Of a stretch of 36,197 nucleotides of DNA, positions 1 to 36,197 are shown in pieces; within the stretch, counting starts at the first letter, position 1; every line of letters begins with the position of its first letter. Below the pieces are notes generated by a model. The model searched no databases. It was given only the letters and a program-made list of their open reading frames with translations, and had not been told where the DNA came from. Source of the stretch: Bacillota bacterium (GTDB lineage Bacteria > Bacillota > Bacilli > Alicyclobacillales > SLC66); the NCBI GenBank assembly GCA_021821085.1, contig JAKACV010000025.1, positions 1 through 36,197 on the forward strand, in the 5' to 3' direction. A program made the position numbers and the translations under genes.

Positions 1-38
1 TGCGCCGCAGAGTTCTCGACCCTTTTTGAACAATCTCT
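1..38 (+). repeat. Left copy of terminal inverted repeat
   Basis: Bases 1-33 are the exact reverse complement of 36077-36109. The match continues for about five more bases with one mismatch and then ends. The shared end sequence contains TTTTTGAACAA. Both copies point outward from the window, so the unique 36 kb lies between two inverted copies of one repeat. Read on the plus strand, the first 51 bases would encode a short C-terminal tail ending in TAA, but no protein can be named. A transposable element end or other dispersed repeat is the likely source (inference). Confidence 0.75.
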
Positions 39-52
39 TATAGGTGAATAAA

Positions 53-1768
53 TTAAATCTGGAACTGCATAGACTCCTTGTTGAGTTGTTGTGCATGCTC
101 CGAGAGAGAAATACTAGCAGCTGCGATCTCCTCTGTCGCAGCTGTCTGTTGTTCGGCGGTGGATGTAACATTTGTAATATCGCTGGCAACTTGCTCAGAT
201 AGCTCAGCAACCAGTTTTGCTGCATCGCGTAGCGCATCTGAATGGAATGTCATTTCCTTTGCCGAGGCAGAAACTTCCTCAATACGGGTAGAAACGTCTT
301 GAACGGATGTCTCGATCTCACCAAAAATCCCACTTACCTGTTCTATCACACGACTTCCCTCATGTACCTGTTCCTTGTCTTCTCTCGCTGCAATAACGGA
401 TGTTTTTGTCTCTTTTTGAATATCCTGGATTAGCCGGCCGATGTCAGCAGAAGCATCACGGGACTTCTCGGCAAGTTTACGCACTTCATCTGCAACGACT
501 GCAAAACCGCGTCCATGCTCCCCAGCCCGCGCCGCTTCGATTGCAGCGTTTAATGCCAGGAGATTCGTCTGTTCTGCAATGTCATTAATAAGCTCGATAA
601 TCTCTCCAATTTGTCGAGAGCGACTGTCGAGGCGTTCGATGCGTTCTTGATTTAGATCGACATGTTCTGCAATGCGTTGCATTTGCTGAAGTGCACTTGC
701 AACGGCCTCATTGCCGTTATTCTTATGTAGAACTAATTGCTTTGTTAGTTCAACTGTTGCTCCGGAATGAGTGGATACTAAGTTGATCGCTTGTAATGTT
801 TCTTCAAGAATGCCTTCAATGGTTTCGATTTGTAGCCGTTGCTGTTCAGCCGCTTCAGATACTTGATAAGCGTATTCGGCTAGATTGGTTGAAGAGGAGG
901 CAACTTCTTCAGTCGTTGCATTTAATTCCTGCGATGTGGCTGCGAGTTCACCGGCTGCCCCTTGGATTTGATGTACGAGTGCGGCAACCGCTGTTTGCAT
1001 ATGGGCAAAAGCATTGGTTAGTTGTCCTATTTCATCCTTGGACCGTCGTCCATCTATTGTCTGTTTGAAGTTACCCATCGCCATGCCTTTTGCCAAGACC
1101 ACAATCACCTGAAGTTTTTTAATGACTCCTGATGTGAGATAGAGTTGGATGAAGATCGCAAGAATAATAGCGATGATGGTTCCGATGAGATTGACTGTGT
1201 GTGCATATACAATGTCATTCTGAAAAGCCATCTCTTCCATGTTGTGTCTTGATTGGATTGATTTAGTAAATTTATTGAGTGATTCAATGGTTGGCGTTAA
1301 CGGAACTTTGACGAAGTTTTCTTGCGCTTGTAGTCGAATTTGACCGGTATCCACAGCCGTCATGGTTTGATAGTTATTCATTAAATATTGGGACCAATTT
1401 TGATTAAAGGTCTCTAAGTCTGATTTGAATTGAGGACGAAAGGATGAAGAGTTGGAATTGACTTCGTTCATCAATTGTTGTGTGAGGGATTTCACAGAGT
1501 TGAGGTCTGCCTGATATGCATTCATATAATGTTGCTGTAAATTGGAGGCAGACATAAGATAACGGGCACCCTGTGAATCGGTTGTACGCACCATCGTGTC
1601 GAGTGATTGAACGGTGGTGAGTAACTGATCATTGCTATCTAGAATGTGAAGTGCTTGATTTTCTGAAGCACTATAGAGGCTTGACGATATGATAATGGTA
1701 ATCACATAAATAGCACTACCAAGCATCGTGCCTGTTACAAATTTAGAACGTATACTGCCCAAAGCCAT
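53..1768 (-). CDS. Methyl-accepting chemotaxis protein
   Basis: This is a transmembrane chemoreceptor of 571 residues that would signal to the CheA/CheW array. A first membrane helix lies near residues 10-32. A helical extracytoplasmic sensor of about 150 residues follows, then a second membrane helix rich in Ile and Leu (about 190-215), then a HAMP segment. The cytoplasmic coiled coil carries the invariant hairpin-tip motif ([16 protein letters not shown]). The ligand cannot be predicted. An in-frame TTG lies 15 bases upstream (1783), but GGGGTG sits correctly spaced before the ATG at 1768, so that start is preferred. No che genes are nearby, so this is an orphan receptor. The gene ends about 15 bases from the left terminal repeat. 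Confidence 0.95.
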
Positions 1769-1874
1769 GAACACCCCATTCAATATGATCTATTTACATG
1801 AAATCTATGGATAGTATATATTCGCGGTCCGTATGTGTATATCCTGCAATGGGATGAAAAATATACCGGAAATA

Positions 1875-1920
1875 AATGAAAGAGCCAAGATGTCGATCAG
1901 AAATTGTCATCTCGGCTTCT
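1875..1920 (-). terminator. Probable intrinsic terminator after the L,D-transpeptidase gene
   Basis: Bases 1883-1892 and 1908-1917 form a 10 bp stem (AGCCGAGATG with CATCTTGGCT on the minus strand, one G-T pair). Reading minus, the stem is followed by a T-rich stretch (CTTTCATTTATTT). It lies 20 bases past the stop of the upstream minus-strand gene. Confidence 0.65.
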
Positions 1921-1936
1921 GTGAGGAAATGAGTGC

Positions 1937-2743
1937 TTACCCAGCTGGCCCTGAATCGACTGTTACAATCGTCCCGATGGGTACACGTTCAAATACTTGT
2001 TTTGCTACGGAAGGAGGAAGTTCGACACAGCCTACGCTTTGTGGAAATCCATAATGTTGTCGAACGAATCCATGGACCGCATCTCCTCCATCAAAGTAAT
2101 TGATCCATGGAATACCTGGATCAACGTAGTACGTACCGTTTGGGTTTTGACCCCGCATGGTTTGAGATGTGTATTTCAAATAAATTGGAAATGAACCGAT
2201 GGGGGTTCGTGCACCTGCAATTCCAGTGTTGCATAGACTCGATAAAACGAGTTGATTGCCCTGATACAGATATAAACGTTCCGGAATGGTTTCTTTAACG
2301 ATGATATGATATGGGCCAGAAGTCTTCGAACGTTGACCAGTAGCGACAGAATGTGCTATCAATTGCTGTAACGCAGGCGTGGCGATGCCACTGGTTGCGA
2401 GATGATGGTCAAATTGAAAAGTCATGACCGCCCCTTCTGTGTATACGCCAAAATAACTAGTGATTTTTGGATAGGAATAGTCATGAAGCAACTGCAGATT
2501 TTTCTGTAGATGTAGGACTGCTTGAGACTGACTATTTAATGATAAGGTTACAGGTTTTGGTTGATAGGTTGGTTTTGGGGTTGTTTTAGTTGTCGATTGC
2601 TCTGTTGATTTTGTCTTTGTAGGAGTGGGGGCAGTTGGAGGATTCGATCCAGTACGAGAGGATGCTGCGACAGAGTTCGCTTGACAGCCGGAGAGTGAAA
2701 GTCCACATAGAATGATGGCGAATGACCATTTGCGCAGGTCCAT
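1937..2743 (-). CDS. L,D-transpeptidase (YkuD) lipoprotein with peptidoglycan-binding domain
   Basis: This is a predicted envelope enzyme that makes 3-3 peptidoglycan cross-links or attaches proteins to peptide stems. The chosen ATG at 2743 is preceded by AAGGGGGA; the reading frame is open 11 codons further upstream without a better site. The 268-residue product starts with a lipoprotein signal ending in the lipobox LSGC. A Thr/Pro/Lys-rich linker follows, then a peptidoglycan-binding repeat (about residues 70-130), then the YkuD domain. Catalytic residues are visible as HGF and, about 14 residues later, SVGC with the nucleophilic cysteine. The usual Arg or His after the Cys motif reads as Glu here (SVGCVEL). 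The neighbouring gene encodes a glycan polymerase, so the two probably serve wall or cortex synthesis. Confidence 0.92.
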   Translation of the reverse strand: MDLRKWSFAIILCGLSLSGCQANSVAASSRTGSNPPTAPTPTKTKSTEQSTTKTTPKPTYQPKPVTLSLNSQSQAVLHLQKNLQLLHDYSYPKITSYFGVYTEGAVMTFQFDHHLATSGIATPALQQLIAHSVATGQRSKTSGPYHIIVKETIPERLYLYQGNQLVLSSLCNTGIAGARTPIGSFPIYLKYTSQTMRGQNPNGTYYVDPGIPWINYFDGGDAVHGFVRQHYGFPQSVGCVELPPSVAKQVFERVPIGTIVTVDSGPAG

Positions 2744-2892
2744 TGAGAGTATCCCCCTTAGAAAGCTTTCGCACATGCTGAACTACATCATTAGACGTTG
2801 TAATCGTTTATGAAGTAGCAGCCCCGTCTCTATGAATAATGAAGAGTACGGGAAAGTATGCAGGGGAATTTTGAGCTCTTATTGGCTGTAGG

Positions 2893-3600
2893 CTATGATG
2901 TCGAAATGAAGTGCAGTGGAGCTACATCGATTTGATGCGCCTGTTTCAACGTAATGAATCCGGCACTCACCATGCTCTTCAGCACTTCCCATTGTCGTGT
3001 TTTTGCAAGTGACAAATGGTGAATGGGATCGTATAGACTCGGGGCTTGTGGTAGTCCCGCTAAAATCGCACACTGTGCTTGCGTCAAATTAGATATGGAA
3101 CGATTAAAATAAACCTTTGCCGCTTGACCAACTCCATACGCTCCGTGACCAAGATATACTTCATTCAAATAGAGTGCCAAGACTTGGTTTTTACTTAAAT
3201 CACGACTGATCATGATCGCAAGGGCGATTTGTTTCAATTTTCTAGGAATTGTTTTACGATCTGTAAGAAACATATCTTTCACAAGTTGTTCAGTGATCGT
3301 ACTTCCCCCTTGAACGAGACGGCCTTGAACGAGGTCCACGAACATTGCACGAAGTATGCCTTCGATATCAATGCCATGGTTGTGATAGAAGCCGCGATCT
3401 TCTGTCGCAATGAGCGCTTGTTGTAAAAACAGGGGGATTTTAGATAGTTGCACATATCCTCCATGTGCATTTGCACGCGTTTGCACACGTTGTACGAGAA
3501 CTGATGGCATATCAGGATTCCACACAGATTTTATGTAAAGTCCGCTAGCCACAGTAATAAGTGCGAGAAGTGCGATCAAAGTCACCATGATTCTTCTCAT
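2893..3600 (-). CDS. Monofunctional peptidoglycan glycosyltransferase (GT51)
   Basis: This enzyme would polymerise lipid II into glycan strands at the outer face of the membrane. The 235-residue protein has one N-terminal membrane anchor (about residues 4-24) followed directly by the GT51 domain. All five family motifs are present: EDRGFYHNHGID with the catalytic Glu, GGSTITEQL, a RKLKQIALAI segment, the LYLNEVYLGHGAYG region with the second catalytic Glu, and AGLPQAPS. The protein ends after this domain, so it has no penicillin-binding transpeptidase part, unlike class A PBPs. The second motif carries Glu where most relatives have the first Gln of QQL. The start is well supported by GGAGGAAG upstream. 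It lies 27 bases after the Spo0E-like gene, so cotranscription is likely. Confidence 0.93.
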   Translation of the reverse strand: MRRIMVTLIALLALITVASGLYIKSVWNPDMPSVLVQRVQTRANAHGGYVQLSKIPLFLQQALIATEDRGFYHNHGIDIEGILRAMFVDLVQGRLVQGGSTITEQLVKDMFLTDRKTIPRKLKQIALAIMISRDLSKNQVLALYLNEVYLGHGAYGVGQAAKVYFNRSISNLTQAQCAILAGLPQAPSLYDPIHHLSLAKTRQWEVLKSMVSAGFITLKQAHQIDVAPLHFISTS

Positions 3601-3626
3601 GCAAGCTTCCTCCTGGTATCGCTAGC

Positions 3627-3899
3627 CTATCCCTGTGAAGGTGGGGAGTCTTCATTCATTTGACGCCCTTTTTGATGCTTTCGCATTTCTGCTAGTACAA
3701 GTCGATCAAGCTGTGCCGACAGTTGAATCATGACTGGATCGTGCAAATTGCCATGTTGCGCAAATTGTTGCGCCATCTTTTTGCGTACGTCCCACATTTC
3801 ATATGTTTGTTGATTCGTTTTGTGCGGTTTCTTACCTTTTTCATCACAAGGGTCGATGTCTTTCGTGTCATAAGTCAATGTCTCGCCACCCAGGAACAT
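3627..3899 (-). CDS. Spo0E-like aspartyl-phosphate phosphatase
   Basis: Spo0E-family proteins are small helical phosphatases that remove phosphate from Spo0A~P or other response regulators and so delay sporulation. Residues 35-75 fit the family pattern. The first helix ends in an HGNLHDP turn and the second carries the signature Ser-x-x-Leu-Asp (LSAQLD), followed by a basic Arg/Lys segment. The N-terminal 30 residues are extra and unrecognised. Only a weak AAAGG lies upstream of the ATG at 3899, so the true start could be later, although no better site is visible. The gene directly precedes the GT51 glycosyltransferase gene. The family call rests on a short motif in a 90-residue protein. Confidence 0.7.
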   Translation of the reverse strand: MFLGGETLTYDTKDIDPCDEKGKKPHKTNQQTYEMWDVRKKMAQQFAQHGNLHDPVMIQLSAQLDRLVLAEMRKHQKGRQMNEDSPPSQG

Positions 3900-3919
3900 A
3901 AGTTGAAGCCTTTCGCTTA

Positions 3920-3970
3920 GCGTGTCTGCAAAGAGAATGAACTAATCATGTCATCCCAATACAGACACGC
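3920..3970. repeat. 9 bp inverted repeat between spo0E-like and bacilliredoxin genes
   Basis: GCGTGTCTG at 3920-3928 is exactly mirrored by CAGACACGC at 3962-3970, with a 33-base loop. It lies between two minus-strand genes, 20 bases past the bacilliredoxin stop and just upstream of the spo0E-like start. There is no T-run, so an operator or a weak terminator are both possible. Confidence 0.4.
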
Positions 3971-3990
3971 AAAGTAGATGAGGATCCAGT

Positions 3991-4422
3991 CTAGGCAAAA
4001 TACGTTTCAAACGCAGTGATTAACTGCTGCGTGACATCCTCTACAGAATGGCCTTCAATCTGATGGCGCTGAAGTAGGTACAGAAATTCTCCATCCTTCA
4101 TGAAACCAATCGATGGAGAGGAAGGGGCGTGATTTTTAAAGTAGGTGCGTACCTTTTTAGTTGCATCTATATCTTGACCTGCAAAGACCGTGACCAAATG
4201 ATCAGGTCGAGGTCCCTTATCTAAAGCAATTGCTACTGCAGGACGCGCGATACCTGCGGCACAACCGCAGATTGAGTTCACTACGATGAGAGTTGTTCCG
4301 TTTGTCTGTTCGATTGCTGCAACAACATCATCAGGTGTGCGTAATTCCTGAAAGCCAATCTGAGTGAGTTCTTCGCGCATCGGTTGAATAATTTCTAGGA
4401 AAATCGGAGAATCATATGCCAA
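3991..4422 (-). CDS. Bacilliredoxin of the BrxA/BrxB (YphP/YqiW) family
   Basis: Bacilliredoxins remove bacillithiol from oxidised protein cysteines in the cytoplasm during thiol stress. The 143-residue protein has the full family length and the diagnostic CGC active site (NSICGCAAGIARPA, about residues 50-63). The nearby ARPA segment and the C-terminal H-x-IEGH motif are also typical. The start is TTG at 4422, seven bases after a strong GGGAGGT. It implies that the host makes bacillithiol. I cannot tell whether it is the BrxA or BrxB paralogue. An extended -10 promoter lies just upstream, so the gene is probably transcribed alone. Confidence 0.93.
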   Translation of the reverse strand: MAYDSPIFLEIIQPMREELTQIGFQELRTPDDVVAAIEQTNGTTLIVVNSICGCAAGIARPAVAIALDKGPRPDHLVTVFAGQDIDATKKVRTYFKNHAPSSPSIGFMKDGEFLYLLQRHQIEGHSVEDVTQQLITAFETYFA

Positions 4423-4453
4423 CTGGAATACCTCCCAATATGTTATTGGTGTG

Positions 4454-4462
4454 ATTATAGCA
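4454..4462 (-). promoter_or_regulatory. Extended -10 promoter for the bacilliredoxin gene
   Basis: Read on the minus strand the sequence is TGCTATAAT, a perfect -10 with the TGn extension. It lies about 32 bases upstream of the TTG start. No good -35 is visible at 17-18 bp, as is usual for extended -10 promoters. The rest of the 380-base divergent gap (4423-4802) shows no gene. Confidence 0.6.
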
Positions 4463-4802
4463 TATTGGAGCAGGTCAGTTTGGATTCAGACCTAGTGGCT
4501 ACAGAGATTCATCTCTTACTTCTCTTGACGCATGGATGGTTCCATTTGTTCGCTTGCTGCGATTTCTCTGAATGAGTTGCAGCCATCCGAGATGGGAGGT
4601 GTCAGTGGGGGTCACTCAATTGCCTTTGTTTCAGCGATTTCGACAATATGAAAATTGGCGCAGCTAGATCATATCCAGTTGCGCGTTTAGCAGACCATTA
4701 CTATATGAATGTAAACCAGTGTATGATGTTCGAACTGGTGCGCAAATAGCGATTGCACCATATTATAGCATGTATAAAGGAGAGTTGAAGGGGGGATCAT
4801 GC

Positions 4803-5771
4803 GTGGATGAAACCTCCGTGCGATATTTTTTGCGGAAGTCATTTGAAATTAAGTGTACTATGATTCAGCCTGTAAAAGCAGGCGTATACCGTTTGACAAC
4901 AGAGGATGGCCGCGTGTACGGTCTAAAGAAAATGAAGTTTAAAAGGGCGCGATTAGCCTGGATGGATCACGCTTTGGCAGCGATAAAAAGACGAGGTTTT
5001 GCAGCTTATGCTTGGGGACCATGGAGATATCCGTTATCTGCACAGTATCCGTACGTGCTGACGGAGTGGTGCGAAGGAAGCACCGCAGATGCGACTAATT
5101 CGGAAGATTTGCGTTTATGTGCGCGTACTTTAGCAGAGTTCCATCTGGCTGGCGCAACAAAGGATGTTCGCGGTCCTGGCGAATTGGTTACACTTGGAAC
5201 TTGGCAGCAGCGATTTCAATTGGGTCATACATGGCTTGAACAGGCTTGGCGCGAAAAGTGGTCAGTGATGCGAGGGCAATTCATTTTGGCAAAGGAGTAT
5301 CCGCAACTGCGAGAGAGGGCGGAAACGGCTCTTGCGATTTTACGCAAACAACACGATGTTGGGTATAAACGCGTGATGGATGGCGTGCTATGTCATGGAG
5401 ACAGCGGACCTGCAAACTTTATCGTTAAGCAAACAGAAGTGAAAATGATCGATTTTGAAACGCTGCGTATAGATGCCCCGAGCTATGATTTGTTTCGAAT
5501 GATCCGCCTAGCTGGAAAACGAAACGGGTGGAGTGTAGATTCTTTACAGAGTATTTTACATGGGTACGCGGGAGTGCATGCGCTCACATCAGAGGATATT
5601 CAGTTACTGCGCGCATGGCTCACCTATCCTTATAAGGTGTGCAAACTGCTTGGCGAATATGCACATGTAAAAGGTCAACAGCGAACAATGATTGAGGAAA
5701 AAATTGCCCGTGCAATCAAGAAGGAAAGGGAACTGCCGAGCCTATTACAACATTTGATGATGATGCGGTAA
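4803..5771 (+). CDS. CotS-like / aminoglycoside phosphotransferase-fold protein
   Basis: The protein belongs to the phosphotransferase superfamily that includes the spore-coat proteins CotS, CotI and YutH of Bacillus. The Brenner-type catalytic loop reads LCHGDSGPANFIV, about residues 195-207. The metal-binding segment MIDFETLRIDAPSYDL follows about 15 residues later. The Asp/Asn of the loop and the Asp of IDFE are intact, so it may bind nucleotide. The GTG at 4803 has GGGGGG seven bases upstream and gives 322 residues; an open frame extends 28 codons further 5' without a better site. A BtuF-like gene follows after 21 bases, suggesting one transcript. The substrate is unknown; a spore-coat role is inferred from the family only. 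Confidence 0.8.
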   Translation: MDETSVRYFLRKSFEIKCTMIQPVKAGVYRLTTEDGRVYGLKKMKFKRARLAWMDHALAAIKRRGFAAYAWGPWRYPLSAQYPYVLTEWCEGSTADATNSEDLRLCARTLAEFHLAGATKDVRGPGELVTLGTWQQRFQLGHTWLEQAWREKWSVMRGQFILAKEYPQLRERAETALAILRKQHDVGYKRVMDGVLCHGDSGPANFIVKQTEVKMIDFETLRIDAPSYDLFRMIRLAGKRNGWSVDSLQSILHGYAGVHALTSEDIQLLRAWLTYPYKVCKLLGEYAHVKGQQRTMIEEKIARAIKKERELPSLLQHLMMMR

Positions 5772-5792
5772 AGACGGAAAGGTGGTATAAAT

Positions 5793-6917
5793 ATGAAAAA
5801 TTGGATTGACCATCTAGGTAGGTCGCTACAAATTACAGATTCGCCAGAGCGTATGATTTCCTTATGCCCATCTTTAACTGAGACGTTATTTGCATTAGGA
5901 CTTCAAGAACGAGTGGTTGGACGAACAAGATTTTGCATTCATCCTGCCCCGGATGTGTTGCAAAAGCAAAATGTTGGAGGCACAAAGCAGGTTGACTTTG
6001 CGGTGATTGATCGCCTGAATCCAGATCTGATTATTGCAGAGAAGGAGGAAAATACACAGGAGATGATTGCTGTCCTCGAACGAAAATTCCCAGTGTATGT
6101 CGTTGATGTGAAAACAGTTGAGGAGGCTAAGCGGGCAATTCATGATCTCGGGGCGATTACAGGTCGTTTGCAGCAAGCGGAGCGCATCGTCAAAGATGTA
6201 CATGCGCTGTTTGCCCAAGTAAAATCTGCAGCGGCCCGTAAAATGGTGTATTTGATTTGGCAAAAGCCCTATATGGCAGTCGGTAAGGATACATATCTTC
6301 ATTCCCTGCTTACGCATTTTGGGTGGATTAATGGGTGTGCAAATTTGCCTGGACGTTATCCGGAGGTGACGTTAGAGGAGTTGTGCACGATTCAGCCCGA
6401 TGTCCTGTTTTTGTCTTCAGAACCTTATCCGTTTACAGATGAGTATCGAATCGCGTTACAAAAGAAACTGTGCAGGACCAATGTGGTGTTGATCGACGGA
6501 GAAATCTCATGGTATGGGGTACGGATGATACAAGCTGTCGAGGAAATGGAGCGGGTGCGAAGACTGGTTGAGGAGAATGAGGAGCGGTTGCTGCAAGTAG
6601 AACGGTTTGGGAAGCTTGATGAGCATACGCGAGAGAAACTAGAGATTGCTTTAACACACTGGTCACATATGAAAGAGAGTGATGTAGATGATGCAGACCG
6701 ATTTCAAATAGCATTTTACCATTTTATAGATGACTTTACAGAATGGTGGCAGTCTCAATCGAATCTTCCACAAGAGGAGTACGATGCATGTCAATTGCCT
6801 GAAGTGCGTTGGATTTTCGAGCAACTGCCATCCGAACTTAGGATTCCTTTTGAGGGAGAATTGATCGAACTCGTTGAAGGACGGAAGCGAGAGGGGGATC
6901 ATACAGAACAATCTTAG
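5793..6917 (+). CDS. BtuF-like helical-backbone metal-receptor protein without signal peptide
   Basis: Residues 1-265 match the fold of ABC substrate-binding proteins for cobalamin and iron chelates. Visible landmarks are a MISLCPSLTETLFALGL start, a GGTKQVDFAVI segment, LNPDLIIAE, a long central helix and the second-lobe PDVLFLSSEPYPF. The protein begins directly with this domain. It has no hydrophobic signal and no lipobox, so it should be cytoplasmic and cannot act as a normal import receptor. About 110 further residues, acidic and helical with Trp-rich stretches (ALTHWSHMK, DDFTEWWQS), form a C-terminal extension I do not recognise. The start has AAAGGTGG upstream. It is coupled to the kinase-like gene before it and ends at a strong terminator. 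Cobalamin or another corrinoid is the first guess for a ligand. Confidence 0.8.
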   Translation: MKNWIDHLGRSLQITDSPERMISLCPSLTETLFALGLQERVVGRTRFCIHPAPDVLQKQNVGGTKQVDFAVIDRLNPDLIIAEKEENTQEMIAVLERKFPVYVVDVKTVEEAKRAIHDLGAITGRLQQAERIVKDVHALFAQVKSAAARKMVYLIWQKPYMAVGKDTYLHSLLTHFGWINGCANLPGRYPEVTLEELCTIQPDVLFLSSEPYPFTDEYRIALQKKLCRTNVVLIDGEISWYGVRMIQAVEEMERVRRLVEENEERLLQVERFGKLDEHTREKLEIALTHWSHMKESDVDDADRFQIAFYHFIDDFTEWWQSQSNLPQEEYDACQLPEVRWIFEQLPSELRIPFEGELIELVEGRKREGDHTEQS

Positions 6918-6960
6918 AAATAAGGAAGGTTGTCCCAGTGGTGGACGACTTTCCTTATTT
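6918..6960 (+). terminator. Strong intrinsic terminator after the BtuF-like gene
   Basis: Bases 6918-6935 pair with 6943-6960 as a nearly perfect 18 bp stem with a 7-base loop. The descending arm ends in CCTTATTT, followed by more A/T. It begins one base after the stop codon and closes the 4803-6917 transcript. The arms are symmetrical, so it could also act in reverse. Confidence 0.85.
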
Positions 6961-7066
6961 AGCTATCTGACTCACTCAAGATCACAAACTGGATTTGATC
7001 ATAAGGGGATGGGGCAGTTTCATACATTTTAGGGGAGGTCAAAGTAAAAAACAGGGGGGAAGTGAC

Positions 7067-7990
7067 ATGCGGGAATCTCGGTCAAATAGGGTTGCGGTCG
7101 CACTCAGTGGCGGCATTCTGCGTGGAGCTGCTCATATTGGAGTATTGCAAGCATTGCAGAAAATGGGAATTACTCCAGCTGCAATTGCAGGAACTTCGGC
7201 TGGAGGATTAGTGGCGGGACTCTATGGACGAGGCATGTCTACAGATCTATTGGAAGAGGTGACCCGTACATTTAATGGTCGCAAGCTACTCGATGTCTCT
7301 TTGCCCATGGTCGAGGTGTTGACTGCCGCAGCGTTGGTTCCTCTTTATTATCTGCATGTGGTAAAGCGTGTGTCGCATCGCATTCCCCCCGGATTTATTG
7401 TAGGGGCTAAATTTGAAAAATGGCTGCAAAAAGTAGTGGACATCACCCCGACGCGGCATGCCATTCCACACTTTGTCGTAGCGACCGATTTGTTGTCCGG
7501 GAATGCTATTGTATTTTACGATGAATTAGATCGTCCCAAAATATTACCGCGGGTCGAATTTGTGCCCATGTCTGATCCTGTGATCGCCATTCGTTCAAGC
7601 TGCTCCTTGCCAGGTGTACTCCTTCCGCGAAAGTATCATCGACGTTTGCTCGTCGATGGGGCTTTGCGTAATAACTTACCAATTGATATACTCCACCATC
7701 TTGGATTTGAAAAAGTAATTGCCGTAGATTTACACAAATCACAGATGGATGATGAATTTACCGTGTCTTATTTATCTATCTTAGATCGTATGATGGATAT
7801 TATGTTTGATGAATTGATGGAATTGCGAGCAAGTACATATCATCCCTTTGTCATTCGGCCAAATTTAGACGGAATTGGACGGACTTCATGGGAATCTATT
7901 CCATCCGCAATTCGCATTGGGAGAGAAGCTACTGAAGCATTACGTGATGAATTATTAGCATATATCCAGAGTCCAACTGTCAAAAAATAA
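7067..7990 (+). CDS. Patatin-like phospholipase (RssA/YlbK type)
   Basis: This is a predicted serine acyl hydrolase with a Ser-Asp dyad. The N-terminal core shows the oxyanion-hole loop SGGILRGAAHIGVL, then the nucleophile elbow GTSAGG (G-x-S-x-G). The catalytic Asp lies in LLVDGALRNNLPID, about 150 residues further. The chosen ATG at 7067 sits six bases after GGGGGGAAG, giving 307 residues; the frame is open 24 codons upstream but those encode a poor, basic leader. There is no signal peptide, so it is a cytoplasmic or membrane-associated enzyme. The natural lipid substrate is unknown. It seems to be a single-gene unit between the terminator at 6918 and the 145-base gap before the flavoprotein. 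Confidence 0.9.
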   Translation: MRESRSNRVAVALSGGILRGAAHIGVLQALQKMGITPAAIAGTSAGGLVAGLYGRGMSTDLLEEVTRTFNGRKLLDVSLPMVEVLTAAALVPLYYLHVVKRVSHRIPPGFIVGAKFEKWLQKVVDITPTRHAIPHFVVATDLLSGNAIVFYDELDRPKILPRVEFVPMSDPVIAIRSSCSLPGVLLPRKYHRRLLVDGALRNNLPIDILHHLGFEKVIAVDLHKSQMDDEFTVSYLSILDRMMDIMFDELMELRASTYHPFVIRPNLDGIGRTSWESIPSAIRIGREATEALRDELLAYIQSPTVKK

Positions 7991-8135
7991 AGATTTAATA
8001 TGAAAGCGTTTGTTGTTCTAAAAGTAGAGATTTCTCAGTCCCGCGAGTTGGACGTCGTTATTGAGAACATGGTAGACTAGAAATCAAGGCAATAGATCGC
8101 GAATAAGATGTGGATTTGATCGGAGGATTCTTGAT

Positions 8136-9206
8136 ATGGCGCACCAACTCGTCATCATTGGCGGCGGATATGCTGGAATGTATTTTTTGCGCACCACTTT
8201 AGAAATGATACCATCAGATGTAGAGATTACTTTAGTAGATCGATTGCCTAAAAGCCCCTTGAAGACAGAGTTCTACAGTATTGCGGCCGGCACCTCATCC
8301 CTAAAAGAGGTCACCTTGCCTTTTCCCATACATCCTCAATTGACTGTTGTGTATGATGAGGTGATTGGAATCGATCAAGGAAAAAAGCAATTGACGTTAC
8401 GTGAGACTGATGCTTTACCATATGATACGCTCATCGTTGCACTTGGTTGTGTGGATCGTTTTCACCATATAAAAGGTGCTGAGGAGTATTCACTTAGTCT
8501 GCAAAGTCTAAAACGGGCTCAGATTACAGGGCATGAAATTTTGACGTTAGATGCCTATCGGTCTGTGGTATTGATTGGAGCGGGGTTAACTGGCGTGGAA
8601 CTCGCGGCAGAGTTGCGAGAGACGCGTCATGATTTGAATATTACGCTCATTGATCGAAATGATCTCGTTCTAAATGGATTTTCCGATAAATTGCGGCAAT
8701 ATGTAGAAACCTGGTTAGTTTCACATGATATTCAGTCGCTTCATGGCATAAAAACGCGCGAGATTTTTCCAGATCATTTAGAGCATCAAGAAGGGGAAGT
8801 ACCTTATGATAAGTTAGTTTGGACGGCAGGTATCCAAGCTAATCCATTTGTACAATGCATTGAGTATGCAGAGTTTGATTCGGTTGGTCGCGTGATCGTC
8901 GATGAAGAACAGTCTATTCCAGGTGATTCCTCCATTTACGTGATTGGCGATTGTGCTGCGTCGGACCATCCTCCAACAGCGCAATTGGCTGAATTTCACG
9001 GCGAGTATGTTGGACAAGTATTACTTGCTAAGTGGCGGAATCAGCAAGTGACGAAACGAACATTTTCTGCAAAGGGGACATTAGGATCGCTTGGTCGCGG
9101 ATCTGGGTTTGGGACACTTAAAGGAGTGGATATGGCGGGAAAAATTCCGCGAATGCTAAAAAGTGGAGTTCTTTGGTCTTATAAAAAGCACGTGGAGAGA
9201 ACATAG
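8136..9206 (+). CDS. NDH-2-like FAD-dependent NAD(P)H oxidoreductase
   Basis: This is a two-dinucleotide-binding flavoprotein of 356 residues related to type II NADH dehydrogenases such as Bacillus YumB and YutJ. The FAD-binding GGGYAGM motif is at the very N-terminus, the NAD(P)H-binding GAGLTGVELAAEL motif is near residue 150, and the flavin-contacting VIGDCA motif is near residue 270. At the place where NDH-2 enzymes have the quinone-site AQxAxQ, this protein reads AQLAEF. It is also shorter than the roughly 400 residues typical of NDH-2, so membrane quinone reduction is uncertain. Alternatives are a ferredoxin- or thiol-linked reductase. The ATG at 8136 has GGAGG upstream. The 3' end overlaps a tandem repeat. 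Confidence 0.85.
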   Translation: MAHQLVIIGGGYAGMYFLRTTLEMIPSDVEITLVDRLPKSPLKTEFYSIAAGTSSLKEVTLPFPIHPQLTVVYDEVIGIDQGKKQLTLRETDALPYDTLIVALGCVDRFHHIKGAEEYSLSLQSLKRAQITGHEILTLDAYRSVVLIGAGLTGVELAAELRETRHDLNITLIDRNDLVLNGFSDKLRQYVETWLVSHDIQSLHGIKTREIFPDHLEHQEGEVPYDKLVWTAGIQANPFVQCIEYAEFDSVGRVIVDEEQSIPGDSSIYVIGDCAASDHPPTAQLAEFHGEYVGQVLLAKWRNQQVTKRTFSAKGTLGSLGRGSGFGTLKGVDMAGKIPRMLKSGVLWSYKKHVERT

Positions 9207-9233
9207 TGGAGAGAACATAGTGGAGAGAACATG
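9192..9233 (+). repeat. Three tandem 14-base repeats across the NDH-like stop codon
   Basis: GTGGAGAGAACATA occurs at 9192-9205 and 9206-9219, and a third copy at 9220-9233 ends in G instead of A. The TAG stop is formed at the junction of copies one and two. The pattern is a local slippage duplication of the gene end. Confidence 0.9.
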
Positions 9234-9257
9234 CATGTAGCGTTTGTGGATGTTTAG

Positions 9258-9287
9258 TTGACTGTAAGTTTAGTGAGTTGGTATACT
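9258..9287 (+). promoter_or_regulatory. Promoter of the fluoride-riboswitch/crcB operon
   Basis: TTGACT at 9258-9263 and TATACT at 9282-9287 are separated by 18 bp; each matches the SigA consensus at five of six bases. Transcription would start near 9294, just before the riboswitch aptamer. Confidence 0.75.
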
Positions 9288-9299
9288 ATTGATAACTCA

Positions 9300-9355
9300 A
9301 TACTGCGATGGAGCTCGCGTAATTTCCCGAGTTGGGAATAATGGCCCCTACAGGA
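9300..9355 (+). ncRNA. Fluoride riboswitch (crcB motif)
   Basis: The aptamer shows the conserved GCGATGGAGCTCGC helix-loop at 9305-9318 and a short stem TTCCC/GGGAA (9323-9337). The invariant TAATGGCCCCTAC strand follows at 9339-9351 and closes the pseudoknot. This order and these core bases match the known fluoride aptamer. The 3' CCCCTACA strand also pairs with a downstream TGTAGGGG, providing a terminator that ligand binding would prevent. The riboswitch directly precedes two fluoride-channel genes, which is the usual target. Confidence 0.92.
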
Positions 9356-9395
9356 TCACTCGAGGAGAGTGACTTTGTAGGGGTCTATTTGTTTA
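9345..9395 (+). terminator. Riboswitch-controlled terminator
   Basis: CCCCTACA (9345-9352) pairs with TGTAGGGG (9376-9383), with an inner ATCACTC/GAGTGA stem, followed by TCTATTTGTTT. The first arm is part of the aptamer, so the two structures exclude each other. Fluoride should favour read-through into crcB. Confidence 0.85.
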
Positions 9396-9412
9396 TGTAT
9401 GGGGGAGAGTCA

Positions 9413-9850
9413 ATGAATATTCAAATAGAGAAGGCACTTCAATATTTGGTTATTGCTGTATTTTCTGTTCTGGGGGCATTGGCGCGGCAAGAAATTGAGA
9501 TCTTGATACATCCGCTGGCTGGTAGTGGATTTCCACTTGCGACGTTACTTATAAATTTGACGGGGGCGTTTTTTCTTTCATGGTTTTATACATTGACCAT
9601 CGCGCGTTCACGGTTCCCGCAATGGTTGCGAACAGGGATTGGCACAGGATTTGTGGGGTCTTATACTACGTTTTCTACATTTATGGTAGAGTCCGAAACG
9701 CTGTTGTCACACGGATCTATACTGGTCGCTCTTTTCTATCTTTTCATTAGTTTTGTAGGCGGATTTGCATTGGCTCTACTTGGAGTGCGATTAGCGCACC
9801 GTTATACAGCGCCAAAGACTGCAAGTGAAGAGGGGGAGTGTGCGAGATGA
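9413..9850 (+). CDS. crcB1: Fluoride channel subunit CrcB/Fluc, first copy
   Basis: Fluc proteins form dual-topology dimeric channels that let cytoplasmic fluoride leave. The 145-residue product has four predicted membrane helices. Family signatures are LATLLINLTGAFFLSW in helix two and the GFVGSYTTFSTFMVE pore segment. The ATG at 9413 is preceded by GGGGGAG; the frame is open upstream into the riboswitch, but those codons are not expected to be translated. It overlaps the second copy by four bases (ATGA), so the two subunits are probably translationally coupled and form a heterodimer, as in other Bacillota with paired genes. Confidence 0.95.
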   Translation: MNIQIEKALQYLVIAVFSVLGALARQEIEILIHPLAGSGFPLATLLINLTGAFFLSWFYTLTIARSRFPQWLRTGIGTGFVGSYTTFSTFMVESETLLSHGSILVALFYLFISFVGGFALALLGVRLAHRYTAPKTASEEGECAR

Positions 9851-10209
9851 CAGATTGGCTAGGAATCGCATTAGGTGGAGTGGCTGGAGCATGGATGCGC
9901 TTTTTTGTAACGAATCGCGTTAATTCTATTTGGAATAAACAATTTCCACTCGCCACATTTCTTATCAACATTACAGGAGCCTTTTTTCTCGGGTTTTTAT
10001 ACACAGCTGTACGTCCACATAATTTGCTTGATATTTGGCTGCGAAATTCCATCGGGGTTGGGTTCATCGGTGCCTACACTACCTTTTCGACAATGATGTA
10101 CGAAACCATGACCCTATTTACACTTCGCCACCTCAAAATAATGGCATGGTATATTACGGCAAGCGTTTTACTCGGTTTACTTGGGGCTTATCTAGGAACT
10201 TCGATCTAG
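9847..10209 (+). CDS. crcB2: Fluoride channel subunit CrcB/Fluc, second copy
   Basis: This is the partner of the preceding gene, 120 residues with four membrane helices. It carries LATFLINITGAFFLGF and GFIGAYTTFSTMMYE, the same signatures in the same order. Its ATG at 9847 overlaps the TGA of the first copy, with GAGGGGGAG eight bases upstream inside that gene. It is shorter at both ends than copy one. The two copies are clearly diverged, so each probably fixes one membrane orientation of an obligate heterodimer (inference from known paired Fluc systems). Confidence 0.95.
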   Translation: MTDWLGIALGGVAGAWMRFFVTNRVNSIWNKQFPLATFLINITGAFFLGFLYTAVRPHNLLDIWLRNSIGVGFIGAYTTFSTMMYETMTLFTLRHLKIMAWYITASVLLGLLGAYLGTSI

Positions 10210-10233
10210 TACACAGATCGCTCGTATGAAAAG

Positions 10234-10273
10234 GCAAAGGAGCAGGAGCGATAGGAGTACACCTGCCCTTTGC
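10234..10273 (-). terminator. Terminator between convergent crcB2 and thioredoxin-like genes
   Basis: GCAAAGG-A-GCAGG (10234-10246) pairs with CCTGC-CCTTTGC (10262-10273), a 12 bp stem with one bulged A. On the minus strand it is followed by CTTTTC, so it best ends the thioredoxin-like gene. It may serve both directions. Confidence 0.7.
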
Positions 10274-10281
10274 TCATATGA

Positions 10282-10599
10282 CTATGCTAATGTACCTAAG
10301 AATTCCATGATTTGAGGTTTGGTTTTTGCGAACTTACTGTGTAAATGAGCCACTTTTTCTCCGTTTTTGTAGATGAGTAAACTGGGTACCCCACGAACTT
10401 CATAGTGTTCGCTAAGATTGGGGAATTCTTCAGCGTTGATTTCGTACCAGTCTTTGTCTGGATGGCTTGCGATGATCTCGTCGATGAAACGATTTAAGTT
10501 TTTGCAGTCTGGGCACCATGTAGTAATGAACTTCATGACTGTATAGTGATCTTTTGCAATGGCGTCTTCAAATAGTTTTTCAGATGTGATGATTTGCAT
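10282..10599 (-). CDS. Thioredoxin-family protein (WCPDC active site)
   Basis: This is a single-domain cytoplasmic thioredoxin-fold protein of 105 residues. The active site is WCPDC near residues 28-32, differing from the WCGPC of general thioredoxin and resembling Bacillus YtpP-type proteins. The cis-proline loop is visible as RGVPSLLIYKNGEKV. No signal peptide or membrane helix is present. The ATG at 10599 has TAAGGAGGA upstream, and an extended -10 promoter lies 30 bases further. The partner reductase or substrate is not shown by the context. Confidence 0.92.
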   Translation of the reverse strand: MQIITSEKLFEDAIAKDHYTVMKFITTWCPDCKNLNRFIDEIIASHPDKDWYEINAEEFPNLSEHYEVRGVPSLLIYKNGEKVAHLHSKFAKTKPQIMEFLGTLA

Positions 10600-10628
10600 G
10601 ATGATTCCTCCTTAGTTACTTACCTTTT

Positions 10629-10637
10629 ATTATACCA
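10629..10637 (-). promoter_or_regulatory. Extended -10 promoter for the thioredoxin-like gene
   Basis: The minus strand reads TGGTATAAT, a perfect -10 with the TGn extension, 30 bases upstream of the ATG. No convincing -35 is seen. Confidence 0.6.
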
Positions 10638-10755
10638 TGTAGAGAATAGGATCATCGTGTAAAATAAAAAGTATGCATCATGGTATTGAGGAATCCGCTC
10701 AATGCTGATAATATCATCATAGTATATATTTCATCTATGGGGAGGGGTGTTACGG

Positions 10756-11961
10756 ATGTTAGTTCAAACCCAAGATGGTACAGCTACTGTTCTTCATCCT
10801 ATGGAAGAGAAGCCGACACATCTAGGACTCATGGGTTTTGCGCATTTTTTGAATGACGGTTCCGCAAATTATTTGCCGGGCATATTACCGGCCATCTTGT
10901 TTGCATTACATGAACCTCCTGCAATGGCAGGAGTCCTGATGGCGGCTCTCCTTATTGGGCAGGCTCTACAGCCTTTTACGGGTATTTGGGCAGATCGCGT
11001 CGGTGGGCGTCTGATTTTCATTATCGGTCTTATTGGTAGCTCTTTAGGGGGGGCGCTGCTTGGTTTTAGCCATCATCTGTGGGTATTGATTTTGTTTTTG
11101 TTTATGATTGGAATTGGCAATGCAATGTTTCATCCGCAAGCGTTAGCGATTGTTCGCAGTTCGGTTAATCAAAAAAGGCAAGGGTTAGGTCTATCTGCAT
11201 TTCTTGTCGGTGGAGAGTTTGGGCGCGGTGTGTTTCCTATGCTGACAAGTTGGATTGTTGTTTCTCTCGGGTTGATTAATTTATGGTTGTTATTTATTCC
11301 GACCTTGCTCATTGTTCCTTTTCTATTGCACTATTCGCCTCGTTTGCCCGCACAAAATAAGGAAGCGCGCAAAATTAATTGGAGTCATCATGCGAAACCC
11401 ATGTCGTTTTTAGTCAGTTTTGCTAGCTTGCGCTCACTTATTATTTATGGTGTAGTCACATTCATTCCTGTGCTTTGGCATGCACGGGGAGGAAATCTTG
11501 TAGTCGGTGCCTCGATTATTACGACATTGCTTGTTGTGGGGATTGTTGGAAATTTACTCGGCGGGCATTTGGCAGATCGGTATGGCCGGCGTTCTCTTCT
11601 TATTATGTCAAGTGCATTTTCTGCCGTCTTTGTCGGACTACTTGCTGTCGTAAACGGTCCATTGTTGTGGATTATCGCAGGATTACTCGGGATTGCCCTT
11701 TTCTCTAGCGTTCCTGTCACGGTTTTAGTTGGTCAAGATATCTTTCCGGAAAACCGCTCTCTTGGATCGGGCATCGCACTCGGTCTTGCAAATGGGGTTG
11801 GAGCGATTTTGGTTCTCGTGATTGGGATGTTCATTGGGTCGATTGGTGTGTCTGGCATCCTACTTTTGATTGGATTTCTAGGGCTGATTGATACAGGGAT
11901 TGCCATTGTAATGCCAAGATCAATGACAAAGCATGAAGGTACTTCATCTGCACATGCATAG
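10756..11961 (+). CDS. MFS transporter, fosmidomycin-resistance (Fsr) type
   Basis: This is a twelve-helix major facilitator of 401 residues. The FAHFLNDGSANYLPGILPAI first helix and the GNAMFHPQALAIV segment are hallmarks of the Fsr family, known from Escherichia coli as a fosmidomycin exporter. The MFS loop motif appears twice, as DRVGGR after helix two and DRYGRRSL after helix eight, showing the two six-helix halves. A GTG nine bases upstream directly abuts the GGGGAGG, so the ATG at 10756, eight bases from that site, is preferred. The natural substrate is unknown. The gene stands alone and ends at a long palindrome. Confidence 0.88.
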   Translation: MLVQTQDGTATVLHPMEEKPTHLGLMGFAHFLNDGSANYLPGILPAILFALHEPPAMAGVLMAALLIGQALQPFTGIWADRVGGRLIFIIGLIGSSLGGALLGFSHHLWVLILFLFMIGIGNAMFHPQALAIVRSSVNQKRQGLGLSAFLVGGEFGRGVFPMLTSWIVVSLGLINLWLLFIPTLLIVPFLLHYSPRLPAQNKEARKINWSHHAKPMSFLVSFASLRSLIIYGVVTFIPVLWHARGGNLVVGASIITTLLVVGIVGNLLGGHLADRYGRRSLLIMSSAFSAVFVGLLAVVNGPLLWIIAGLLGIALFSSVPVTVLVGQDIFPENRSLGSGIALGLANGVGAILVLVIGMFIGSIGVSGILLLIGFLGLIDTGIAIVMPRSMTKHEGTSSAHA

Positions 11962-11968
11962 GAACGTA

Positions 11969-11996
11969 AGTGGGCACTCTAGATAGAGTGCCCACT
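11969..11996. terminator. Perfect palindrome between convergent MFS and copA genes
   Basis: AGTGGGCACTCTA (11969-11981) and TAGAGTGCCCACT (11984-11996) are exact inverted 13-mers separated by two bases. They begin eight bases after the MFS stop and 39 bases before the copA stop. Neither side has a T-run, so termination would be weak or factor-assisted; the location suggests a shared bidirectional terminator. Confidence 0.6.
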
Positions 11997-12034
11997 GGTA
12001 ATACATGTAATCGATCATTGCTTTTTGGCTGTGC

Positions 12035-14221
12035 TTAAGCCATGAGTTTTATGCTTTCTTTGCGTAATTGTAGGCTATTTATAACGACAGTTACAGAACT
12101 TAACGCCATAGCAGCACCGCATATCATTGGATTAAGAAATCCAATCGCCGCAAGTGGAATTCCAATGACATTATAGAGCAGCGCCCAAAATAGGTTTTGG
12201 CGAATTTTACGCATCGTTAGTTCAGACAATTCTAATGCATGTAAAAATCGATGTGTATCGGAACTCATGATAACAATATCTGCTGCCTCAAGTGCCACGT
12301 CCGTTGCTGTACCAAGTGCGATTCCAACGTCTGCAGCGACGAGCGCGGGGGCATCGTTCACCCCATCGCCAATCATGGCGACTGTTTTTCCAGCAGTTTT
12401 TAGCTCTTGAATAATGATTGCTTTTTGAGCGGGGGACCTGCCCGCATGAATATCCTCGATGTGGAGTGGATTCGCGATTGCTTGCGCCGCACAGAGGTTA
12501 TCTCCTGTGACAAGAATTACGTGAAACGCAGCATCGCGTAGTCGCTGTACTGTTTTGAATGCATCCGGTTTAATGGTGTCCGTTAGTGCAAGAACGCCCA
12601 TGGGAAGCTCCTCACTTGTGACAAACACTGTCGTTTTCCCTTGTGATTCAAATGCCGCTATCTGTTTTTCCAACAGTGAATCTAGTTGTTTTGAGTGGGG
12701 CTTCGGTTTGCCTACAAAAATTTTCTTGCCGCGAAGTATTCCTTGTACGCCAACTCCTGGAATTACTTCTGTATGGTCTGCCGATTCGAACTGGTATCCT
12801 TGTGCTACTGCACATTGATAAATAGCGGTTGCAATTGGGTGTTCTTGCTCTGCCTCCATTGCGGCAGCCGTTTTGATTAATGCGGCAGGAGTAACGCCGT
12901 GTATTGGCATGATGTCACTTACAACCATCTCTCCCGCAGTGAGTGTACCAGTTTTGTCGAAGACAACTGTGTCGATTTGCATTAAACGTTCGAGGTACTC
13001 TCCACCTTTTACTAAAATTCCACGTTTTGCTCCGATTTCTGTTCCTACCATAATTGCCGTTGGGGTAGCGAGTCCTAGTGCGCATGGGCAGGCGATGACA
13101 AGTACGCTTACAGCCGGTAACCACGCTGCATCAAAATTGCGCATAATCATCCAAAACAAGAAGGTTGCAGCGGAAAGTAGTAGGACGACGGGTACAAAAA
13201 TGCCACTAATCGCATCAGCCAAACGTTGCACAGGAGCTTTTGAACCCTGTGCCGATTCAACCATTTGCATAATTTGAGCGAGTAATGTATCTGAACCAAC
13301 TCGGGTAATGCGTACCAAAATCGAATTCCCCTGATTAATTGTGGCGCCTACAACCACATCGCCAGGACCTTTTAGTACGGGAAGTGATTCGCCCGTTAGT
13401 AACTGTTCATTCATCATTGTAGATCCGGAGAGGACAACTCCATCACTAGGAACTGGTTCACCGCGATAAATTCGAACGAAATCACCTACATGCAGGTCTG
13501 TGACTGGGATATCTTTCTCTTTCCCCGCTATAATGGTGTGTGCAGTGGTCGCTTCTAGATTTGCAAGTGTACTTACGGCATCACTCGAAGCCAATTTGGC
13601 TTTTTTCTCAAGTAATTTTCCAAGGAAAATCACCGTGATCACTGTGGCTGAACTGTCAAAGTAGAGTTCCGTATGTCCCTGTAGCCATAGTATGAGACTA
13701 TATCCATAGGCCACGGTGGACGAGAGCGCTACGAGTACATCCATATTTGTTGAATGATTAATCAGAGAATAGAAGGCACCTTTGTAAAAACGCCGACCTA
13801 CATAGAACTGCACAGGTGTGGCAAGTACAAAACTCACCCACGTAGGCAATGTAGAACTATGCATTTTGATCATAAAAAACATTTGGATCAAGAGAGGTAG
13901 AGTAAGTATGGCGGAAAGTAAAAATTCACGCAAATCAGCGCGGTATGCAGCCTCCTTTTCGATGCGTGATGCACGAATATCCTGATTGGTAACGACCTTT
14001 GCGCCATAGCCAATCTTGCCAATGGCTGCAACAACGACCTCCTCTTGTAGTGAATCATCAAGCAAAATGACATGGGCCTTTTCTGACGCTAAGTTCACGT
14101 GAATGGAACTTACGCCATCTAGTTTGCTCACTGTCTTTTCAATGCGCAGCGCACATGCCGCGCACGACATGCCTGAGATATCCAATTCAAATTCCTTTTG
14201 TTGTATGTGTGTGGATTCCAT
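12035..14221 (-). CDS. copA: Copper-translocating P1B-type ATPase
   Basis: This is a P1B-1 ATPase of 728 residues that would export Cu(I) from the cytoplasm or load copper enzymes. It has one N-terminal metal-binding domain (GMSCAAC, Cys20 and Cys23). Eight membrane helices follow, with the transmembrane metal site CPC near residue 377, the actuator loop GESLPV, the phosphorylation site DKTGT (Asp422), the nucleotide-domain HP pair in EQEHPIATAI and the hinge GDGVNDAPA. The ATG at 14221 has GAGGGGC just upstream. A TTG six codons earlier lacks a site. It lies 115 bases after ctaA on the same strand with no clear terminator, which suggests a link to copper loading of cytochrome oxidase as well as copper tolerance. 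Confidence 0.95.
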   Translation of the reverse strand: MESTHIQQKEFELDISGMSCAACALRIEKTVSKLDGVSSIHVNLASEKAHVILLDDSLQEEVVVAAIGKIGYGAKVVTNQDIRASRIEKEAAYRADLREFLLSAILTLPLLIQMFFMIKMHSSTLPTWVSFVLATPVQFYVGRRFYKGAFYSLINHSTNMDVLVALSSTVAYGYSLILWLQGHTELYFDSSATVITVIFLGKLLEKKAKLASSDAVSTLANLEATTAHTIIAGKEKDIPVTDLHVGDFVRIYRGEPVPSDGVVLSGSTMMNEQLLTGESLPVLKGPGDVVVGATINQGNSILVRITRVGSDTLLAQIMQMVESAQGSKAPVQRLADAISGIFVPVVLLLSAATFLFWMIMRNFDAAWLPAVSVLVIACPCALGLATPTAIMVGTEIGAKRGILVKGGEYLERLMQIDTVVFDKTGTLTAGEMVVSDIMPIHGVTPAALIKTAAAMEAEQEHPIATAIYQCAVAQGYQFESADHTEVIPGVGVQGILRGKKIFVGKPKPHSKQLDSLLEKQIAAFESQGKTTVFVTSEELPMGVLALTDTIKPDAFKTVQRLRDAAFHVILVTGDNLCAAQAIANPLHIEDIHAGRSPAQKAIIIQELKTAGKTVAMIGDGVNDAPALVAADVGIALGTATDVALEAADIVIMSSDTHRFLHALELSELTMRKIRQNLFWALLYNVIGIPLAAIGFLNPMICGAAMALSSVTVVINSLQLRKESIKLMA

Positions 14222-14336
14222 AGAGCCCCTCGCATCCAAACTTGTGGTGTGGAACCGCGTAGTTTGTCTATGTCGGTCCTTGCTTACAACTTATTCAGAG
14301 CAAGTCCAGAACATGCGAGGCGACGAAATGTATCAA

Positions 14337-15320
14337 TCAGTGTTCAAGAATGAGATGTTCTGCAGACTTAAGTCGAGAATGAGGTTCAGGTAGAGCTTGT
14401 AGTGCCATATAGCACATCGTACCAAAAAGTGCAGTTACGACAGCTGTATGTATCATTTGTGCAAGTAAACTAATATGACTTGCGATGAGTAACACACCAG
14501 CCGCTAGTTGTAACAAGGTAAACGCAAGTGTGAGAAGACTTCCACGCCATAAGTCGGGTCGGCTTTTTCGAATGACATAGGACTGCGAAACTAGGTGAAT
14601 GACGACGATGAGCAACCCAACTGCAATGGTGCGATGTAAAGAATCGATCCACCATGCGCCGTGTGGAGCAAGTCGCAGTTCTGTGGGAAGGACTAATCCG
14701 CGAAAGTGATCGGCCGTGCCTGAATTCGCAACATAAGCTCCGATATACATCGCTACATACAAATAGGAGATGGCAAACCAAACAGATTTTCCGTAGGATT
14801 TCGTTACTGAAATTGGACGTAATGTGGCAGTATGTGCAACACGGTTGCTAGCCTGTCGTCGATCAATTTGGCGGATGACGATATAGAGTAATAAAACTGC
14901 CGAAAAGGCAATGAGCGATACACCAAAATGCGTCGCCAGTTCTGTTGGTGGATCACCAAAGACGACTCCAAGAGCGCCCAGTAACGCTTCGATAAAAACA
15001 AATCCAATTGAAATCAGGGATAGTGCGCGCACTTCTACATAGCGACCATAAATGATCCAGGCAAATACAGACAATGCGATTAGAAGAAGGCTGACCACTC
15101 CTACTATTCCGCGGTGTGCGTATTCGATGATCGTATGAATATCCCAAGTGGATGGAATCACCTGATTATTGCAAAGTGGCCATTGTCGACCGCAACCAAG
15201 CGCCGAACCAGTGTCAGTGTCGATAAACCCCATGGTGTTAACTATAAATATACCAATTGGGCTACTGATGGACAATATTTTCGTGATTCGTTTACTGATG
15301 CCTATATGTAGCGGTTGCAC
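14337..15320 (-). CDS. ctaA: Heme A synthase
   Basis: CtaA/COX15 oxidises heme O to heme A in the membrane for aa3-type oxidases. The 327-residue protein has eight predicted helices in two four-helix halves. Conserved histidines occur in EYAHRGIVG, THFGVSL, DSLHRTIAVG and the MIHTAVV helix. An extracytoplasmic loop carries a cysteine pair (GCGRQWPLCNN), as in Bacillus CtaA. GTG at 15320 lies seven bases after AGAGGG; a TTG at 15338 immediately abuts the ctaB stop and has no own site, so the GTG is preferred. It is the second gene of ctaB-ctaA. Confidence 0.95.
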   Translation of the reverse strand: MQPLHIGISKRITKILSISSPIGIFIVNTMGFIDTDTGSALGCGRQWPLCNNQVIPSTWDIHTIIEYAHRGIVGVVSLLLIALSVFAWIIYGRYVEVRALSLISIGFVFIEALLGALGVVFGDPPTELATHFGVSLIAFSAVLLLYIVIRQIDRRQASNRVAHTATLRPISVTKSYGKSVWFAISYLYVAMYIGAYVANSGTADHFRGLVLPTELRLAPHGAWWIDSLHRTIAVGLLIVVIHLVSQSYVIRKSRPDLWRGSLLTLAFTLLQLAAGVLLIASHISLLAQMIHTAVVTALFGTMCYMALQALPEPHSRLKSAEHLILEH

Positions 15321-15338
15321 GATACATCCCTCTTTCAA

Positions 15339-16256
15339 TTAGAGTGCGGAACTGACGATCATGAAGATGAAGAGCAGGGGTAAATACAGTAGAGAATACG
15401 CAAATGTTCGCCTAGCCCAGACAAATGTCGTATCAGATTCAAAGAGTGTGATCACGGTTAAGGTAATAAAGAGCAGACCGACGGTACCTGCAATGATGAG
15501 GTAAAGTGAACTGACTGTATGTGTGAAGTAAAGCAGTGATGAGGTCAGCGTCAGGCAGACCGCATAGAGCACACTTTGTCGTTTTGTTTTACGTGCTCCT
15601 CGCACGACAGGCATCATGGGAATGCCGGCACGTGCGTAATCTGCACTACGATACAGTGCGAGAGACCAAAAATGCGGTGGCGTCCACATGAAGATGACTG
15701 CAAACATGATGAGCGCAGGTAGTCCGATTTGTCCTGTAACGGCAGTCCAGCCGATGAGTGGGGGAAAGGCTCCCGCACCGCCGCCAATGACGATGTTTTG
15801 CGGTGTTCGGCGCTTTAGCCACATGGTATAGATGACAATGTAGTAAAAGGCGCCCAACATAGCGAGTATCGCGGCTAATGGGTTAACTGCGGTATACAGA
15901 ATGAAAAACGAGAGGACAATTAATGTGATGCCAAATACAAGTACTTCGCGTGGCGTAATAAGCCCACTTGGTAAGGGACGTTTTTGCGTTCGCTCCATTA
16001 ATGCGTCAATGTCTCGGTCATACCACATATTCAGAGCTGCTGCACCGCCAGATGAGAGTGCAAGTCCAAGTAATGCGGCACTTGTTATGCGAAAATCAGG
16101 CAAGCCTTTATGGGCAACCATCATCGCACACAGCTCCGTAAAGAGCAGCATGATCTGAATGCGCGGTTTTGTGACTTCATAATACGCCTGTGTGCTCTTA
16201 TAGACTTTTTGCACCCAATACTGACTTCTTGTACCCTCCGATTCAAATGCAGGCAA
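15339..16256 (-). CDS. ctaB: Protoheme IX farnesyltransferase (heme O synthase)
   Basis: This is a UbiA-type prenyltransferase that adds a farnesyl group to heme B to make heme O. The 305-residue protein has the first Asp-rich motif NMWYDRDIDALMERTQKRPL. The conserved cytoplasmic loop YTMWLKRRTPQNIVIGGGAG and the FMWTPPHFWSLAL helix with the heme-binding His are also present. About nine membrane helices are expected. It starts with TTG at 16256, after AGGAGAGTG. It is the first gene of the heme A pair, followed by ctaA after 18 bases. A long leader upstream contains the palindrome at 16288-16302. No oxidase subunit genes are in the window. Confidence 0.95.
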   Translation of the reverse strand: MPAFESEGTRSQYWVQKVYKSTQAYYEVTKPRIQIMLLFTELCAMMVAHKGLPDFRITSAALLGLALSSGGAAALNMWYDRDIDALMERTQKRPLPSGLITPREVLVFGITLIVLSFFILYTAVNPLAAILAMLGAFYYIVIYTMWLKRRTPQNIVIGGGAGAFPPLIGWTAVTGQIGLPALIMFAVIFMWTPPHFWSLALYRSADYARAGIPMMPVVRGARKTKRQSVLYAVCLTLTSSLLYFTHTVSSLYLIIAGTVGLLFITLTVITLFESDTTFVWARRTFAYSLLYLPLLFIFMIVSSAL

Positions 16257-16287
16257 CTATATTCACTCTCCTATACTTGGCACGAAC

Positions 16288-16302
16288 TCACATCGCATGT
16301 GA
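16288..16302. promoter_or_regulatory. 15 bp palindrome in the ctaB leader
   Basis: TCACAT-CGC-ATGTGA is a perfect 6-3-6 inverted repeat 32 to 46 bases upstream of the ctaB start. It could be an operator. No known regulator is assigned, and a chance palindrome of this length is possible. Confidence 0.35.
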
Positions 16303-16446
16303 CTAGAAATGATTTCCACACACCGTATGGATATTATTTCTCATTAACAGGTAAAAGTATGCAAAAACAATGTGTTTGCCCGAATGGCTTAGTCTAAATG
16401 GATGTAGTCCAAATGACACTGTCTGTGTGTTCAGGAGAGGGCTAGA

Positions 16447-16599
16447 GTGAAGCGAATGAATATGAAGGAATGGGGAGCTAGACATGCAATTCCTAATGGT
16501 GATTTCACTGTTGCAAGAGAGCTTGCATTTAAAACGAGTGCAAATTGGACGTGGCTGGTTACTCGCATGATATGCGGAAAATGGGGGGACACTGGATAA
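16447..16599 (+). CDS. Possible small protein of 50 residues
   Basis: An open frame starts with GTG at 16447, nine bases after AGGAG, and ends with TAA at 16597-16599. The product is basic and hydrophilic at the start (KRMNMKEWGARHAIPNGDF) and more hydrophobic near the end (NWTWLVTRMICGKWGD), with four Trp and one Cys. I do not recognise a family. It lies alone in the 475-base gap between ctaB and the acyl-CoA synthetase gene, on the opposite strand to both. A good ribosome-binding site and a protein-like composition support it; its small size and lack of a clear promoter weaken the case. Confidence 0.4.
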   Translation: MKRMNMKEWGARHAIPNGDFTVARELAFKTSANWTWLVTRMICGKWGDTG

Positions 16600-16637
16600 G
16601 CAGACAGCGGTACGTGGTTTGTAGAACTTTTATATAG

Positions 16638-16706
16638 AGTCAGTCTTCCCATTCCGATTGGCCAGAAGAGCAAAATGAGTACGCCATCGAAGAGAGAAGA
16701 CTGACT
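16638..16706. repeat. 11 bp inverted repeat downstream of the acyl-CoA synthetase gene
   Basis: AGTCAGTCTTC at 16638-16648 is exactly mirrored by GAAGACTGACT at 16696-16706, with 47 bases between. It lies just past the stop of the minus-strand synthetase gene and downstream of the small plus-strand frame. Neither side has a clear T-run. A long-loop terminator or a small mobile-repeat relic are possible. Confidence 0.45.
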
Positions 16707-16731
16707 TGTGCAAAGAGGGCTTAAACGGCAG

Positions 16732-18300
16732 TTACCCGCGCAGTTTGAATTTTTGCAACTTACCTGTTGAAGTTCTTGGTAGAGAAGTTACGAATTCATA
16801 TGCTTTTGGCGTCTTGAAATGGGCTAATCGTTCACGACACCAATCATCTAATTCCTTTTGAGTGACGATTTGACCTGCTTTTAACATAATATACGCTTTA
16901 GGAACTTCACCCCATTTTTCATGTGGCACAGCTACAACGCCTGCATCAAGCACTGCCGGATGTTGATAAAGTACATCTTCCACTTCAATCGAAGAGATAT
17001 TTTCGCCCCCTGAAATAATGACATCCTTTGCGCGATCGACGATCTGAATAAACCCATCAGGATGCACGATAGCTAGATCTCCTGTATAAAACCAGCCGTC
17101 GCGAATTGCTTTTGCGGTCTCCTCAGGTTGCTTATAATAGCTGTCCATCACGACGTTTCCTCGTGTCGCAATTTCGCCAATTTGCCGACCATTCCACTCG
17201 ACTTCTTGTCCATTCGGCAAGACTACTTTGGTTTCACCGTTATGCACCATTTCAACGCCTTGCCGCGCTTTGATTGCAGCGATTGTTGTAGAATCCAGCG
17301 TGTCAAATTCTGATCGCCATTCGCAGTAACTAATAAGTGGAGACACTTCTGTCAAACCGTACACATGCGTAATATCCATGTTCAATAGCCGTTGCGACCG
17401 TTCGATGACGGCGGCTGGTGGAGGTGAGCCTGCAGTTGCAAACCGAATCGCACGCACTGGATGAAACAATTCGATCTGTGGTGCATGTAATAGCATATTG
17501 ATAACAGTTGGGGCGCCAAAAGAAATGGTGATTTTCTCGCTTGCAAATATCTTCAGAATCATATCGGCGTCAATTTTACGAAGGCATACGTGGGTTGCGC
17601 CAACCGCAGTATATGCCCAGACACTTCCCCAGCCATTTGCATGAAACATGGGGAGGATGTGAAGATATTTGTCCTCGTGTGATATGCGCATATGAAATAG
17701 TACGTCGGTCGCGTTGATATAGTTGTTGCGATGTGTCAAAATCACGCCTTTTGGGCGAGAGGTAGTTCCGCTTGTATAGTTGATCGATAAGGGTTGATTT
17801 TCGTCGATAACGGTCTCAAATGGCGTATTGCTTGCCGATTCTAGCAATGTTTCATATTCTCTATCTGCAAATGCAACGGATATATCGGGCGATTCGTGAT
17901 GGATCACTTCGATAACAAGTTGCAGTTGTGGAGCACGATGTTTAATGTCGTGGAATAATTCTGCGTATTCTCGATCTGCAATTACAATCTTTGCATCGCT
18001 ATGTTCAACGATGTATGCGATTTCATCTGCATTCAAACGAGTATTGATGGGAACAATGACAGCGCCGAATTGCGGAATTGCATAAAAACACTCAAGCATC
18101 TGATGAATATTTGGGAGCATGACGGCAATATGATCACCAGCTTGCATGCCAAGATCGCGTAATGCATGAGATAATCGCCAGGTTCGCTCAGTAAATTCGC
18201 GATACGTCAAGTGCATGGACCCGTCGATGATGGCCGTTTGCTCTGGATATAGTTTGGTTGCTCTACGTTTCCAGTCGAGTGGTGTTAATGGAGTGATCAC
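16732..18300 (-). CDS. AMP-dependent fatty acyl-CoA synthetase
   Basis: This enzyme would activate a carboxylic acid through an acyl-adenylate to acyl-CoA in the cytoplasm. The P-loop motif YTSGTTSRPKGVILTH lies near residue 180. The A4/A5 region reads HVYGLTEVSP, the hinge GWFYTGDLA with IVDRAKDVIISGGENIS, and the C-terminal catalytic Lys lies in TSTGKLQKFKLRG. The length, about 522 residues, fits medium- or long-chain synthetases of this class. An ATG at 18309 directly touches the AAGGGGG site with no spacing. GTG at 18300 (spacing nine) or TTG at 18303 (spacing six) is therefore more likely to be used. Substrate chain length cannot be read from sequence. No other fatty-acid degradation genes are adjacent. 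Confidence 0.93.
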   Translation of the reverse strand: MITPLTPLDWKRRATKLYPEQTAIIDGSMHLTYREFTERTWRLSHALRDLGMQAGDHIAVMLPNIHQMLECFYAIPQFGAVIVPINTRLNADEIAYIVEHSDAKIVIADREYAELFHDIKHRAPQLQLVIEVIHHESPDISVAFADREYETLLESASNTPFETVIDENQPLSINYTSGTTSRPKGVILTHRNNYINATDVLFHMRISHEDKYLHILPMFHANGWGSVWAYTAVGATHVCLRKIDADMILKIFASEKITISFGAPTVINMLLHAPQIELFHPVRAIRFATAGSPPPAAVIERSQRLLNMDITHVYGLTEVSPLISYCEWRSEFDTLDSTTIAAIKARQGVEMVHNGETKVVLPNGQEVEWNGRQIGEIATRGNVVMDSYYKQPEETAKAIRDGWFYTGDLAIVHPDGFIQIVDRAKDVIISGGENISSIEVEDVLYQHPAVLDAGVVAVPHEKWGEVPKAYIMLKAGQIVTQKELDDWCRERLAHFKTPKAYEFVTSLPRTSTGKLQKFKLRG

Positions 18301-18396
18301 CAATTTCATCCCCCTTGTATTATGACAGAAATCTATGTGCCATACAGAGATTCTTAGATTTCATTCTATCAGGTTCTATTCGTCATTCAAGTGATT

Positions 18397-18425
18397 TTGC
18401 ACCTTGTTTCGTTCGATGTTAGAAT
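18397..18425 (+). promoter_or_regulatory. Promoter for pantothenate kinase gene
   Basis: TAGAAT at 18420-18425 matches the -10 consensus at five of six bases and has a TGT extension. TTGCAC at 18397-18402 lies 17 bp upstream as a weak -35. The GTG start of coaA follows about 57 bases downstream. Confidence 0.5.
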
Positions 18426-18482
18426 CACAACAAAGGACTTGTGCGATGAGACAAGTACTGAGGGGCGGGGTGAACCACTTTC

Positions 18483-19436
18483 GTGACTTCTGCAATCAAA
18501 AAATTTTCTCCTTACATTCATTTTTCACGCGAAGATTGGGCGTTTTTGCGCAATGCGACACCGCTCACTTTGTCTGAAGAGGAACTTGCTGAATTGCGTG
18601 GGATTAATGAGCATGTCTCATTGAATGAGGTTACTCAAGTCTATTTGCCTTTAGCACGACTCTTACATCTTTATATTGATGAAGTGAAAAAATTATATGA
18701 GGCCACGCATGTCTTTCTTAACACTACGGCATGTAAAGTGCCATTTATTATCGGGATCGCCGGGAGTGTGGCGGTTGGGAAGAGTACGACAGCGCGCATC
18801 ATCCAAGCCTTATTGGAGCGAGGTCCTGGAAATCTGTCTGTGGATTTGATAACGACAGATGGTTTTTTATATCCCAATCGCATATTAATTGAGCGTGAAT
18901 TGATGGATCGCAAAGGATTTCCTGAAAGTTATGATCTAAATAGACTGATCCAATTCCTTTCTGATGTGAAGTCGGGTAGACCGAAAGTAACTGCGCCCGT
19001 TTATTCGCATTTAGTTTATGATATTGTCCCTGGTGAAACGGTAAAAGTTTGTCAGCCGGACGTATTAATATTAGAAGGTCTAAACGTCTTGCAGTCTCCA
19101 TCTTCTAAAGGGACAGAACGGCATCCGCAAGTGGTCGTTTCAGATTTCTTCGATTTCTCCATTTATGTTGATGCGAAGGAAGAGCATATTCGAAACTGGT
19201 ATGAGGAACGCTTTCAGACGCTGCGGGTGACTGCTTTTCGTCAATCAAACGCTTTTTTTTATCGCTACTCCGCTCTTTCTAAGCAAGAGGCTCATCAAGT
19301 CGCTCTGGACATTTGGGATCGCATTAATGGAGTGAATCTCCATGCCAATATCGCCCCAACGCGCAATCGGGCGGATCTGATTTTGCGTAAAGGGCGAGAT
19401 CATTCCGTGCAAAGTGTTAGTTTACGGAAGCTGTAA
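18483..19436 (+). CDS. coaA: Type I pantothenate kinase
   Basis: CoaA phosphorylates pantothenate, the first step of coenzyme A synthesis. The 317-residue length matches the type I family. The Walker A loop [11 protein letters not shown] lies near residue 98. The family segments [16 protein letters not shown] and the [13 protein letters not shown] loop are all present, and [10 protein letters not shown] follows. The start is GTG at 18483, nine bases after GGGGTGA. It stands alone on the plus strand and faces the KdpD-like gene with 33 bases between; no terminator is visible there. Type I kinases are feedback-inhibited by CoA in known cases. Confidence 0.96.
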
Positions 19437-19469
19437 GCGGTGACAAGTGTCGAATTGATCCATTGCTAG

Positions 19470-21815
19470 TTATTTTGAATGAATTTCATTGTCTGCAATA
19501 ATCACCACATCCATCGTGCGAATCGAGCGCAATAAATTTTGTGAAAAATGGCCGCGATGGATAATTTCATGCTTTGTGCGCGAAGAGTGGCCCAAGACGA
19601 CTTGCGTAACCAATTTTTGCTCCATGTCGGCGGCCAAAATGCGAAAAATTTCTCTGGGATGTTCCGTCTGTAACAAGACAAAAGTGCCTCCGAGGCGCTT
19701 TGTTAGTTCCTCTAGTTTTGTTAGTCTAACTTGCTCTTCGTCAAAAGATATCGGTTGTTCCTGTACAAAACTGACGTACATTTTTGCTTTTAGGCGCTGT
19801 GCCGTCCGAAAACCTCGACGTATGAGACGTTCTGCTTTGGATTTCGTGTTCACGCATACATAGATGACTTCCATTCGTCGCCAGGGTCCGCGCAGTGCAC
19901 TGCGATCGTCATTAGCCTCAAGGCGATCATCAATGTGATCGGCTACCTCGCGCAGGGCCATTTCGCGCAAGGCGATCAAATTGCCTTGCTTAAAAAAATT
20001 AGATAACGCTTGTTCTGCTTTGTCTATCGTGTAAATTTTTCCTTCGCGCATGCGTTGTTGCAACGTTTCTGGTGGTACATCGATGAGGACTACTTCCTGT
20101 GCCATGCGCAAAATATAGTCTGGGACAGTCTCTCGAACTTTTACACGTGTCAGTTCAAAAACTGTATCGTTCAGACTTTCTAAATGTTGAACATTTAGTG
20201 TAGAAATAACAGATATACCGGCCTGAAGAAGTTCTTCGACATCCTCATAGCGCTTGCGATGTGTGCAACCTTCAATGTTGCTATGTGCTAATTCATCTAC
20301 TAATACCACTTCTGGATTGCGTTCTACTATTGCATGTAGATCCATTTCTTCAAATACTCCGCCGCGAAAATTCATCCGCTTGCGTTGAATAATTTCTAAA
20401 TCTCCGATTTGCTCCTGTGTACCTTTACGATTATGTGTTTCAATCAGACCGCCAACCACATCAATGTAGCGAGCTTTTAACTCATAAGCTTCGCGCAACA
20501 TCATGTACGTCTTGCCGACTCCAGGCGCAGCCCCAATGTAAATTTTAAATCGGCCTCTCGTCATATGAGTAATAGTCTGTGGAAGGTCTTGATCCTCTAT
20601 TTTTTGGTAAGTAACTGAACTACGACTACGCTGTCGATAGGAGAGGAGTCGTTCTCCACCAGCGGAGCGCCGGTCGGTGATAATCATTAGATCTGTCTGT
20701 TTCGCTTTTGTGAGGAGATCATTTACAAGTGAACCTTTGGTTAACTCTTCAAAACGACTTCTGTGGGATTGCCCTATTACAATTCGGGTGGTGTGTTTTT
20801 CCTTGGCATAATTGCACAGGATATCTGCAATGGAGGAATCTCGCGTACAGTGTTCTTCGAAGAGATTTGCCCCGATTTTTTCTACGAGTCGTGAAATGGC
20901 CTCTTTAAAAGCGAGTTCTTCTGCTCTAAGTTTTTGTTTTGCATCAACAATCGTGATGACATCCAGCTCTGCGTTTAGCCGGTTTGCAACTTGTTGGCCC
21001 CTACGAACAAGCAATGTTCCGTTTGAGTTGTACTGCACAGCGACAAGTACACGATCAGTCACAGCGGAACTTGGAGGTAGTCCGTAAAATTTTCGGTATG
21101 ATTCTAATTTTGTATTCACATCATCTGCGACAACACGCAGTGTAAGTTCGCGCAAAATAGATAACGTATCTTGGCTTAGATGGTCATGCAGCGAATTTTT
21201 CGTATCAAATTGCATTTGTCTTTCATCCTGTTGTAAACGTTCGAGAATTACGTCTGGTTCAACGTCGACCAATTTGACTTCGTACGCATTGGCTAAAACC
21301 TCAAGCGGGATGGTGTGACGAGATTCGATCCCAGTTAATTTTTTTACATCTTCTCTCATTTCGTCAAGATCATATATATTCAAGGTTGTAATTACACTAA
21401 TACTATGGTCAAGCAAAACTTGGATGTCATTTAGTCGCGTAGGATACTTCGCACTTGAGCGATTTACATGCGCGAGGTCATCCACGAGTAGTACGTCTGG
21501 TCCGTATGCTAAAATCTCGTCAACATCAAGATCACCTGTGGTGAGTTCAGTTTCAGTTTCTTGTGTATTGCATGTAGGGATGACGTGAAGGAAGCCCAAT
21601 TGTTCAGTTGTTGCTGGATGGCCGGCAAAACAAATGGCAGATGCAGCCACGTGAAGGCCGGTGGCGAACAGATCCTGTCCATCGTGAAGCATTTGATATG
21701 TTTTACCCGTTCCACTACCAGCCCCGATATATATTTTAAGTCGACCTCTTCTCAATGCCGAAATTTCATTTAAAATTTCCTCAGGGGTTTTTCGGCGAAA
21801 AGGTTCAGTGTGCAC
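19470..21815 (-). CDS. Tandem-duplicated KdpD sensor module without kinase domain
   Basis: The 781-residue protein consists of two consecutive copies of the cytoplasmic N-terminal part of KdpD, each a KdpD P-loop domain plus a universal-stress-protein (USP) domain. Copy one has Walker A GAGSGTGKT (residues 31-39), a Walker B-like VLLVDDLAH, and a USP domain at about 255-385. Copy two has GAAPGVGKT near residue 427, VVLVDELAHSN, the canonical VRETVPDYIL and GNLIALREMALREVADHID segments, and a USP domain at about 655-775. Copy one has diverged between the Walker motifs. There are no membrane helices and no H-box or ATPase domain. It starts with GTG after AGGAGG and diverges from the kinase gene at 21913. 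In KdpD this module senses K+ and, in some Bacillota, c-di-AMP. Here it presumably acts in trans. Confidence 0.9.
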   Translation of the reverse strand: MHTEPFRRKTPEEILNEISALRRGRLKIYIGAGSGTGKTYQMLHDGQDLFATGLHVAASAICFAGHPATTEQLGFLHVIPTCNTQETETELTTGDLDVDEILAYGPDVLLVDDLAHVNRSSAKYPTRLNDIQVLLDHSISVITTLNIYDLDEMREDVKKLTGIESRHTIPLEVLANAYEVKLVDVEPDVILERLQQDERQMQFDTKNSLHDHLSQDTLSILRELTLRVVADDVNTKLESYRKFYGLPPSSAVTDRVLVAVQYNSNGTLLVRRGQQVANRLNAELDVITIVDAKQKLRAEELAFKEAISRLVEKIGANLFEEHCTRDSSIADILCNYAKEKHTTRIVIGQSHRSRFEELTKGSLVNDLLTKAKQTDLMIITDRRSAGGERLLSYRQRSRSSVTYQKIEDQDLPQTITHMTRGRFKIYIGAAPGVGKTYMMLREAYELKARYIDVVGGLIETHNRKGTQEQIGDLEIIQRKRMNFRGGVFEEMDLHAIVERNPEVVLVDELAHSNIEGCTHRKRYEDVEELLQAGISVISTLNVQHLESLNDTVFELTRVKVRETVPDYILRMAQEVVLIDVPPETLQQRMREGKIYTIDKAEQALSNFFKQGNLIALREMALREVADHIDDRLEANDDRSALRGPWRRMEVIYVCVNTKSKAERLIRRGFRTAQRLKAKMYVSFVQEQPISFDEEQVRLTKLEELTKRLGGTFVLLQTEHPREIFRILAADMEQKLVTQVVLGHSSRTKHEIIHRGHFSQNLLRSIRTMDVVIIADNEIHSK

Positions 21816-21842
21816 AACTATTCCTCCTCAAACAACAGTACG

Positions 21843-21891
21843 ACAAAATATTTTATATTGAATGATATGATGGAAGCGTATCATATTTTGT
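21843..21891. promoter_or_regulatory. Nested inverted repeats in the divergent Kdp regulator promoter region
   Basis: The 97-base gap between the divergent KdpD-like and kinase genes has an outer pair ACAAAATAT/ATATTTTGT (21843-21851, 21883-21891). An inner pair ATATGAT/ATCATAT lies at 21865-21871 and 21880-21886. The gap is very AT-rich and must hold both promoters. These repeats could be a shared operator, possibly for the adjacent response regulator. Confidence 0.45.
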
Positions 21892-21912
21892 AAACATGGA
21901 GTTGGATTAATC

Positions 21913-23547
21913 TTGACTCGGTTTTTCTTAAAACACGAACTAACTTCTAAATGGACAATGATATGGATTCTCGTCGTGATGGTCATAGTCCTTTTTTTCG
22001 TGATTGCTAGTTTTGATATCGTATGGACAAGCGGGGTATCGCGACTTGAAGACGCTCAGTATGCGCTCAGTTGTCTCTTTGAAGCGGCTGACCAATTGCG
22101 GACAGAGCATCTTACGCTCGCCACGCATCTGATTCTCGCAGCGGCGATTGCATTGCATCAACCCGTTCCTTCACCAACCTTCTCTAGTATATCCGTGCTT
22201 CAAAACATTGCACTAGTCCAAATGACACCACATTGGTTCGATCATTCAGGACTTGGGATTACCTTCACTTGGCTCCTTGGCATCATCCTTATTTTGACAC
22301 TGTATGTCTGGAGAGAACGTGCGCTATCTCGTATTACACGTGAACAGGATTTGTTGCGAGATAAATTACTTGCGATTTCAGGCGGTTGGATGCTCGCCAC
22401 CGTAAAACCTGGGAGTGCAAAAGAGGTGATTGCGAATATTGTTTTGCAGGTTACGAAATACACGGAGATTGAGGCAGTCGAGATTTTTCGAGTGAGTGAA
22501 GAGGAGCAGGGGACTGCACTTAGTCCATATTGCAGTAGCGGTCCGCCGCTTCTATGGGATCACGGTCATATTCCACATGCGTTACTCAAGGTACAGGCGG
22601 GGGCTGTTCGCGAGGTGATGCAGACGCGCAAGCCTTGGTTCAGTGGTAATTATCGAGAGGTGGGGGCGATTTTGCCGGGTGTGCGGTTAAAAGACGTGGC
22701 ATTATATCCCCTTGTTGATCGTGAACGGGTTTGGGGAATCATGATTTTAAAAGGACATGGGACGCATTTTTTTGCGCGGTTGGAAGACTTGATGGCCATT
22801 ATTGCAAAGGAAATTGCGATCTTATTGGCGTATGGGGCGCTGGAGGCTGACGCGGCTAAGGTTGCTCGGTATCAGGAAATGGATCAATTACGCACGGAAT
22901 TGCTTGCAAACGTCTCTCATGAGTTACGGACTCCACTTGGATTGGTGCGCGGCTATGCGGAAACTTTATTGTATAATCGGGAACGTTTAACTCCCGATCA
23001 GAGTATTGAATTTGTGACGGTGATTGCCGAGGAAAGTGCGCAGTTAGAATCTCAAATCGATAAACTACTCAAAATGTCTACCTTTGAGCATGGAAATACT
23101 CCATTGCACCGAATTCATTTTTACGTGAATGATTGGGTAATGCGAATTCGCGGTCGGCTTTTGGCCAATATTCGCGTATCGCTCCATGTTGAACAAATCA
23201 CGAACGTGGCGGTATATGGGGATCCTGATGAACTGGTGGATGTCGTTTCAAATTTACTTGACAATGCGCTAAAGTATTCTTTAGGTTCAGTCGAGTTAAA
23301 AATTACACATGTAGATTCTGCCTTGCGTGTGACCGTTTTCGATTCTGGGACAGGAGTTCCAGAAGATGAGATCACAAAGATATTTGAACGATTTTACCGG
23401 AGTGAACATCATGCAAAATCAGAGATGCGCGGTTCAGGTCTTGGACTTAGCATCGTGAAAGGCATTGTAGAGGCACATCATGGATCGGTTTTTGCGCATA
23501 AACATGCGACTGGATTTGAAGTCGGGTTTGTTATTCCGACTGCGTGA
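21913..23547 (+). CDS. GAF-domain sensor histidine kinase of the Kdp locus
   Basis: This is a membrane histidine kinase of 544 residues. Two membrane helices (about 16-38 and 112-132) flank a 75-residue extracytoplasmic segment. A GAF-like domain covers about 160-300, then HisKA with the phospho-acceptor His336 in NVSHELRTPLG. The ATPase domain has N-box NLLDNALKYS, G1 DSGTGVP, FERFYRSE and G2 GSGLGLSIV. Genuine KdpD has an N-terminal KdpD/USP module and four membrane helices; both are absent here. The kinase part resembles the KdpD C-terminus. It starts with TTG at 21913, with GGAG upstream. The KdpE-like regulator follows after 19 bases. It probably works together with the divergently encoded KdpD-like sensor protein. 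Confidence 0.9.
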   Translation: MTRFFLKHELTSKWTMIWILVVMVIVLFFVIASFDIVWTSGVSRLEDAQYALSCLFEAADQLRTEHLTLATHLILAAAIALHQPVPSPTFSSISVLQNIALVQMTPHWFDHSGLGITFTWLLGIILILTLYVWRERALSRITREQDLLRDKLLAISGGWMLATVKPGSAKEVIANIVLQVTKYTEIEAVEIFRVSEEEQGTALSPYCSSGPPLLWDHGHIPHALLKVQAGAVREVMQTRKPWFSGNYREVGAILPGVRLKDVALYPLVDRERVWGIMILKGHGTHFFARLEDLMAIIAKEIAILLAYGALEADAAKVARYQEMDQLRTELLANVSHELRTPLGLVRGYAETLLYNRERLTPDQSIEFVTVIAEESAQLESQIDKLLKMSTFEHGNTPLHRIHFYVNDWVMRIRGRLLANIRVSLHVEQITNVAVYGDPDELVDVVSNLLDNALKYSLGSVELKITHVDSALRVTVFDSGTGVPEDEITKIFERFYRSEHHAKSEMRGSGLGLSIVKGIVEAHHGSVFAHKHATGFEVGFVIPTA

Positions 23548-23566
23548 TAAAAGGAGCAAACAGACA

Positions 23567-24283
23567 ATGCATGGGAAGAACGAGAAGGCAATTTTGGTGA
23601 TTGAAGACGAGGACAAATATCGGCGTTTATTGACGGCAAATCTAGAATTTGAAGGGTATATGGTGAAAGGGAAGGCCAATGGCATTGAAGCGTTACAAGC
23701 GGTCTATGAAGAGGAACCGGATTTGATTCTGCTTGATCTACGGTTGCCGGAAATTGATGGGTTTGAGTTGTGTCGGCGTTTTCGCAAGGTGACATCGGTT
23801 CCTATCCTTGTACTCACCGCGTTAAATACAGAGGCTGATTTGATTCATATCCTCGATCTTGGTGCAGATGACTATATGACAAAACCTTTTTCCTTACAAG
23901 AACTCTTGGCGCGCATTCGGGCGTTGATTCGAAGAAGCGCAAGTCAGTTTACGCCAGAAGATTTATGCTGTGGGAATATCCGCTTATTGAAGGACGTACG
24001 CGAGGTAGAAGTAGGCGAACAGCGCTATCATTTGACGCCGACAGAGTGGAATTTGCTAAGAGAATTCGTCACGCATTGTGGAAAAGTGCTAACACATGAA
24101 TATTTATTGGCCAAGATTTGGGGAGTTGAATATCAAAACGAACACGAATATTTACGAGTATATACTAGAAAATTGCGATCGTATATTGAACCTGCTCCCA
24201 AACGCCCGGTGTATTTGGTGACACAAGCGGGAATTGGCTACATTCTTTATCCTACGCCGCACGGTACAGAATTGCGTATATAA
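23567..24283 (+). CDS. kdpE: KdpE-like OmpR-family response regulator
   Basis: The receiver domain (residues 7-120) shows the acidic pair Glu13-Asp14, the phospho-acceptor Asp57 in LILLDLRLP, the switch Thr in LVLTALN and the conserved Lys in DDYMTKPFS. A winged-helix DNA-binding domain follows, with HLTPTEWNLLREFVTH and VYTRKLRSYIE. The frame extends 29 codons into the kinase gene. The ATG at 23567, after AAAGGAG, gives the normal 238-residue length. It is the second gene of the regulator operon and is followed by a terminator, so the kdpFABC genes have their own promoter. The name rests on the KdpE-like sequence and the position before kdpF. Confidence 0.9.
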   Translation: MHGKNEKAILVIEDEDKYRRLLTANLEFEGYMVKGKANGIEALQAVYEEEPDLILLDLRLPEIDGFELCRRFRKVTSVPILVLTALNTEADLIHILDLGADDYMTKPFSLQELLARIRALIRRSASQFTPEDLCCGNIRLLKDVREVEVGEQRYHLTPTEWNLLREFVTHCGKVLTHEYLLAKIWGVEYQNEHEYLRVYTRKLRSYIEPAPKRPVYLVTQAGIGYILYPTPHGTELRI

Positions 24284-24318
24284 AACGCACAAATAGAGAT
24301 GCAAACGTTGATCATAAT

Positions 24319-24365
24319 GTGAAAATGACAGACGAAAGTCGGTCGTTTTCACGTTATTTTTATGT
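24319..24365 (+). terminator. Intrinsic terminator after kdpE
   Basis: GTGAAAATGACAGAC (24319-24333) pairs with GTCGGTCGTTTTCAC (24338-24352) around a GAAA tetraloop, with one G-U pair and one mismatch. TTATTTTTAT follows. It separates the regulator genes from the transporter operon. Confidence 0.82.
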
Positions 24366-24413
24366 GTAACGAGTTTCTTTTTACGGATTTTTTTATGTGA
24401 AACAGACTACAAT
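24357..24413 (+). promoter_or_regulatory. kdpFABC promoter with two direct repeats
   Basis: TTTTTATGTGTAAC (24357-24370) and TTTTTATGTGAAAC (24390-24403) match at 13 of 14 bases and are 33 bp apart, about three helical turns on the same DNA face. A TACAAT -10 lies at 24408-24413, and no good -35 exists at 17 bp. The second repeat covers the -35/spacer region, as expected for a promoter that needs an OmpR-type activator. The known E. coli KdpE site is likewise T-rich and upstream of kdpF. KdpE binding here is inference. Confidence 0.6.
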
Positions 24414-24458
24414 CGACAAGTGCAAAGGGAATTGAGCCGTAAGGGGGAGTGGATAGAT

Positions 24459-24542
24459 ATGATGGATGTGTACATGATCTCATTGCTGTTTGTAACTTTT
24501 GGGTTTTCTTTTGCACTTATGCATTATCTCGACAAGCTGTAA
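24459..24542 (+). CDS. 27-residue membrane peptide upstream of kdpF
   Basis: This short gene has AAGGGGGAG upstream and encodes one hydrophobic helix (MISLLFVTFGFSFALMHYL) ending in Asp-Lys-Leu. It starts at 24459 or at the adjacent ATG at 24462. It is followed after 16 bases by kdpF. Small one-helix peptides ending in a similar Asp-Arg/Lys-Leu tail are often seen just before kdpF in other bacteria (recalled pattern). It may be an additional small Kdp subunit or an assembly factor. Confidence 0.7.
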   Translation: MMDVYMISLLFVTFGFSFALMHYLDKL

Positions 24543-24558
24543 TTTAGGAGGAGAAGGG

Positions 24559-24642
24559 ATGGGAAACTGGATCTTGCTCATGATCTCGATCGCGGTAATG
24601 GTATATTTGCTCATTGTTATCGTTCGACCGGAGAAATTTTAA
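24559..24642 (+). CDS. kdpF: Potassium-transporting ATPase subunit KdpF
   Basis: This is a 27-residue one-helix subunit that stabilises the KdpABC complex in the membrane. The helix WILLMISIAVMVYLLIVIV is followed by the family tail RPEKF. GGAGGAGAAGGG precedes the ATG. kdpA begins 21 bases later. Confidence 0.9.
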   Translation: MGNWILLMISIAVMVYLLIVIVRPEKF

Positions 24643-24663
24643 GCGATAAGGAGTTGAGTTAGG

Positions 24664-26358
24664 TTGTCCCTGTCTACAGTCGTGACGTGGGTTGTCGTAA
24701 TCTGTGTATTCTTGTTGACGATTAAACCACTTGGCAATTACATGGCTAAAGTATTTACGTTTCAGCGAACTTTGTTGGATAAACCGTTTGGCTGGATGGA
24801 AAATGGAATTTTCCGTGCGATTGGTGTCTCTCGAGACAGTACAATGACAGCCAAACAGTATGCGTTTGCGTTTGTCGGCACAAATTTGTTGTGGGCATTG
24901 CTTGCGTATCTCTTATTGCGGTTGCAAAATATCTTGCCATTTAATCCACAGCATTTTAGCGCGATCAATCCACTTCTCGCATTTAACACGTCAGCTAGTT
25001 TTACAACCAATACGAACTGGCAAGCGTATTCGGGCGAGAATACCATGTCTTACTTTTCGCAGTTTGGCGTGTTGTCCTATTTGCAGTTTGTCACTCCTGC
25101 GGCTGGCGGTGCGGTTGGGATTGCCGTTGTGCGTGCACTGTCAGGGCGGAAATTAGGGAACTTTTTCGTCGATCTTACGCTGGTCAGCACGCGTTTATTG
25201 TTACCTCTTGCCGTGATTGTCACGTTGATTCTCGTTGGGCAAGGTGTGCCTGAAACGCTCGGATCGTATCTGCAAATTCATACGCTTGCAGGGCAAACGC
25301 AAGTGGTGCCAAGAGGACCGATTGCAAGTTGGGAAGCAATTGAACATTTGGGGCAAAACGGAGGAGGCTATACGAACGCGAATAGTGCAAACCCACTTGA
25401 AAATCCAAGTGCGCTATCAAATGTTGTTGAAACACTTACGATGGGTCTTTTGCCTGTTGCATTTTTCTATTTTTTCGGTGCGATGACAGGAAGACGTAAA
25501 CTGGCTTGGACACTTATAAGTGTGGCAGGATCGATCTTTTTGATCATGCTTGCTCTTGCGTATTTTCCTGAGGTTGCGGGTAATCCCATTGTAAATTCAC
25601 TTGGATTAGCCACACATGGCAATATGGTGGGTAAGGAAGTTCGATTTGGAATGGGTGGAACATCAATCTTTGAAACGGCCACGATGGCGTTTACGACAGG
25701 TTCCGTAGCGAGTGCACACGATAGTTTTCTCCCGCTTTCATCACTCAGTTTCTTTATCGGCATGTTCCTAAATATGGTATTTGGAGGTAAAGGTGTTGGT
25801 TTTTTAAACATGATCATGTTCGTGATCATTACGATTTTCCTGATGGGGTTGATGGTGGGGCGTACACCGGAATTTCTCGGCAAGAAGATCGAAACCAAAG
25901 AAGTCACACTCGCCTCCATTGCGTTTTTGCTGCATCCTCTTTTGATTCTCGTAGGGACTGCCATCGCGGTTCATACGCCAGCTGGGATGCAGGGCGTGTT
26001 TAATCCAGGACCGCACGGACTGAGTGAAATTATTTACGGATTTACATCGGCTGCCGCGAATAATGGATCAGCATTTGGAGGGCTTGGTGCAGCTTTGCCG
26101 TTTTATGAAGTAGCACTGGGCGTTGTCGTTGTGATTGGACGGTATGCATCCATTATGGCGATGCTCTTATTGGCACAGTCGCTCCTGCATAAAAAAACCG
26201 TTCCGGAGACATCGGGTACAATGCATACGGATACGCCACTATTTGGCGGGATTTTGTTTGGCGCGATCATTGTATTAAATGCGCTCACATTTTTTCCGAT
26301 TATGGCGCTTGGGCCGATTGCAGAGCAGTATCTGATGATGGCTCACAGATTGTTCTGA
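24664..26358 (+). CDS. kdpA: Potassium-transporting ATPase subunit KdpA
   Basis: KdpA is the potassium-selective channel-like subunit of the high-affinity pump. The 564-residue length is normal. The four pore-loop repeats characteristic of this channel-derived fold are visible: TNTNWQAYSGE, QNGGGYTNANSANPLENPS, a TATMAFTTGSVASAHDS segment and FTSAAANNGSAFGG. The start is TTG at 24664 after AAGGAG. The order kdpF-A-B-C is complete, so the pump should be functional. The operon would be induced at low K+ through the upstream regulators. Confidence 0.97.
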   Translation: MSLSTVVTWVVVICVFLLTIKPLGNYMAKVFTFQRTLLDKPFGWMENGIFRAIGVSRDSTMTAKQYAFAFVGTNLLWALLAYLLLRLQNILPFNPQHFSAINPLLAFNTSASFTTNTNWQAYSGENTMSYFSQFGVLSYLQFVTPAAGGAVGIAVVRALSGRKLGNFFVDLTLVSTRLLLPLAVIVTLILVGQGVPETLGSYLQIHTLAGQTQVVPRGPIASWEAIEHLGQNGGGYTNANSANPLENPSALSNVVETLTMGLLPVAFFYFFGAMTGRRKLAWTLISVAGSIFLIMLALAYFPEVAGNPIVNSLGLATHGNMVGKEVRFGMGGTSIFETATMAFTTGSVASAHDSFLPLSSLSFFIGMFLNMVFGGKGVGFLNMIMFVIITIFLMGLMVGRTPEFLGKKIETKEVTLASIAFLLHPLLILVGTAIAVHTPAGMQGVFNPGPHGLSEIIYGFTSAAANNGSAFGGLGAALPFYEVALGVVVVIGRYASIMAMLLLAQSLLHKKTVPETSGTMHTDTPLFGGILFGAIIVLNALTFFPIMALGPIAEQYLMMAHRLF

Positions 26359-26382
26359 TCGAAAGGAGGCGAATAAAGGAGC

Positions 26383-28398
26383 ATGGCTAAGACAAATGAC
26401 TTGCGATTGAACAAGGAATACAATCTGCAAGTGCTAAAAGATACGTTTCGTAAATTGAATCCAGTAAAAATGGTTCACAATCCGGTGATGATGGTGGTGG
26501 AGGTGGGGACGCTTGTCACGCTGTGGTTCACATTTCAAGCGAGTAATCCCAGTAGCCGACTCTATAATGGACTTGTTACGATCATCTTGTTTCTTACGAT
26601 TTTGTTCGCTACCTTTGCAGAGGCGTATGCGGAAGCGAGGGGAAGAGCTCAAGCAGATTTCTTGCGTAAAACAAAATCGACGACGAAGGCCAAGATCCTT
26701 CGCGCAGACGGTGGATATGATGTGCGCGAATCAGAGGAACTCCAAAAAGGAACAAGGTGTCTTGTTGAACCAGGTGATGTGATCCCAGGTGACGGGTTTG
26801 TTGTTGAAGGAATAGGTTCTGTTGATGAATCTGCGATCACCGGGGAGTCAGCGCCTGTTGTAAAGACTGAACAAGATGCTGTCACAGGCGGTACTACGCT
26901 GATGTCTGACCATTTGATTGTTGAAATCACAGCCAATCCAGGAGAATCATTTCTCGATCGTATGATCGCGCTTGTTGAAGGTGCAAAGAGGCAAAAGACG
27001 CCCAATGAAATCGCATTGTCCGCACTCCTTGGCGTTTTAACTTTGATTTTTGTCCTGGTTGTCGTGACGCTGTCACCAATTGCACAGTTTTATGGACCGC
27101 ATGCCACGAACACGACAACACTTGTGGCGCTGCTGGTCTGTCTGATTCCAACAACGATTGGCGCCTTGCTCTCTGCGATCGGTATTGCCGGGATGAATCG
27201 CGTATCACAGGTGCATGTTGTGGCAAAGAGTGGTCGCGCGGTGGAGGCGGCAGGAGACATTGACACGATCATCCTCGATAAAACAGGAACAATTACCGTG
27301 GGTAATCGGATGGCGACAGAGTTCCTTCCTGTATCTGGGGTTACAGTCCAGGAACTAGCGAGTGCAGCATTGCTCTCATCCTTAGCGGATACAACTCCAG
27401 AAGGGCGTTCGGTAGTAGAACTTGCGCAAAAGCAGATGAATCTCACTCAGTTGCCTGAAACAGAGGGGGATCCCATTCCGTTCTCCGCCCATACGCGCAT
27501 GAGTGGGATCGATCTGGTAGATGGCCGTGAGATTCGCAAAGGTGCCGTGAGTGCAATTAAAGAGATCGTTCATGGGTCTCAAGATGAATTAGAAAAACTA
27601 GCCGAACAAATTGCTAGACAAGGTGCGACTCCGCTTGGCTGTGCAATGAATGGCAAGGCGCTTGGGATTATTTGCTTGAAAGATGTGGTGAAACCAGGTT
27701 TAAAAGAGCGGTTTCGCGATTTTCGGGAGATGGGTATCCGTACGGTCATGGCGACAGGAGACAATCGGATCACGGCTGCAGTAATCGCTGAAGAAGCTGG
27801 CGTAGATGATTTTATCGCAGAAGCGAAGCCGGAAGATAAGATTCGTCTCATTCGACAGGAACAATCCGAAGGAAAATTGGTTGCAATGACAGGCGATGGA
27901 ACCAATGATGCGCCTGCGTTGGCGCAGGCGGATGTTGGGCTCGCTATGAATTCTGGAACAATGGCTGCAAAAGAAGCAGGCAATATGATCGATTTAGATT
28001 CGAATCCAACGAAGTTGCTCGAAGTCGTCATGGTCGGTAAGCAGTTGCTCATTACACGCGGAGCACTTACAACCTTTTCGATTGCGAATGACGTGGCGAA
28101 ATATTTTGCGATCATTCCCGCATTGTTCGCGGCAGTGCCTACACTACGTGTGCTTGGAGCTTTAAACATTATGGGACTTAAAACTCCGCACGGTGCGATT
28201 CTATCTGCGCTCATCTTTAACGCGCTAATCATCCCGGCGTTGATTCCCTTCGCCATTCGGGGCGTTAAGTATCGAGCAGAGACGGCAGATAAGATGTTGG
28301 CCCGGAACATTTTTAACTGGGGTGTGCTTGGCGTCGTTATTCCATTTATAGGGATTTGGGGCATCGATCAAATATTGGGACTTTTCGGGCTAGCCTAA
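26383..28398 (+). CDS. kdpB: Potassium-transporting ATPase ATP-binding subunit KdpB
   Basis: KdpB is the P-type ATPase subunit that drives K+ through KdpA. In 671 residues it shows the actuator loop DESAITGESAPV, the phosphorylation site DKTGTIT (Asp299), the nucleotide-binding RMSGID segment and the hinge MTGDGTNDAPALAQADVG. The GTMAAKEAGNMIDLDSNPTKL segment is typical of KdpB. The Ser of TGES, phosphorylated to inhibit the E. coli pump, is conserved. GGAGGCGAATAAAGGAG precedes the ATG. A large open frame antisense to its 3' half is a shadow. Confidence 0.98.
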   Translation: MAKTNDLRLNKEYNLQVLKDTFRKLNPVKMVHNPVMMVVEVGTLVTLWFTFQASNPSSRLYNGLVTIILFLTILFATFAEAYAEARGRAQADFLRKTKSTTKAKILRADGGYDVRESEELQKGTRCLVEPGDVIPGDGFVVEGIGSVDESAITGESAPVVKTEQDAVTGGTTLMSDHLIVEITANPGESFLDRMIALVEGAKRQKTPNEIALSALLGVLTLIFVLVVVTLSPIAQFYGPHATNTTTLVALLVCLIPTTIGALLSAIGIAGMNRVSQVHVVAKSGRAVEAAGDIDTIILDKTGTITVGNRMATEFLPVSGVTVQELASAALLSSLADTTPEGRSVVELAQKQMNLTQLPETEGDPIPFSAHTRMSGIDLVDGREIRKGAVSAIKEIVHGSQDELEKLAEQIARQGATPLGCAMNGKALGIICLKDVVKPGLKERFRDFREMGIRTVMATGDNRITAAVIAEEAGVDDFIAEAKPEDKIRLIRQEQSEGKLVAMTGDGTNDAPALAQADVGLAMNSGTMAAKEAGNMIDLDSNPTKLLEVVMVGKQLLITRGALTTFSIANDVAKYFAIIPALFAAVPTLRVLGALNIMGLKTPHGAILSALIFNALIIPALIPFAIRGVKYRAETADKMLARNIFNWGVLGVVIPFIGIWGIDQILGLFGLA

Positions 28399-28441
28399 CC
28401 GCTGTGCTGGGAGGATAGAATGTAGAAAGGGGAACGAGAAA

Positions 28442-29041
28442 ATGAGACTACTTCGACCAGCGATTGGCGTGACAGTGCTTCTGTGGATCCTCTTAGGATT
28501 GGCATACCCGCTTGTCATGACGGGGATTAGCAATCTTGTCATGCCATATCAATCGCAGGGGAGTCCCGTGTATCAAAATGGCGTTCTTGTAGGCGCAACT
28601 CATGTTGGGCAAAATTTCAAACCGAATCCGAACTACTTTTGGGGACGCCCTTCTGCAACGCTGTCTGTTTCGACTGGAAAGTCGAAACCCTATAATGCGC
28701 TCAATTCAGCGCCAAGCAACGTAGGTCCGACAAATAGCGTATTACTTGCTCACATTAAGAGTCGTATTGCTTATCTGCTAAAGACTACGCCAGGTCTTCA
28801 GGTAGGGCAGATTCCAATTGATCTCGTGGAGAGTTCCGGTTCCGGACTCGATCCTGATATCAGTGTTCAAGCAGCGATGATTCAGATTCCGCGCGTCGCT
28901 TTGCATACACATTTAAGTCAGACCTTCTTAAAAGACTTGGTTCAGCAAAATACGTTAGGGAAAGATTGGGGTGTATTTGGGCGGGCTCGCGTCAATGTCC
29001 TAGAGTTGAACCTTGCTTTGTATAAGGCATTGCACGGGTAA
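28442..29041 (+). CDS. kdpC: Potassium-transporting ATPase subunit KdpC
   Basis: KdpC is the single-helix subunit that completes the KdpFABC complex. The 199-residue protein has one N-terminal membrane helix (about 9-30). Typical segments are GQNFKPNPNYFWGRPSA, the SGLDPDISVQAAMIQIPRVA motif and a C-terminal VNVLELNLALYK. AAAGGGGAACG precedes the ATG. It closes the operon; a terminator follows about 160 bases later. Confidence 0.96.
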   Translation: MRLLRPAIGVTVLLWILLGLAYPLVMTGISNLVMPYQSQGSPVYQNGVLVGATHVGQNFKPNPNYFWGRPSATLSVSTGKSKPYNALNSAPSNVGPTNSVLLAHIKSRIAYLLKTTPGLQVGQIPIDLVESSGSGLDPDISVQAAMIQIPRVALHTHLSQTFLKDLVQQNTLGKDWGVFGRARVNVLELNLALYKALHG

Positions 29042-29201
29042 ATGATGTTGTTGTGCGCGAGAAGTTCATGCCTGAAAGCGAAGGCGGGAGTAGTTCACGC
29101 GCTTCTGGGCTTGATTCGAGACTGCAAGACATATCTTGCGGCATTATATCAGACAGGGAGTTTCGACAGGATCATAATTATATCAGTATGGTTGTAACTG
29201 G

Positions 29202-29235
29202 AAAAAGAGTCTCTTTGTGAGGCTCTTTTTCTCTT
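29202..29235 (+). terminator. Intrinsic terminator of the kdp operon
   Basis: AAAAAGAGTCTC (29202-29213) pairs with GAGGCTCTTTTT (29219-29230) with one G-U pair, a 5-base loop and a T-rich end. The rest of the 29042-29493 gap holds a small GCAAGA-CATA-TCTTGC hairpin (29124-29139) and the next promoter, but no gene. Confidence 0.85.
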
Positions 29236-29310
29236 GGAATGGTACGAAGGGAAGGCGGGATCGTGGTGTCGGCTCATTGTTTCCTGTTTGAATTGAACAT
29301 TCGAATTTAT

Positions 29311-29339
29311 TTGACAAATAGGAATGTGACTGCTAAATT
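29311..29339 (+). promoter_or_regulatory. Promoter of the LacI-glycosidase sugar operon
   Basis: A perfect TTGACA at 29311-29316 and TAAATT at 29334-29339 are separated by 17 bp. Transcription would start near 29346, giving a leader of about 160 bases before the ATG at 29506. Confidence 0.7.
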
Positions 29340-29344
29340 AAGTT

Positions 29345-29364
29345 TAGGTGAAGCGATTAACCTA
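29345..29364. promoter_or_regulatory. LacI-family-type operator at the transcription start
   Basis: TAGGTGAAGC-GATTAACCTA is a 20 bp palindrome with eight of ten matching positions and the central CG step typical of LacI-family operators. It begins six bases after the -10, where a bound repressor would block initiation. The first gene of the operon encodes a LacI-type DNA-binding domain, so autoregulation is likely (inference). A further perfect 12 bp palindrome, AGTTAAATAACT, lies at 29370-29381. Confidence 0.6.
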
Positions 29365-29505
29365 GTTTCAGTTAAATAACTAAACGCAATCACCTCGTAA
29401 CCTACTCATTTATGGATGGAGGGGGAATCTTCGTTTCTAAGGTTGGATTGTACGTGTAATCGAGTACCGATAATGATTTGAACTTATATAAACTTGGAGG
29501 CAACA

Positions 29506-32500
29506 ATGAGTAACGAAAAGCAAGATAATTCCAATGTTCGAATCCAAGATATTGCGAGAGAAGCCGGGGTATCAGTGGCCACTGTCTCTTACGTGCTAAA
29601 CCAAAAGGGGAAGATCGGTTCGGAGACCCGCGAACGGGTCATCGAAGTGGCCGAACGTTTGCACTATCGACCCAACCCCGCAGGGCGATCGCTAGCGACA
29701 AAACGATCTAAGGCAATCGGTCTAATCGCCCCGAAGGGGAAGGGGGTAGTAGACCCGTTTTTTTCACTGGTTGCAGCAGGTATTACGGAGGAATCTACGC
29801 GTCTTGGGTATCACATTATTCTTGTGCCGGGAGAGATTTCAGGAGAAGAGGTTGTAAGCGATTTCCTGAATGCGTTAGTTGATGGCGTTTTTTTGCTGGA
29901 AGTGGAGCAGGATGATCCGCGCATTCGGATGCTGAAATCAGCACAAGTGCCTGTTACATTATTAGGCCGGACAGAAATTCCGATTGGGTGGGTAGATGTC
30001 GATAATTACCGCGGTGGATGGATGGCCACTTCCCATTTGTTGGAACTCGGCCATCGTCGCATAGGACATCTGGCTACACCGTATCATGACGCTGTTGGCC
30101 GCTTACGACGACAGGGGTACGAGGATTGTCTGCGATCATGGGATCGTGATTGTATCCCAATTGTGGAAGAGGGGCCGATGGATCGCGACAGTGGATATCA
30201 ATTAGGTCGGAAGCTTCTCATGATGAATCCGCGACCATCGGCCGTATTTGCAGCTAGTGACATCATGGCAGAAGGAGTAATGCAGGCGGCGCGTGAGCTT
30301 GGGATCAAGATTCCGAGAGATCTCTCTGTTGTAGGATTTGACGACATTCCTCTAGCGAGCCAATTGACTGCGCCGCTTACTACCATTTCCCAAAATGCCT
30401 TTGACATAGGTCGGCAAATGGCGAAGCAAATGGTCGATCAATTAGATGGACAATTTCCTGAGCAACACATGCTCATGCCAGAACTGGTTGTGCGCGAGAG
30501 TACAGGTCCAGTTTCACGAGTGCAAGTCGTACCGCGTGGAGGAGAGCGCATCACGCTAAAGTCAGGATCGTCATTTAGTTTATGGACACCGTCTGGCACG
30601 GTGGACCCTAATAAGGGGGATCAAGGAATTTTTTGTGCGGATACACATTGGTTGAATGCGTATCAAGTGCGCGTTGATGGATTACCTATGGACCCTGTTT
30701 GGTCTTCTGTTACATCTGAAGGATATGAAATGCGCTACGTTCTAGCATTGAAAGATGGCACGCTGGATTGTTACCGCCGGCTTGCCATGAAGGGAATGTC
30801 TTTGGTGGATGAGTGGCAATGGACTCATTGGGATGGTCATCAAGAATGGGAATTTGATCTTCAAGTGTCTCCTGATTTTCGCGATATCTTCGAATTGAGA
30901 GGATTCGAAGTGGAGTCAAAAGGGATTCGGAGATCTGAACTTCACGAAGATGGCAGTGAGCGACATTACTACATGGGCAAAGATGGTGTTGCTCGAGAGA
31001 TGGGCATTTCTCTGGAGCCTCGCCCATCAGACAATGAACTTGGATTTAAGCGATGGCGGATCAATGGTAGTGAAAAACAGGGACGATTCGCGATGCAAAT
31101 TGGCTGGAATGTTCTGAGCGGTCTACCTGGGCAAAAAATTGTCTTTCCTGACGAGTGGCCACAAATCAATGTTGATAATTCTACTTGGCAACGAGTGTTA
31201 GAGCGCGCACAGCAGGACATTGATTTGTTGCGTACTGATTTTGGCTTTGGTCCCATACTCGTAGCGGGATTACCTTGGTTTGGCACAATGTTTGGTCGTG
31301 ATGCCATCATTAGCGCGTTGCAGGTGCTCAGCGTGCAACCCTATTTGGCTGAGAACACATTAGCTAGTTTAGCCCATTATCAAGGGACTGTCGTGGATCC
31401 ATCCAGAGGTGAAATGCCAGGCAAGATGGTGCATGAAGTGCGAATTGGTGAACTGGCGAATACCGGAGTCATACCTTTTGGACGCTATTACGGATCGGTT
31501 GATGTAACGCCGTTATATATTACCCTCTTAGAAGCAACGTGGCGACGGACGGGGCGAGTTGAGCTTTTACACAAGTATCTTTCGGTTGCTGAAGCGGCGC
31601 TATCCTGGATTCAAGAGATGATTTCGAGAAGTTCACATGGATTGCTGACCTTCGATGATGAGCAGTCTGGTGGATTGGTGGTTCAGTCCTGGAAAGATTC
31701 CTCTGATTCAATGGTCTATGGGGATGGTCAGCAAGCTCGCCCTCCGCTTGCGGTCGCAGAAGTACAGGGCTATGCATTTCAAGCGTTACTTGCAATGGCT
31801 ACGATTTATGAAGCATTACATCAAATAGATAAGGCTAACGAATTGAGAAAGCAGGCTCATGAACTTCAAGAACGTTTTCATCAGCAGTTTTGGGATGAGC
31901 AATTACAATATTACGCTATGGCTACTGATGCAACCGACCGTCACTTAGATGTGTTGAGCTCTGATGCGGGGCACTGTCTATGGACAGGAATTATTCCCAC
32001 GGCGTATCGTGAGGCAATCGTTCACAAGATCATGAGTGATGATCTATTTAGTGGGTGGGGAATTCGAACCTTAGGTGCCAATGAAAAGGCCTATAACCCG
32101 TTCAGTTATCATCGCGGCAGCATATGGCCGCATGATAGTAGCTTAATTGCGGCAGGAATGGCTCGCTCGGGTTTCTTACAAGATGCGATACAGCTATCTA
32201 CAGCACTGATTCAAGCAGCGGATAGACATCCGGAACATAGGCTTCCAGAACTCTTTTCTGGAGTCGCAAGGACTGACTTCCCTCATGCTCCCTTACCTTA
32301 TCCGCTCGCATGTGCGCCACAAGCATGGGCATCGGGAACGCCTTGGATCCTATTAGAAAGCGTCTTGCACCTAGAGATTGACGCCCTATCGCATACGCTT
32401 GGCGTTCATCACGCACCACCTGAGCTTGGAATCATACAAATTCGTGGACTGCAAGTAGGCAATGAGACCGTAGATCTCGTGATTACTTCGGAACAAGTAG

Positions 32501-32544
32501 CTGTTGATCATTTGCCTGAGGGGTGGAGACTAGTTACTTTCTAA
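29506..32544 (+). CDS. LacI-family regulator fused to a glycogen-debranching-type glycosidase
   Basis: This one open frame of 1012 residues joins two normally separate proteins. Residues 10-55 are a LacI helix-turn-helix (IQDIAREAGVSVATVSYVLN), followed by the minor-groove hinge PNPAGRSLAT and a full sugar-binding core to about 333 (VVGFDDIPLA near its end). After a short linker, residues 345-545 resemble the N-terminal beta domain of bacterial amylo-alpha-1,6-glucosidases (GIFCADTHWLNAYQV). Residues 560-985 form an (alpha/alpha)6 glycosidase with PWFGTMFGRDAI (about 590-601), AEVQGYAFQAL (Glu752) and YHRGSIWPHD (868-877). The ATG at 29506 lies five bases after GGAGG; a TTG at 29494 overlaps that site. 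There is no signal peptide. It heads a sugar ABC operon behind a LacI-type operator. Substrate is probably an alpha-glucan oligosaccharide (inference). Confidence 0.92.
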   Translation: MSNEKQDNSNVRIQDIAREAGVSVATVSYVLNQKGKIGSETRERVIEVAERLHYRPNPAGRSLATKRSKAIGLIAPKGKGVVDPFFSLVAAGITEESTRLGYHIILVPGEISGEEVVSDFLNALVDGVFLLEVEQDDPRIRMLKSAQVPVTLLGRTEIPIGWVDVDNYRGGWMATSHLLELGHRRIGHLATPYHDAVGRLRRQGYEDCLRSWDRDCIPIVEEGPMDRDSGYQLGRKLLMMNPRPSAVFAASDIMAEGVMQAARELGIKIPRDLSVVGFDDIPLASQLTAPLTTISQNAFDIGRQMAKQMVDQLDGQFPEQHMLMPELVVRESTGPVSRVQVVPRGGERITLKSGSSFSLWTPSGTVDPNKGDQGIFCADTHWLNAYQVRVDGLPMDPVWSSVTSEGYEMRYVLALKDGTLDCYRRLAMKGMSLVDEWQWTHWDGHQEWEFDLQVSPDFRDIFELRGFEVESKGIRRSELHEDGSERHYYMGKDGVAREMGISLEPRPSDNELGFKRWRINGSEKQGRFAMQIGWNVLSGLPGQKIVFPDEWPQINVDNSTWQRVLERAQQDIDLLRTDFGFGPILVAGLPWFGTMFGRDAIISALQVLSVQPYLAENTLASLAHYQGTVVDPSRGEMPGKMVHEVRIGELANTGVIPFGRYYGSVDVTPLYITLLEATWRRTGRVELLHKYLSVAEAALSWIQEMISRSSHGLLTFDDEQSGGLVVQSWKDSSDSMVYGDGQQARPPLAVAEVQGYAFQALLAMATIYEALHQIDKANELRKQAHELQERFHQQFWDEQLQYYAMATDATDRHLDVLSSDAGHCLWTGIIPTAYREAIVHKIMSDDLFSGWGIRTLGANEKAYNPFSYHRGSIWPHDSSLIAAGMARSGFLQDAIQLSTALIQAADRHPEHRLPELFSGVARTDFPHAPLPYPLACAPQAWASGTPWILLESVLHLEIDALSHTLGVHHAPPELGIIQIRGLQVGNETVDLVITSEQVAVDHLPEGWRLVTF

Positions 32545-32609
32545 ATCTACGAAAGGCATCATACGTATCATTTTTTAGTGAAAAATAGACAAGAGGAGAG
32601 ATCGATTAT

Positions 32610-33896
32610 ATGACTAGAACAAAGAAAACGGTTGCATTGTTGTCTGTGGTGAGCGTGACTTGTTTGGGGATTGTTGGGTGTGGTACGACGAATAGCGCTT
32701 CTTCGGCAACTGGATCATCAGCGAAGGCGCCGATTACGATTGTGGTGGCTAGTTGGTCTGGAACAAATGTAACTAATGGCATTATTGATCAACAACTTGC
32801 ACAATTCAATAAAACCCATCCGACGATCCATGCCGTATATCGCCCTATTTCGGGTGACTATGAGACCATCTTAAAGACCGAATTTGTAGCAGGAGATGCA
32901 CCAGATATTATCACGCTAAATAACGGTGGCGAGGCGCCTACGTTTGAATCGGAAGGAGTCGTTCTCCCTCTCAATTCCTATATTAAACAATCAAATTTCT
33001 CTATGAGCGATTTTTACTCAGGCGCTATCAATATGTTCAAATCGGGAAGTAACGTATACGGCATTCCTCGCGATCAGTCTCCGCTAGCACTTTATTATAA
33101 TCCTGTGCTCTTTAAGAAAGCAGGTATTTTTGGCCCACCGACGACATGGACGCAGTTTGCGACAGATGCGCAAAAACTAACCAATCCTGCAAACAAGGTG
33201 TATGGACTTGTTCAAACACCCCAAGAACCACGTTGGGCAGAATTTATTACACAAGCAGGCGGTAACGTTATGAACAGTTCAATGACAAAAATGACATTGA
33301 ATACTCCGGCAGCTTTGAAAGGGTTTTCGTTCTTTGTAGATCTGTATCGCCATGGAGTGGCTGTACAACCATCGCAAGTTGGGGCCACATGGGGAGGACA
33401 GGCACTGGGTATGGGACGTGCGGCGATGACTCTTGAGGGGGCTTGGGCGGTTCCTTATTTACAAGATACCTATCCAAAGACCCAATTTGCAATCGCCCCT
33501 TTGCCCAAAGGTCCTGATAACAATTACAGCTTAGATTTCCCTACTGCTTGGGCGATAACAAAAGATTCGCAACACCCTAAACAGGCGTGGGAAGTCATTA
33601 AATATCTGACTGGTGTGGGTGAAAAACAATGGATCGAGCAGGGAGGATTGGTGACTGTACGCAAGTCGCTTATCAGTATGCATTACTATCAGGCAAATCC
33701 CATCTATCACAATCTGATTGCAGAGTTACCGCACGCTGTTCCTTGGAATTTCCCGAATGGATTTAATCAGTATGTGAATAGCACATTGTCGAATGTTTCG
33801 CTGCTCGCTGTTGCAGGAAAATTGTCTCCACAGGCCGCTTTACAAGAATTGCAACAACAGGGGACGACGATTCTCGCGAATCAGGGCAATCGCTAA
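32610..33896 (+). CDS. Sugar ABC transporter substrate-binding lipoprotein
   Basis: This is a family 1 extracellular solute-binding protein of 428 residues. A lipoprotein signal ends in the lipobox IVGC near residue 25, and a Ser/Ala-rich linker follows. The mature part has the MalE-like landmarks VVASWSG, APDIITLNNGGEAPTF, YGIPRDQSPLALYYNPVLFKKAG and the C-terminal AWEVIKYLTG. It would capture an oligosaccharide outside the membrane for the two permeases encoded next. GAGGAGAG precedes the ATG. Its TAA overlaps the first base of the permease ATG (TAATG). Sugar identity cannot be read from sequence; the fused glycosidase upstream suggests a maltodextrin-like or other alpha-glucoside. Confidence 0.93.
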   Translation: MTRTKKTVALLSVVSVTCLGIVGCGTTNSASSATGSSAKAPITIVVASWSGTNVTNGIIDQQLAQFNKTHPTIHAVYRPISGDYETILKTEFVAGDAPDIITLNNGGEAPTFESEGVVLPLNSYIKQSNFSMSDFYSGAINMFKSGSNVYGIPRDQSPLALYYNPVLFKKAGIFGPPTTWTQFATDAQKLTNPANKVYGLVQTPQEPRWAEFITQAGGNVMNSSMTKMTLNTPAALKGFSFFVDLYRHGVAVQPSQVGATWGGQALGMGRAAMTLEGAWAVPYLQDTYPKTQFAIAPLPKGPDNNYSLDFPTAWAITKDSQHPKQAWEVIKYLTGVGEKQWIEQGGLVTVRKSLISMHYYQANPIYHNLIAELPHAVPWNFPNGFNQYVNSTLSNVSLLAVAGKLSPQAALQELQQQGTTILANQGNR

Positions 33897-34816
33897 TGGC
33901 TACTGTCAGTATGTCAAACAAACCTAAAGAAGCCAGTATTCATCGTTGGCGACGACAAGAGGCGACAACTGCGTATCTTTTTTCGTTACCGACACTGATG
34001 CTTCTTGTTGCTTTTTCACTGGGACCGGCCGTGTATGCATTTTATTTGAGTGGAGTTTCCTGGAATTTACTGAACCACATGCACTGGGTTGGTATAAACA
34101 ATTATCTTCATTTATTTCAATCTCAACTATTCTGGATTTCATTGAAAAACTCGGTTGTGTTCGCAGCGGTCGTCATGCCGACGCAAACTGTTATTGCTAT
34201 GATTTTTGCTGTTATTCTCAATCAAAATTTGCCGGCTAGAGGAATTTATCGACTCGCTTTTTTCTTCCCGTCGATTAGTTCCTCGGCGGTAACCTCTCTA
34301 ATGTTTATGTGGATTTTCAATAAATTGGGATTATTGAATGGATTTCTCGCATGGTTGGGAATACCAGGCCCGAATTGGATTGGAAATCCCCATTTTGCGT
34401 TATCCGCGATTATGCTTCTGAATATTTGGAGTACGTCCGGTTACTTCATGGTTATATTTTTAGCGGGTTTGCAGTCAATTCCCCAAAATGTATATGAGGC
34501 CGCGGCTATTGATGGCGCTTCACGATTTCAGAGATTTTTAAAGATTACTGTTCCACTACTTAGACCATCTACTTTTTTTATTGTCGTCATGGGAATGATT
34601 GGTACACTCCAAATGTTTGATCAGTCGTTTATTATTTCTGGCGGAACAGGCGGACCGCTCAATTCGACGATGACGATTGCACTCTACATCTATCAGGAGA
34701 TTTTTTCTTATGGCCAAGTCGGATATGGTGCTGCGGCAACAGTTTTCTTGTTTGTCTTTGTCTTGGGACTTACGATCTTGACCAATCGCTGGTTAGGCAA
34801 ACCGATAGAATATTAG
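33896..34816 (+). CDS. Sugar ABC transporter permease, MalF type
   Basis: This is a membrane-spanning permease of 306 residues with six predicted helices. The EAA loop that contacts the ATPase reads YEAAAIDGASRFQRFLKIT, near residues 200-218. An N-terminal cytoplasmic stretch of 25 residues (HRWRRQEATTAYLF) is typical of MalF/UgpA-type subunits. Its ATG overlaps the stop of the binding-protein gene by one base, which implies translational coupling. No strong independent ribosome-binding site is visible. It pairs with the MalG-type permease 15 bases downstream. Confidence 0.95.
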   Translation: MATVSMSNKPKEASIHRWRRQEATTAYLFSLPTLMLLVAFSLGPAVYAFYLSGVSWNLLNHMHWVGINNYLHLFQSQLFWISLKNSVVFAAVVMPTQTVIAMIFAVILNQNLPARGIYRLAFFFPSISSSAVTSLMFMWIFNKLGLLNGFLAWLGIPGPNWIGNPHFALSAIMLLNIWSTSGYFMVIFLAGLQSIPQNVYEAAAIDGASRFQRFLKITVPLLRPSTFFIVVMGMIGTLQMFDQSFIISGGTGGPLNSTMTIALYIYQEIFSYGQVGYGAAATVFLFVFVLGLTILTNRWLGKPIEY

Positions 34817-34831
34817 AATGGGGGATTAGGC

Positions 34832-35674
34832 TTGGGCGGATCGCAGTCACGTGGATTTGGAAATTTGCTGTCTAGGGGGATCTACATTTTGATCCTTACG
34901 TTCGGAGCGATGGTCATGTTGATTCCCTTTTTGTGGACCTTGTCAACCTCTTTGAAACCACTTAGTCAGGCGCTTGTTTTTCCCCCGCATTGGGTTCCTC
35001 ATCCTGTCCTATGGGGGAACTACGTAGGAACATGGGATACAGTTCCCATGGCTCAGTGGTTTTTAAACAGCGCAATTGTATCGATTGTTGTCGTGATCGG
35101 GAATCTGGTACTTGATTCGTTAGCCGGATATGCACTTGCACGCATCGATTTTCGCGGGAGGTCCCTGGTCTTTTTTGGAGTCATCGCGATGTTGATGATT
35201 CCGTTTCAATCTATTATGTTGCCAGTGTATATTGTTTTAAGATCGCTTGGGTTAATTAATAGCTATGCCGGGTTGATTCTTCCTCAACTCGTCTCCGCAA
35301 TGGGTGTTTTTCTCATGCGGCAGGCATTTCTTGCTATCCCACGCGAGGTGGAGGAGTCGGCCATTATTGATGGAGCCGGGAGATGGCGCATATTTTGGCA
35401 AATGGCCCTTCCTATGGTGGGACCAAGTCTGCTGACGCTAGCGCTGATTATTTTTATGGGTTCATGGAACAACTTTCTCCTGCCATTATTGGTAGCGAAT
35501 AATCAAAATTTCTGGACCTTACCTCTTGGAATTGTGATGTTTCAGCAACAATACTATACGAATTGGCCTTACTTGATGGCTGCAGCGGTAATGGCAACCA
35601 TACCAATTACAATTATCTTTTTGGTATTTCAACGGTGGTTTATTCAAGGGATTTCGACGACCGGTATGAAATAA
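34832..35674 (+). CDS. Sugar ABC transporter permease, MalG type
   Basis: This is the second permease of the importer, 280 residues and six helices. The EAA loop is EESAIIDGAGRWRIFWQMA, near residues 173-191. The C-terminal end QRWFIQGISTTGMK is typical of MalG-type subunits. It starts with TTG at 34832, after GGGGGA. It is the last recognisable gene of the operon. No ATPase gene follows before the terminal repeat, so the importer probably borrows a shared MsmX/MsmK-type ATPase encoded elsewhere, or the gene lies beyond the window. Confidence 0.95.
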   Translation: MGGSQSRGFGNLLSRGIYILILTFGAMVMLIPFLWTLSTSLKPLSQALVFPPHWVPHPVLWGNYVGTWDTVPMAQWFLNSAIVSIVVVIGNLVLDSLAGYALARIDFRGRSLVFFGVIAMLMIPFQSIMLPVYIVLRSLGLINSYAGLILPQLVSAMGVFLMRQAFLAIPREVEESAIIDGAGRWRIFWQMALPMVGPSLLTLALIIFMGSWNNFLLPLLVANNQNFWTLPLGIVMFQQQYYTNWPYLMAAAVMATIPITIIFLVFQRWFIQGISTTGMK

Positions 35675-36071
35675 TCGTGACAAGATAGAACCGATCTAGA
35701 TGTGATCGCTGCACTCATCAAAGGAGTTTTACGTGATGACACTGCGAGTTTTTTTATTGGTAAGTTTAAAAATCGTGCCGTTGCAAGGATTATTCGGCCT
35801 GCGGCGGCAGGAAGGGGTGTGCGACTGAACAAAAACGTTGGATTTTCTTTAGCCCTTCAAGCACTAATAATATGTAGTTATCCGTTCCTTCGAACTTACT
35901 CAAATCTACACATAGGTAGCTTTGACGTTGAATTCCTGCTTCGTCAAGGTCGCCTCTGTATGAGCAGGTCTTACATCCTCAACCATTACTCATCGCAGCA
36001 CCCCCCTCATTTTTACGCCTATAGACATCGAATGAACGTGGTCTTGAAAGAGAAGGAAAAGTTCGAGATAA
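35675..36071. other. Region without a recognised gene after the sugar operon
   Basis: Two weak frames exist here. A 30-codon frame from ATG 35736 to TGA 35828 has AAAGGAG upstream and a hydrophobic start (MTLRVFLLVSLKIVPLQG). A second plus-strand frame, from GTG 35702, stays open for about 165 codons to the window end, but it has no ribosome-binding site and its later part has a non-protein-like composition rich in His, Ser and Arg. Neither matches a family I know. The region may hold a truncated operon gene or the debris of an inserted element. Confidence 0.35.
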
Positions 36072-36109
36072 TAGAGGTTGTTCAAAAAGGGTCGAGAACT
36101 CTGCGGCGC
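36072..36109 (-). repeat. Right copy of terminal inverted repeat
   Basis: It is the reverse complement of bases 1-38 with one mismatch; 36077-36109 matches exactly. Similarity stops inside the window side of GAGGTTGTTCAAAAAG, so the repeat's end lies here and its body extends outward to the window edge. At least 88 more bases of the element (36110-36197) are visible on this side only. Confidence 0.75.
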
Positions 36110-36125
36110 AGGGCTTCGGCTTGTG

Positions 36126-36178
36126 CTGGACATGCGTGCTCATGTCCCACCTATCGTACACTCCGCGCGCATGTCCAG
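36126..36178. repeat. Cluster of GGACATG/CATGTCC palindromes
   Basis: CTGGACATGCG (36126-36136) is mirrored exactly by CGCATGTCCAG (36168-36178). GGACATG at 36128-36134 also pairs with CATGTCC at 36141-36147 around a 6-base loop. These alternative hairpins lie inside the terminal repeat, in a segment richer in G+C than the rest of the window. Confidence 0.7.
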
Positions 36179-36197
36179 ACTTCACCAAACCCCTGCT

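Follow-up and report, generated by a model that had tools for sequence, protein, structure and literature searches.

The window, which is the whole stretch of 36,197 nucleotides that was analysed and which runs to the contig end at position 36197, carries a gene that joins a LacI-type regulator to an amylo-1,6-glucosidase-type enzyme (29506-32544, + strand). The gene is a single frame of 1012 codons, opening with an ATG at 29506 and closing with a stop at 32542-32544, without internal stops; a Shine-Dalgarno sequence (TTGGAGG) and its spacer can be read immediately before it (29494-29505, +). The encoded protein of 1012 aa begins with a LacI helix-turn-helix (residues 13-57; 29542-29676, +; Pfam PF00356, 65 bits), followed by a hinge that is helical in the AlphaFold2 model (residues 58-65; 29677-29700, +) and by a LacI sugar-binding core (residues 69-333; 29710-30504, +; PF13377 and PF00532), where the Peripla_BP_3 domain (PF13377) covers residues 176-333 with 130 bits (E 1e-37). 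A flexible linker of ~15 residues, delimited by pLDDT and by an alignment of five junctions (residues 336-350; 30511-30555, +), connects the regulator to a GDE_N_bis beta-sandwich domain (residues 351-519; 30556-31062, +; PF14742, E 6e-18) and an (alpha/alpha)6 glycosidase domain (about residues 556-954; 31171-32367, +; PF06202 and PF22422). In the latter, MGH1-like_GH (PF22422) matched residues 678-913 and GDE_C (PF06202) residues 583-944, both above the Pfam cut-off, as was GDE_N_bis. An earlier note on this DNA had proposed that a complete LacI head, hinge and core continue in frame into a two-domain enzyme, and both the open frame and the Pfam assignments bear this out.

The full-length AlphaFold2 model had a mean pLDDT of 87 and a pTM of only 0.66, so the mutual placing of the two halves is uncertain; residues 339-346 of the linker fell below a pLDDT of 50 and are predicted to be disordered. 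In Foldseek searches the modelled LacI half resembled DNA-bound PurR, CcpA and LacI. The enzyme half, modelled alone, reached a pLDDT of 90 and a pTM of 0.90, and its best match was the Thermococcus gammatolerans amylo-alpha-1,6-glucosidase (7vma), with 615 aligned residues spanning that entire structure (Z = 53.7), GH63 enzymes coming next.

The enzyme half shares with 7vma and the bacterial GDE_N_bis/GDE_C enzymes a common two-domain fold and active-site residues. It has the two-domain architecture, the fold and the catalytic-domain residues of the archaeal-type amylo-alpha-1,6-glucosidases; it differs from these enzymes by the N-terminal regulator, a diverged N-domain and a DTH in place of a DTR motif. 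Asp731 in WKDS (31696-31698, +), invariant in 28 unfused homologues and in the five fusion proteins considered below, is the probable general acid, a role assigned by analogy with this class of enzymes. The probable general base is the invariant Glu915 in LPELF (32248-32250, +), which fell at most one residue from YgjK Glu727 when the profile alignment was extended gap-free; we take Glu727 to be the base of that GH63 enzyme. A related glucosylglycerate hydrolase uses an Asp as acid and a Glu as base (PMC6608630), and the T. gammatolerans STB12 enzyme cuts alpha-1,6 branches (PMC9142091). Asp731 and Glu915 belong to a larger conserved set: the catalytic domain of the 28 unfused homologues has 37 invariant polar or aromatic residues, and all five fusions keep 35 of these. 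The catalytic motifs are therefore intact, as had been claimed, and we infer that the enzyme half is catalytically competent; judged from sequence, both halves look functional. Decay of the active site had been suspected from a change of YHNG to YHRG, and this suspicion was dropped because 7vma has YHRG too; a DRDGDG loop is absent from the fusions and likewise from 7vma.

Could the glycosidase half nevertheless be dead, and serve the repressor as a second ligand sensor or an oligomerisation module? Its GDE N-terminal domain has diverged strongly, with 18% identity between fused and unfused proteins versus 35% among the unfused ones, and the fusions carry the clade-specific changes R381H and Y716F. 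The first of these lies in the DTR motif (residue 381; window 30646-30648), invariant in the 28 unfused homologues and present in 7vma, which reads DTH in all five fusions. In one carrier genome (G058), the operon also contains an unfused GDE besides the fused one. However, the conserved acid, base and invariant residues argue against a dead enzyme, as does the window genome, which has no second homologue, so that the fused enzyme must serve the operon there. We thus regard a dead glycosidase as improbable. Rather, because the N-terminal GDE domain diverged strongly and DTR became DTH, enzyme specificity may have changed, and the drift of this domain may reflect either contacts newly formed with the LacI core or an altered substrate.

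The same fusion was found in 5/59 genomes of the window genome's order, spread over five genera and two families; one carrier genome consists of two contigs. The fusion proteins are ~60% identical over their full length, and in the four other genomes the junction is likewise crossed without a stop. A sequencing error at residues 330-350, which the earlier note had named as a possible refutation, is very unlikely given these four full-length homologues; assembly error or a hidden frameshift was ruled out by the five independent full-length fusions. Another refutation named there, a strong internal start, fared no better: at its junction the window gene lacks an in-frame start codon preceded by a good Shine-Dalgarno, internal-start candidates in the relatives sit at positions that are not shared, and separate products from such a start were ruled out for want of a candidate common to the fusions. 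What does resemble a leftover Shine-Dalgarno is a GGAGGAG at about 30538-30544, close to where the enzyme half begins in the window and correctly spaced before the next codon, yet this codon is ATC, which is not a normal start. The site is not evident in the other fusions, and is perhaps the relic ribosome-binding site of a once-separate GDE gene. With the in-frame fusion repeated in five independent genomes, one of them nearly complete, it is hardly credible that the gene makes two proteins or is a sequencing artefact.

The fusion was not seen outside the order in samples of the class (399 genomes) and of the phylum (398 genomes), which partly overlap and in which the two best candidates per genome were scored. 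Searching a genome-contig collection with the window protein returned only an archaeal GDE and no fusion, and no place in plasmid and phage records covered 80% of the query; among the matches listed, those in plasmids were GDE-only and those in phages LacI-only. Within the order, the best-scoring LacI heads listed lay in frames of 140-477 aa, with only a fusion being longer (1051 aa). The two same-genus genomes examined were both without the fusion, which indicates that the gene was lost or moved between lineages. In trees of each half the five fusions formed one clade (support 100/100 for the enzyme and 100/99 for the regulator), and one origin is thus the simplest reading.

Downstream of the fusion gene, the + strand encodes the sugar-binding protein of an ABC importer (SBP_bac_1; 32610-33896) and two permeases of the BPD_transp_1 family, A (33896-34816) and B (34832-35674), all assigned by Pfam and by the conserved operon. 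That the fusion heads its own sugar-import operon, as stated earlier, is thus confirmed by the three genes at 32610-35674. About 20 other Bacillota genomes have an operon of the order lacI-GDE-SBP-permease-permease in which lacI and GDE are separate genes, closely spaced or overlapping; in one of them (L075) lacI occupies 4844-5863 and the GDE frame runs from 5860. The fusion operon has the gene order of this unfused operon with its first two genes merged, and its domain content is identical (compare, for example, L045 and L087). Most likely, then, the fusion gene arose once, when lacI and GDE merged at the head of an operon that already had the order lacI-GDE-SBP-permease-permease. The pairing itself is ordinary, since a widespread operon places these genes side by side anyway; the novelty is confined to their covalent link. 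We found no report of a LacI-glycosidase fusion in full-text literature searches, beside which a domain-architecture listing may exist; the statement that no such fusion had been described therefore holds for the literature searched.

One carrier departs from this pattern: in G058 (locus L042) the fusion and three importer genes are followed at the operon end by a second, unfused GDE (12571-14700). The importer of G058 is of a generic type, its SBP being 32% identical to that of the window, versus 72-74% in the other carriers. Because an unfused GDE ends the same operon, the fused copy of G058 could be redundant or regulatory. Among the neighbours of the unfused operons examined, a single locus (L085) has an extra alpha-glucosidase, an alpha-amylase-family enzyme (NCBIfam TreC-like) located downstream at 11983-13683. 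This neighbour is a hint that the substrate is an alpha-glucoside; coming from one locus only, it does not make the neighbouring genes a firm guide to the substrate.

Upstream of the fusion gene we predict a sigma-A promoter (29311-29339, +) with TTGACA and TAAATT separated by 17 nt and an extended -10 TG, matching 10/12 consensus positions. Promoter-like hexamer pairs precede all five fusion genes, the -10 starting 13-20 nt before the core of a putative operator. In the window this operator, TAGGTGAAGCGATTAACCTA (29345-29364, no strand), is palindromic with a central CG and is conserved across the five fusion loci. The earlier note had read an operator here (TAGGTgAAgCGaTTaACCTA, 8/10 pairs), and its conservation indicates that the site is real. 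Indeed, a central-CG palindrome-like site lies upstream of every fusion gene, reading GGTGAAGCGATTAACC in the window and AGTTAATCGATTAAGT, ACTTAAACGTTTAACT, AGTGAAACGATTAACT and GGTGAAGCGCTTAACT in the other four loci. At zero mismatches the pattern RGTKAANCGNTTAASY occurs once per genome in 5/5 carriers, always upstream of the fusion, a uniqueness that is partly circular since these five loci themselves supplied the pattern; at one mismatch its places in the five carrier genomes are scattered. Because the pattern derives from these very sites, we used a leave-one-out matrix, which in each of the five cases ranked the held-out site above every other site of its locus; the window site scored 17.3 bits, and the next-best site in the 36 kb scored 10.5 bits. 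In each locus the operator directly follows a sigma-A-like promoter and so overlaps the predicted transcription start, a usual position for a repressor site.

Most unfused operons have another recurrent site, similar to TCSRAAACGTTTTSGA, and their regulators carry an Arg in the recognition helix where the fusions, with SVATVSYVLN in the window, have a Tyr (5/5). This joint change of operator and helix would be difficult to account for if the fused head did not bind DNA. It is conceivable in principle that the LacI half does not regulate and only carries the enzyme or aids its folding or dimerisation. Nothing speaks directly for this; the closest is the hinge residue before the Arg, which is Gly in three of the five fusions and Ser in two, where most relatives have Ala. 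Each of the five loci, however, has the conserved dedicated operator lying over its promoter, and the helix-turn-helix is intact in at least four of the five fusions, which makes a non-regulatory LacI half very improbable. Apparently, then, the fusion protein controls its own promoter, as far as sequence comparison can tell.

A large survey of LacI regulators described the family as having a "rigid domain structure" and its operators as even palindromes with a central CG (PMC4052901). The fusion has the helix-turn-helix and hinge, the PBP-like core and the even central-CG operator near a promoter that characterise this family; with 1012 aa it departs from the usual, though not strict, stand-alone size of ~330-360 aa. 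Like the local repressors PurR, CcpA, CelR and LacI, it has a full head, hinge, core and central-CG operator, and it too is predicted to autoregulate an operon for sugar ABC import. These repressors end at ~335 residues or with a tetramerisation helix only, whereas the fusion adds a C-terminal glycosidase of 660 residues. Such an addition appears sterically acceptable: in known LacI structures the C-terminus is directed away from the DNA, so an enzyme attached there can leave the operator unblocked. The fusion also shows that the supposedly rigid LacI architecture tolerates a large C-terminal catalytic domain.

A parallel in organisation is the trigger enzyme PutA, a catabolic enzyme and the repressor of its own operon in one polypeptide. 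At the sequence level the fusion shows the same arrangement, with an enzyme and a DNA-binding domain in one chain and an operator at its own promoter. The parts are different: PutA combines a ribbon-helix-helix with a proline dehydrogenase, the fusion a LacI regulator with a glycosidase, and whereas PutA senses through the redox state of its enzyme, the fusion has a separate LacI core available for ligand.

All together, we propose, with a probability of roughly 0.7, that the protein is a bifunctional, autoregulating repressor-enzyme which is also the catabolic glycosidase of its operon and which goes back to a single fusion. In this scheme, the LacI half would bind the operator at 29345-29364, as its conservation suggests, and repress the fusion-SBP-permease-permease operon. 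By analogy with the family, an imported alpha-glucoside or its product would bind the LacI core and release the DNA, and the C-terminal glycosidase of the same polypeptide, competent on the evidence of its conserved residues, would hydrolyse the imported oligosaccharide, presumably a branched or alpha-1,6-type glucoside. Induction would raise the repressor along with the enzyme, and the operon should shut down as inducer is consumed; because both activities rise in equal number, a self-limiting induction is expected.

A weaker form of this proposal, overlapping it, is a plain co-expression fusion, where both halves work independently, the link being due to chance or stoichiometry, and sensing is not coupled to catalysis. 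As lacI and GDE are adjacent and close or overlapping when unfused, one small change would fuse them, and the predicted disorder of the linker is consistent with independent halves. Against this, the fusion has been retained across 40% sequence divergence and five genera, and the fixed ratio of repressor to enzyme would alone have regulatory consequences. We give plain co-expression somewhat less than an even chance. At the other extreme, the fused glycosidase might consume the inducer of its own repressor, with core and active site in communication, so that one molecule would be sensor, switch, enzyme and timer; this stronger version of the autoregulating repressor-enzyme is speculative, and we consider it rather unlikely. 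The ideas in the earlier note that the enzyme hydrolyses the very sugar sensed by the LacI core, that the sensor resets itself and that the protein is enzymatically active on its operator are conjectural as well.

In the lac operon, repressor and enzyme are separate, so the enzyme can climb steeply while the repressor stays scarce. A repressor and enzyme in one molecule would force a different control law, in which induction produces as much repressor as enzyme, and the unfused operon of near relatives offers a natural control for it. Sensing and digestion would thus be tied in a manner unreported in the literature searched, and the arrangement could serve as a model for engineering enzymes that respond to sugars.

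Two further observations concern single loci. In the G014 copy (L044, about 1364-1429) an apparent one-base frameshift affects the beginning of the LacI head, where the upstream frame MEKETKEVRAVRI does not continue into ADLAKEAG; it is either a sequencing error or a true loss of the LacI head. In the window, the potassium-pump genes kdpABC (24664-29041) lie directly upstream of the fusion operon on the same strand. Between them, a hairpin with A/T tracts (GAAAAAGAGTCTC / GAGGCTCTTTTTC; 29201-29231, +) has arms of 13 nt that are 92% complementary; an automatic terminator scan made no call at this hairpin, which by its sequence is likely an intrinsic terminator separating kdpABC from the fusion operon.
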